In this document: positions 1 to 40,827 of the stretch, piece after piece | Position numbering within the stretch: position 1 is the first letter of the stretch | Layout: each line of letters opens with the position of its first letter | DNA from: a virus | Virus record (IMG/VR): IMGVR_UViG_3300021963_000260 | Span: 1-40,827 of that record | DNA: 40,827 nt | Strand: one strand, 5' to 3' | The notes under the pieces: generated by a model | Told to the model about the DNA's origin: nothing | The model's input: the letters and a program-made list of their open reading frames with translations, nothing else | The model's database searches: none | Program-made: the position numbers and the translations under genes

Positions 1-321
1 ATTCAATGCTTCTACAATCGGAGTAAGTACATCCAATCTATCGGAGTTGTTCATATTACAATCGTGGTTTCCCGTAATAAGAATAGTTTCACAATGTTTA
101 GAACATTCCGTAAATAGCCAACTTATCTCTCTAACCAATTCAGGAGATAATTCTAACTTAGCATGAGCAATATCTCCTGCTAAATAAATGATTGAATTTT
201 CCGTACCTCTTTTACGAATTTCTTCAAACATTTTCTCAAAGACTTGTCTATACTCTCTGTGTCTTTGTACGTTACGGATATGAACATCCGCAATATGATA
301 GATTGTTTTTAATCTTTTCAT
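1..321 (-). CDS. gp47/SbcD-like recombination nuclease subunit (N-terminal part)
   Basis: The first 107 residues of a calcineurin-type metallophosphoesterase; the gene runs off the left edge. Three family motifs are visible: ADVH near residues 11-14, GDIAH near 49-53 and GNHD near 84-87. These are the metal-binding blocks shared by SbcD, Mre11 and T4 gp47. In T4, gp47 pairs with the gp46 ATPase to resect DNA ends for recombination-dependent replication. The ATG at 319-321 overlaps the TGA of the upstream primase gene (ATGA), so the two are probably translationally coupled. A different phage phosphoesterase cannot be excluded without the C-terminal half, but the position beside primase and a resolvase fits gp47. 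Confidence 0.85.
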   Translation of the reverse strand, partial: MKRLKTIYHIADVHIRNVQRHREYRQVFEKMFEEIRKRGTENSIIYLAGDIAHAKLELSPELVREISWLFTECSKHCETILITGNHDCNMNNSDRLDVLTPIVEALN

Positions 322-1259
322 AAACTATTTATTTTGTTTAATAGTAATTCTTCGCTTGAAAACTCTTTAGTTTTCTTTAGTTCTTCATAAAATTTTTCAT
401 ACCCCATGTCAGATGCATCTTTATCTTTTAGATACATCATTTTTACATTTATTCCTTGCTTTCTAAAATAATCGGCGGCTTTAAGTGCTTCATTGATTGC
501 ATCATTATCCAATGAAATAACGATATCAGTAACACCACTCATAAATATTTTTTCTACTAATTGTTTAGATGGAAACTTGCCTAATAATGGTATTGCGTTT
601 CGTTTAATAGTAATAGCATCAAATACACCTTCGCATAATATAATTGGTTCATTCCAATTTACTTGCGATTCAAATCCGATTATATTTTTACTGATTGGTG
701 GATTTTTATATTTCATTTTCTCATCTGAATAATATGAACGAGAAATAAAATAATTCAATTGTCCCTTAGAATCGTATGATGGTATAATTATTCTACGAGA
801 GTATAATCCCTCTTTACAATAGCCAATATTATATTTAATAATCTCTTTCATACCTATTCCTCTTTGAGTAAGATAGAACATAGCATGCTTATATTCGGGA
901 TTAAATCCTTTCGGTTCTTCGGTTAATGAAATAAATTCTTTTGGAAGTTGAATAAATACTTTTGTTTCGGCATCTTCTTGTTGTGGAGTCCAATTACTAT
1001 CGCCATATATCTCTCTAATTAAAGATATAGTTTTTCTATCAACATCCAATTTACGAAGTAAAGATGTTAATTTTTTACCACCACTATTACAAGTCCAACA
1101 ATGCCATTTTTGGGTTTCAGTATTAACTTGCAGTTTTGGTTTGTGATGATTACAAAATGGACAGTGAAATGCCAACTCATTACCCCTTAGAGTAAGACCA
1201 GTACCCAATACGTTAGTAAGGGCAGTAATTACCTTATTTTTATCATTGCTACTTAACAC
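318..1259 (-). CDS. DNA primase (zinc finger plus TOPRIM, gp61/DnaG-like)
   Basis: Makes RNA primers for lagging-strand synthesis, presumably with a phage helicase outside the window. An N-terminal CHC2-type zinc finger is visible as CPFC and CWTC with a histidine pair after the first CxxC. A TOPRIM core follows with CEGVFDA and, about 35 residues on, SLDND (metal-binding acidic residues). At about 313 residues it is a compact phage primase with no helicase domain. The open frame extends to a TTG at 1277, but that codon lies inside a good host-type promoter (1264-1295). I therefore place the start at the GTG at 1257-1259, which still leaves about 33 residues before the zinc finger, as in T4 gp61. 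Stop overlaps the gp47-like start. Start choice is uncertain; function is secure. Confidence 0.88.
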   Translation of the reverse strand: MLSSNDKNKVITALTNVLGTGLTLRGNELAFHCPFCNHHKPKLQVNTETQKWHCWTCNSGGKKLTSLLRKLDVDRKTISLIREIYGDSNWTPQQEDAETKVFIQLPKEFISLTEEPKGFNPEYKHAMFYLTQRGIGMKEIIKYNIGYCKEGLYSRRIIIPSYDSKGQLNYFISRSYYSDEKMKYKNPPISKNIIGFESQVNWNEPIILCEGVFDAITIKRNAIPLLGKFPSKQLVEKIFMSGVTDIVISLDNDAINEALKAADYFRKQGINVKMMYLKDKDASDMGYEKFYEELKKTKEFSSEELLLNKINSL

Positions 1260-1263
1260 GTCC

Positions 1264-1295
1264 CAAATATACAACAAATATTTGATATTACCAAA
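1264..1295 (-). promoter_or_regulatory. Bacteroidota-type promoter for primase
   Basis: On the minus strand a TTTG (-33) is followed by exactly 20 bases and then TATATTTG, matching the Bacteroidota consensus TTTG-N19/20-TAnnTTTG. The box ends only four bases before the proposed GTG start, implying a very short or absent leader. Confidence 0.7.
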
Positions 1296-1299
1296 TATT

Positions 1300-1704
1300 T
1301 TAAAACCAATCTTCCGGTATTATCTTATCGGCATATTTAAATCCGTTCTTATCGCACCAATCTGCGTAAGTAGTTTTTGAGTTTTTACTTATTTTGTTCT
1401 TTGAATTGGAAAATACGAAACGTATATCCAAATTAGGGTTTTGTTGCTTAACTAATAGATGTTTCTTTCTATCTGCTGCTAGAAATCTACCTTTCGTTTC
1501 TACGAAAATACCGTTAGGTAACTTAAAATCAGGATTGTAAGTATGTTGAGAAGCAGGTATAATATAAGACACCTTTTCGGACTCATATTTAACCTCAATT
1601 CCTTTAGATTCGATTTGTACTGATATATTTTCCTCAAGACCAGATTTAAATCCATATTTTCTAGCAACCCATATACTAGATTTTTTTGTAACTTTTTTAG
1701 CCAT
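1300..1704 (-). CDS. Endonuclease I, Holliday junction resolvase (T7 gp3-like)
   Basis: Clearly a phage endonuclease I: 134 residues with the same layout as T7 gp3. The four T7 active-site residues (E20, D55, E65, K67) correspond to E24, D59, E69 and K71 here, with identical spacing, inside SGLEEN, YNPDF and FVETKGR. It also shares IPASQHTY, RKKHLLVKQ and the C-terminal ADKIIPEDW block with T7. The enzyme cuts four-way junctions and branched DNA and would debranch replicating phage DNA before packaging. T4-like phages normally use the unrelated endonuclease VII (gp49), so this looks like a replacement by a T7-type enzyme. It sits four bases after the 69-residue gene and appears to be in that gene's late transcript. 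Confidence 0.95.
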   Translation of the reverse strand: MAKKVTKKSSIWVARKYGFKSGLEENISVQIESKGIEVKYESEKVSYIIPASQHTYNPDFKLPNGIFVETKGRFLAADRKKHLLVKQQNPNLDIRFVFSNSKNKISKNSKTTYADWCDKNGFKYADKIIPEDWF

Positions 1705-1708
1705 TAAA

Positions 1709-1918
1709 CTATTTTTTTAACGAGTCTGAATATTTTTTCTCACTAACTTCTCCACCTCTACCAGTTTTGAATTTAGCAGCAGTTAATACTTGCTCATCTG
1801 CCTTTTTTAAATCATTAGTGGTATATGGAGTTTTTGCATTCGTACCCGCTTCGAATGAAATTTTATCAACACCCAATGATGATTGAGCTGCTTTGTATAA
1901 TTCTAAAATCTTTGACAT
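1709..1918 (-). CDS. Small protein of unknown function (69 aa)
   Basis: I do not recognise a family. The 69-residue product is lysine-rich and hydrophilic with no signal peptide or membrane segment, and has a short Gly-Arg-Gly-Gly stretch near residue 53. It is the first gene after a late-type promoter element and lies four bases upstream of the endonuclease I gene, so the two are probably cotranscribed late. A structural or packaging-related role is possible but not shown. The ATG at 1916-1918 is preceded by an A-rich leader with no Shine-Dalgarno sequence. Confidence 0.7.
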   Translation of the reverse strand: MSKILELYKAAQSSLGVDKISFEAGTNAKTPYTTNDLKKADEQVLTAAKFKTGRGGEVSEKKYSDSLKK

Positions 1919-1935
1919 AATATGTTTTTCTTTAG

Positions 1936-1944
1936 TATAAATAT
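1936..1944 (-). promoter_or_regulatory. Late promoter element ATATTTATA
   Basis: Copy of the ATATTTAT(A/T) element found upstream of seven transcription units in this window. It lies 17 bases before the ATG of the 69-residue gene. See the finding on late promoters. Confidence 0.55.
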
Positions 1945-1947
1945 AAA

Positions 1948-3156
1948 TTAAGTATCAAAACGTATAATAAAGTTTACAGGCATTTCTGGCTCCGATTTGA
2001 TTGGTTGTGGGAGCTTAGCTACCGCAACTAAATCACAATTATCATCATATAATCCGATGGTTGTAATATATGGTGCTAAGAATGAACCCGTTGAATCTAT
2101 CGAACCACTTAAATCATAATGTTCAAATCCTGCATATGTTTCCGAATTAGAGCCACTATATGAGCCCGTAAATCTGAAATCTAATATGTTACCATTTTCT
2201 AATGTAGATAGTTTACGGATGTATTTAACACCAGGTTCAATAGTTGTTTTATAAATCTTTCCATCGGAACCCGTTATATGGCTATCTACTTTATCAACCT
2301 CAACTATTGCAGATGGGTTTTGTGAAATATTAAATTCATCATCATTTACAATAAGAAGATATTCGTGCTCATAAATCGTTTTTGTAGATTTATAAGTTAC
2401 ATCCCAACTTCCTAATAATAAATTGTTTACATCTCTAGTGATAACAATTAAACCTTGAGTATAGAAAATATTACCAACTTTAAACTTAACCAGTGTATCG
2501 GATATAAATGGAATATCGTCTACAATCAATACTCCACTTTGTATATCAAATGATATGATTCTCATATCATAACTATCTCCATTATATACCAAATTAAATG
2601 TTTCGTTTGTAATATCAAAATCACCTATCGCTGTTTGGAATGAAGCAGTGTATGGGTTATTTGCTAAATCGGTAAAAATAATTTTATTAATCTGATTATC
2701 AATTGAAACGATTGTAATGTAATCGCCAGCCGAATCAATCATATTACCATATGAATCATCCACATATGTTTTATCATCATCAACCAATACCGCTGAACCC
2801 TTTTTTATACCTTCACCAATTGCTATTTGTGGGATTGAAATTACTTTAGCTGAATCATTCAGGTATCTATCTTTTACAAGAACAGAAGTTTGATATTCAT
2901 TGGTTTTATTTCCAAATCTTAAAAATGGATTATCTTCAACTCCATTGTAGAATTGAGCTCTTAATTGGCCATATAAAGAATGTTTATTATATGGAATCCC
3001 ATTTAAATAACCAATAGTGGAAGTTGTATCATCGATTGATGCATATGAACCATCTTCGGCTATTAACAATGAAGCACTAGCCGTTGTTTTATCCCATTCT
3101 TTATAAGCCTTAAACGGTCTTATACTAATATCTGATTTTGGTATCCTTTTTAACAT
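1948..3156 (-). CDS. Virion structural protein, paralogue of the next gene
   Basis: A 402-residue beta-rich, serine/glycine/aspartate-rich protein. Its C-terminus carries YITTIGLYDD followed by AVAKLPQPI. The neighbouring 405-residue protein has the near-identical YITTVGLYDD and AVAKTSQPI at its own C-terminus, and both carry an EFN(I/F)S(Q/N)NP motif about 90-130 residues upstream of the end. The two proteins therefore share a C-terminal domain but differ in the N-terminal two thirds. Proteins with this C-terminal signature occur as virion proteins in marine T4-like phages (from memory, not searched). It has its own late element and lies behind the terminator that ends the 405-residue gene. 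A decoration, whisker or adhesin role is inference. Confidence 0.75.
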   Translation of the reverse strand: MLKRIPKSDISIRPFKAYKEWDKTTASASLLIAEDGSYASIDDTTSTIGYLNGIPYNKHSLYGQLRAQFYNGVEDNPFLRFGNKTNEYQTSVLVKDRYLNDSAKVISIPQIAIGEGIKKGSAVLVDDDKTYVDDSYGNMIDSAGDYITIVSIDNQINKIIFTDLANNPYTASFQTAIGDFDITNETFNLVYNGDSYDMRIISFDIQSGVLIVDDIPFISDTLVKFKVGNIFYTQGLIVITRDVNNLLLGSWDVTYKSTKTIYEHEYLLIVNDDEFNISQNPSAIVEVDKVDSHITGSDGKIYKTTIEPGVKYIRKLSTLENGNILDFRFTGSYSGSNSETYAGFEHYDLSGSIDSTGSFLAPYITTIGLYDDNCDLVAVAKLPQPIKSEPEMPVNFIIRFDT

Positions 3157-3162
3157 ATCAAG

Positions 3163-3171
3163 TATAAATAT
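3163..3171 (-). promoter_or_regulatory. Late promoter element ATATTTATA
   Basis: The element lies only six bases upstream of the ATG at 3154-3156, so a transcript starting just after it would be nearly leaderless. It follows directly after the terminator hairpin at 3181-3204. Confidence 0.55.
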
Positions 3172-3180
3172 CGAATTAAC

Positions 3181-3204
3181 AAAAAACCCCCATTGAAGGG
3201 GGTT
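3181..3204 (-). terminator. Rho-independent terminator after the 405-residue structural gene
   Basis: On the minus strand AACCCCC, a six-base loop and GGGGGTT form a seven-pair stem followed by a run of T. It begins 22 bases after the stop codon of the 405-residue gene. Confidence 0.85.
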
Positions 3205-3226
3205 AGATGTTAGTTATATTCTCTGA

Positions 3227-4444
3227 TTAGAAATCTAATTTAACTTTGATTGCTACTTCTTTATCAAACGATTTTGCAATTGGCTGCGAAGTTTTAGCTA
3301 CCGCCAATAATTCGTTTGCATCATCATAAAGACCTACAGTAGTAATATACACCTTAGGGTCTTTTTCAAATGATGAATTTGCGAATGCTCCTACTGAACC
3401 ACTTACGAATGTTGGGTTGTTTGAGAAGTTGAATTCTCTATTGTTTGCTCTTACAAAATAATGTGATGTAGAAACGTTTTCAGTTCTACGAGCTTGGAAA
3501 TCAGCTCCTTTAACTAATGCATTAAATAGTTTCAATGAACCAGATGCTGAACCCGATTGATGATATTGTGCCGTAGTTGAACCAACTGCTGCCATTAAGT
3601 TACCACCCACCGATGCTGATAATGCTGATGGGTTTAGTAAAATAACACCCATATCAGGGTAGAATAATCCAAATCCTGCTCCATTAGATGCAGTATAAGT
3701 ATTAATTGATGCAGTCAATGCTGAACCAATATTTAATGAACCACTTGCTAAATAATAAACTCTACCTGCGGTTGTTACATTTTCATCAGTTCCACCACTA
3801 TTATCAATCAATGATACCATACCAACCGAACCCGATAGATTGATTGAAATGTTACCTGGATCTAATCTTTCTTTATATCTTGCTCTATTTACATTAATTG
3901 CGTAGAATGATGTCATATCATTTCCAACATAATCAGTAAAATATGCATCAGCAGAATCTAATAATACATTTTTAAATTGATTATAAACTGCCTTAGTTGG
4001 AAGTGTAGATGAATCATCTTGTGTTAAAGTAGGTGCACCATATCCTCTAGCATCACCATATGCTATTGAGAATTGAACCTCAGCTGCATCAGATGATGTT
4101 GCTACGTTATATACATCCAAATAGTATTTACCCGTTGCCGAATTAAGTTGTAAAGATGATGTATAAAATGTAGCTAAAGAACCCGTATCTCCACTCCATA
4201 TTCCAGAAGTTACAATTTCCGTTCTATTAGTTACTTTATCAATAGCACCAAATTTTTTGTAAATACCATTAGTTACAGTCGTTAAATCCGAACTAATTTG
4301 CTCTCCTTCTCCCAAAAATTGATTTACGATTCTAACTAATTCGTTAGTATCTACGGGAGTTCCTGCGGTGCTTGCTGCTCCGGCTAAGTATTGAGATAAA
4401 TTACTTGCTAAGAGTTGTCCTCTATTATCTTTAATTAATGCCAT
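3227..4444 (-). CDS. Virion structural protein with GLYDD/AVAK C-terminal domain
   Basis: A 405-residue protein rich in Ala, Ser, Gly and Thr, as in major decoration, tail or fibre subunits. The C-terminal domain contains REFNFSNNPTFV, YITTVGLYDD and AVAKTSQPI, shared with the downstream 402-residue paralogue. The N-terminal part (LASNLSQYLAGAA, then an acidic helix) is not found in the paralogue. It starts eight bases after the 207-residue gene and ends at a strong terminator, so the two form one late unit. The terminator and composition suggest high expression. The exact position in the virion is not determinable from sequence alone. Confidence 0.78.
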   Translation of the reverse strand: MALIKDNRGQLLASNLSQYLAGAASTAGTPVDTNELVRIVNQFLGEGEQISSDLTTVTNGIYKKFGAIDKVTNRTEIVTSGIWSGDTGSLATFYTSSLQLNSATGKYYLDVYNVATSSDAAEVQFSIAYGDARGYGAPTLTQDDSSTLPTKAVYNQFKNVLLDSADAYFTDYVGNDMTSFYAINVNRARYKERLDPGNISINLSGSVGMVSLIDNSGGTDENVTTAGRVYYLASGSLNIGSALTASINTYTASNGAGFGLFYPDMGVILLNPSALSASVGGNLMAAVGSTTAQYHQSGSASGSLKLFNALVKGADFQARRTENVSTSHYFVRANNREFNFSNNPTFVSGSVGAFANSSFEKDPKVYITTVGLYDDANELLAVAKTSQPIAKSFDKEVAIKVKLDF

Positions 4445-4452
4445 AGTTTAAA

Positions 4453-5076
4453 TTATTGAACGTATGTTACGGTTACTGGAATTGTTTGTGAACCACCTGT
4501 TTCGTTACCATAAACAGTTATAGTTGTTCTGATAGTTGAAGTTAAAGATGGGTTTGGAATAAATTTGAAAGTTAAACCTTTCGATACCGATGCGGTAGCA
4601 GATACATCATCACCAATAAAAATAGGTACTGAACCTACATCAGCTGTTACGCCTTCGCCTACAATATCACCAGCGTTTTTATTAGATAATACAATTGTAT
4701 ATCCCAATCTTCTATTTCCGGCAGGAGATGTAGTTGGAGAAAGAGATACTTCACCACTTCTTTGATTAACTGCAATATTAGGAACACCAAATTCTACCAC
4801 AGGAATACGAGTCGTATTCTTTGGAAGTGTTACTAATTTATACTTCATTACTTGCGTTTCATCTGGGTTTGCTTCCAATACAGGCATATTTCTAATTGCC
4901 GCATCATAATAAGCAGAACCTAATGGATGAGCCGGTTCGTAAAGTGTGTAATCAATTTCATCATCTGCTAAAGCAAATTGAGTGATGTTTAATCCTTGTC
5001 CAGCTGCTAATTTTTCTCTACCTTTTTTGGTAAGAATTGCATCAACTGTTAATTCGGTATTACTTAAATATCCCAT
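4453..5076 (-). CDS. Virion protein with C-terminal Ig-like fold (207 aa)
   Basis: The N-terminal part reads LTKKGREKLAAGQ then ITQFALADDEIDYTLY, a signature I associate with small virion proteins of marine T4-like phages. The C-terminal half (about 125-207) is Thr/Ser/Val-rich with regularly alternating hydrophobic residues and ends IPVTVTYVQ, suggesting an Ig-like beta-sandwich. It is the first gene of the unit with the 405-residue protein and has a late element 21 bases upstream of its ATG. A tail or baseplate accessory role is likely from context; no enzymatic motif is seen. Confidence 0.72.
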   Translation of the reverse strand: MGYLSNTELTVDAILTKKGREKLAAGQGLNITQFALADDEIDYTLYEPAHPLGSAYYDAAIRNMPVLEANPDETQVMKYKLVTLPKNTTRIPVVEFGVPNIAVNQRSGEVSLSPTTSPAGNRRLGYTIVLSNKNAGDIVGEGVTADVGSVPIFIGDDVSATASVSKGLTFKFIPNPSLTSTIRTTITVYGNETGGSQTIPVTVTYVQ

Positions 5077-5097
5077 AGTATATTATTATTCTTTGTT

Positions 5098-5106
5098 TAT
5101 AAATAT
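5098..5106 (-). promoter_or_regulatory. Late promoter element ATATTTATA
   Basis: The element lies 21 bases upstream of the 207-residue structural gene and 18 bases after the stop of the giant gene. The leader downstream is A/T-only apart from isolated G and C. Confidence 0.6.
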
Positions 5107-5124
5107 TATATTTTTAAAATTCCG

Positions 5125-8100
5125 TTATTCTACTTCTAAAATTGGTTCACTTGCATCTCTACCTGCTTTATTTACTCTTAGAGTATTAGGATTAGTAGTA
5201 AATGTTTCGATAGGAGGCGCTCCATCTAATGTTGTTGCTGCAGTATTTTTTGAACCTCTAAAGAACGAATTCTGCATTCCTCTAGTCAAATCGGATGTAT
5301 TTCTATAATGCGTTGTTAAATATCCACTAACTGGCTTAACATCGATTATATTACCACCAATAGTTGGAGGAGTTGAACCGCTAAATGGTTGGATATTTAG
5401 TTTAGTTTCTGTATATGTTTGTATATCGGAAATATATCCACCACGTGGGTCACCCAATCCATTAGCAGATGCGGTTATAGCAAATTTAGTTACAACTCTT
5501 TCTTTTTGCTCGGTTACCAATTGTACTCTAACTCTTTCTCTAACTCTTCTATTATCTTTATCGAAATAAGTTCTAATAGCAGAACCACTTTGTGCATAAA
5601 TACCAAACCCTACATTTTCTAATTCGGTTTGTCCAACAATTGTATTAGAATCGGTTAAATCTATTTCACTTACAATACTAGCTTCATTGAATTTTGCATC
5701 AATAGTAACCTCTTTTTGATAATAATCGGAAGTTAATGATGTTTCATCGTAATAGTTGTATTCCGTATCTATTTGATAGCTATCTGCTGTCGTATTTTCT
5801 AATGATGCGGTGTATATTGTTGCATCATATTGATTGTTTTCACCTACTAAATTATCAGCTATATTGGAATCTACAATTGCTTCGTACTGATTGGTATCTG
5901 CATTTACATTTGTAGTATCAGAATATTTTATGTTAGCTTCTTTTTGATACTCATCTCCAGTCGGCTTCTTTTGTTCAACTTTACTTCTTTCTAATATATG
6001 TGGTTCAATCAATAAACCAGTAGTTGCCTTTACTCTAGCTGGCAACATATTCTTAATATCCTCAAACATAGATTTCTCATATAGTTTGATTAAGTTGATA
6101 TAAGAATATATATCTCTCCCATCGAATCTTTGGAAATAATAATTTCTTAAAGAATCTAATTTAGAATAATTTGATTTATAATCATCGGATGGGTCACCTA
6201 TGTAGTTATCTAAATTAATTCCACCAAATGATTTGGCTATATCAATATTTAATTCTTTTGTAGGTGAGAAGAATAACCCAACTCTATTCGAATCGGTAGG
6301 CGATTGGTCAAATGCTTTTTTAGTTGCTCTACCCTTTGAGGATAAATCGGCTACTAAAGTTTGAGATTCAAATCTAACTTTATTTGTAGAATATCTAGAT
6401 GCTCCTAAATCAGGTATCTCTAATGAAACACTTCTATCAATTGCTTCAAATTGATATGGATATGATGTTACATTAGTAAATCCACTTGCACTAGCATATA
6501 GTGAGGCAGATGCATTAGATGAATATAATGGAATCGATAAACCATTTTCATAATCATTTCTACTATATCCTTGCGCAAAATATACATTAGTATCAACATT
6601 TATTAAAGATTGTGATACTACTAAATTTTTTGGATATTCAAAATCTAATCTGAAACATAAATCATCGGTTGAAGATGAAATATGGTTACCATTTATCATT
6701 TCAGGAAATGAAACGTGTTCATAGAATCTATTGGTATCTAATACTTCAGACCATAAACGGAATTCATCTAATGAACCACTATATATTCCACCTATTTTAA
6801 TTTTAGAACCATTATTCCAATTTGTATTAGCTGATGCTGAAACGGATTGTTCAAATATTGTTTTTTCTTTATTAGATTGCCTTACATCTAACTTTAATCC
6901 AGCAGAACCACTACTTATAGAAACTCCAAAGAAATTACCATTAAATATTGGCAATATAGATGATGTTATTGCATTTGAATTATCATAATTAAATACAACA
7001 TTACCATATGATGATGTTGTAGATGATTGTAATTGAACATTCCAACCGCTACCACTAATTAAAGTGTAATCCGTATTTTCAGCCGGCTTTACAAATAATT
7101 CAATTGTATTCGGTTTTATGTTTTTATTGGTAATTTTCCAATCTAATTCAATAGCTGCTCCATTATTAAATTTAAGAGCAGTAGTGATATTATCATATAT
7201 TAACTTACTCTTAGTAGTTTCTGTTACTTCTGGACCACCAAATTCTAAAATAGAAAGATTTGATGATGGAATCCCATAACAAGCCAATAAAGCATAAATA
7301 CCTCTCTTTGTACCTTTGTGCTTTAATAGATATGGTAAGTTATTTGCAATTCTTCTCCATACTTCCGATGTTCTACTTTTAGCTGATTTAGTAGTTTTTT
7401 CATTACCTTCCGAATCTAATCCAAATGTGTATTCCCAAAGTTTACTATCGGATGCCAAATTCTTAGCATCCCAATTAAATGATTTTAATACATCAAATAA
7501 TAATTTATCTGAAATATTTTTGCTATTATATCCTAATCCTCTACTTTTTTCAATTGCTTTGGTATGAAAATAAATAGTATCAAAGTGATGTCCAATCATT
7601 GATAAGAACAATAATAGACTCTCATTTTCACTATTATTTACAATATATTGTGGTATGTTGTTTTGAACCCAATTGGGATTCTCTACATCATAGATTTCAG
7701 CTAATTGTATAATATTATCATACCACGGTAAAACTACGTTAGAATTAGTTGATAAGATTCTACCATTACCATCGTATGGCCAAGTAATAGATGTACTATT
7801 ATTTGTAGTATATATCGATGATGATGTGTATAAGAAATTTTCGAATCCATCAAATCCAGCCAATAATTCATTCTTCTTTATTAACTGTCTTTCTCTTTCT
7901 TGTACATCATTTAGAACCGATGAAGATAAAGAAGCGTTACTAGCGGATATAGCACTTTCGTATGTTTCAATTAATTGAACTTTGTAAACAAAATTATCTA
8001 CTCTCTCTTTTGCAGAACTAAAATGTACAAAGTTATCCCACACATATGTAGAACCGCTTACATACTCTATATTCAACTCATCCATATTGATTATAGATGA

Positions 8101-10305
8101 GCTTAAATATGTTGTTACCAATTGAGTAGATGAAGTAGAACCACTAAAAATTATACTATCTAATGATTCAAAATTAGTAGATTGCCCTTTTACATAATCT
8201 ACATCCAAACTAAAATTAGGCCCTTTAATCGGAGGACAACTTATTTCGGATTGCTCACTTAATACAATCGTTTCAATTAACGGATTTGCCATTAATTTTG
8301 TAATCCAAAAAGTTGAATTAGTTGAAACATTGGCAGGTAATGGTGAGTATAATTTTAATATTATAGATTCAACGGAATCTGAAACAATAACGTTTCCTAA
8401 TTCATCCGTTGTTTTTTCCGATAAAGTCCAATTATCATTTTCCCATGTAGAAATTAATATTTGTTCGTTATTATCAAAGTTAGCAAGGTGTGTTAAATAC
8501 TTACTTTCCTTATCAGGTTCGATTATTTGTAATGCATTTGCAAATGATTCAAAAATTGCAGATGCAAATATATTCTCATCTAATTGAATTGATGGAATTA
8601 TTAAATTAGTTGCTATTTCATATTCATTTCCAACTAATTCTTCAGCACCACTTCTATTAAATGGTTTAAATATTAAAGTTACATTATCGCTACCTGTCCA
8701 ATTCGAATATTTGTCTCTTAATGTTTTTAAATTAATAGAAATATTTCCATTTGGAGTTAGATTTTTAAATAAAGGTATTCTACTACCATCCTTTACTTTT
8801 AAATCCACATCTATCGTAGAAGATGCAAACGTTACATATTCATATGTTAAATCGATATTGAAATCCGAAAAGGATGGTATATCTAAAGATGCTGCATGTG
8901 TTATTTCGGTAATCGATGGGAAATCGTTTACGGCTGTAAATGTAATTAAAGCTGTAACTGAATCGCCTGTACCATATTGGTTACTCTCTGCTACCAATAC
9001 TATTTTCTTAGTACCATATACTTCGGAAAAATCTTTTTGGAAATACAATGTTGCAAACCCATTTGAAGCAGGTACTACAATTGTATCCAATTTACCATCA
9101 ATATAAACTCTTACATTATCGGTATTTGATACTTTAAATGGAATAGATATTTCTTTTTCTAAATCCGAATCTTTTACCTGTACATTATATTGGGTAGTAT
9201 CTAAACTAATAATAGGTCTAGCTACATTTATTTCTTTTTCAAAAAATACTACAATAGAAATACCGGATTTAAGTTGTTCAGCTGGTAATGAGAATGATGA
9301 ATTTTGTGTATTCCAATTAGTAAAATCAACAGAATCTTTTGAAGCTTCGGCTAATTTTGCGGTATTCGTAGTTTGGTATATGTTAACTAAATTGTATTCA
9401 GCTGGCTTATTTACATATTCTATTTTAAAATCAACTCTACCATTTAGCGCATCTTTATTTATAGTTCTTATTATGTTACTATCTAATAAAGATAATTTAC
9501 CACTATCCGATATAGTACCATCGTTTGCAAAAATAGTATAATTTAATATTACATTATTTGCTAATTCTTGTCTAAAGTTAGATGAAAATGCTACTTCATA
9601 TTCTGTTGGAGCAGGTGATTGAGCACCAATTTGAATTGGAGTATCTAAAATTGGTTCTGATACTTTTATTGGGTTTAATTCAAAATTTAAAGTTATTGAG
9701 CCAAAATTAAATGTTTGAGTATTTCCAGCTACATATGTACCATCAGATTGTAAATCGAATTCTTGTACAGATAATATTTCAGAATATTTATAATCAACTG
9801 CGGTTACCGTTGGATTTATATTATAATTCCAATTAAATATATTTGAATTTTGATATTGATTAAAGCTAAATGCATCGGCTACCAAATAACTACCATCACG
9901 TACATATGAATTTGAGTAATTATAATCGTTATTTTGATAAGTTTTCTTTATGGAAACTTCATAGTATTTTGTAGCTTTACTACCATTCTTAACTACTTCA
10001 TATCGTTTAGATGTATTGAACGTAGTTGATGGAGAAAATAATATATTGGTATTTACACCATATCCTTTAGATGTTCCGTTTTCTAAAAACTCTACTTCAC
10101 CCGAATTTGATATTAAGTTTATCTTAATAACATTTTGAGTTATTTCATTTGAATAAGTAGGTGGAACAAATGTAGGATTTGGTTGAATTGGTGGAGTATA
10201 TCCACCACCACCACCACCATCTATAAAAGCAGCGTATTGACCCGTACCATCATACGAAGCCAATGTGGGCTCTCCTCCAAAAATGTTTTCTATTGCCTTT
10301 ACCAC
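5125..10305 (-). CDS. Giant virion protein with LamG-like domain (1726 aa)
   Basis: The largest gene in the window, starting at GTG (10303-10305). The N-terminus has a run of six glycines followed by a proline-rich stretch (residues 28-50), then long beta-rich segments resembling tandem Ig-like folds. Around residues 990-1020 is LLKHKGTKRGIYALLACYGI, a block I associate with large structural proteins of marine T4-like phages. A concanavalin/LamG-like lectin domain follows (about 1040-1225), ending near GSLDEFRLWSEVL. Residues about 1450-1545 hold roughly five degenerate 18-21-residue repeats beginning YQKE, QYEA, QYDA, YQID and YYQKE. The C-terminus has a basic RRVRERVRVQLV segment. Likely a baseplate-attached adhesin or fibre-network protein. 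A frameshift is unlikely because the frame is open throughout. Confidence 0.82.
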   Translation of the reverse strand: MVKAIENIFGGEPTLASYDGTGQYAAFIDGGGGGGYTPPIQPNPTFVPPTYSNEITQNVIKINLISNSGEVEFLENGTSKGYGVNTNILFSPSTTFNTSKRYEVVKNGSKATKYYEVSIKKTYQNNDYNYSNSYVRDGSYLVADAFSFNQYQNSNIFNWNYNINPTVTAVDYKYSEILSVQEFDLQSDGTYVAGNTQTFNFGSITLNFELNPIKVSEPILDTPIQIGAQSPAPTEYEVAFSSNFRQELANNVILNYTIFANDGTISDSGKLSLLDSNIIRTINKDALNGRVDFKIEYVNKPAEYNLVNIYQTTNTAKLAEASKDSVDFTNWNTQNSSFSLPAEQLKSGISIVVFFEKEINVARPIISLDTTQYNVQVKDSDLEKEISIPFKVSNTDNVRVYIDGKLDTIVVPASNGFATLYFQKDFSEVYGTKKIVLVAESNQYGTGDSVTALITFTAVNDFPSITEITHAASLDIPSFSDFNIDLTYEYVTFASSTIDVDLKVKDGSRIPLFKNLTPNGNISINLKTLRDKYSNWTGSDNVTLIFKPFNRSGAEELVGNEYEIATNLIIPSIQLDENIFASAIFESFANALQIIEPDKESKYLTHLANFDNNEQILISTWENDNWTLSEKTTDELGNVIVSDSVESIILKLYSPLPANVSTNSTFWITKLMANPLIETIVLSEQSEISCPPIKGPNFSLDVDYVKGQSTNFESLDSIIFSGSTSSTQLVTTYLSSSIINMDELNIEYVSGSTYVWDNFVHFSSAKERVDNFVYKVQLIETYESAISASNASLSSSVLNDVQERERQLIKKNELLAGFDGFENFLYTSSSIYTTNNSTSITWPYDGNGRILSTNSNVVLPWYDNIIQLAEIYDVENPNWVQNNIPQYIVNNSENESLLLFLSMIGHHFDTIYFHTKAIEKSRGLGYNSKNISDKLLFDVLKSFNWDAKNLASDSKLWEYTFGLDSEGNEKTTKSAKSRTSEVWRRIANNLPYLLKHKGTKRGIYALLACYGIPSSNLSILEFGGPEVTETTKSKLIYDNITTALKFNNGAAIELDWKITNKNIKPNTIELFVKPAENTDYTLISGSGWNVQLQSSTTSSYGNVVFNYDNSNAITSSILPIFNGNFFGVSISSGSAGLKLDVRQSNKEKTIFEQSVSASANTNWNNGSKIKIGGIYSGSLDEFRLWSEVLDTNRFYEHVSFPEMINGNHISSSTDDLCFRLDFEYPKNLVVSQSLINVDTNVYFAQGYSRNDYENGLSIPLYSSNASASLYASASGFTNVTSYPYQFEAIDRSVSLEIPDLGASRYSTNKVRFESQTLVADLSSKGRATKKAFDQSPTDSNRVGLFFSPTKELNIDIAKSFGGINLDNYIGDPSDDYKSNYSKLDSLRNYYFQRFDGRDIYSYINLIKLYEKSMFEDIKNMLPARVKATTGLLIEPHILERSKVEQKKPTGDEYQKEANIKYSDTTNVNADTNQYEAIVDSNIADNLVGENNQYDATIYTASLENTTADSYQIDTEYNYYDETSLTSDYYQKEVTIDAKFNEASIVSEIDLTDSNTIVGQTELENVGFGIYAQSGSAIRTYFDKDNRRVRERVRVQLVTEQKERVVTKFAITASANGLGDPRGGYISDIQTYTETKLNIQPFSGSTPPTIGGNIIDVKPVSGYLTTHYRNTSDLTRGMQNSFFRGSKNTAATTLDGAPPIETFTTNPNTLRVNKAGRDASEPILEVE

Positions 10306-10319
10306 TCTTTATTGTTTAT

Positions 10320-10328
10320 TATAAATAT
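10320..10328 (-). promoter_or_regulatory. Late promoter element ATATTTATA
   Basis: The element lies 14 bases upstream of the GTG start of the 1726-residue gene, within the 24-base gap after the 425-residue gene. Confidence 0.6.
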
Positions 10329-10329
10329 C

Positions 10330-11607
10330 TTATTGTATATTTTCTCTTTGATTCATATCAGATAAATCAAAACTACCACCAGGTCTATAATCTCTATCTA
10401 TGTATCCCATACCGCCACCACCTCCGCTACTTCCTCCATAAGATGGGGTTGGTATTATATCTGATATTGGCGTTGTTTGTGGTTCTATTGGTGGTTCTAT
10501 TATTTTTATTGGCTCTGGTTCTATTTTTTGAATAGGGGAAGCTGGTAATTCAATTGGAACTACTATTTCTTTTGGTGGATTAATTCCTTTTACATCCAAT
10601 GTAACATTTTTAGGATTGTAAACATTTCTAACTCTTTCTTCTTTTATAGAAACATTTCCTACTAAATCTTCCACTTGCTTTTTAAGCGTAGTTATTTCGA
10701 ATTCTTTAGGAAGTGCTTTTATTGTAATATCTCTCCTCTTTAAAGTTTTTGTATTTTGTTCAATACAATTTCTTAAAATATTTTGTATTTCATTTAGTAA
10801 TACTTTAAAATCATATTGTTCGCAATCTTCAAATCTAATTGATGATGGTTTACCATAATTCGATTGACTTACATCATATTCTCTATTATTTACCCAATGT
10901 GTTATGCTTGTTTTAAAATCGGAAAATATTCTTTTTTTAAATCCATCGAAATTAGATAATCCAAAATCTTTACGCAATACGGATTCAAAATCTTTACCAA
11001 ATCTATTAACCATTAAATTTGTTATAGAATCCAAATAATTAGATTCAAACGAATCCAAAGTATCTAATATATTCTTTTTATAGTATTTAAAATCTTTACT
11101 TAAATTATTGATATTTGTAAATTCATTTGATGTCTTTTCTGTTATCAATTCATCTTTTACCACTAATGGTAAAATTCTAATTTCTTCTCTTGATGGTGAT
11201 ATTTCCTGAATCCAAACTTTTGTCAATTCATTTTCCGAACCAACTTTGTTTCTTACAAAATTTATATTAACTTTAAGAATACCATTTGTAAATCCTAAAT
11301 CATTTAATAATTTTTCAATATCAATTGCCAATTCTTTTTGACCTGCGTTGTTTACAATGTTGTATAAATAATTTTTAATATCACCAGTTTTAATGTACGC
11401 AACATTATTACCACTTTTATTAGGCAATAAATTATTGTTAACATCATATACGGATATCTCCATTACATCATGCCTGCAATCCCCAAAATCAGTATCTTGT
11501 ATTTGATTTTGATTAATTATAAATTTATCATTTACTTCTAAAAACTCTCCTTTATTCGATACGTTAGCATCAATCGATTCGAAGTTTGTATATTTTTTAA
11601 TACTCAT
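10330..11607 (-). CDS. Virion protein with Pro-rich linker and Gly-rich tail (425 aa)
   Basis: Function not recognised. The N-terminal 330 residues are a mixed alpha/beta region with CRHDVMEISVYD near residue 43. Residues about 330-385 form a proline-rich linker of repeated PxxPI and EPPIEP units. The last 45 residues are glycine-rich with a YGGSSGGGGGMGY segment. The next gene begins with a similar Gly/Pro-rich N-terminus, so the two may be physically linked in the virion. It lies six bases after the coiled-coil gene and probably belongs to the long transcript from gp25 and gp6. A connector between baseplate and fibre is a reasonable inference only. Confidence 0.68.
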   Translation of the reverse strand: MSIKKYTNFESIDANVSNKGEFLEVNDKFIINQNQIQDTDFGDCRHDVMEISVYDVNNNLLPNKSGNNVAYIKTGDIKNYLYNIVNNAGQKELAIDIEKLLNDLGFTNGILKVNINFVRNKVGSENELTKVWIQEISPSREEIRILPLVVKDELITEKTSNEFTNINNLSKDFKYYKKNILDTLDSFESNYLDSITNLMVNRFGKDFESVLRKDFGLSNFDGFKKRIFSDFKTSITHWVNNREYDVSQSNYGKPSSIRFEDCEQYDFKVLLNEIQNILRNCIEQNTKTLKRRDITIKALPKEFEITTLKKQVEDLVGNVSIKEERVRNVYNPKNVTLDVKGINPPKEIVVPIELPASPIQKIEPEPIKIIEPPIEPQTTPISDIIPTPSYGGSSGGGGGMGYIDRDYRPGGSFDLSDMNQRENIQ

Positions 11608-11613
11608 AATTTA

Positions 11614-12753
11614 TTAATATGAATCTGGGTGATATTTACCAAAACCGGCTTCGTAAGTTTTATCTTTGCTAGTTCCATCGGAACGCGTTACTACAACTTT
11701 TAGAGAACCATCTTTATATTCTGCGGAATGCGTTTTACCATTAAACAATCCTCCTTTTTTACGAGAATCTAAATCTCCAACCGCATTATGATTTAATGTG
11801 AATTCCATATCTTTACTTTGCCCAGCTTCTATACTGAAACTTTTTTGTGGAATTTTATAAAACTCTCTATCTTTAGGATTTTTTGCGGTTAGTGTTACAG
11901 TAATTGGTTGCCTATCATTATTTGTAATTGATATAGATTTTCCATTTTTCCATTGAGAATCCCCATTAGCACTAAATCTAGCCCATATTTTAAGTGCGTT
12001 TGCATCTTCTTGTGGGTTTAATTTAACAATTGCTACATCGTTTACAACATCAGCCCCAGCTGCTTGCGCTTGAGCTTGAGTTCCTTGTACAATTGCTTGT
12101 TGATTTTGTACTGCTCCTAATTGAGATTGTAAACCTTCGATAATCGAATTCAATGAGTCAATTTGTTTAATCAATGCCTGAATCTGAGCTTTGAATCCCG
12201 TATTTTGAGATTGTAAAGATGCTCTAAGAATACCTTCTTCTACCGATTTTTGTAGTGAATTTTGTATTTGTAAAGCGAAATCATCAACAGTTTGTGTTAA
12301 TGTGTTTAGCTGATTAACCAATGCATCATTAGATTGTTCTATGGATAATCTATTATTTATTTCCGTTTGTACTTCTGATTCTAAATCACTTATAGTAGAA
12401 TTTAAAGTAGTAACTTCGGAGGTTAAATCAGCAACTTGCTTTCGTAAATCTTCATTTTGAAGTACCTCTTCGGTATATAATGATTTTGGTACTAAATCTA
12501 AATTGGGTTTTGGTATATCTGGTTTAAGTTCTTTGATATTTAAATCAATTGCTTTAGCTAACTCAACTTCATCATATTTCGGTTTCGTTAATTCCTTAAA
12601 TACCAAAGATGAAGCAACGTTATTTTCATTTACAATAGTTACACCATATTCATTTTTAGCAATAGCTTGAGAGCCGGAAATACTTAGTATAGATTCTAAG
12701 TCCGATTTTCTTTTTTCTTCTAATTTTTGTGCTATTGCTTCTAATCCTGTCAT
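11614..12753 (-). CDS. Coiled-coil virion protein with C-terminal beta domain (379 aa)
   Basis: Residues about 95-220 form a long heptad-repeat coiled coil rich in Leu, Gln, Asn and Ser, ending in an Ala/Gln-rich tract (GTQAQAQAAGA). The C-terminal part, about 235-379, is a compact beta-rich region (KIWARFSANGDSQWKNGKS onward) ending in a KYHPDSY tail. The layout is that of a trimeric fibre or fibritin-like whisker with a head domain, but I see no foldon motif. It sits between two other late structural genes with gaps of one and six bases. No enzymatic motif is present. Confidence 0.68.
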   Translation of the reverse strand: MTGLEAIAQKLEEKRKSDLESILSISGSQAIAKNEYGVTIVNENNVASSLVFKELTKPKYDEVELAKAIDLNIKELKPDIPKPNLDLVPKSLYTEEVLQNEDLRKQVADLTSEVTTLNSTISDLESEVQTEINNRLSIEQSNDALVNQLNTLTQTVDDFALQIQNSLQKSVEEGILRASLQSQNTGFKAQIQALIKQIDSLNSIIEGLQSQLGAVQNQQAIVQGTQAQAQAAGADVVNDVAIVKLNPQEDANALKIWARFSANGDSQWKNGKSISITNNDRQPITVTLTAKNPKDREFYKIPQKSFSIEAGQSKDMEFTLNHNAVGDLDSRKKGGLFNGKTHSAEYKDGSLKVVVTRSDGTSKDKTYEAGFGKYHPDSY

Positions 12754-12754
12754 T

Positions 12755-13819
12755 TTATATTATTTCAAAAATTAATTTATCATCTAATATGGTAGATATA
12801 CCACTTTCAATTATTTTAATTTTTAATTTATAAGTTCTATTAATTGGTAATGAATTTAAACTCATATTGAAATAATTTGAAGTAGAATCACAACTTACTT
12901 TTGTATATTCTCCAAATGGATAAATTATTTCGCCCGTTTTGTAATCTTCTAATTGATAATATGCTGAACCTGATGGTATATATTTGGTATGGTCGTATTC
13001 GAATGATGTACCAAATGATTTCAAAGGAAACATATCTCTACCTTTAATTCTAACTTTAATAGTTTCATTTGCAGGATATTTATTCTTTAAATTCGTTACT
13101 ACTATCTTATATCCATCTTCAGCCGAACCCGTTGTTGGTGCTAAACTTCCGGTTGAGAATAAACTATCATCCCAAACAACTTCTAATTTTGGCTCGTATA
13201 TAGTATTTGTTTCTTTTGAAAAGAATTTGATAAGACCGTAATCCAATGTATCGTTTTCGGCAGTTAAACTATGATGTAGTATTAATCCATTGTTTGATAA
13301 AGAGCCGCTTAACCATAGATTTACAATATTAGTAACATCCATTCTAACATCAGCTTCTTCGTAGTTATAAGATTGTGATGCTTCTGAAGCAGTGTACCAA
13401 GTACCACCTTCTGCGTTAGCAGAACCCGTTGTACCTAATGTAAATACCGCAGTTCCCCCTACTACATTATCTTGCCAACTATCGATTCCGTTTCTATATT
13501 TCCAACTAATACCATCGGATGTTATATTATCAAATTTAGTACCAGTTCCCATAGACCAACTTTGAGAAACGGCGTTAGCATATATTGTATATTCCAATGG
13601 AATCTCTTCAGCCTTTACTGTTTTTAAATTTAAATAAATTTTAGAACCACTTGGTATCCCCATAGATAGTACATCAAATTTAATTAAACTTCTAGCTATA
13701 TCTTTGGTAGAACCATAATAAAGTTTACCAACCTCTAATATCTCATCTCTACCTGCGTTTTGGTCGGGTTGTTGTAGGTAGATACTGGCATCGTATGATG
13801 ATGTAAAAAATTTATGCAT
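12755..13819 (-). CDS. Virion protein with DNRLRE-like beta domain (354 aa)
   Basis: The N-terminal 200 residues resemble DNRLRE-type beta-sandwich domains. The pattern is an initial FTSSYDASIYLQ, a central SLIKFDV strand, a DVTNIVNLWLSG segment, NGLILHHS and a final YEPKLEVVWDD. Such domains occur in bacterial surface proteins and some phage tail proteins. The remaining 130 residues are a second beta-rich unit without recognisable motif. It is separated by one base from both gp6 (upstream) and the coiled-coil gene (downstream), so it belongs to the baseplate operon. A baseplate accessory or receptor-contact role is inferred from position. Confidence 0.68.
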   Translation of the reverse strand: MHKFFTSSYDASIYLQQPDQNAGRDEILEVGKLYYGSTKDIARSLIKFDVLSMGIPSGSKIYLNLKTVKAEEIPLEYTIYANAVSQSWSMGTGTKFDNITSDGISWKYRNGIDSWQDNVVGGTAVFTLGTTGSANAEGGTWYTASEASQSYNYEEADVRMDVTNIVNLWLSGSLSNNGLILHHSLTAENDTLDYGLIKFFSKETNTIYEPKLEVVWDDSLFSTGSLAPTTGSAEDGYKIVVTNLKNKYPANETIKVRIKGRDMFPLKSFGTSFEYDHTKYIPSGSAYYQLEDYKTGEIIYPFGEYTKVSCDSTSNYFNMSLNSLPINRTYKLKIKIIESGISTILDDKLIFEII

Positions 13820-13820
13820 A

Positions 13821-15842
13821 TTATAAAGCTCTTCCTTTTATATCTTTGTTAGGGTATTTTACTTCGAAAATGCAAGGGTCTAAAGATGGATAAATAATCT
13901 TTCCTTTAGTTGCATCATCAATATTATATCTATTTGGAGAATAGTTTCCATCTCCACCACATAGATTATATATTTTTACAGATGGAACACTCATAACACC
14001 TTCCACATTAGCCAATATTAATTCCATTTCTGAAATGTTTATTGGTTTATTAAATGTCCAATTATCTATGTTAAAATACTTTTGTATTTCAGTTAAACAA
14101 TTAGCAACTACTTCTCTTTTGTTGTAATTAGAATAACAAACTACTTCAAAATCAACTCCTATATTTACAATGAATCCATCGATTATATTAACCGCATCGG
14201 TCATCATTCTATATTCACCTAAATATGTTTTCAGATTTTGTTTAACCGCTTGATTTATTTGTGTTAATTTTTTATTACTATCATAACCCAATACATACAT
14301 ATTTATTGCAAATGGATTATTAACTTCAGCAATATTTGTTTTCTTTTGAGTAAGATATTTAACTAATTCTTTTTGTATATCTTGCTTTGGTTTATCTTTT
14401 AATCCCTCTACCAATCCAACAAATTCTGCGATGTTTTGCGGATTAGCTAATATAGATGCAGGTGAGTTATTATCGATTTCACCATCCGGCGAAACATACA
14501 CCTTTGCAACACTACCATATCTTTCTGGCATAGATAAAGCTCTAACCATATAATCTTGCTTAGTAACTGCTCTATTTTGAGAACCAAACATTGCTAAAGC
14601 ATTTTGTCTGATTTCTTCAATTGATTCTGCTCCTCTACCACCAACAGCTGCTTCTAAATTTTCAACAGCAACAGTACCTTTTGTTGCATTATATAAATTT
14701 AATTCATTATCGGAGTTGAATGAAAGTAAATCTTCTTCAAATTCTATTTTACGAATTGAAACCAAATCACCTTGATTTACATTAGATGTTATTCCACCAC
14801 CAACTAAGTAGTTTACAATTAAAGATGTATTTACAGGAACAACTCCAAATGTATTTGTTTTTAAGAAATTAGATGGGTCAATACCTTGATTCAATCTTTG
14901 AATAGAATTTGCTAACCCCAATCCAACATTTTTAGGATTTGGTAAAATGGTTTCATCATTTAATGAGTTATCACCACTACCAAATTGTAAAGTAATTGTA
15001 TTATCTGAATTTACTTTTGTTGAAAATCTATGCGGAACTTTTTGAACTTCTAAAATATATGGAACTTCTAAAGATTCGTTGGATAATCCTCCCGTAATAG
15101 ATTGTTTGTTAGGTTGCTCTACAAAAATACTTTCTTGTGCCAAATATGGAACTTCATAGTATTTAATACCATTTGAATCGGTAACATTCGTGATTGCTAT
15201 TATATCGGTATCACTTAAATCGGCATTAGGATATTCTTCATATGAACCAAATGGTATCGTAGTAGATATCTCTCTAGCAGATATAGCTTTTACTTTTTTT
15301 GTAATTAAATATTGTAATGGAACGCCATTATTATCTCTTTCATATACATCGATTTCTCTATCAGTTTCATTTGAAAAATCTACCACATCCACTGTTCTAA
15401 ATATTACAGAACTATTTACCGATGATTCAATTTCCATACCATCTTTTATTTTAAGATAGTATGCATCGTTTGGTTCATAGTTTGGAGCACCTTTAGTTGG
15501 CACCAATTGATAAACAGTTATTGTTGTAATGGCTGGCGATGTTACTTTTGGTTTATATCCCATAGATTGAGCCAATGCTAAAACGTTTTTACGTTCTGTA
15601 GCATGTGCCAACATAGATTCTTTTAATTGAGTATCCTGATAAAATGATAATACATCTCCCAATGCTGCCGCTTGTTCGATAAACACCATACCAGGTGATG
15701 CTTCATTGAAATCTGAATATGTATTTGGGAAATACGTTTTAGTATAATCAATTAAATTTTGTTTAAAAGAATCGAAATCTTTTCCTACATAATTCAATGT
15801 CCTCTTAGTTCCAAACGTTTTTTTAATAGGATTTATTGCCAT
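13821..15842 (-). CDS. 6: Baseplate wedge protein gp6 (baseplate J-like)
   Basis: A 673-residue homologue of T4 gp6, the conserved wedge subunit that forms the inner ring of the baseplate. The N-terminus (LNYVGKDFDSFKQNLIDYTK, then FNEASPGMVFIEQAAALGDV and LAQSMGYKP) is the standard signature of gp6/baseplate J-like proteins. The middle has the GGRGAESIEEIRQNA and KQDYMVRALSMP blocks characteristic of the J domain. T4 gp6 is about 660 residues, so length fits. It lies one base downstream of gp25, the usual T4-like order. Function and location are secure. Confidence 0.95.
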   Translation of the reverse strand: MAINPIKKTFGTKRTLNYVGKDFDSFKQNLIDYTKTYFPNTYSDFNEASPGMVFIEQAAALGDVLSFYQDTQLKESMLAHATERKNVLALAQSMGYKPKVTSPAITTITVYQLVPTKGAPNYEPNDAYYLKIKDGMEIESSVNSSVIFRTVDVVDFSNETDREIDVYERDNNGVPLQYLITKKVKAISAREISTTIPFGSYEEYPNADLSDTDIIAITNVTDSNGIKYYEVPYLAQESIFVEQPNKQSITGGLSNESLEVPYILEVQKVPHRFSTKVNSDNTITLQFGSGDNSLNDETILPNPKNVGLGLANSIQRLNQGIDPSNFLKTNTFGVVPVNTSLIVNYLVGGGITSNVNQGDLVSIRKIEFEEDLLSFNSDNELNLYNATKGTVAVENLEAAVGGRGAESIEEIRQNALAMFGSQNRAVTKQDYMVRALSMPERYGSVAKVYVSPDGEIDNNSPASILANPQNIAEFVGLVEGLKDKPKQDIQKELVKYLTQKKTNIAEVNNPFAINMYVLGYDSNKKLTQINQAVKQNLKTYLGEYRMMTDAVNIIDGFIVNIGVDFEVVCYSNYNKREVVANCLTEIQKYFNIDNWTFNKPINISEMELILANVEGVMSVPSVKIYNLCGGDGNYSPNRYNIDDATKGKIIYPSLDPCIFEVKYPNKDIKGRAL

Positions 15843-15843
15843 T

Positions 15844-16275
15844 TTATTTTTCTACATTTATTTGTACCGATTCGGATAAGGATGTGTTTGATTTTAAAGA
15901 AAACTTTATATCTAAGGATATTTTGTTTGTATCAATATCATTCTCATCATAATCAAATATTATTTCGTTTATGTTCAAATATGGCAACCAAATAGAAACT
16001 GCATCTGTTATAGAATTTTCTATTGAATTTTCTATATTATCCATTGGTTCGAATAAAACTCTCCAAACATCACATCCAAAATCAGGTTGCATTAATCGTT
16101 CACCTTTTCTCGTAAGAATTAGATTAATCAGATTGTTTTTAGCTTGCTTCAACGTAGTAAAATTAGTAGAAAATATACCATTAGAATCAGAACTTTGGTT
16201 TATACCAATTCCCAATACTTTATAGTTATTTTCAACTAAATCATCTACATTTACTCTACCAAGCTCTATTGCCAT
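15844..16275 (-). CDS. 25: Baseplate wedge protein gp25 (GPW/gp25 family)
   Basis: A 143-residue member of the GPW/gp25 family, which forms the baseplate wedge core with gp6 and gp53 in T4 and initiates sheath assembly. The key block TRKGERLMQPDFGC, followed by VLFEP, is intact. Length is close to T4 gp25 (132 residues). The ATG overlaps the stop of the preceding 168-residue gene at one base (TAATG), and gp6 follows after one base. Certain assignment. Confidence 0.95.
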   Translation of the reverse strand: MAIELGRVNVDDLVENNYKVLGIGINQSSDSNGIFSTNFTTLKQAKNNLINLILTRKGERLMQPDFGCDVWRVLFEPMDNIENSIENSITDAVSIWLPYLNINEIIFDYDENDIDTNKISLDIKFSLKSNTSLSESVQINVEK

Positions 16276-16781
16276 TACTTAAATCTTTTTACCAATTCAC
16301 TATAATCTCTCGTTAATGCTTTTATTGTAGCATCTTGTAATCCATCCCCCGTTGATTCGAAAGTTGGTGTACCCGCTGGTACATTCGCATCTCTAAAATC
16401 CATAGTTTCCCATTCACTCTCATCAACTCTTAGTTCTGGTTTAATCATATCCAATACACTACTAACTGCATTTGCACCTTCTTTACGTTGTTCTGATGTG
16501 AATGGTTGCGTCATATTTAAAATCTCATTTATCATAGGGTCTTTTGAAAATTCCTTTTTGATTTGAGGTTTTTGTTGTGTTTGTACTACCGTTTGCTTTC
16601 TTAAAGGAGTAGTAGTATTTACCTCCGTCATTTCTCTTAACGATGGAGTTGTTGTTTTTCTTTGTGAGTTTAATGTAACCGCACCAGATTTAATTAATTT
16701 AGCTAATTCTTCTTTAACTTGTTGTTTAACTTCGTTTTTAACAACTTCCTTAATTAGACCTACTAATAATTTTGAATCCAT
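16275..16781 (-). CDS. Probable virion or baseplate assembly protein (168 aa)
   Basis: No recognised family. The N-terminal 32 residues form a charged amphipathic helix rich in Lys, Glu and Val; a Thr/Gln/Lys-rich linker follows, and the C-terminal half contains MINEILNMTQPF and a final YSELVKRFK. It is the first gene of the gp25-gp6 unit, has a late element 22 bases upstream and is translationally coupled to gp25. Position suggests a small baseplate component or chaperone. That is inference from context. Confidence 0.65.
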   Translation of the reverse strand: MDSKLLVGLIKEVVKNEVKQQVKEELAKLIKSGAVTLNSQRKTTTPSLREMTEVNTTTPLRKQTVVQTQQKPQIKKEFSKDPMINEILNMTQPFTSEQRKEGANAVSSVLDMIKPELRVDESEWETMDFRDANVPAGTPTFESTGDGLQDATIKALTRDYSELVKRFK

Positions 16782-16803
16782 AATAATTGTGTGTATGTTT
16801 AGT

Positions 16804-16812
16804 AATAAATAT
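16804..16812 (-). promoter_or_regulatory. Late promoter element, ATATTTATT variant
   Basis: The element lies 22 bases upstream of the 168-residue gene and heads the baseplate operon that runs through gp25, gp6 and the fibre genes. Confidence 0.5.
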
Positions 16813-16839
16813 TGAAAGAATAAATTTAATACGAATGTA

Positions 16840-18072
16840 TTAACCTATGATTTTATAACCATTCCAATTTAGTATAGCTGGAGCGGGTGGAGCGGGTGGT
16901 GGGTACTGTGCCATAACAGACATCACACCACTAACTCCCATCAAATGTGTTTTAGCTACATTTACAAATGGGTTAATCATTATATTTGTTTGAAAACTGA
17001 ATTTAATGGTTGGTGGTATAAAAAATATATTAGGGATTTGTGGTATTTTATCCTTAATTAAATCATATGCCATAGCCAATAACTCCTCTTTAGTTGGTAT
17101 AGCATCATCTACCATTTTTTTAAATTCCTCCTTTGTGGGTATCTTTGGTATAGAAATGCCAGGTAAATCTATATCAGGCACAACACCATCAATCGTATCC
17201 TTTACAAACTTCTTAATTTGCGCTGGAGTAGGTTTTGGAGATGGAATACTATTTGATAACTCAACCGCTGATTGTATAGCTGATATTATTGGTGCTAATA
17301 TGGTTGATTCGATTGGTATAATTAATTGTTTTTTCAATTCCTCAACCGCCGTGTCTAATAGTTTTTGTTTAGCTTTTTCTATAATTTCTTTTTTCTTTGG
17401 TAATTCTGGAAATGGGAACTTAACGGCTTTTTTTAATTGAGAACCTATTGATGGTTTTTTCTTTTTTGCTTCTTTTACTTTTTGTATTATAGTTTTACCC
17501 GCTTTTATGGTCGGGTGATTTGATATAGTTGAATCGATTGGTTCTTTGTTTAATATCTTTTGAATTGTTTCATAAACATTCAATTCTCCAAATGGTGATA
17601 TATTAATTGTTACTGATTTTAATTTATCCTCCAATGCTTTAGTAGCTTCTACTTCTGCTTTATGTAATGCGGCAGATGATGCTAACATTATTGGATTTGG
17701 GCCTATATTCATAATAGCACCTGCAGCAGGTGGGGTAGATTGCCATCCCATTGGTTTTAAGAGTGGATTTGGTATCGGTGCCATTTCAGCTCCTAACCAA
17801 TATGTATCAAATGCAGCTGGATATATTTCTTGTAGTATATTGAAGTTTTCACCACCACTATCTTGTCCTTTTTTAAGTGCTCTCTTTATAACATCTGCCA
17901 TTCCACTAACATTGCCATTGATAACGGGAACTCCATAAATCATATCACCACCTCGCTTTATACATTGGTCATATTCATTTGCGTAAAAATTAGCAAATCC
18001 ATCTATATCTTTTGCAAATCGAAAAGATACCATAGATTTTAAAACGTTTACTTTGAATAGTGTCCAAGACAT
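16840..18072 (-). CDS. Conserved virion protein upstream of gp25 (410 aa)
   Basis: Not assignable to a named T4 protein. Residues 1-130 contain FANFYANEYDQCIKRGGD and NILQEIYPAAFDTYW. The middle (about 200-330) is Lys- and Pro-rich with helices such as KKKEIIEKAKQKLLDTAV. The C-terminus has a hydrophobic HLMGVSGVMSVMAQ segment and then PPPAPPAPAILNWNGYK. I recall similar proteins next to gp5 in cyanophages and other marine T4-like phages, where they are listed as virion proteins. The TAATG-type overlap with the gp5-like gene suggests coupled synthesis. A hub-associated or tail-completion role is possible but unproven. Confidence 0.65.
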   Translation of the reverse strand: MSWTLFKVNVLKSMVSFRFAKDIDGFANFYANEYDQCIKRGGDMIYGVPVINGNVSGMADVIKRALKKGQDSGGENFNILQEIYPAAFDTYWLGAEMAPIPNPLLKPMGWQSTPPAAGAIMNIGPNPIMLASSAALHKAEVEATKALEDKLKSVTINISPFGELNVYETIQKILNKEPIDSTISNHPTIKAGKTIIQKVKEAKKKKPSIGSQLKKAVKFPFPELPKKKEIIEKAKQKLLDTAVEELKKQLIIPIESTILAPIISAIQSAVELSNSIPSPKPTPAQIKKFVKDTIDGVVPDIDLPGISIPKIPTKEEFKKMVDDAIPTKEELLAMAYDLIKDKIPQIPNIFFIPPTIKFSFQTNIMINPFVNVAKTHLMGVSGVMSVMAQYPPPAPPAPAILNWNGYKIIG

Positions 18073-19304
18073 TATGATTTACTTAAATAGTTTTTAGCAG
18101 ATAATAACGTATTAAGTTTTCCTTTTATAGCCTTAAATGCTGCAATATTAGTTGGTCCAGGCGAAGTTGGTCCTACCGGAGTGGCATATATTTGTTTAGT
18201 TATTTCATCAATCAATTCACCCATTATCTTAACCAATTCCCCACCCAATACCATTTTTTGTACATCTGCTCCCGCCGCACCTTCACCTTTATTTTTACCT
18301 AAATATACTTTACCATTTTCTGAATTAAGAAATATTTGATTAGAGCCGGCGGAATGAATCGTTACATTTTTATTAGTATGTAGGTATATATCTTTTTCAG
18401 CATCAACGGAATATTGACCATCGGTTATCACTCCTGTATTACCTTTACCAAATATAATAAATTCTTTTGCTTTAGCCGATAAAATAATTCTATCCGAATT
18501 TACAAATAATTGGTCACCACTCAAATCTTTCGAATTGGGGAAATCTTTAAATGCTTTTTTTTCCTTTTTAACTTCTTCTTTGAATGGAACTTTTATTTTA
18601 TTAGATGTGATATAAACCGATGTTCCATCTTTATTAATATCTTCTTCAATCAATTCCCCAATCTTCTTAGAATCTAATTCGGAATTTTGTCTATTACGAA
18701 TGAAAATAGCGGGTGATGAGGTTTTACCATCTTCAGTTAAATGGAATTCACTAAGACGAATGGTGTTACCAACTCTTCCACTTATAATAGTATCACCCTG
18801 CTTTGGTTTTAAAAACTTAATTCTTTCGTTTACTTTATATTCGTTTGTAGAGTTTGTTTTATTAGTTGAATTAGTTTGTCCTCCCGAATCCTTTGTTTCT
18901 CTAAGAGATTTACCACCTGTATTAGTAGAATCAGGTTTGGTATTATCTGTTGGTGTTAACTCTTTGTATGTAACGTAATCTCTTCTATAATTGGAATATG
19001 GGGTTACTGAATATGGTAACCAAAATATATTCGATTTATCTATTTCTAATATTAATACAGTCTCTCCTTTAATTGGCATTGTGAAATTATTCTTATCAAA
19101 TGGATAAGCATAATATTCAGTTGTCATATCAGGATAAATGTAAGTTATAGCACCATATAATCTAGCATCTTTATCGGAAAAATCTTTGTTTTTATTATAA
19201 ACAGAAACGAAATCGCCGTTTTCACCACTTTCGTATGGATTCAAATCCATATCAATGGGAAATACCCTATCTACCGTTGCTAAATATGATTCTATGTTTG
19301 CCAT
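18072..19304 (-). CDS. 5: Baseplate hub protein, gp5-like (OB-fold and beta-helix, no lysozyme)
   Basis: The N-terminal third holds an OB-like fold with the diagnostic PIKGETVLILE strand (near residue 80) and FWLPYSVTPYSNYR. A Thr/Asn/Ser-rich linker follows. The C-terminal region, about 255-345, shows the regular short strands of a gp5/VgrG-type beta-helix: DRIILSAKAKE, DAEKDIYLHTNKN, IHSAGSNQIFLNS, NGKVYLGK. T4 gp5 carries a lysozyme domain between these parts; none is visible here, as in cyanophage homologues. The protein would form the central hub needle. It overlaps both neighbours by one base. Confidence 0.85.
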   Translation of the reverse strand: MANIESYLATVDRVFPIDMDLNPYESGENGDFVSVYNKNKDFSDKDARLYGAITYIYPDMTTEYYAYPFDKNNFTMPIKGETVLILEIDKSNIFWLPYSVTPYSNYRRDYVTYKELTPTDNTKPDSTNTGGKSLRETKDSGGQTNSTNKTNSTNEYKVNERIKFLKPKQGDTIISGRVGNTIRLSEFHLTEDGKTSSPAIFIRNRQNSELDSKKIGELIEEDINKDGTSVYITSNKIKVPFKEEVKKEKKAFKDFPNSKDLSGDQLFVNSDRIILSAKAKEFIIFGKGNTGVITDGQYSVDAEKDIYLHTNKNVTIHSAGSNQIFLNSENGKVYLGKNKGEGAAGADVQKMVLGGELVKIMGELIDEITKQIYATPVGPTSPGPTNIAAFKAIKGKLNTLLSAKNYLSKS

Positions 19305-19708
19305 TAAATTTTAGATTTAATATCATCTAATTCTATTTGAATATCAACTAATTTTTCTTCATTTTTCTTATCCATTTCATTTACCGTATCTTCCAATTCG
19401 GTAAGTAATTGGGTCTTTTCGTGCTCACTTAGCCAACCATCTTCGCCAATACCTTTAGCTTCGGCTGCTGCTAATCTTTGTGCAATTGTTGCAAGTTTAA
19501 TTAAGTGGTCATCGTTCTTAACTGATGTATCTATTAAATCTCTAATGATTGGAGCAAGAACAGTTGCTTCTCCTATATTACGAATCAATTTACGAAGAGA
19601 TTCAATCATTTCTGAAATATTCTTCTTTTTGTTTTGTTGATTTTCGTATATATCTTTAAACAATGATGATAAATTCTTACCATCAAATAATTGAAATTCT
19701 GCGCTCAT
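19304..19708 (-). CDS. Helical protein of the hub cluster (134 aa)
   Basis: No family recognised. The product is almost entirely alpha-helical and charged, with likely coiled-coil segments at about 20-50 and 100-134, and the motif GEDGWLSEHEKTQLL in between. It overlaps the gp5-like gene by one base and is separated by one base from the upstream SGNH gene, so it belongs to the same message. A small hub chaperone or tail-assembly factor is a guess from position. Confidence 0.6.
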   Translation of the reverse strand: MSAEFQLFDGKNLSSLFKDIYENQQNKKKNISEMIESLRKLIRNIGEATVLAPIIRDLIDTSVKNDDHLIKLATIAQRLAAAEAKGIGEDGWLSEHEKTQLLTELEDTVNEMDKKNEEKLVDIQIELDDIKSKI

Positions 19709-19709
19709 A

Positions 19710-20483
19710 TTAAATTATGTTATTCTTTACTATATAATTATAAATTTCTTCACTTATTAGATTATATCCTTTTTCATTTGGATGTTTGGATGGAATTTCC
19801 TCAAAAGGTTGCGGATATTCCCAAGCCGTTTCATCTGATACTTTTACAATATAATCTCTAATCGTTTGCTTTGCGAATCCCCAATAATTCTTTTTATTTA
19901 TTAAATACGTAATATCATCTTCTCTATTTAAATTCTGCACCATCATATCAAACGCATCCAACATTAAATAGTTTACACCATAAGTCTCTAACATTTTTTG
20001 TAGAAACACAATGTAATTTTGATTTATGATATTATAATAGTTTTGATTAAACATATTTTCTAAAAAGAATCTTTTATAATCTTCTAAAAAACTATTGTAT
20101 TTATCATCGCCAAATTTATATGATTCGAAAAATTTATGTGGTAATAATGTTAATTCTTTTATAGACCAACTAATCCATTCTCCCTTTGGTAAAAAATGTA
20201 CATAATCTCTTAAAGATGAACTCCACATTATAACAACTAAATCACCTTTGTGGATTTTTCCATTTCTTAAATCGCTGATAACATCGTTAAAAATAAGATT
20301 GTTTGCTCTACCACTCCAACCATTATTTTCGTGGTCACATCCTAATTTATTAGCTAATTTTATTGGCCAAGAATATTTGTTTCTAAAATCTCTTAGAATC
20401 ATTCTATCCTTTAATTTAGATTCATCATCTAACCTACAACCCTGTCCTTCTGTCCAACTATCTCCGTATGCGTATAATTTCAT
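19710..20483 (-). CDS. SGNH/GDSL-like hydrolase, copy 1
   Basis: A 257-residue SGNH-superfamily protein. Block I is YGDSWTEG with Ser9 as the candidate nucleophile; an ENNGWSGRANN block supplies the Gly and Asn; IMWSSS and LMLDAFD are core strands. The catalytic His is His234 in PSKHPNEKGY. The usual DxxH is not present: the residue three before His is Pro231, and the nearest acid is Glu229. The copy at 30091-30915 has the same arrangement, so activity may use a displaced acid or only Ser/His. It is translationally coupled (ATGA) to the carbamoyltransferase. Such enzymes act as acyl- or acetyl-esterases on glycans; substrate unknown. Confidence 0.8.
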   Translation of the reverse strand: MKLYAYGDSWTEGQGCRLDDESKLKDRMILRDFRNKYSWPIKLANKLGCDHENNGWSGRANNLIFNDVISDLRNGKIHKGDLVVIMWSSSLRDYVHFLPKGEWISWSIKELTLLPHKFFESYKFGDDKYNSFLEDYKRFFLENMFNQNYYNIINQNYIVFLQKMLETYGVNYLMLDAFDMMVQNLNREDDITYLINKKNYWGFAKQTIRDYIVKVSDETAWEYPQPFEEIPSKHPNEKGYNLISEEIYNYIVKNNII

Positions 20484-22177
20484 TTTTTACTAATTATAAA
20501 GTTACCCATTACCAAATAATCCATATCACAATTAAGGAATGTCCAAATTGCTTTCTTAGGGTCATTTGTCATTGTATGCCCTCTTAAATTAAATGAAGTA
20601 TTTAATAGTATTGGTGTACCACTTACTTTTTCAAATTGCTTTAATAAATCATAATAAAGTGGATTCATTTCTCTTCGTAAAGTTTGAATTCTAGCAGAAC
20701 CATCCACGTGAGTTACGGATGGAATAGATTTGTATTCGGTAACCTTAACCACTTGATTCATATATGGAACTTCACTTTCGGATAAGAAATATTTATCATA
20801 ATCTTCAAATGTTACTGATGGAGCAAATGGTCTAAACATTTCTCTCTTTTTTACAACCTTATTTATTCTATCTCTAACATCCGATAAATGCGGATTTGCT
20901 AATATAGAACGATTACCTAATGCTCTTGCACCAAATTCAGTTCTACCTTGAAACCATCCAACTATATTACCATCATTTATTAAATTAGCAACTTTCTCTA
21001 CCAATGATTCATTTGTTAGATATGTTTCGATTTCTATTTCCTTAAAATTACTTATCGTATCTAATATTTCGGTTTGATTGAATTCAGGTCCTAAATATGG
21101 AGTTTGGTTATCTCCGCCAATAACTTTTTGATTCCCCAATACATTATGCCAATAATATAAGCAAGCACCAATAGCAGAACCTGCATCAGATGGTGCAAAT
21201 GGAATCCATAATTCTTTTATAGATGTATGCTTTTGTAATTTACCATTAGCAGTTCCATTGTAAGCAGAACCACCACCTAATACTAAATTGGTAGTATCTA
21301 CTTTTTGCATACAATTGTTAACAAAAAAATAAAATGAACTTTCGTACCATTTTTGTAGAGCTGCCGCTAAATCCATATGTTCTTGCTGAATATCCGACTC
21401 GGGTTCTCTCGGTTCTATACCAATTAATTTAACCAATTCATATGTGTACATATCGGTATTAGAATATTGCCAAGTAAAATACTTTTGGTTTATTTCTATT
21501 ACGCCATTACTATTAAATCTGAACATTTTATCAAATGTATCTTTGAATCTGTATGGGTCGCCGTATGGAGCTAATCCCATAACTTTATATTCTCCACCAT
21601 TTGGTTTAAATCCTAAATATGCAGTTATAGTAGAATATACTAATCCTAATGAGTTTGGAAACTTCATAGAATTAATTTCTTCAAATACGTTATCTTTACA
21701 TCTTACAGCCAATGCGGTTTCCCACTCTCCAACACCATCGATTGAAATACCAACTGCATCGTGGAATGGTGATGTATAATAAGAAAACGCTAAATGAGAA
21801 TTGTGATGCTTTACATATTCAATATTGCCGGTAAAATTTAATTTTTTAGCTAAATATACCGTCAAATCTCCTTCCGTAGAATCAAATTCTTCTTTGAATT
21901 TCTTCCAAGTCTTACGATTTCTCCACCAACGTTTTCCTAATGTGTTTTTAACTCTATCATATTTTATAGCAGGGTCTTCATACCAACAAATTGTATCGAT
22001 ATCAGATATACTCATTTTGGAGTTTTCCAATATCCATTTAATTGCCTTAAATGGAAAAGAGTTATCGTGCTTTATACCCGATAACTTCTCTTCTTCAATA
22101 GCAGCTATTACTTTACCATCTTCAAATAAACATACCGCAGAATCGTGATAAAATGCGGAAATACCTAATAAAACCAT
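20480..22177 (-). CDS. Carbamoyltransferase (NodU/CmcH/TobZ family)
   Basis: A full-length 565-residue O-carbamoyltransferase. The N-terminal Kae1-like domain contains HHNSHLAFS (His124 to His128, metal and ATP site), SIDGVGEWETA and GGEYKVMGLAPYGD. The C-terminal YrdC-like domain has GRTEFGARALGNRSILA, MFRPFAPSV and LNTSFNLRG. The family transfers carbamoyl from carbamoyl phosphate, via carbamoyl-adenylate, to sugar or nucleoside hydroxyls. Known roles include Nod-factor and antibiotic decoration and, in some phages, carbamoylation of 5-hydroxymethylcytosine in DNA. No DNA-base hydroxylase is visible here, so a glycan target is equally possible. It overlaps the SGNH gene (ATGA) and lies four bases after gp55. 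Confidence 0.93.
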   Translation of the reverse strand: MVLLGISAFYHDSAVCLFEDGKVIAAIEEEKLSGIKHDNSFPFKAIKWILENSKMSISDIDTICWYEDPAIKYDRVKNTLGKRWWRNRKTWKKFKEEFDSTEGDLTVYLAKKLNFTGNIEYVKHHNSHLAFSYYTSPFHDAVGISIDGVGEWETALAVRCKDNVFEEINSMKFPNSLGLVYSTITAYLGFKPNGGEYKVMGLAPYGDPYRFKDTFDKMFRFNSNGVIEINQKYFTWQYSNTDMYTYELVKLIGIEPREPESDIQQEHMDLAAALQKWYESSFYFFVNNCMQKVDTTNLVLGGGSAYNGTANGKLQKHTSIKELWIPFAPSDAGSAIGACLYYWHNVLGNQKVIGGDNQTPYLGPEFNQTEILDTISNFKEIEIETYLTNESLVEKVANLINDGNIVGWFQGRTEFGARALGNRSILANPHLSDVRDRINKVVKKREMFRPFAPSVTFEDYDKYFLSESEVPYMNQVVKVTEYKSIPSVTHVDGSARIQTLRREMNPLYYDLLKQFEKVSGTPILLNTSFNLRGHTMTNDPKKAIWTFLNCDMDYLVMGNFIISKK

Positions 22178-22181
22178 AATA

Positions 22182-22871
22182 TTAAATTTTTATATCACCC
22201 TCTCTATCGAATTCATTATATAATTCCATTTGTCTTTCTTTCATTTTATTGACAACTTTTGTTATATAATGTGTAGGGTAACCTGTCATTTCTCTAATAA
22301 GTAGATAAAGAGATTTTTTATTGAAACTTTCTATGTAGTTTGCTCTTCTGAATAATTCTAATACCGCATCGGCAATTTGTATATCTCTTTTTTTCTGAAA
22401 AAAGTTTTCTAAATGCGTATCCCAATACAATAACATTCTATCATTAAACGTTCTATGCTCATCGTTACGAACTTCTTCTGCCCAATTGTTTTCAGTATCC
22501 CAATTATCAGGCAAAGATGATATTACATCGGTATCTTTATACCTTTTATAATTTGAATTATTATTTAAAATAAGATAGTTTCTTGCAACAATAGTAAAAT
22601 AAGAGAATGCCTTTCCCTTACCTTCTTGATACATATGAATCTTTTCAATCATAAATGCAACAACCTCCGACATTACATCCTGCGGGTCATCATCAAAATA
22701 ACTAAACTTCCATTTGTTATAAACTATTTCTGCTAATTTTTCAAATGAATGTTGTATTCTATCTTTATATAATTTATTCTTTACACGTTGGTCTTCACTT
22801 TTATTATACTCAATGATTGCATCTTCGGTATCTTTTGTGAAGTACATTCTAGGTACTCTTGTTCTTGGCAT
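22182..22871 (-). CDS. 55: Late sigma factor, gp55-like
   Basis: A 229-residue protein with a sigma-70 region 2-like core at about residues 40-110: HSFEKLAEIVYNKW, FDDDPQDVMSEVVAFM, then GKAFSYFTIVARNYL. This is the signature of T4 gp55, which directs host RNA polymerase to the minimal late promoter. T4 gp55 is 185 residues; the extra length here is in the C-terminal half. It should recognise the late element repeated in front of the structural genes. A gp33-like coactivator is not recognised in the window. Lies three bases after a small membrane-protein gene and four before the carbamoyltransferase. Confidence 0.9.
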   Translation of the reverse strand: MPRTRVPRMYFTKDTEDAIIEYNKSEDQRVKNKLYKDRIQHSFEKLAEIVYNKWKFSYFDDDPQDVMSEVVAFMIEKIHMYQEGKGKAFSYFTIVARNYLILNNNSNYKRYKDTDVISSLPDNWDTENNWAEEVRNDEHRTFNDRMLLYWDTHLENFFQKKRDIQIADAVLELFRRANYIESFNKKSLYLLIREMTGYPTHYITKVVNKMKERQMELYNEFDREGDIKI

Positions 22872-22874
22872 TTC

Positions 22875-23114
22875 TTATATTTGTTTGAAAGTTTGGATAG
22901 TATCCTTTATTTGAGTAAATAAAGAACCTACTTCATCATCCTTCTCAAACATTTGCTTAGAATCTATTTCCTGCAATGTCTCCAGTAATGTTATATTATT
23001 TTGTTCTTGTAAATCTATAAAATCTTCGTATTTTTCTAATTTATTAAGAAGATTGTAAATTGTATATCCGGCAATTGCGAGGAATACAGCTAAAATTATA
23101 ATTATCAATTCCAT
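22875..23114 (-). CDS. Small single-pass membrane protein (79 aa)
   Basis: Residues 3-22 (IIIILAVFLAIAGYTIYNLL) form one transmembrane helix. The rest is an acidic coiled-coil-like tail with EKDDEVGSLFTQIKD near the C-terminus. I recall short phage proteins ending in a DDEVG-type motif but cannot assign a function. It sits between peptide deformylase and gp55 with gaps of one and three bases. A role linked to late transcription by position is speculative. Confidence 0.65.
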   Translation of the reverse strand: MELIIIILAVFLAIAGYTIYNLLNKLEKYEDFIDLQEQNNITLLETLQEIDSKQMFEKDDEVGSLFTQIKDTIQTFKQI

Positions 23115-23115
23115 A

Positions 23116-23751
23116 TTATACTACTTCATATCCTTGTAAAAAATAGTTGTTTGCATGTTTGAATTTAACTTCAACCAATTCACCTTCTTTAGATTTCATT
23201 ACAATTTTATCATTTCTACCATAATCTTGCTTTTTAACAAGTGTAGTAGAATATACTCTATCTTTAATTGTAATACCATCTAAGTGGTCAATCTCATGCT
23301 GAACGATTACAGTTTTCATCGTATCGGCTGATACTTTATCACCCTTTCTATCTTCTTCACTATTTACTTCAAATAATAATTCTCCCAAATTATCAGTCAT
23401 TACAACAACTTTTGTAGAACGAAGTGTTCTAACTGGCTTTTTCATTGTATCTGGAATAGAAAGACATCCTTCGTAGAATATGAACCCCTCATTAGAACGT
23501 TGTGTGATGATAGGATTCAATAAAAATAACTCTTCATCGTTAAATTTGATAACACAAGCTCTTTTATTAACTCCGATTTGGTTTGCCGATAACCCAACAC
23601 CACCCATTCCTTTCAATGCGGCAAATAACGTATCTCTAAGTATATCTGCTTCGAATTGACTTAATTCAGACTTTTCTACTCGATTTTTTAAGTATTTTGT
23701 AAATTCGGGATTTGTTAATCCATTTTTTTGTTTGTCAACGATTAATTTCAT
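23116..23751 (-). CDS. def: Peptide deformylase
   Basis: All three family motifs are present: GVGLSANQ (residues 51-58, canonical GxGLAAxQ), EGCLSIP (94-100) and HEIDH (152-156). Cys96 with His152 and His156 would bind the metal, and Glu153 is catalytic. The enzyme removes formyl groups from nascent peptides. Phage deformylases, known from cyanophages, are thought to raise processing capacity or favour selected membrane proteins. At 211 residues it is longer than minimal phage versions and has the full bacterial C-terminal region. It lies one base before the membrane-protein gene. Confidence 0.95.
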   Translation of the reverse strand: MKLIVDKQKNGLTNPEFTKYLKNRVEKSELSQFEADILRDTLFAALKGMGGVGLSANQIGVNKRACVIKFNDEELFLLNPIITQRSNEGFIFYEGCLSIPDTMKKPVRTLRSTKVVVMTDNLGELLFEVNSEEDRKGDKVSADTMKTVIVQHEIDHLDGITIKDRVYSTTLVKKQDYGRNDKIVMKSKEGELVEVKFKHANNYFLQGYEVV

Positions 23752-23754
23752 ATT

Positions 23755-23868
23755 TTATTTTATTAATATTGTAATCAATAATGTTATCATTAATCCTATA
23801 AGTGAATAGAATGATACATCTTCTGAAAATTTAATTTGTTTATTTGTTTTTCCTTGCCGATTTTCCAT
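23755..23868 (-). CDS. Micro membrane protein (37 aa)
   Basis: A 37-codon frame. It starts with ATG at 23866-23868, inside the last codons of the DUF2061 gene (29-base overlap), and stops three bases before the deformylase ATG. The product has a polar N-terminus (MENRQGKTNKQIKF) and a C-terminal hydrophobic segment, residues 20-37 (YSLIGLMITLLITILIK in part). It fills what would otherwise be an empty gap in a tightly packed operon. Function unknown; a lysis or membrane-modulating microprotein is possible. Confidence 0.5.
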   Translation of the reverse strand: MENRQGKTNKQIKFSEDVSFYSLIGLMITLLITILIK

Positions 23869-24082
23869 TTTGTTCAATTTTTAATCCGTATTTAATCCAT
23901 TTATACCATATTCTCTCGTGGAGATAATATTGAATAGGCTTATAAACTAATTCTGCTACTCCAAAAGCGGCTCCTACTTTAATTGAACCGCTTATCAACC
24001 ACATCAATCCAACTCCTATCAAAGTACTTATAATTCGATATGAAATAGTTTTAGCGATGTGTCTCTTACGTTCTACTATCAT
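23840..24082 (-). CDS. DUF2061 family membrane protein (80 aa)
   Basis: Carries the DUF2061 signature: KTISYRIISTLIG at residues 11-23, a hydrophobic helix, a short loop with GSIKVGAAFG, and YYLHERIWYK near residue 56. Two transmembrane helices are predicted by eye (about 15-31 and 34-50). The family is common in Bacteroidota and proteobacteria and its function is unknown; in some genomes it is linked to sulfate-activation genes. It overlaps the nucleotidyltransferase stop by one base (TAATG). Confidence 0.85.
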   Translation of the reverse strand: MIVERKRHIAKTISYRIISTLIGVGLMWLISGSIKVGAAFGVAELVYKPIQYYLHERIWYKWIKYGLKIEQNGKSARKNK

Positions 24083-24462
24083 TAACCTTTATTTGAATCA
24101 TAAGTAATAGTTCCATCTGATTTCATATGACCCGTTCTTATAGCAGTACCACTAATCTTTGCAATATCAGTTGGTGGTTCGTGATATATTACATCATATC
24201 CTACACCTCTACCATAATTTACTGATTCGATATCTGGAATAATTGATAATAAAATCTTATCAAAGTTTTTTTGAAAAAATGGTTCTTCCATCAAATCTAA
24301 CATCACTCTATGTGCCGATTTTGGATTGTTTTCATCTTCCGGTACATCTCTAATTGCTACCCAAACATCGTTTCCTTTCTCCAATTGTTGGTTGATTAAC
24401 CACTCATGTCCACTATGCCAATTCTGCCATCTCCCTATGAACATTGCGTACTTTCTTTTCAT
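24082..24462 (-). CDS. Nucleotidyltransferase of the cytidylyltransferase/NMNAT fold (126 aa)
   Basis: A small HxGH-type nucleotidyltransferase. FIGRWQNWHSGHEWLI holds the signature His16-Ser-Gly-His19, and a second signature ISGTAIRTG near residues 103-111 matches the (I)SxTxIR motif of NMN adenylyltransferases and relatives. Between them, AIRDVPEDENNPKSAHRVML is typical of a phage/bacterial subgroup annotated as adenylyltransferase-like. It would transfer AMP or CMP to a phosphate such as NMN; substrate is not decided by sequence alone. Shorter than bacterial NadM (about 170 residues). The start overlaps the UvsE gene by 50 bases. Confidence 0.8.
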   Translation of the reverse strand: MKRKYAMFIGRWQNWHSGHEWLINQQLEKGNDVWVAIRDVPEDENNPKSAHRVMLDLMEEPFFQKNFDKILLSIIPDIESVNYGRGVGYDVIYHEPPTDIAKISGTAIRTGHMKSDGTITYDSNKG

Positions 24463-25360
24463 TTATTTCTTTTTTTAAATAAGGTAATATAGCCAACTCT
24501 TTTGCTTTTGCCTCCACCATAATATCTACATCTAAACCATATGTGTTAGGTAGGGAATTTATATATAGTGAGTGGGCTTGTGGCTTTTCTTTTATATTAT
24601 TTTCGTGTAATGCTTTTGATTCCGAATAATGTACAACTGGCGTAATGCCTTTTGGCCAAGTAGTAACTGCTAATTTAAGTGCTTGCTCTTCGGATAAATC
24701 GCCTGTACAAAATGTGTGATGATGATAATCAAATACAATAGGAATACCAATTGCATTATGTACATACATTAAATCATTGACAGAGTACATAGATGCTTTA
24801 TCATCATTCTCTATTGTTAAGCGATTTTGAACTGATTTGGAGAGTCTTTGAAAGTTTTTGATAAATCTATCCATTGCAGATTTTTTATCCCCATAAACAC
24901 CATTACAATGGATATTAATCTTATTGTAGGGAGTTAGAGATAATCCCATCATATCAAACACTTTACCATGTAGTTCTAAATCTGCAATAGTTTTTTCAAC
25001 TACGGATTCGGATGGAGAAACTAATACATTAAATGGACCTGGATGAGATGTAATACGGATATTATGGTACTTTGCAAAATCGCCTGCTTTCTTTAACTCA
25101 CTTTTGATTTCTTTATAATCTTTTAGTTGTGTAATATCGATATTATCACCCCAAGGAATAAGAGCAGATGATAATCGAAAGAAATATATACCATTCATTC
25201 GATTCCATTCTAATATTTTAATAACATCCTTTGCATTGAGTAGTGCAAGTTCGGATACATAATCCAATCCCTTCTCATTAAAGGTGCGTTTAACCATAGT
25301 ACGATTTGTGGTAACTTTTTTACCCATAGTCATATTAATACATGCGTAGCCTAAATTCAT
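24413..25360 (-). CDS. uvsE: UV damage endonuclease UvsE/UvdE
   Basis: A 315-residue TIM-barrel UV-damage endonuclease. Diagnostic blocks are NLGYACIN at the N-terminus, FFRLSSALIPW (61-70), SHPGPFNVL (105-113), NIHCNGVYGDK, ENDD (184-187) and DYHHHTF (211-217). These contain the His, Glu and Asp ligands of the metal cluster. UvsE nicks immediately 5' of cyclobutane dimers and 6-4 products; phages use it as a one-step alternative to T4 DenV for light-exposed habitats. It heads its own unit behind a host-type promoter, with nucleotidyltransferase and DUF2061 downstream. Confidence 0.95.
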   Translation of the reverse strand: MNLGYACINMTMGKKVTTNRTMVKRTFNEKGLDYVSELALLNAKDVIKILEWNRMNGIYFFRLSSALIPWGDNIDITQLKDYKEIKSELKKAGDFAKYHNIRITSHPGPFNVLVSPSESVVEKTIADLELHGKVFDMMGLSLTPYNKINIHCNGVYGDKKSAMDRFIKNFQRLSKSVQNRLTIENDDKASMYSVNDLMYVHNAIGIPIVFDYHHHTFCTGDLSEEQALKLAVTTWPKGITPVVHYSESKALHENNIKEKPQAHSLYINSLPNTYGLDVDIMVEAKAKELAILPYLKKEINEKKVRNVHREMAELA

Positions 25361-25385
25361 ATTTTAAAGTTTAAATATTATTGAA

Positions 25386-25417
25386 CAAATATAAACAAAA
25401 AATATGAAAAAACCAAA
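25386..25417 (-). promoter_or_regulatory. Bacteroidota-type promoter for uvsE
   Basis: TTTG, exactly 20 bases, then TATATTTG on the minus strand, with a further 25 bases of A/T leader to the ATG. It is an almost exact match to the Bacteroidota consensus and gives a route for early or middle expression of the repair unit. Confidence 0.75.
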
Positions 25418-25421
25418 TATT

Positions 25422-26513
25422 TTAATATGTTTTTATGTTTTCTGCTTCGTTACGAATTTTGGCTAAATCTCTAGGGCTACCCTTTTTAGTATTCAACCAA
25501 TAGTTAACTGCTTTTGGATTGTTTATCCATAATTTACGATTATTCCACGGAAAATCAGGATGCATGTAATCTTCCCATTTTAAGTTTAATGATTCTTCTT
25601 CCGTTGGTAATGAATTTTCCACTATAATTTCGGATTCTTCCTCTATTGGTAAATTTTTTTCACTATCTTCGATATTTTGTAAATTATTTTCCACTATATC
25701 TTCTTTAGTATCACCATATACCTCATATAAACCCAATTTTTCATCATTTTCCATCATTTCAGTTAAAATCTCCTTTTGTTTACGTTTTTTATCTGAAACT
25801 AAACCATTAAAAGCGATAATTAACGCTACTGCTAATGGGTCAAATACGATTACAATCAAAAATATGAAGAATTTTACAACATTTTTCAATTCCATTCCAA
25901 ATGCTTCAGCAACAAAACGAAATCCACCAACTTCTTTCTCCAATCCTAAGTTAGAAATCTTAATTTGGTTGATTTTTTCAGTTTCCTGAGCATTTTCAGT
26001 TTGTAAATTTGAAATTTTATCGTTTATTTTAGCAATTTGCTTATCTCTATTATCGATAGAACGAATAAGACGAGAATTTACCTTACCTGCATCTAATATT
26101 TTACTCTGATTGGTGTTAAATTCGCTAATTTGAGTAGAAAGTTGAGTAATTTGAGCCGTATTTTGGTCAATTTTTGTTTGATGAACGGCAATTTCTCTAT
26201 CAACTTGTTGTAATTGTAGAGATTGTGCTTGAAAAGCGTTTGAAAGATATCCAAAAATACCTGCTGAAGTGATTAGCATCAATAATCCAACCGAAATGGT
26301 TAAATACCACTTATTGAATCCTTTAATATTGTCCCACTCTTGCTTTAGATACGTTGCTGCAACTAATTTAGCTAACTCCAAAGAACTAGCCATTACCATA
26401 ACCGATATGGATGCTCCCGCAAAAAGAACACCTAAACCTGTTACAGAGAAATATGCCGCACAACCTGCAATAATTAGTGCGGAAATACCCACTAAAAATT
26501 TCAGCCAATTCAT
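25422..26513 (-). CDS. Coiled-coil inner-membrane protein with acidic tail (363 aa)
   Basis: Two transmembrane helices at about 4-50, a third near 70-90, a long coiled coil (about 95-190, rich in Gln, Ile, Asn) and a fourth hydrophobic helix near 212-240 containing FDPLAVALIIAFNG. The last motif recurs in membrane proteins of marine T4-like phages, by recollection. The cytoplasmic tail is acidic, with a short internal repeat (NLPIEEESE and NSLPTEEES), and ends with a Trp-rich segment (DFPWNNRKLWINNP). The coiled coil would lie in the periplasm between the two membrane parts. A role in lysis timing, envelope remodelling or superinfection exclusion is possible; none is shown. Confidence 0.75.
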   Translation of the reverse strand: MNWLKFLVGISALIIAGCAAYFSVTGLGVLFAGASISVMVMASSLELAKLVAATYLKQEWDNIKGFNKWYLTISVGLLMLITSAGIFGYLSNAFQAQSLQLQQVDREIAVHQTKIDQNTAQITQLSTQISEFNTNQSKILDAGKVNSRLIRSIDNRDKQIAKINDKISNLQTENAQETEKINQIKISNLGLEKEVGGFRFVAEAFGMELKNVVKFFIFLIVIVFDPLAVALIIAFNGLVSDKKRKQKEILTEMMENDEKLGLYEVYGDTKEDIVENNLQNIEDSEKNLPIEEESEIIVENSLPTEEESLNLKWEDYMHPDFPWNNRKLWINNPKAVNYWLNTKKGSPRDLAKIRNEAENIKTY

Positions 26514-26514
26514 A

Positions 26515-26691
26515 TTATCTATTGATTCGTGTTAATTCGGCTACACGTTCTACTATCTTTCTAGCATCTTCCAATGTTGTATGTGCTTCAGATGGTGACA
26601 TGTGTTGTGCGCCTGTAATTCCGTTTTGTAAAATCCTTAACTTTCCATCTAAAGATTCTAATAACATTTGTATTTTCTCGTTGTATATCAT
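26515..26691 (-). CDS. Small helical protein (58 aa)
   Basis: A 58-codon frame one base upstream of the membrane-protein gene. The product is helical and soluble: MIYNEKIQMLLESL, then GAQHMSPSEAHTTLEDARK, then VERVAELTRINR. The tight spacing, a clear host-type promoter upstream and a composition like the neighbouring genes support it being real. Family not recognised. It could be an adaptor for the coiled-coil membrane protein with which it is presumably cotranslated. Confidence 0.6.
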   Translation of the reverse strand: MIYNEKIQMLLESLDGKLRILQNGITGAQHMSPSEAHTTLEDARKIVERVAELTRINR

Positions 26692-26711
26692 ACTAATAAG
26701 TATTTTTAAAT

Positions 26712-26745
26712 AAAAAAAGGTGATAACTACACGTTACCACCCTTT
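26712..26745 (-). terminator. Rho-independent terminator after hsp20
   Basis: On the minus strand GGTGGTAAC, a five-base loop and GTTATCACC form a stem with one G-T wobble, followed by seven T. It lies 23 bases after the Hsp20 stop, between that gene and the 58-residue gene, and directly abuts a promoter box. Confidence 0.75.
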
Positions 26746-26776
26746 AAATATACGATAAAAAATCGAATTATCCAAC
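26745..26776 (-). promoter_or_regulatory. Bacteroidota-type promoter inside the hsp20 3' end
   Basis: GTTG, 20 bases, TATATTTA on the minus strand. The -33 box lies in the last sense codons of hsp20 and the -7 box touches the terminator stem, so the transcript for the 58-residue and membrane-protein genes would begin with the terminator hairpin. Confidence 0.5.
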
Positions 26777-27154
26777 TTTAATTTGAATAGATTTACTCTT
26801 TCTTTCTTCTTTTTTATCAATTGTTAAAATAAGTAACCCATTATAAAATTTAGCTTCGGTTTTAGTCCCATCATAATCTTTACCTACACTAAATGTAGCA
26901 TCGATATCTTCAACTAATGGAGAAGCGCCTTCTTCTTTTTTTGCTTTAATTGTTACTTTATCTTCGGTAACATCTAACTTAATATTTTTAACATCATGTC
27001 CTAAGACACTTAGTGTTAATTGTTGTTTACCATCTTCTAATTGCTTTACATCGTAATCCGTAATCATTGATGTATATTTTGTAGATGAATAAGTTGCCGG
27101 TAATTCGGTTTCAAATAATCTGTCAATTAAGTGATTTAAATTTGCTGTGTGCAT
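26768..27154 (-). CDS. Small heat-shock protein, Hsp20/alpha-crystallin family
   Basis: A 128-residue Hsp20 chaperone. The alpha-crystallin domain spans about 28-118 and ends with the family signature AKFYNGLLILTI (canonical AxxxNGxL, residues 101-108). A C-terminal IQI (123-125) matches the I-x-I/V motif that docks oligomers. Hsp20 genes occur in many T4-like cyanophages, where they are thought to protect folding during virion production. It is flanked by terminators on both sides, so it is probably a single-gene unit, though I cannot pick a convincing promoter. Start ATG at 27152-27154. Confidence 0.92.
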   Translation of the reverse strand: MHTANLNHLIDRLFETELPATYSSTKYTSMITDYDVKQLEDGKQQLTLSVLGHDVKNIKLDVTEDKVTIKAKKEEGASPLVEDIDATFSVGKDYDGTKTEAKFYNGLLILTIDKKEERKSKSIQIKVG

Positions 27155-27211
27155 AATAATAAATGTTTTAGTTTAATAATGTAAGTTATATATTACAATT
27201 TTTATACCAAT

Positions 27212-27234
27212 AAAAAAAGTATGACAAATTGTCA
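27212..27234 (-). terminator. Palindrome and T-run after the HD-domain gene
   Basis: Directly after the HD gene's TAA the minus strand reads TGACAATTTGTCA, a 13-base palindrome, followed by AC and seven T. It can act as a short-stem terminator; the symmetric TGACAA/TTGTCA arms could equally bind a regulator controlling hsp20. Confidence 0.45.
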
Positions 27235-27882
27235 TTATATCTCATTATCTTGCGATTCAATTACAGTACTCATATGGTCTGCCCAATGCATGATATACGG
27301 AATCTTATATTTCATTCGTTTACTTATATCAAATACTTTTAAATATTTTGCATTATCTTCATCATACAATCCATCTGTTAATTTCATACCAAAATACTCC
27401 GCTTCTGAAACCTGAATATTATATTGCTGTAATAGAAACATAGTTCTATCAGTATGAGTCATATGTGATAATTCGGGATTAGGAATAAATACTTTACCTT
27501 GGTTTTTAACATGCCAATCTGAAGTATTGATTATATAATATGGTTTTCCTTTTGCTCCTAATTTACCTAAATCGTGATGTAATGCACAAAATATTAATTC
27601 TTCATCTGTAAAATCTACTTTACCTCCTAAACTTACAAATAATTCTTTTACTTTAAGAGAGTTTTTACAAACATTAAAAATGTGGTCTATATAACCACCT
27701 GTATAACAATTATGATAACCTACATTGCCACTTGCTGGTGATATTGCAAGATTTACTCCTAATTCATTTTCAGAATACATAAAAAGAAGTTTATCCAATC
27801 TTTCACCTGTAAAATATTTTTTAATAATGGCAATAAATCTCTCGTAATTGTCTTTCAGTTCTTTTTCTGTCTTTTGTTTCAT
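27235..27882 (-). CDS. HD-domain phosphohydrolase-like protein
   Basis: A 215-residue HD-superfamily protein. Candidate metal ligands are His67 (GGYIDHIF), the His-Asp pair at 103-104 in ALHHDLGKLG and Asp202 in HWADHMS. This pattern fits metal-dependent phosphohydrolases acting on nucleotides or cyclic nucleotides. Proteins of this general type occur in large phages, where roles in nucleotide pools or second-messenger degradation have been proposed. The HD pair is preceded by an extra His (LHHD). It has a host-type promoter and a leader of about 75 bases, so it is likely early. Substrate unknown. Confidence 0.82.
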   Translation of the reverse strand: MKQKTEKELKDNYERFIAIIKKYFTGERLDKLLFMYSENELGVNLAISPASGNVGYHNCYTGGYIDHIFNVCKNSLKVKELFVSLGGKVDFTDEELIFCALHHDLGKLGAKGKPYYIINTSDWHVKNQGKVFIPNPELSHMTHTDRTMFLLQQYNIQVSEAEYFGMKLTDGLYDEDNAKYLKVFDISKRMKYKIPYIMHWADHMSTVIESQDNEI

Positions 27883-27962
27883 TTGTTTTATTTTTTTAAG
27901 TTTTATTTAATCTTTTAGTGCTTCTGTGCTGTCTGCTTTATAGTAATAATAAAAAGATACCT

Positions 27963-27994
27963 CAAATATACAAAAATTTTTTCAAATTTCCAAA
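27963..27994 (-). promoter_or_regulatory. Bacteroidota-type promoter for the HD gene
   Basis: TTTG, 20 bases, TATATTTG on the minus strand, starting right behind the stop codon of the 107-residue gene. The leader to the ATG at 27882 is about 75 bases, the longest leader among the host-type promoters here, and contains a GCAGACAGCACAGAAGCAC segment unlike the surrounding A/T. Confidence 0.75.
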
Positions 27995-28318
27995 TTAATA
28001 CAGATCTTTTTTTGTTAAAATTTTATAAAGTATCTCAACTTCCTCTTCTGTAGTCAATTCAGGCATATCTTCATCAAATAATCTCATAGTATATAGAGTG
28101 ATTCCCTCTTCGGATTCGAACTCGGTAGATTCGGATGACCAAAGAGATGGTATAGATTCTATATTATTTTCTAATTCTTCTTGAGATACATCAATTAATG
28201 GAATAACATAATAGTGAAATGACTCATCTAATGATTCATCTTTCATCTCCAATTTTATGCATGGATTCCACTTAGTAAAACTAATATCGGTAATGGGAGT
28301 TTCGGGTACAATTATCAT
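27995..28318 (-). CDS. Acidic protein of unknown function (107 aa)
   Basis: Strongly acidic: over a quarter of residues are Asp or Glu. It contains FTKWNPCIKLEMKDESLDES, HYYVIPLIDVSQEELEN and TTEEEVEILYKIL. No membrane segment or catalytic motif is seen. Small acidic phage proteins can act as DNA mimics or host-enzyme inhibitors, but nothing in the sequence demonstrates this. Its host-type promoter ends five bases before the ATG, pointing to early and possibly leaderless expression. Confidence 0.68.
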   Translation of the reverse strand: MIIVPETPITDISFTKWNPCIKLEMKDESLDESFHYYVIPLIDVSQEELENNIESIPSLWSSESTEFESEEGITLYTMRLFDEDMPELTTEEEVEILYKILTKKDLY

Positions 28319-28323
28319 AATAA

Positions 28324-28355
28324 CTAATATACTAAAAATTTATGATAATACCAAA
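28324..28355 (-). promoter_or_regulatory. Host-type promoter with TATATTAG box
   Basis: TTTG, 20 bases, TATATTAG on the minus strand. Spacing is identical to the other copies but the -7 box differs at one important base. It ends five bases before the ATG of the 107-residue gene. Confidence 0.55.
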
Positions 28356-28364
28356 TATACGATG

Positions 28365-29012
28365 TTATATTATACTTTTGAATTTAGATTCATCTTCACC
28401 TATTCGTATTTTGCAAGCATCTGAATACACATAATCATTATACATTGATTCGTTCAAATCTATATCTAGATATTTAAAAATATCAATGATTTTACTTTTA
28501 TCTTTTTTAATAAAAATATCTTCAAAATAATATAAAGGGTAGCCTTTTTTAGAAAATTCGTGCATCATATTAGATTCATTTAATAATACATTTTTACTAT
28601 TAAGAATCTCTTCAGATGTAGTTATTGATAAATCATATACTTGTCTTTTTTGCCAACTATGAATATCGTTTACTTTCATATGATATGCTAAACTTTCACT
28701 TTGTAAATTTTTATCTATTCTATCTAATAGAATTATTTTTTCAAAATAATTAAAAAACCATTCCCAATACCCATCTTCGTTCTCTAATAAACTTTTTGGT
28801 TTTTGGGTTTTACTAACAAATGTTTTTATAAAAATGTTTTTCTTATTTTCAAAAAAATTCACATCATATGTTTGTTTATCAATCTTCTCTCGCCAATAAT
28901 TGTTAAATGGCTCCGATATACAAATGTGATTTTTTTTATTTAAATGTGCTTCTATTAAATGATACAAACTCGTAGAGCCACTTCGTGCGCTTGTTAATAT
29001 TGCTATTCTCAT
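28365..29012 (-). CDS. Sulfotransferase-like protein 1 (215 aa)
   Basis: P-loop-like sulfotransferase fold. SARSGSTSLYHLI at the N-terminus matches the 5'-phosphosulfate loop (PxxGT/S-type) and FEKIILLDRIDKNLQSESLA matches the 3'-phosphate-binding strand and helix. The family moves sulfate from PAPS to hydroxyls or amines on sugars, proteins or small molecules. Length is at the short end for sulfotransferases. Its ATG overlaps the stop of the second sulfotransferase-like gene (ATGA). I see no PAPS-synthesis gene in the window, so the host would supply the donor. Confidence 0.78.
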   Translation of the reverse strand: MRIAILTSARSGSTSLYHLIEAHLNKKNHICISEPFNNYWREKIDKQTYDVNFFENKKNIFIKTFVSKTQKPKSLLENEDGYWEWFFNYFEKIILLDRIDKNLQSESLAYHMKVNDIHSWQKRQVYDLSITTSEEILNSKNVLLNESNMMHEFSKKGYPLYYFEDIFIKKDKSKIIDIFKYLDIDLNESMYNDYVYSDACKIRIGEDESKFKSII

Positions 29013-29533
29013 AATAACTTACCTTTTGTACTATTTTCTCTGTTACCTTTTCTCAATCTATTACTATCATTTAAATCATATAAATCTTCGTAAAAAGTTA
29101 TTGGTATATTTATTTTTTGTGAAATATATCTTAATTCAGTATCACACTTTTTAATAAATTCTAATTGTTCATCGAAGTTAGGCGTTTTTTCCCACAAATA
29201 TGGTAAATTAGATTTAAATCCTTTTTTTGAATTATGTAATAGAAACGACCAACTTTCTGTACAAAGTACTAAATCTTTTCTAGATAATAGTATAACTTTT
29301 TCAAAATCTTCAGATATTGTAATTAACCAATTTAATCGGTTATCTTCCTTTATAAAAAATGGTGTATGAAATACCATAGTTTTAATAACCCTATTTTTAT
29401 AAGCATCTATATATGGTAATCCGGATTTGGGATTAAATGGTTCAAATTCATAAATTAATTTATTATCTACTGCCAATTTTTCACCCAAAGCGCTTGAACC
29501 TGTTCTTGGTAATGCTATTATTAATATACTCAT
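29009..29533 (-). CDS. Sulfotransferase-like protein 2, short (174 aa)
   Basis: The N-terminus IIALPRTGSSALGEKL is a sulfotransferase 5'-PSB loop and EDFEKVILLSRKDLVLCTESW is the 3'-PB segment. At 174 residues it lacks much of the usual C-terminal half and ends in a basic, polar tail (SNRLRKGNRENSTKGK). It could be a minimal enzyme, a partner of the adjacent 215-residue protein, or a decayed copy. Both ends overlap neighbours by four bases (ATGA), implying tightly coupled translation with the 2OG oxygenase upstream and sulfotransferase 1 downstream. Confidence 0.75.
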   Translation of the reverse strand: MSILIIALPRTGSSALGEKLAVDNKLIYEFEPFNPKSGLPYIDAYKNRVIKTMVFHTPFFIKEDNRLNWLITISEDFEKVILLSRKDLVLCTESWSFLLHNSKKGFKSNLPYLWEKTPNFDEQLEFIKKCDTELRYISQKINIPITFYEDLYDLNDSNRLRKGNRENSTKGKLL

Positions 29534-30090
29534 ATCAATGTTTTATTATTTTTTAATTTATGATAATTGTAATTGGTATCCGTCATCCAAACATTTAAAG
29601 CACATCTAATACCGGAATTCACCGGCATAACACCGTGAAATATTTTAGCTCCATCAAACGATATACCATATCCTAATCCTAAAGAAATTTTATCAGAATC
29701 ATTTCTCATATCTTTAATATCATTTCCCTGTAAATTCGATAAAACAAATCTACCATCGGAAAATTCGTTTGTTAGTAAAATGACTGTTGTAAATTGCGAT
29801 GTACTATCTTTATGTAGGTTTAAAAATCTACCATCATAATATCTGGTTAGACTGATATTTATATTTTTAACATCGAATTTATTAAAATCAAACCAATAGG
29901 AAGTATCTCCAATAGAATATAATTTTTTAAATTTATTTAATATAGTTTCTTTGAATTCATCCACATAAATTCTTCTACAATCCCAATTCTCATTTGGATT
30001 ATAGTTAAAAATTTCACCAATCTGCATACAATAATTTAATATATCAGAACACTCTGTCGGAGTGAAGTATTTATTTATAGAATAATCCAT
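29530..30090 (-). CDS. 2OG-Fe(II) oxygenase, prolyl-4-hydroxylase type
   Basis: A 186-residue double-stranded beta-helix oxygenase. Iron ligands are His93 and Asp95 (LNLHKDST) and His152 (IFHGVMPV); Arg162 (GIRCALNVW) would bind the 2-oxoglutarate carboxylate. The core strand TTVILLTNEFSDGRFVLS is typical of the P4H-like phage oxygenases. It would hydroxylate a peptide, sugar or small molecule using oxygen and 2OG. Placed directly between an SGNH protein and two sulfotransferase-like proteins, it could create the hydroxyl that is later sulfated; this order of steps is inference. Confidence 0.88.
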   Translation of the reverse strand: MDYSINKYFTPTECSDILNYCMQIGEIFNYNPNENWDCRRIYVDEFKETILNKFKKLYSIGDTSYWFDFNKFDVKNINISLTRYYDGRFLNLHKDSTSQFTTVILLTNEFSDGRFVLSNLQGNDIKDMRNDSDKISLGLGYGISFDGAKIFHGVMPVNSGIRCALNVWMTDTNYNYHKLKNNKTLI

Positions 30091-30915
30091 TTATATTAAA
30101 CGTAATTTACTATTCAATCGGTAGGTTAAAATATTATTTTGTTTTATAAATTCGTATAACTCATCAGCTATTAATTTATAACCAAATTTATTAGGATGTT
30201 TTCCAGGCACATCTTCCCATTTAACAAAATCTTCCCAAACATCGCCCGTATTAAAATCAATTAAGAAATCTTTAAATGTTTTAGTTCTATATCCCCAATA
30301 ATTTGTTTCATTAATTAAATGCGTATTATCTATATTTAAATCCACCAATTTGGATATCATACTATCGAATGCATCACAAAACACATACCTAATATTCATT
30401 TTATTAAACATATGTTGTAAAAACAATATATAATTTTGATTAACATAGTCATAATATACATTAGAAAATAAATTATCCATAAAAAATAATTTATATTCAT
30501 TTAATGAATCGTTATATATTGGATTGTTACTATGTTTTTTATTTAAGAACGTATTAAATATGTGTTTTTTTTCTTTATATCGATTACTCCATATATGCCA
30601 CTCCTCTTCTGGAAAGTATGGTACACTATCTCTAAGAGAAGAGCTCCACATAACGATTACCAAATCGCCATTTGAAATGGTGTTAGTTTTTAAAATTTGT
30701 GAAATATTTTCGAATATATCTTTATTAGAACTAGCTCCTACTCCATAATTAGTATGTTCTATGGATAGTTTATCTGCTAAATATTTGGGCCAAGAATATT
30801 GATTTCTAAATAACGTAACATCGGCGAATCCATTGGAGCTTATGATTTTATATTCCTGGTTTAAATCGCATCCAACTCCTTCTGTATAGCTATCGCCAAA
30901 TGTAAATAACTTCAT
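30091..30915 (-). CDS. SGNH/GDSL-like hydrolase, copy 2
   Basis: A 274-residue paralogue of the SGNH protein at 19710-20483, related along its whole length: FGDSYTEGVGC (Ser9), RNQYSWPKYLADKL, IVMWSSSLRDSV, VNQNYILFLQHM, NETNYWGYRTKTF and KHPNKFGYKLI. As in copy 1, the usual DxxH is replaced by an acid five residues before the His (DVPGKH). Copy 1 is paired with a carbamoyltransferase, copy 2 with a 2OG oxygenase and sulfotransferase-like genes, so the module appears duplicated with different partners. A strong hairpin lies 15 bases upstream of the ATG with no room for a separate promoter, so expression probably depends on read-through. Confidence 0.82.
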   Translation of the reverse strand: MKLFTFGDSYTEGVGCDLNQEYKIISSNGFADVTLFRNQYSWPKYLADKLSIEHTNYGVGASSNKDIFENISQILKTNTISNGDLVIVMWSSSLRDSVPYFPEEEWHIWSNRYKEKKHIFNTFLNKKHSNNPIYNDSLNEYKLFFMDNLFSNVYYDYVNQNYILFLQHMFNKMNIRYVFCDAFDSMISKLVDLNIDNTHLINETNYWGYRTKTFKDFLIDFNTGDVWEDFVKWEDVPGKHPNKFGYKLIADELYEFIKQNNILTYRLNSKLRLI

Positions 30916-30930
30916 ACTTAATTAAATTTT

Positions 30931-30960
30931 AAAAGCATGGTATTTCCATACCATGCTTTT
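30931..30960 (-). terminator. Perfect 12-bp hairpin terminator
   Basis: AAAAGCATGGTA, a six-base loop and TACCATGCTTTT form a perfect 12-base-pair stem ending in four T, then a further A/T run. Symmetric, so it could work in both directions. It follows the 47-residue gene by 21 bases. Confidence 0.82.
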
Positions 30961-30981
30961 ATAATAAATCATAAAAATAAT

Positions 30982-31125
30982 TTATGATAAATGTTTAATT
31001 TTAATTTTACTTACAACCTCATTAAATGCTACAGATACTTTCGATTTCAATTGGTTTGAAAGTGGGGTAATATTTGCTTTGATTATCGAAGCGGGTCTAT
31101 ATACTTTATTGTTATTATTTGCCAT
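30982..31125 (-). CDS. Small basic protein downstream of the Hint gene (47 aa)
   Basis: A 47-codon frame (MANNNNKVYRPASIIKANIT, then PLSNQLKSKVSVAFNEVV, then SKIKIKHLS) starting 24 bases after the stop of the ATP-grasp/Hint gene and ending just before a strong terminator. It is basic, with no membrane segment. Placement inside the same late unit suggests it works with the Hint protein, for example as a chaperone or virion component. No family is recognised, and the gene call rests on position, composition and the tight fit with the terminator. Confidence 0.5.
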   Translation of the reverse strand: MANNNNKVYRPASIIKANITPLSNQLKSKVSVAFNEVVSKIKIKHLS

Positions 31126-31149
31126 TTTATATACTTTTAATAATTTATA

Positions 31150-32637
31150 TTATATTTTTGAGAATCCACCGCCGCATCCTCCGCAACCCCACGACATACA
31201 ATAGTATCCGCAATAGTTCCAAGGACACCAACAGCCATTGTGCATCACACTAAATAATCCATCACCGACATCTACTAAGAATAAGTCGGATGGTTCAAAA
31301 TCTAATGTATAGATTACCTTTTGAGCATGCTCCATTTCTAATGATGTAATTGCTACTGCGGTTAATTCATTTGTAGATGAATCGGTTACAATCAATTTAT
31401 CACCAACAACCATACTATTTACTTTTTCAAATCTGGTTTTATCTGAATTATATTCTTCTATAAAATATGTACAAGATGGCGCATCAACCCAAGTTCTACC
31501 ATCTTCTAACGTTATTCTTATATAGATAGTATCAACCGATGATGAAACCATATTATCTAAGCTAGATGATTCTGATGTTAATGTTTCATTTAATTGTGGT
31601 AATGTAGCTTCCCAACCATATGTTTCTAATAATGTTTGGTCTAAAGCACCTGCGTTATTGCCATGTATATCTTGGAAATTTATAGATTTTATATAATCAC
31701 CCAATTGTATAGTATCTACATCTACTAATGAGCCTGTATAATCTAAAATGAGAGAATCGTTATCAGTATGATAATCTTTTCCAGCATATCTAGCTATGTG
31801 TTTAGAAATATATTTTATTCTACTTTTTTGATTTAATCTTTTTGTATTTAATACAAATTCATCTTGCGAAAAATTTAATGGAATAATTGTACTTTGCTTA
31901 TAACCACCCAAATTGATAGTATCCAATTCAGAACCATATATGATATCTATACTACGAATAATAGAATATCTACCATCTACAATATTATCATCTGAATAAA
32001 TAAATTCTTGTACTAAATAATCAGAACCCAATTCATTTTTTAAATCAATTAATTCGGAAACATCATCTAATTTATATAGAGCTGGATATAAATCCAAATC
32101 ATACATAGGTGATTTTGCTTTAACTAATACATTTGGAATATTTGGATTAGATATATCCAAATTATTAAATTCATCCAATTGTAAAGAACTACCACTAAAG
32201 TATGTAGAAGGGATATATTGAGAACCACTCATTAAGTTAAAAAACTCAAACTTATCGGCGCAATATGTTTCATCTACTAGTGCGGTAGTATCATATGATT
32301 GTCTTAATATAAATTTATTGGGAGTATCTTCAATATATGGTACAGTTATAGAATTCATAGGAACAATGTAGTCTGTGAATACTATATTATTTTCTGCACA
32401 TTTTTCTTCTAAAATTTCTTTAAATCTAAACGGCTCTTCTAATGGAGTGTACGAATCAACCTCAGTCCATATAAAATGAAATTCTGTTATATTATTAGAT
32501 GTTAAAACATCAAACAATGCGGTATAATCCAATAAATCGGCGCCACTGTTATATATGGTTGTATTTGTATTTATTTCTAAAAATTTAACATCACCATTTT
32601 TTTCCAATAAATCGCTACCTATGATAGTTGCTTTCAT
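31150..32637 (-). CDS. ATP-grasp-like protein with degenerate Hint domain and six-Cys tail
   Basis: A 495-residue fusion. Residues 1-290 resemble an ATP-grasp fold (VKFLEINTNT, FILRQSYDTTALVDE, VLVKAKSP, YLVQEFIYSDDN, GRYSIIRSIDIIYG). Residues about 295-467 form a Hint domain: VDVDTIQLGDYIKS (block A region), a second VVGDKLIV, VIYTLDFEPSDLFLVDVGDG and the terminal FSVMHN. The block B TxxH is APSC (386-389), so the catalytic His is missing, and no Cys1 is evident (Ser295 is the nearest candidate). After His466-Asn467 comes a 28-residue Cys/Gly/Trp/Tyr-rich tail with six cysteines (469, 471, 476, 480, 485, 488). Late promoter element upstream. Function unknown; self-cleavage releasing or cyclising the tail is a hypothesis. 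Confidence 0.75.
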   Translation of the reverse strand: MKATIIGSDLLEKNGDVKFLEINTNTTIYNSGADLLDYTALFDVLTSNNITEFHFIWTEVDSYTPLEEPFRFKEILEEKCAENNIVFTDYIVPMNSITVPYIEDTPNKFILRQSYDTTALVDETYCADKFEFFNLMSGSQYIPSTYFSGSSLQLDEFNNLDISNPNIPNVLVKAKSPMYDLDLYPALYKLDDVSELIDLKNELGSDYLVQEFIYSDDNIVDGRYSIIRSIDIIYGSELDTINLGGYKQSTIIPLNFSQDEFVLNTKRLNQKSRIKYISKHIARYAGKDYHTDNDSLILDYTGSLVDVDTIQLGDYIKSINFQDIHGNNAGALDQTLLETYGWEATLPQLNETLTSESSSLDNMVSSSVDTIYIRITLEDGRTWVDAPSCTYFIEEYNSDKTRFEKVNSMVVGDKLIVTDSSTNELTAVAITSLEMEHAQKVIYTLDFEPSDLFLVDVGDGLFSVMHNGCWCPWNYCGYYCMSWGCGGCGGGFSKI

Positions 32638-32667
32638 AAAAATTATTATATTTGTTTAGTATTCCTC

Positions 32668-32676
32668 TATAAATAT
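32668..32676 (-). promoter_or_regulatory. Late promoter element ATATTTATA
   Basis: The element lies 30 bases upstream of the ATP-grasp/Hint gene and is the only late element in the tailoring region, marking that gene as expressed with the virion genes. Confidence 0.55.
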
Positions 32677-32684
32677 ATGATTAT

Positions 32685-32972
32685 TTAAATTAGAGAATTT
32701 TCATTTTTGGGTCTAACTATATCTAAATATTTAGAATCAACTTCTTCCCATTTTTTTTGTGTACATGGGTTAAATAAAGTTGAAAATACTTTTTTGTTTA
32801 ATGGGCATCCACAATCATCACAATATGCGGACCACTTTACTCCTTTCAAAACTTCTTTTCTAAAATCACACCCTAAACATATATTCAACCTTTCCTTTGC
32901 CAATAGTTCTTGCGTATTGGTTGGATTAAATGATATTTTCCATGCTTCAAATATTTCTTTATAATCAATCAT
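32685..32972 (-). CDS. Zinc-ribbon protein A (95 aa)
   Basis: Cysteines at 32, 35, 51, 54, 56 and 70 in ICLGC, CDDCGCPL and NPC, with a following KKWEEV. The same pattern is in the 78-residue protein at 36764-37000, so the two are paralogues flanking the halogenase segment. Comparable small Zn-ribbon proteins (RLxIC-x-xC ... CGC ... CPLGKW) occur in marine T4-like phages. They may bind carrier or metal, or act as scaffolds; function unknown. It lies four bases after sulfotransferase-like protein 3. Confidence 0.78.
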   Translation of the reverse strand: MIDYKEIFEAWKISFNPTNTQELLAKERLNICLGCDFRKEVLKGVKWSAYCDDCGCPLNKKVFSTLFNPCTQKKWEEVDSKYLDIVRPKNENSLI

Positions 32973-32976
32973 ATTT

Positions 32977-33738
32977 TTATATTAATGTATTGATAGATTT
33001 TGGTAAATCATAGTAATTATAAATCTTATCATATTTTTCTATAAATAGATTATCTAAAATTAAATTAGTATCCATATGTTTGCTTGAATTTACTTTTTTA
33101 AGTTCAAATGGTTTCTTAGTAATATCTGAAACCCATTTAGATATTTCATTCATATTATCTATATCAAACCATATAATTTTATTATCATTATTATGCCAAT
33201 ATGAAGCCGGCGTTATCAAAATATCTATAATGTTTATGATATATTCTTCCGAATAGAGATTTAAATTAATTGGTATATCATACTTGCGATTTATTAAATT
33301 ATTCTCTAATAAGTAATTATTTATAATATCCCATCTAATTTTCTTATTTAATAAATCTTCACTTTTATAAAAAAATAAACCATCTGAATTAATATTTTTA
33401 AAATGCTCAAACACTTTGATAAACCCAGCTCTTTTCAAATCAAAAAGTAAATGTTTATATAATGAATAAAATGCATCATATCTATCACGTTTAACTGCTA
33501 TTACCGGGTAAGCCATTCCAAATTTTTTATATAATTCGGTTAATGGTTCATGTCCGTGAGTAATATAATTCATAATATCAGATTCGTTTATAGAAGTAAA
33601 ATCTATTTTAGAATTACTATCAGACCAATTGGTATCCAAAGTTTTGATATTAAAATTACTTAATATACATGAGTAGTGAAATGATGTAGAACCACGTCTT
33701 GGTAAACTTACATATATAAACTTATCATCTATTAACAT
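32977..33738 (-). CDS. Sulfotransferase-like protein 3 (253 aa)
   Basis: IYVSLPRRGSTSFHYSCI (residues 8-25) is a 5'-phosphosulfate loop and VIAVKRDRYDAFYSLYKH is the 3'-phosphate segment with the characteristic Arg and following hydroxyl residues. The remaining 150 residues are helical and lysine/asparagine-rich. It is divergent from the other two copies beyond the two motifs, so the three were probably acquired separately or have diverged strongly. It overlaps the 2OG oxygenase stop by one base (TAATG). Confidence 0.75.
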   Translation of the reverse strand: MLIDDKFIYVSLPRRGSTSFHYSCILSNFNIKTLDTNWSDSNSKIDFTSINESDIMNYITHGHEPLTELYKKFGMAYPVIAVKRDRYDAFYSLYKHLLFDLKRAGFIKVFEHFKNINSDGLFFYKSEDLLNKKIRWDIINNYLLENNLINRKYDIPINLNLYSEEYIINIIDILITPASYWHNNDNKIIWFDIDNMNEISKWVSDITKKPFELKKVNSSKHMDTNLILDNLFIEKYDKIYNYYDLPKSINTLI

Positions 33739-34376
33739 TATATCAAACTTTTTTGTTTTTTAATATAGCTCAATCCAACATTGCCAGCAAATACAATTCT
33801 ATCCTTTGTTGAATTTAATGCACTATTTGGAGCGTGTGGTACATCTGCTTCCATAATTATTAATTCATCTTCATTTGGAAGAATATTGTATTCCTTTCCA
33901 TTTCTACCTTTAAAACATAGTTTAGCATCATCTCCTTCAATATTATCTGGCATTTGTATATAGTAAACATATGTGTAGGATGGTACAAACGAATTTAATT
34001 CTTTATTTATTTCGGTATGTATATGATATTTTTCATATCCATCTACATAATTTGGTTGTACTGGATTTTTAGCCCTTACCACATTAACCCACGAATCAGT
34101 TTCCACCATATTAACTTCCATCCCATTAAATTTGTGTATATCAATACAACAATGCATTCCTATTTGAGCTATTTCATCTATTTTATTATTTACATTAATA
34201 TTACCTAAAAAATCAATATCATCTTTTATTCTAGAATATCCATATGCATCAAATTTTGATATAGGCGTTCTTTTAATTATATCATTGCATAATTCCAAAA
34301 TTTCATCTTTATATTCAGACATATTTAATTTTAGCTTCCAAATAAAAGTATCGTTATCAAATTGTATCTTTTCCAT
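33738..34376 (-). CDS. 2OG-Fe(II) oxygenase-like cupin protein
   Basis: A 212-residue double-stranded beta-helix protein. KYHIHTEI (His118, His120), a YTYVYYIQMP strand, VPHAPNSA (His181) and DRIVFAGNVG (Arg193) fit the phage 2OG-Fe(II) oxygenase group in which the first ligand lies in an HxH motif. I start at the ATG at 34374-34376, one base after the halogenase stop; the frame is open upstream to another ATG at 34418, but that would overlap the halogenase by 41 bases. Not closely similar to the oxygenase at 29530-30090. Likely a hydroxylase; substrate unknown. Confidence 0.78.
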   Translation of the reverse strand: MEKIQFDNDTFIWKLKLNMSEYKDEILELCNDIIKRTPISKFDAYGYSRIKDDIDFLGNINVNNKIDEIAQIGMHCCIDIHKFNGMEVNMVETDSWVNVVRAKNPVQPNYVDGYEKYHIHTEINKELNSFVPSYTYVYYIQMPDNIEGDDAKLCFKGRNGKEYNILPNEDELIIMEADVPHAPNSALNSTKDRIVFAGNVGLSYIKKQKSLI

Positions 34377-34377
34377 A

Positions 34378-35628
34378 TTATAATAATTTCTTATTTCCTT
34401 TATTTTTATTTTTTGCAAAAATTGTAGAATAATTGTTTACATAAAACGTTAATTCATTTATAGATGATTCCTCTAATTGAAACATATTCAATAACTCCAA
34501 ATCACTTTTTGGTATCAAAGAATTATTTTTATCTAACACCTTTAATAGTTTCTCCGGTAAAGGCATGTTTGTACATTCTTTCCAAAAATCCACATTAGTT
34601 CTTTCGCATAAATAATGATAACGTATGAAGTTTAAATTTTGTTCGTTTATTTGATAACACCATATATTATATCTATCTTTGTAATTTTCATTAAACTCTG
34701 TATCGATTAGTCTTTTCAACTGCATAATCGTAGACATTAATGATGTAGCCTCCAATGGTTCTATAAACCCATACGATAATCCAATCGATATCGAATTACC
34801 AATCCAACTACGTTTATGTGTACCTGGTTTAAAATCAAAAACCTTTTGTATATCCACATTGCATCCTAAATAATCTTCTACTTCTTTCTTAGCTTCATCT
34901 AATGTACAATATCTATCGTTATGTACATAACCACATCCCCATCTATGTTGTAATGGTATTTGAAACATCCATCCACAATTCATAGAAATCATATGAGTAT
35001 ATGTTTTTGAATAGCCAATATTTTCATTAAGTTGCGGTAAAAAAAATGTAAATGCTTTATTCATCATTAGATATTTTTCATAACTAATCCATTCTTCCGA
35101 ATGTATTCCATCTATGATAATACGTTTGAACCCGCTACAATCAAATACAAAATCTAAATCTATTTTTGTAGTATCTTTTAATGAAATGGATTTAATAGTA
35201 TCTCCATCGTTATCAATCATATCAACTTCACCATCAATCCACTTAACACCTCTAGAAATAGAAATGGTTTTAAAATATTCAGCAACTGCTCTAGCATCAA
35301 AGTGATAAGCGTGATGGTAGGTAAATTTATTTGGCTCTTCTCCAACAAATAAATGTTTGGATAATTCATTGTTACCTGTCCAATTAAATAAATGTATCCC
35401 ACCTTTTACAGTTGAATTTGTTTTTTCAAAAAAATCTTTATGATTTATATCTAATAAACTTAGAATTCTTCCAAAATTGGGAGTACCACCTTCGCCTGCA
35501 CCTAATATTCCTATTTTAGAACTTTCTATTATAGTAACTTCTGTATTTTTCCAAAATTTATTAACTACCAATGCGGTTAACCACCCCGCAGTTCCACCTC
35601 CAATTATAACTACCTTTTTCATTATCAT
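34378..35628 (-). CDS. Flavin-dependent halogenase (tryptophan halogenase family)
   Basis: Rossmann GGGTAGW at residues 10-16 for FAD, then ESSKIGILGAGEGGTP, Lys75 in STVKGGIHLFNW as the likely catalytic lysine (PrnA Lys79 equivalent), GWMFQIPLQHRWGCGYV and GFIEPLEATSL. The family hallmark WxWxIP appears as WMFQIP: the second Trp is Phe222. At 416 residues it is shorter than classical tryptophan halogenases (about 520-540). A halogenase from cyanophage Syn10 (VirX1) has been characterised, so phage members are active enzymes. It needs reduced FAD from a host reductase; none is encoded nearby. ATGA overlap with the glycosyltransferase-like gene; an ATG two codons in is an alternative start. 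Confidence 0.88.
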   Translation of the reverse strand: MIMKKVVIIGGGTAGWLTALVVNKFWKNTEVTIIESSKIGILGAGEGGTPNFGRILSLLDINHKDFFEKTNSTVKGGIHLFNWTGNNELSKHLFVGEEPNKFTYHHAYHFDARAVAEYFKTISISRGVKWIDGEVDMIDNDGDTIKSISLKDTTKIDLDFVFDCSGFKRIIIDGIHSEEWISYEKYLMMNKAFTFFLPQLNENIGYSKTYTHMISMNCGWMFQIPLQHRWGCGYVHNDRYCTLDEAKKEVEDYLGCNVDIQKVFDFKPGTHKRSWIGNSISIGLSYGFIEPLEATSLMSTIMQLKRLIDTEFNENYKDRYNIWCYQINEQNLNFIRYHYLCERTNVDFWKECTNMPLPEKLLKVLDKNNSLIPKSDLELLNMFQLEESSINELTFYVNNYSTIFAKNKNKGNKKLL

Positions 35629-36767
35629 ATTATCTGTCTATTTAAATATTTTAAAAAATACTTATCGACTACATTTTTGGAATGATTTATATCAATTAAT
35701 AGATTTTTATTCCATTTACATATGGATTTTACATCATTGGTATCGTATATTGATATCAACGCTTCTGCGGTATTTATCAAAGAATTAATTTTATATTCAC
35801 CATCATTCATATTGTCATATTCTTCGCTAACAACCGAATCAAAAGTTTTGAATCCTAATTGTTTTAAAAAGGATAGGTATCCTCTTTCCGCGTATATTAC
35901 AAATGGTTTTTCTAAATAAATTGCTTTAAATGTTTTTTCGGTTATATGGATAATGTTTTGTATTATACTCGTTTCTGATATAATATTTACTTTACATTTA
36001 CGATACCATATTGGATTCACATTGTAAAGAAATTCATCCATATTAGATAGTTCCTTACCATAATACACATCATCTTCTAACTGAATGGATTCGAAATTGT
36101 TAACATCTATATTTAGATATTTTATTATAGGAAATTGGGTTTCCACTTTTCTTAAATCAAAATTGTTATTTACCCAACTAAATTTAGTATATTTCAATAA
36201 GCCCCTTTCCCACAATTTTGATAGTAATCGTAATTTATGTAAACTCATTCTTCTGTTTAAACATAAAAAATCGATATCAGCTTGAGTATCGGCTGAATCG
36301 GTTATATATTTACTTAAATTTAATGGAGTAGATATTAGAAAGTGCGGAAAATATGTTTTATTAATTTGATGTGTACCATACTTTACCTTATGCATATATG
36401 GATTATGGGAATCATTTTGAGCTAAAATAAATCTATTATCCAAATCAACACCGATTTCGTTTAATCTATTTAATAACTTAACACTATTGTTATGAATAGT
36501 ATAGGTAGCCTCCGTTGTAAAATCAGCTATGAAGTAAAATCCATATCCATTTAACTCACATATTAAGTTATAAAACTCATCGGTATTAGTGGTTTTTATG
36601 GGGTTTAAATTGGCTCCAGTTTCCCAATTGAATATAAAATAGTTTGTATCGTTTACATCTATTTCATCTACATCTATTTCGTATATTTTAACTGAACTAT
36701 CTATATGTTCCATCAATGAACACATAGCCGTTTTGGTTGTGAATGAATGAAACCAATATTTTATCAT
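35625..36767 (-). CDS. Glycosyltransferase-like protein (GT10/fucosyltransferase-like C-terminus)
   Basis: The C-terminal half contains FLCLNRRMSLHKLRLLSKL (about 167-185) and NIISETSIIQ ... HITEKTFKAIYLEKPFVIYA, then LSFLKQLGFKTFDSVVSEEYDN (298-319). The SE/EKT/KPF/LGF.TF pattern is that of GT10-type fucosyltransferase-like proteins common in marine phages and Bacteroidota. The N-terminal 160 residues are a poorly conserved donor or acceptor domain. It would transfer a sugar from a nucleotide or other activated donor. Coupled by ATGA at both ends to the Zn-ribbon and halogenase genes, implying one pathway. Donor and acceptor unknown. Confidence 0.72.
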   Translation of the reverse strand: MIKYWFHSFTTKTAMCSLMEHIDSSVKIYEIDVDEIDVNDTNYFIFNWETGANLNPIKTTNTDEFYNLICELNGYGFYFIADFTTEATYTIHNNSVKLLNRLNEIGVDLDNRFILAQNDSHNPYMHKVKYGTHQINKTYFPHFLISTPLNLSKYITDSADTQADIDFLCLNRRMSLHKLRLLSKLWERGLLKYTKFSWVNNNFDLRKVETQFPIIKYLNIDVNNFESIQLEDDVYYGKELSNMDEFLYNVNPIWYRKCKVNIISETSIIQNIIHITEKTFKAIYLEKPFVIYAERGYLSFLKQLGFKTFDSVVSEEYDNMNDGEYKINSLINTAEALISIYDTNDVKSICKWNKNLLIDINHSKNVVDKYFLKYLNRQII

Positions 36768-37000
36768 AAACCCTCAACTTTATTCCATTTACCCAAATCG
36801 CAACTGCCCATCTTAGGTGTGAATATTTTTTTACCTAAAGGACAACCGCATTCACCACATACGAATCCAAACACAACTGATTCCCTTCTACTATCACATC
36901 CCATACATATGGATAATCTATTTTGGGCTAATTCGGATTGCGCTTTTGTAGGATTCTCAGCTCTCCACCAACTTATAGCTATTTCCTTTATCTTATTCAT
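36764..37000 (-). CDS. Zinc-ribbon protein B (78 aa)
   Basis: Cysteines at 32, 35, 48, 51, 53 and 67 in ICMGC, CGECGCPL and GSC, followed by LGKWNKVEG. It aligns with the 95-residue protein at 32685-32972 (WW or AW near residue 11, NPT, A-x-x-RL-x-IC-x-GC, CGCPL-x-KK-x-F). Overlaps both neighbours by four bases. Six Cys in two clusters suggest one or two zinc sites. Possible carrier, scaffold or anti-repressor; not assignable. Confidence 0.75.
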   Translation of the reverse strand: MNKIKEIAISWWRAENPTKAQSELAQNRLSICMGCDSRRESVVFGFVCGECGCPLGKKIFTPKMGSCDLGKWNKVEGL

Positions 37001-37299
37001 AACTTATTCCATATCTTATGCAAACGGGCACAATCTTCGTATAGTTCTAATTTAGTTAACCTATCCATTAACCACTCACCCATAGATTTAAAATCCTTTC
37101 TATGCAATGTTATATAGGCTGGTAGGTGTTTGTATTTTATAAGAACAATCTCTTTACATCTTCTATTAGATTTCCAATTGTTCAACTTATCAACCAATTC
37201 AGATAGATTTGACTCGGATAACTTTACCTCATCTAAATGAGTTCTCCAATCCAAAGTAATCCATCCCTTTTCTAACTTATTTAAAGCAGATACATTCAT
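36997..37299 (-). CDS. Basic protein of unknown function (100 aa), first gene of the halogenase operon
   Basis: Lysine/arginine- and leucine-rich, with GWITLDWRTHLDEV, LVDKLNNWKSNRRCKEIV, YKHLPAYITLH and MGEWLMDRLTKLELYED. No membrane segment and no known motif. It starts five bases after a host-type promoter box and overlaps Zn-ribbon B (ATGA), so it heads a chain of seven coupled genes ending at Zn-ribbon A. It may be unrelated to tailoring chemistry. Start ATG at 37297-37299; the adjacent in-frame context leaves no earlier start on the same transcript. Confidence 0.65.
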   Translation of the reverse strand: MNVSALNKLEKGWITLDWRTHLDEVKLSESNLSELVDKLNNWKSNRRCKEIVLIKYKHLPAYITLHRKDFKSMGEWLMDRLTKLELYEDCARLHKIWNKL

Positions 37300-37304
37300 A
37301 CGTT

Positions 37305-37336
37305 TAAATATACGAATAATTTTTTAAATTTCCAAA
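37305..37336 (-). promoter_or_regulatory. Bacteroidota-type promoter for the halogenase operon
   Basis: TTTG, 20 bases, TATATTTA on the minus strand, ending five bases before the ATG at 37299. Immediately upstream is a tract of C on the minus strand (37341-37359). Confidence 0.7.
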
Positions 37337-37340
37337 TAAA

Positions 37341-37359
37341 GGGGGAGGGGGTTGGGGGG
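37341..37359 (+). other. G-run tract (possible G-quadruplex)
   Basis: Plus-strand G runs of 5, 5 and 6 separated by A and TT, an extreme composition for this AT-rich genome. Three clear runs support at most a partial or two-tier quadruplex on the template side, just upstream of the host-type promoter. Could also be a hotspot for slippage. Confidence 0.35.
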
Positions 37360-37398
37360 AGAACCGTCGCTTCCGTCAAAAAGAAATTTTTCTTATCT

Positions 37399-37575
37399 CT
37401 ATTGATAGTTCTCTTTTCTAAATCTCCTATCCTTTTCTTCTCTTTTAAGCCTTCTCCACCACCAAATGATAAAGTACCCCATACCAAATAAGATAAGCAA
37501 AATAAGCCCTATTAAAACGAACGGAATCATTATAATAGATAATATCACATCTCGTATGAATCTTAGATACTTCAT
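37399..37575 (-). CDS. Small membrane protein with basic tail (58 aa)
   Basis: A 58-codon frame with MKYLRFIRDV, a long hydrophobic stretch (residues 11-38, including IPFVLIGLILLILFGMGYF), three Trp (38-40) and a highly basic C-terminus (RRLKREEKDRRFRKENYQ). It begins eight bases after the stop of the 326-residue gene, consistent with cotranscription. A competing frame over the same DNA (37296-37487) gives a less plausible product. The single-helix/basic-tail layout is seen in small phage lysis or host-membrane proteins, but this is not diagnostic. Confidence 0.6.
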   Translation of the reverse strand: MKYLRFIRDVILSIIMIPFVLIGLILLILFGMGYFIIWWWRRLKREEKDRRFRKENYQ

Positions 37576-37583
37576 ATCTCACT

Positions 37584-38564
37584 CTATTTGAGGTACTTAT
37601 CTTGTAATACTTTTAGTTGTTCCCTTAAAGCCGTATTCGAATCGCTAAGTGCTTTTTGCGCTGCGGCATCTCCCGATTGAGCTGCTTTGGCAGTTGCTTC
37701 GTTGGTTTCTATCTTTTGTTGTAAGGTTGTAGCAGTTGTTTGTATTTCCGCCTTCACCGCATCCACCGATTTGGATTGAACATCCGCAAGTTGTGATGAA
37801 GGTGTAGCAATTTTAGATAACATAACGGAATCCTTAGTAACGACTTGTACTTCTAACTCTTCTCCCTCTGCGGAAGAGATAACGTTGTACTTTGTTGTTG
37901 AGGATTGTTTAGAGTTACCAAAATAGAATACATCCTTAATAGAATTAAAATCAGTTCTTAATTCAACTATCCTATCATTGATAATTTTTAAGTTGGAAGC
38001 TAGAGTATCTTCGTTTATCCTTGCGTTCTCATCTAAGGGAGTAATGGGTAACCCCTTTACTGAATAATCACCCGATAGGTTCAAATCAAAAATATCGTAT
38101 TCATCTTCGGGTTTAGGCGAGTTAGGGGAGAGTGTCCAATTTATCTGCTCTATCAATCCCTTATATGAGTCCTCCAACGACCACTTTACGGATTTAACCC
38201 CCGCAAATTTACCTTTCTCCCTCTGCTTACTTATTGATTCTTCAATAGTATTTAGATTCACCTCCAATATAGGAATAGTCCTTCCCATCTTTGCACCCAA
38301 TATCTTAGAGTGCTCCTTATATGAGTAATGTGGATTCGATACCAACGAGTCTGATAAGTTCTCAATCAACTCCTTTGAACCCAAATAAGTATCCGTTCCC
38401 TTTATATGTACGATAACACCCGATACTGATAGAAGAGGGGATAACTCTACTTTGAGTTCACCCTCCGTAATCTCAATGGGTTTAATGCCCGATTTAGCGG
38501 AAATCTTCCACACCCCATCTTCATATGAGTATCTCTCCGGCGATTGTGTTAATTCTATTTGCAT
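37584..38564 (-). CDS. Protein of unknown function with C-terminal coiled coil (326 aa)
   Basis: No family recognised. Residues 1-70 are beta-rich (SPERYSYEDGVWKISAKSG), the middle is mixed, and residues about 255-326 form an Ala/Gln/Thr-rich coiled coil (SSQLADVQSKSVDAVKAEIQ ... REQLKVLQDKYLK). It overlaps the upstream 90-residue gene by ten bases, and that unit has a late-type element, so a virion or assembly protein is plausible. Base composition is richer in G+C than the structural genes to the left, suggesting a different history. Confidence 0.62.
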   Translation of the reverse strand: MQIELTQSPERYSYEDGVWKISAKSGIKPIEITEGELKVELSPLLSVSGVIVHIKGTDTYLGSKELIENLSDSLVSNPHYSYKEHSKILGAKMGRTIPILEVNLNTIEESISKQREKGKFAGVKSVKWSLEDSYKGLIEQINWTLSPNSPKPEDEYDIFDLNLSGDYSVKGLPITPLDENARINEDTLASNLKIINDRIVELRTDFNSIKDVFYFGNSKQSSTTKYNVISSAEGEELEVQVVTKDSVMLSKIATPSSQLADVQSKSVDAVKAEIQTTATTLQQKIETNEATAKAAQSGDAAAQKALSDSNTALREQLKVLQDKYLK

Positions 38565-38827
38565 AATCCGTAAGCCCTTTTATATATGGTAGAATCCTTA
38601 ATCTTTCCTCTTCTACCCCTTTGTAATTCATAAACCTTTCTAATAAACTCCTTATATATTCCATCCTCAACCGCAGAAGAAACCATCTCATTGATAAGAG
38701 AATCATCCGCTAAGAACCGATTCTTCTTTACCACATCCACTCTCTCCATATAGTTAATCATCGTTGCCACACCTATTGAAGTAGAGTATTCCTCTGCAAT
38801 CTTCATATAATCCGTATCTCTTAACAT
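38555..38827 (-). CDS. Small helical protein (90 aa)
   Basis: Product MLRDTDYMKIAEEYSTSIGV and onward, with ATMINYMERVDVVKKNRFLA and a basic RGRRGKIKDS stretch. All helical by eye, no membrane segment. The frame is open further upstream to 38863, but the ATG at 38825-38827 is chosen because a late-type element lies 15 bases before it. Family unknown. The helix-rich, basic C-terminal half could bind nucleic acid; unproven. Confidence 0.6.
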   Translation of the reverse strand: MLRDTDYMKIAEEYSTSIGVATMINYMERVDVVKKNRFLADDSLINEMVSSAVEDGIYKEFIRKVYELQRGRRGKIKDSTIYKRAYGLCK

Positions 38828-38842
38828 ATCATTTCGTTTGTT

Positions 38843-38851
38843 AATAAATAT
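38843..38851 (-). promoter_or_regulatory. Late promoter element, ATATTTATT variant
   Basis: The element lies 15 bases upstream of the 90-residue gene, downstream of a structured leader and a terminator. Confidence 0.45.
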
Positions 38852-38885
38852 CATCATCCTCAATAAAAGAAAAAGAGCTCAATCC

Positions 38886-38940
38886 CTTTAAAACCGCTAA
38901 TGGTGTATCACACCCAATGTCAAAAAAGGGTTTCCCCAGC
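38886..38940 (-). other. Structured RNA segment (nested hairpins)
   Basis: On the minus strand CCCTTT and AAAGGG can pair around an inner GGTGT-GAT-ACACC hairpin. Together with the terminator at 38942-38980 this makes a compact structured block upstream of the 90-residue gene. No known RNA family recognised. Confidence 0.35.
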
Positions 38941-38941
38941 G

Positions 38942-38980
38942 AAAAAACCGGGCTCGGTATTTAAGCGGACCCGACCCGGT
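38942..38980 (-). terminator. GC-rich intrinsic terminator, possible attenuator
   Basis: ACCGGGTCGG and CCGAGCCCGGT form a ten-pair stem with one bulged G around a 13-base loop, followed by six T on the minus strand. An upstream CCCGA (near 39034-39038) could pair with the TCGGG inside the stem, an antiterminator-like alternative. Confidence 0.75.
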
Positions 38981-39048
38981 CTCACGCATGGTCATTGCTT
39001 TAGGTTTACGTGAAATTCAGTTAAGGGGTCTCATCGGGGGAAGAGCAT

Positions 39049-39083
39049 AAAAAAAGGCCACACTCTTTTGGAGTGCGACCTTT
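39049..39083 (-). terminator. Rho-independent terminator after the 68-residue gene
   Basis: AAAGGTCGCACTC, a five-base loop and GAGTGTGGCCTTT (two wobble pairs) followed by seven T in total, starting 24 bases after the stop codon at 39107. Confidence 0.88.
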
Positions 39084-39106
39084 GTTTACTATTTACTATT
39101 TACTAT

Positions 39107-39313
39107 CTACTCACCAATCTTATGAGTGTACTGCTTCATCAGTCTATTGGCGTTATGGATTAGTTCCCTACTCGTATAGAGTTGGGATACCTTCAACTCC
39201 TTAACCCATTGTTGGAACTTAGGGTCAGCCATTGTCTTATTCCTTTGTTCTTCTATACTATGTATGTTCTCTATGTTATTATATGCTTCTACTACTATAT
39301 GGGTATTTGTCAT
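39107..39313 (-). CDS. Small helical protein (68 aa)
   Basis: Not recognised. MTNTHIVVEAYNNIENIHSI followed by an EEQRNKTMADPKFQQWVKEL helix and a basic C-terminus (RLMKQYTHKIGE). Soluble and probably all-helical. It precedes a strong terminator and follows a TTACA-TT-TGTAA palindrome 45 bases upstream of its ATG that could be an operator. The short region between suggests its own promoter, but no clear box was found. Confidence 0.62.
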   Translation of the reverse strand: MTNTHIVVEAYNNIENIHSIEEQRNKTMADPKFQQWVKELKVSQLYTSRELIHNANRLMKQYTHKIGE

Positions 39314-39358
39314 ATCTTTGCTGAATTTATTTTTATTAATGTCGAAAACGTTTCAGGG

Positions 39359-39370
39359 TTACATTTGTAA
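39359..39370. promoter_or_regulatory. TTACATTTGTAA palindrome (possible operator)
   Basis: Five-base inverted arms TTACA/TGTAA with a two-base centre, in the gap between the 76- and 68-residue genes. Short enough to be chance. Confidence 0.25.
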
Positions 39371-39371
39371 A

Positions 39372-39602
39372 CTATGCTTGCGCAATAGGGGGATGTAGGA
39401 CCAATGCCTCTTTAATATACTCATCCTGCTCTGCTTCGAACGCCTCCGCTTCTCGCTCATATAGCTTAATCATCTTTAAGGCGGCACGCAACTCATTTAG
39501 CCTATTGGATGCGGACCACTTAGGTGCACCATCCTTCATTGCACGGATACGTTTCATTAATACCGCCTCCGCTTTCTCTAATACTACAATTGCTTCTGTC
39601 AT
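39372..39602 (-). CDS. Small helical protein (76 aa)
   Basis: Ala/Glu/Lys-rich helical product: MTEAIVVLEKAEAVLMKRIR, KWSASNRLNELRAALKMIKL, YEREAEAFEAEQDEYIKEA and a proline-containing tail (LHPPIAQA). No known motif. It is three bases downstream of the metallopeptidase gene, so the two are probably cotranscribed. G+C-rich codons distinguish it from the tail genes. A coiled-coil adaptor is conceivable. Confidence 0.65.
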   Translation of the reverse strand: MTEAIVVLEKAEAVLMKRIRAMKDGAPKWSASNRLNELRAALKMIKLYEREAEAFEAEQDEYIKEALVLHPPIAQA

Positions 39603-39605
39603 TTC

Positions 39606-40001
39606 TTATTTATTTAGTTTATGTTTAATTACACTCCACATCTCCTTATACTTCACTTCGGATGCGTATGCCGCTTTCTCATATGGGTTTCTACTATATG
39701 CTACATCGTTGTACTCTTTCCACTTAGATGTAAGGGGTTGTAGGGAGTGTGTCCATTCGTGTATGATTGTTTGGAGTAACTCCTTAACGGTATCTATGTT
39801 ATTATAGTATATAAAGATAGCATGGTCTTGAGGGTCATACTCACCCATATCGGTATCCCAGCCCTTCCAATAGCTAACCAATATACCGAGCTGTTTTTTA
39901 TTGTTCTGACCCATATGGTTCTTGCACCATGTCTCAGCCATTCTACCTATACGAACTACATCTGCTCTGTCCTCTATCTTGCTGCTCAAATTCCATTTCA
40001 T
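39606..40001 (-). CDS. Zincin metallopeptidase-like protein (HEWTH)
   Basis: A 131-residue protein with TIIHEWTHSLQP: His81-Glu82-x-x-His85 is the HExxH zinc site with catalytic Glu82. About 20 residues later NPYEKAAYASE supplies Glu108 (or Glu115) as the probable third ligand, a gluzincin-like spacing. The fold is minimal, comparable to short SprT- or IrrE-like phage peptidases. A target such as a host regulator or a virion protein is unknown. It follows a terminator and lies in front of the 76-residue gene. The active-site residues look intact. Confidence 0.8.
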   Translation of the reverse strand: MKWNLSSKIEDRADVVRIGRMAETWCKNHMGQNNKKQLGILVSYWKGWDTDMGEYDPQDHAIFIYYNNIDTVKELLQTIIHEWTHSLQPLTSKWKEYNDVAYSRNPYEKAAYASEVKYKEMWSVIKHKLNK

Positions 40002-40013
40002 TCGTTATTGTTT

Positions 40014-40052
40014 TAAATAAAAATAGATGGCCATTCGGTGTGACCATCTATT
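40014..40052 (-). terminator. Terminator after the tRNA-like gene
   Basis: AATAGATGGTCA, a seven-base loop and TGGCCATCTATT (one wobble) form a 12-pair stem on the minus strand followed by TTTATTT. It would end the transcript carrying the lipoprotein and tRNA-like gene. Confidence 0.78.
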
Positions 40053-40122
40053 GTAATGTAACGCTTTTGTAAATGTGTAAATCAATCAATCAGAGAATAA
40101 CCAAATAATACCGAATGCGTTG

Positions 40123-40193
40123 AGCGGTGGGATGGAATTGAACCATCTCCTTCGACCTGGACGGCCGATGTGCTACCGTAACACTTCCTCCGC
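40123..40193 (-). tRNA. tRNA-Gly-like (anticodon TCC) with odd anticodon loop
   Basis: A 71-base cloverleaf without encoded CCA. Acceptor GCGGAGG pairs with CCACCGC except for one A-A opposition; D stem GTGT/GCAC with loop TACGGTA; anticodon stem TCGGC/GTCGA; T arm GATGG-TTCAATT-CCATC; discriminator T, as expected for bacterial Gly. The anticodon loop is CGTCCAG: TCC at 34-36 gives Gly, but position 33, almost always T, is G. Either a decaying tRNA, a tRNA with altered decoding, or a tRNA decoy. Gly identity is also supported by similarity of the acceptor and D arm to bacterial tRNA-Gly. Confidence 0.68.
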
Positions 40194-40198
40194 TTATA

Positions 40199-40215
40199 GG
40201 GGGCGACGAACCCCC
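40199..40215 (-). other. T-arm-like hairpin GGGGG-TTCGTCG-CCCCC
   Basis: A perfect five-pair stem with a seven-base loop beginning TTCG, the exact geometry of a tRNA T arm, five bases upstream of the tRNA-like gene on the minus strand. No acceptor partner is found, so it is either a tRNA remnant or a hairpin protecting the lipoprotein mRNA end. Confidence 0.4.
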
Positions 40216-40221
40216 GTTGGA

Positions 40222-40395
40222 TTACTTAACTACTGAAGAGTCTAACTTAGCTGAATCAACAGCTACTACTGCTGAATCTACTTTAGTCGAATCTACTGCG
40301 GTTGAATCGGTTGCTGGCGCTGAGCCATTACCATTACCACATGCTGTTAATCCTACGGTCAATGCAACTACTGCTGCGAATACTACTTTTTTCAT
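40222..40395 (-). CDS. Small phage lipoprotein (57 aa)
   Basis: Starts MKKVVFAAVVALTVGLTACG: two Lys, a hydrophobic core and the lipobox Leu16-Thr-Ala-Cys19, so Cys19 should be lipidated after signal peptidase II cleavage. The mature 39 residues are low-complexity: GNGNGSAPA then DST/VDS-type repeats (DSTAVDSTKVDS, VDSAKLDSS). Small Asp/Ser/Val/Thr-rich lipoproteins like this are frequent in Bacteroidota. The gene lies between a hairpin and the tRNA-like gene. A phage lipoprotein could block receptors or DNA entry of superinfecting phages (compare T5 Llp in principle), but no sequence similarity to Llp is claimed. Confidence 0.78.
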   Translation of the reverse strand: MKKVVFAAVVALTVGLTACGNGNGSAPATDSTAVDSTKVDSAVVAVDSAKLDSSVVK

Positions 40396-40441
40396 CTTTC
40401 TTTGTTTATGTTTAACTAATAGTTTAAATTTAAGTAAAGAT

Positions 40442-40475
40442 GGGACCGGCTATATAGGCATCCGCCACCGGTCCC
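40442..40475 (-). other. Strong GC hairpin between the basic protein and lipoprotein genes
   Basis: GGGACCGG and CCGGTCCC form an eight-pair stem enclosing a smaller GGC-GGAT-GCC hairpin. It lies 14 bases after the stop of the 78-residue-frame gene but is not followed by a T-run, so it may be a processing or stability element, or a factor-dependent terminator. Confidence 0.5.
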
Positions 40476-40489
40476 TTCTCTAAGTGATA

Positions 40490-40717
40490 TTAAGCGAACA
40501 ACTCTTTCTTAATTTCACGAGCCTTCTTTAAAGAAGTAGTGAATTGAGATTCACCTGCTACTCTAACTCTATAAGATACACGGCCCGATGGGTAGGTAAT
40601 CTTCTGAATATTAGATACTGGTGTTTCGTAGGTAGCTGTTTTCTTAGCTGTCTTACGATTCTTAGATGTAACCTTAGTTACTTTACTTGTTGCTTTCGCT
40701 TTTGCTTTGTTAGCCAT
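40490..40717 (-). CDS. Basic DNA-binding-like protein with histone-like N-terminus (75 aa)
   Basis: Residues 1-33 are a Lys/Ala/Thr/Ser-rich tail (MANKAKAKATSKVTKVTSKN ...) like bacterial histone H1-type proteins. Residues about 40-75 (ITYPSGRVSYRVRVAGESQF, then TTSLKKAREIKKELF) resemble the three-stranded AP2/Arm DNA-binding domain of phage integrases and HNH enzymes. I start at MANK (40715-40717) rather than at the ATG three codons upstream because the leader is A/T-rich directly before it. A host-type promoter is 61 bases upstream, suggesting early expression. Likely a nucleoid-binding or transcription-altering protein; unproven. Confidence 0.72.
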   Translation of the reverse strand: MANKAKAKATSKVTKVTSKNRKTAKKTATYETPVSNIQKITYPSGRVSYRVRVAGESQFTTSLKKAREIKKELFA

Positions 40718-40778
40718 TTTATACAATTTAATCCATTGGGTGTTTAATACAGGTCCCCAACTTCACCTTTGATATATA

Positions 40779-40810
40779 CAAATATACGAATAATTTTCGA
40801 TATTGCCAAA
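40779..40810 (-). promoter_or_regulatory. Bacteroidota-type promoter for the basic protein gene
   Basis: TTTG, 20 bases, TATATTTG on the minus strand, an exact match to the consensus, with a 61-base leader. Confidence 0.75.
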
Positions 40811-40827
40811 TTTATTCCGATAAACAT

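Follow-up and report, generated by a model that had tools for sequence, protein, structure and literature searches.

A phage protein joining a predicted ATP-grasp ligase, a Hint domain and a six-cysteine peptide is a candidate self-processing precursor of a modified peptide

In borosins (OphMA), a modifying enzyme, a leader and a core peptide are contained in a single polypeptide (PMC8429565), and the flavin brominase SrpI acts on precursors of the proteusins, ribosomal post-translationally modified peptides (RiPPs) with large folded leaders (PMC10858898). A-type bacterial intein-like (BIL) domains are reported to cleave at a C-terminal Asn without ligation (PMC7765530), and the ATP-grasp proteins YgiC and YjfC are peptide-spermidine ligases according to work cited in PMC12568646. 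Neither inteins nor Hint domains are mentioned in a review, published in 2023, of the proteases that remove RiPP leaders, and our search of the open-licence literature found no Hint-released RiPP and no earlier description of the protein analysed here. This protein, which we call CORE, is encoded in a 40,827-nucleotide stretch of viral DNA from IMG/VR (the window) and combines an ATP-grasp domain, a Hint domain and a Cys/Trp/Tyr-rich peptide in one chain of 495 residues. As in RiPP pathways, a gene-encoded precursor with a conserved leader and core is accompanied by adjoining modifying enzymes; membership of the RiPPs hinges on the product, and by analogy CORE would function in the manner of those RiPP pathways that combine enzyme and core in a single chain. 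Its ATP-grasp domain takes the place of the borosin N-methyltransferase, and borosins have no Hint domain; proteusins share the large folded leader and the action of a flavin halogenase on the precursor, but their leader has another fold and is not linked to release by a Hint domain. To our knowledge, borosins are not a phage system, and we know of no C-terminal motif common to proteusin enzymes.

The CORE gene occupies 31150..32637 on the minus strand, with its ATG at 32637 and its stop at 31150. The original prediction, made from the letters of the window, had treated this reading frame as a gene, and the complete ATG-to-stop frame together with at least 79 distinct full-length homologues, every one from viral contigs in IMG/VR, bears this out, with the correction that the gene lies on the minus strand. 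The sequences fetched first, 60 unique and full-length with 59–86% identity to the query, make up the window clade, and there are more distant homologues at 35–42% identity; a DNA search with HNxCWCxxxxCG gave those that are 35–38% identical across all 495 residues. Direct sequence searches of Pfam, PHROG, NCBIfam and the PDB gave no useful match to CORE, and its folds were therefore predicted by structure.

The N-terminal domain (residues 1–285, 31783..32637, minus strand) was modelled alone with a pLDDT of 87.5 and a pTM of 0.83. Its best VIA matches were yeast glutathione synthetase (1m0w, Z 10.2 over 229 residues), YgiC (9.7), YjfC (9.6) and GspS (8.9), CORE residues 1–281 being aligned to GspS 310–608. 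Judged by this model, residues from about 1 to 286 have a circularly permuted ATP-grasp fold of the glutathione synthetase/GspS/YgiC type, confirming the ATP-grasp assignment proposed for residues 1–290. Eight residues in the alignment (D9, E21, N23, K129, K173, Q210, R228 and D231) are invariant even at 35–42% identity. By the start offset of the VIA alignment, D9, E21 and N23 fall on GspS D318, E330 and N332, so that the D-x(11)-E-x-N at the CORE N-terminus matches GspS 318/330/332; we take these GspS residues to be metal ligands, which makes D9, E21 and N23 candidate Mg ligands. CORE shares its fold with the permuted ligases (GSS, GspS, YgiC/YjfC) and differs from them in having no Pfam sequence match and in being fused to a Hint domain and a peptide. 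The prediction had also pointed to peptide ligases of RiPP pathways among ATP-grasp enzymes; the relatives of this domain are indeed amide ligases, but of the permuted GSS/GspS kind and not of the graspetide kind. In graspetides an ATP-grasp ligase forms links through the Asp/Glu side chains of a short precursor that is a protein apart, whereas the CORE peptide is fused to the ATP-grasp domain, its window version has no Asp or Glu at 468–488 and its relatives have few. As modelled, the domain would most likely form one amide bond, and by analogy with GspS and YgiC it may join an amine to the C-terminal carboxylate of the peptide.

A full-length CORE model, computed with AlphaFold2 from an input of 44 homologues, placed a Hint domain at 286–470 (Foldseek E 4e-7). 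VIA matched residues 286..467 to the bacterial intein-like domain 2lwy (Z 15.6, 2.2 Å, 136 residues); BIL2, inteins and Hedgehog scored nearly as well. Residue 289 is structurally equivalent to intein position 1 and residue 467 to the terminal Asn, and in the model the β-fold of the Hint superfamily spans the two. The structure-prediction check proposed at the outset thus recovered both folds; of the boundaries given for the Hint domain, 295–467, the end at Asn467 stands and the start moves to about 289 (Hint1, residues 289–467, 31237..31773, minus strand). Position 1, the nucleophile site, is Tyr in 74 of 76 sequences and Phe in the other 2. At the expected place of the block B TxxH stands APSC (386–389, an equivalence by sequence position and not by residue-level structural alignment), and no member of the CORE alignment has TxxH there. 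A profile comparison of Hint1 with the second Hint domain described below was weak, with only 30 columns aligned, and it is the structural match to inteins on which the equivalences of residues are based. The pair His466-Asn467 (31237..31242, minus strand), where Asn cyclisation and cleavage at the C-terminal end would be expected, is kept in 79 of 79 homologues, and the following residue (+1) is Gly in the window and S, G, T, A, P, Q, N or F in relatives. Class 1 splicing inteins have Cys, Ser or Thr at position 1 and a fixed Cys, Ser or Thr at +1; CORE has neither. Tyr or Phe at position 1, the missing block B TxxH and an unconstrained +1 together exclude conventional protein splicing by Hint1 on sequence grounds, as had been anticipated from APSC and the Gly after HN, and Asn cyclisation is compatible with what is left. 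CORE resembles A-type BIL domains in its Hint fold, its conserved His-Asn end, a next residue that is not fixed and need not be a nucleophile, and the expected C-terminal cleavage without ligation (PMC7765530). It differs from them in having Tyr or Phe and not Cys or Ser at position 1, in the loss of block B, and in the fixed place of the Hint domain, which has the ligase domain on one side and the Cys-rich peptide on the other. Alternatively, folding might be the reason why HN is conserved.

The chain ends in ...FSVMHN and a 28-residue tail, GCWCPWNYCGYYCMSWGCGGCGGGFSKI (residues 468–495, 31153..31236, minus strand), which is the candidate core peptide. Its cysteines at 469, 471, 476, 480, 485 and 488 agree with the predicted six-Cys tail after a canonical His-Asn. 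In the 60 unique full-length sequences, HN and Cys469, 471, 476, 485 and 488 are present without exception and Cys480 in 59, so that the alignment of homologues called for by the prediction supported conservation of both features. Between pairs of sequences the Cys positions of the tail are 99% identical, as against 50% for the non-Cys positions, and the first 21 tail positions hold 4–7 aromatic residues across the clade. Judged by this conservation, the HN/Cys pattern is more than chance. Seed bias was rejected as its source, because the tail is also present in loci that were retrieved solely by patterns from the N-domain. The tail segment of the model has a pLDDT below 50 and its shape is not readable from it; its cysteines could bind metal in uncleaved CORE.

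In the distant homologues L278, L283 and L313/L334, a second Hint domain (Hint2) follows immediately after the peptide. The order in L278, L283 and L334 is Hint1 ending in HN, a six-Cys peptide of the form PCWC...C, and Hint2 beginning with Cys. Hint2 is canonical, with Cys1, GHP in block B and HN; it matches Pfam (Intein_splicing 1.7e-11, PT-HINT 2.2e-8) and, by sequence, BIL domains in the PDB. The peptide of this clade has 23–24 residues (for example PCWCNGYNCGWYSCYNSCWTCQSA), with the Hint1 HN directly before it and the Hint2 Cys1 directly after it. Hint1 has kept its residues only at the end facing the peptide, and those that would cut the peptide out survive. The case for an intended release of the peptide rests most strongly on this survival of the Hint1 HN and the Hint2 Cys1 around it. 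The end of the single-Hint tail is Phe-x-Lys-like and aligns with what follows Hint2, so that a gain or a loss of Hint2 separates the two architectures. The double-Hint arrangement resembles SICLOPPS, an engineered split-intein circular ligation, in which the peptide likewise has the C-part of an intein before it and the N-part after it; however, double-Hint CORE is natural, has two complete Hints and carries Pro in place of a nucleophile at +1, and its cyclisation is only a possibility. In one sequence (L336:3178-5094 / L390) two Hints are separated only by PNYSPFF between HN and C, with no Cys peptide. On this 74.6-kb contig we found no match to the halogenase, the ST253/ST234-type proteins or APS kinase, although the same queries match in G001, a 288-kb contig; as L336 is a single incomplete contig, the pairing of missing peptide and missing enzymes is suggestive only, and a scan seeded with it gave no further peptide-less relative. 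A neighbouring 2OG-like protein on L336 ends KKTFI. Elsewhere, a 557-aa structural-like protein (G004 117839-119509, L228:7839-9509) carries a canonical Hint in mid-protein (CVSTDTQIQ...TETHP...ISHNK).

The genes around CORE recur over the loci in the order HAL-OG226-ST253-Zn95-CORE-GDSL-OG186-ST174/215, and all those of the window described in this paragraph lie on the minus strand. HAL (34378..35628, ending KKLL) is a flavin-dependent halogenase (PF04820, E 2.7e-83). OG226 (33738..34376, KSLI), which probably starts at an internal ATG at 34376, is 2OG-Fe(II) oxygenase-like through relatives that match PF13640 at 0.0024. Next come ST253 (32977..33738, NTLI; 124/133 loci), sulfotransferase-like and related to a 234-aa protein matching Sulfotransfer_2, and Zn95 (32685..32972, NSLI; 125/133 loci), a small Cys-rich protein. 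Beyond CORE lie a GDSL/SGNH hydrolase-like protein (30091..30915, LRLI; PF00657, E 9.1e-6), the 2OG-Fe(II) oxygenase-like OG186 (29530..30090, KTLI; PF13640 3.4e-5, phrog_61 5.3e-7), and the sulfotransferase-like ST174 (29009..29533, GKLL; a family member scores 0.0035 to Sulfotransfer_3) and ST215 (28365..29012, KSII), whose family clusters with ST174. At the other end, a 380-aa protein (35625..36767, RQII) has no family match. The sulfotransferase assignments are weak ones: relatives of ST253, ST174 and ST215 score 9e-4 to Sulfotransfer_2 and 0.0035 to Sulfotransfer_3, below curated cut-offs, and the remaining indications are motifs, family relation and genes for PAPS. For the 2OG proteins the assignments range from moderate to weak, and that of OG226 is based on weak profile matches and motifs. 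Among 24 loci flanked by 8 kb on either side, sulfotransferase-like and 2OG genes occur in 24, a halogenase in 22, a DUF2061 gene in 22 and APS kinase in 19, which upholds the predicted tailoring cassette. Because the APS kinase match is clear (PF01583, 3.8e-17), one sulfate-activation step is phage-encoded. In the window, the DUF2061 membrane protein (23840..24082; a relative matches PF09834 at 2.1e-12), often next to APS kinase in related loci, is accompanied by a nucleotidyltransferase-like protein with HxGH (24082..24462; a relative matches PF01467 at 0.0012; 21/24 loci), which may contribute to PAPS supply. Some loci also encode proteins that resemble radical SAM enzymes, glycosyltransferases or methyltransferases, or SET proteins. 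HAL homologues with 29–35% identity lie near 2OG oxygenases in cyanophages and pelagiphages, but CORE has no match in named phages; a search for the GDSL protein in phages found nothing. The cassette enzymes could also act on a substrate other than the CORE tail.

Several further genes were seen in these loci. In L278 (8424-8867) and relatives, APS kinase adjoins the nucleotidyltransferase and the DUF2061 protein. Some loci have a 231-aa protein between CORE and a 2OG gene (G001 52476-53171), which we take to resemble PcfJ-like proteins. The window also encodes a carbamoyltransferase (20480-22177; PF02543/PF16861), a UvdE endonuclease (24413-25360; PF03851) and a second small Cys-rich protein, Zn78 (36764-37000; phrog_13558), which is like Zn95 but without its C-terminal motif.

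This motif is an [LI][LI]-COOH end, observed in 86–100% of the members of the HAL, OG226, ST253, Zn95, GDSL, OG186, ST174 and ST215 families and in 0–3% of the flanking families P126, P80, HSP and UvdE. The preceding residues are mostly Lys/Asn and Thr/Ser/Lys, often KTLI, with K-[TS]-[LI]-[LI]-COOH as the typical form; the two relatives of the 380-aa protein have the motif as well. Between 28365 and 36767 of the window, the motif ends all 9 cassette genes other than CORE, compared with 4 of 32 other ORFs (p 2e-6), and in G001 (cassette 46193-54396, L215) 8 of 10 cassette genes compared with 13 of 319 others (p 3e-9). Since it is encoded with synonymous codons and followed by all three stops, the motif is a protein-level feature. 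An origin in ATGA overlaps or base composition was rejected, as codons and stops differ and flanking genes lack the motif. KTLI ends are found in the distant clade too, except in a 506–510 aa halogenase and one 2OG protein, and pelagiphage HTVC008M and cyanophage S-H38 have halogenase and 2OG proteins without the motif. The shared C-terminus is probably a docking motif for a common partner, perhaps CORE; it could also serve as the substrate of a ligase or mark the enzymes for degradation. Far from the G001 cassette, SGNH-like, glycosyltransferase-like and carbamoyltransferase-like proteins (168514-169251, 265415-266065, 273280-273987, 272453-273283 and 67689-69410) also end in [LI][LI].

We favour, with modest confidence, a model in which CORE is the self-processing precursor of a phage-encoded ribosomal post-translationally modified peptide that is released by Asn cyclisation. 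The ATP-grasp and Hint domains would form a large folded leader presenting the C-terminal Cys/Trp/Tyr-rich peptide, which would be tailored while still attached: the sulfotransferases, supplied with phage PAPS, the flavin halogenase and the 2OG oxygenases may act on Tyr, Trp or other side chains, joined in some phages by the radical SAM-, glycosyltransferase- or methyltransferase-like proteins. Hint1, with Tyr at position 1 and no fixed nucleophile at +1, has lost the ability to splice, and cyclisation of Asn467 by A-type BIL chemistry would free the peptide. In the double-Hint clade, Cys1 of Hint2 would free or activate the other end of the peptide through a thioester open to attack by water, an amine or the peptide's own N-terminus. 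More tentatively, the fuller scheme would be a peptide-making system of the phage whose logic is new: an ATP-grasp/Hint leader that cuts out its own peptide, in one clade holding the peptide between two Hints with head-to-tail closure possible, together with unrelated tailoring enzymes recruited or modified via the shared C-terminal motif.

The tail may instead never be released, the Hint remnant and the Cys-rich end being a structural or metal-binding module of an ATP-grasp enzyme, while the cassette modifies a virion protein, a glycan or a small molecule. We consider this unlikely, though it has points in its favour: Hint1 is degenerate at position 1 and in block B, the CxC and CxxC spacing of the six cysteines would suit a metal, and the invariant ATP-grasp residues could mean that the enzyme part is the main function. 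Yet HN has been kept throughout while the other catalytic positions of Hint1 were lost, and an intact Cys1 adjoins the peptide in the distant clade. It is improbable, to our minds, that CORE is a conjugating ligase whose ATP-grasp domain activates the -KTLI-COOH of the tagged enzymes and joins it to an amine such as the released peptide, making the C-terminus a substrate. Such a role would suit both the relatives YgiC and YjfC, peptide-amine ligases as referred to in PMC12568646, and a C-terminus common to nearly all cassette enzymes, but a plain docking motif accounts for the latter equally well, and some members of the distant clade, the 506–510 aa halogenase and a 2OG protein, do without it. 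Finally, the Hints could be decaying intein or BIL insertions with no role of their own, next to a peptide that is an ordinary variable end. These phages do carry a canonical Hint in another protein (G004), and Hint2 looks like an insertion that has separated the peptide from the Phe-x-Lys segment at the terminus; nevertheless, the presence of Hint1 in all 79 homologues with invariant HN, and the strong constraint on the Cys pattern, make us regard this as very improbable.

If the peptide is released and decorated as the self-processing model proposes, CORE would represent an unrecognised viral route to a modified peptide and give phages a dedicated ribosomal peptide pathway. Hint self-cleavage would join the known ways of leader removal, BIL-type domains would gain a concrete biological task, and a short C-terminal motif would be seen to gather enzymes of unrelated folds. 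One would then want to learn how the peptide affects the host or rival phages, or what part it plays in the virion.

CORE was absent from named phages by tblastn, a double-Hint CORE query matched only unrelated Hint/intein domains there, and two scans of genome contigs gave no bacterial or cellular homologue. By baseplate protein, the nearest phage records were Microcystis phage Mel-JY01, Flavobacterium phage immuto and an uncultured jumbo phage, none with a CORE match. The CORE-bearing phages are a large family, uncultured and aquatic, related to Flavobacterium phages. G001 shares with Flavobacterium phage immuto 55% identity in the terminase, 52% in the major capsid protein and 49% in the portal, and on the strength of these identities Bacteroidota are the likely hosts.
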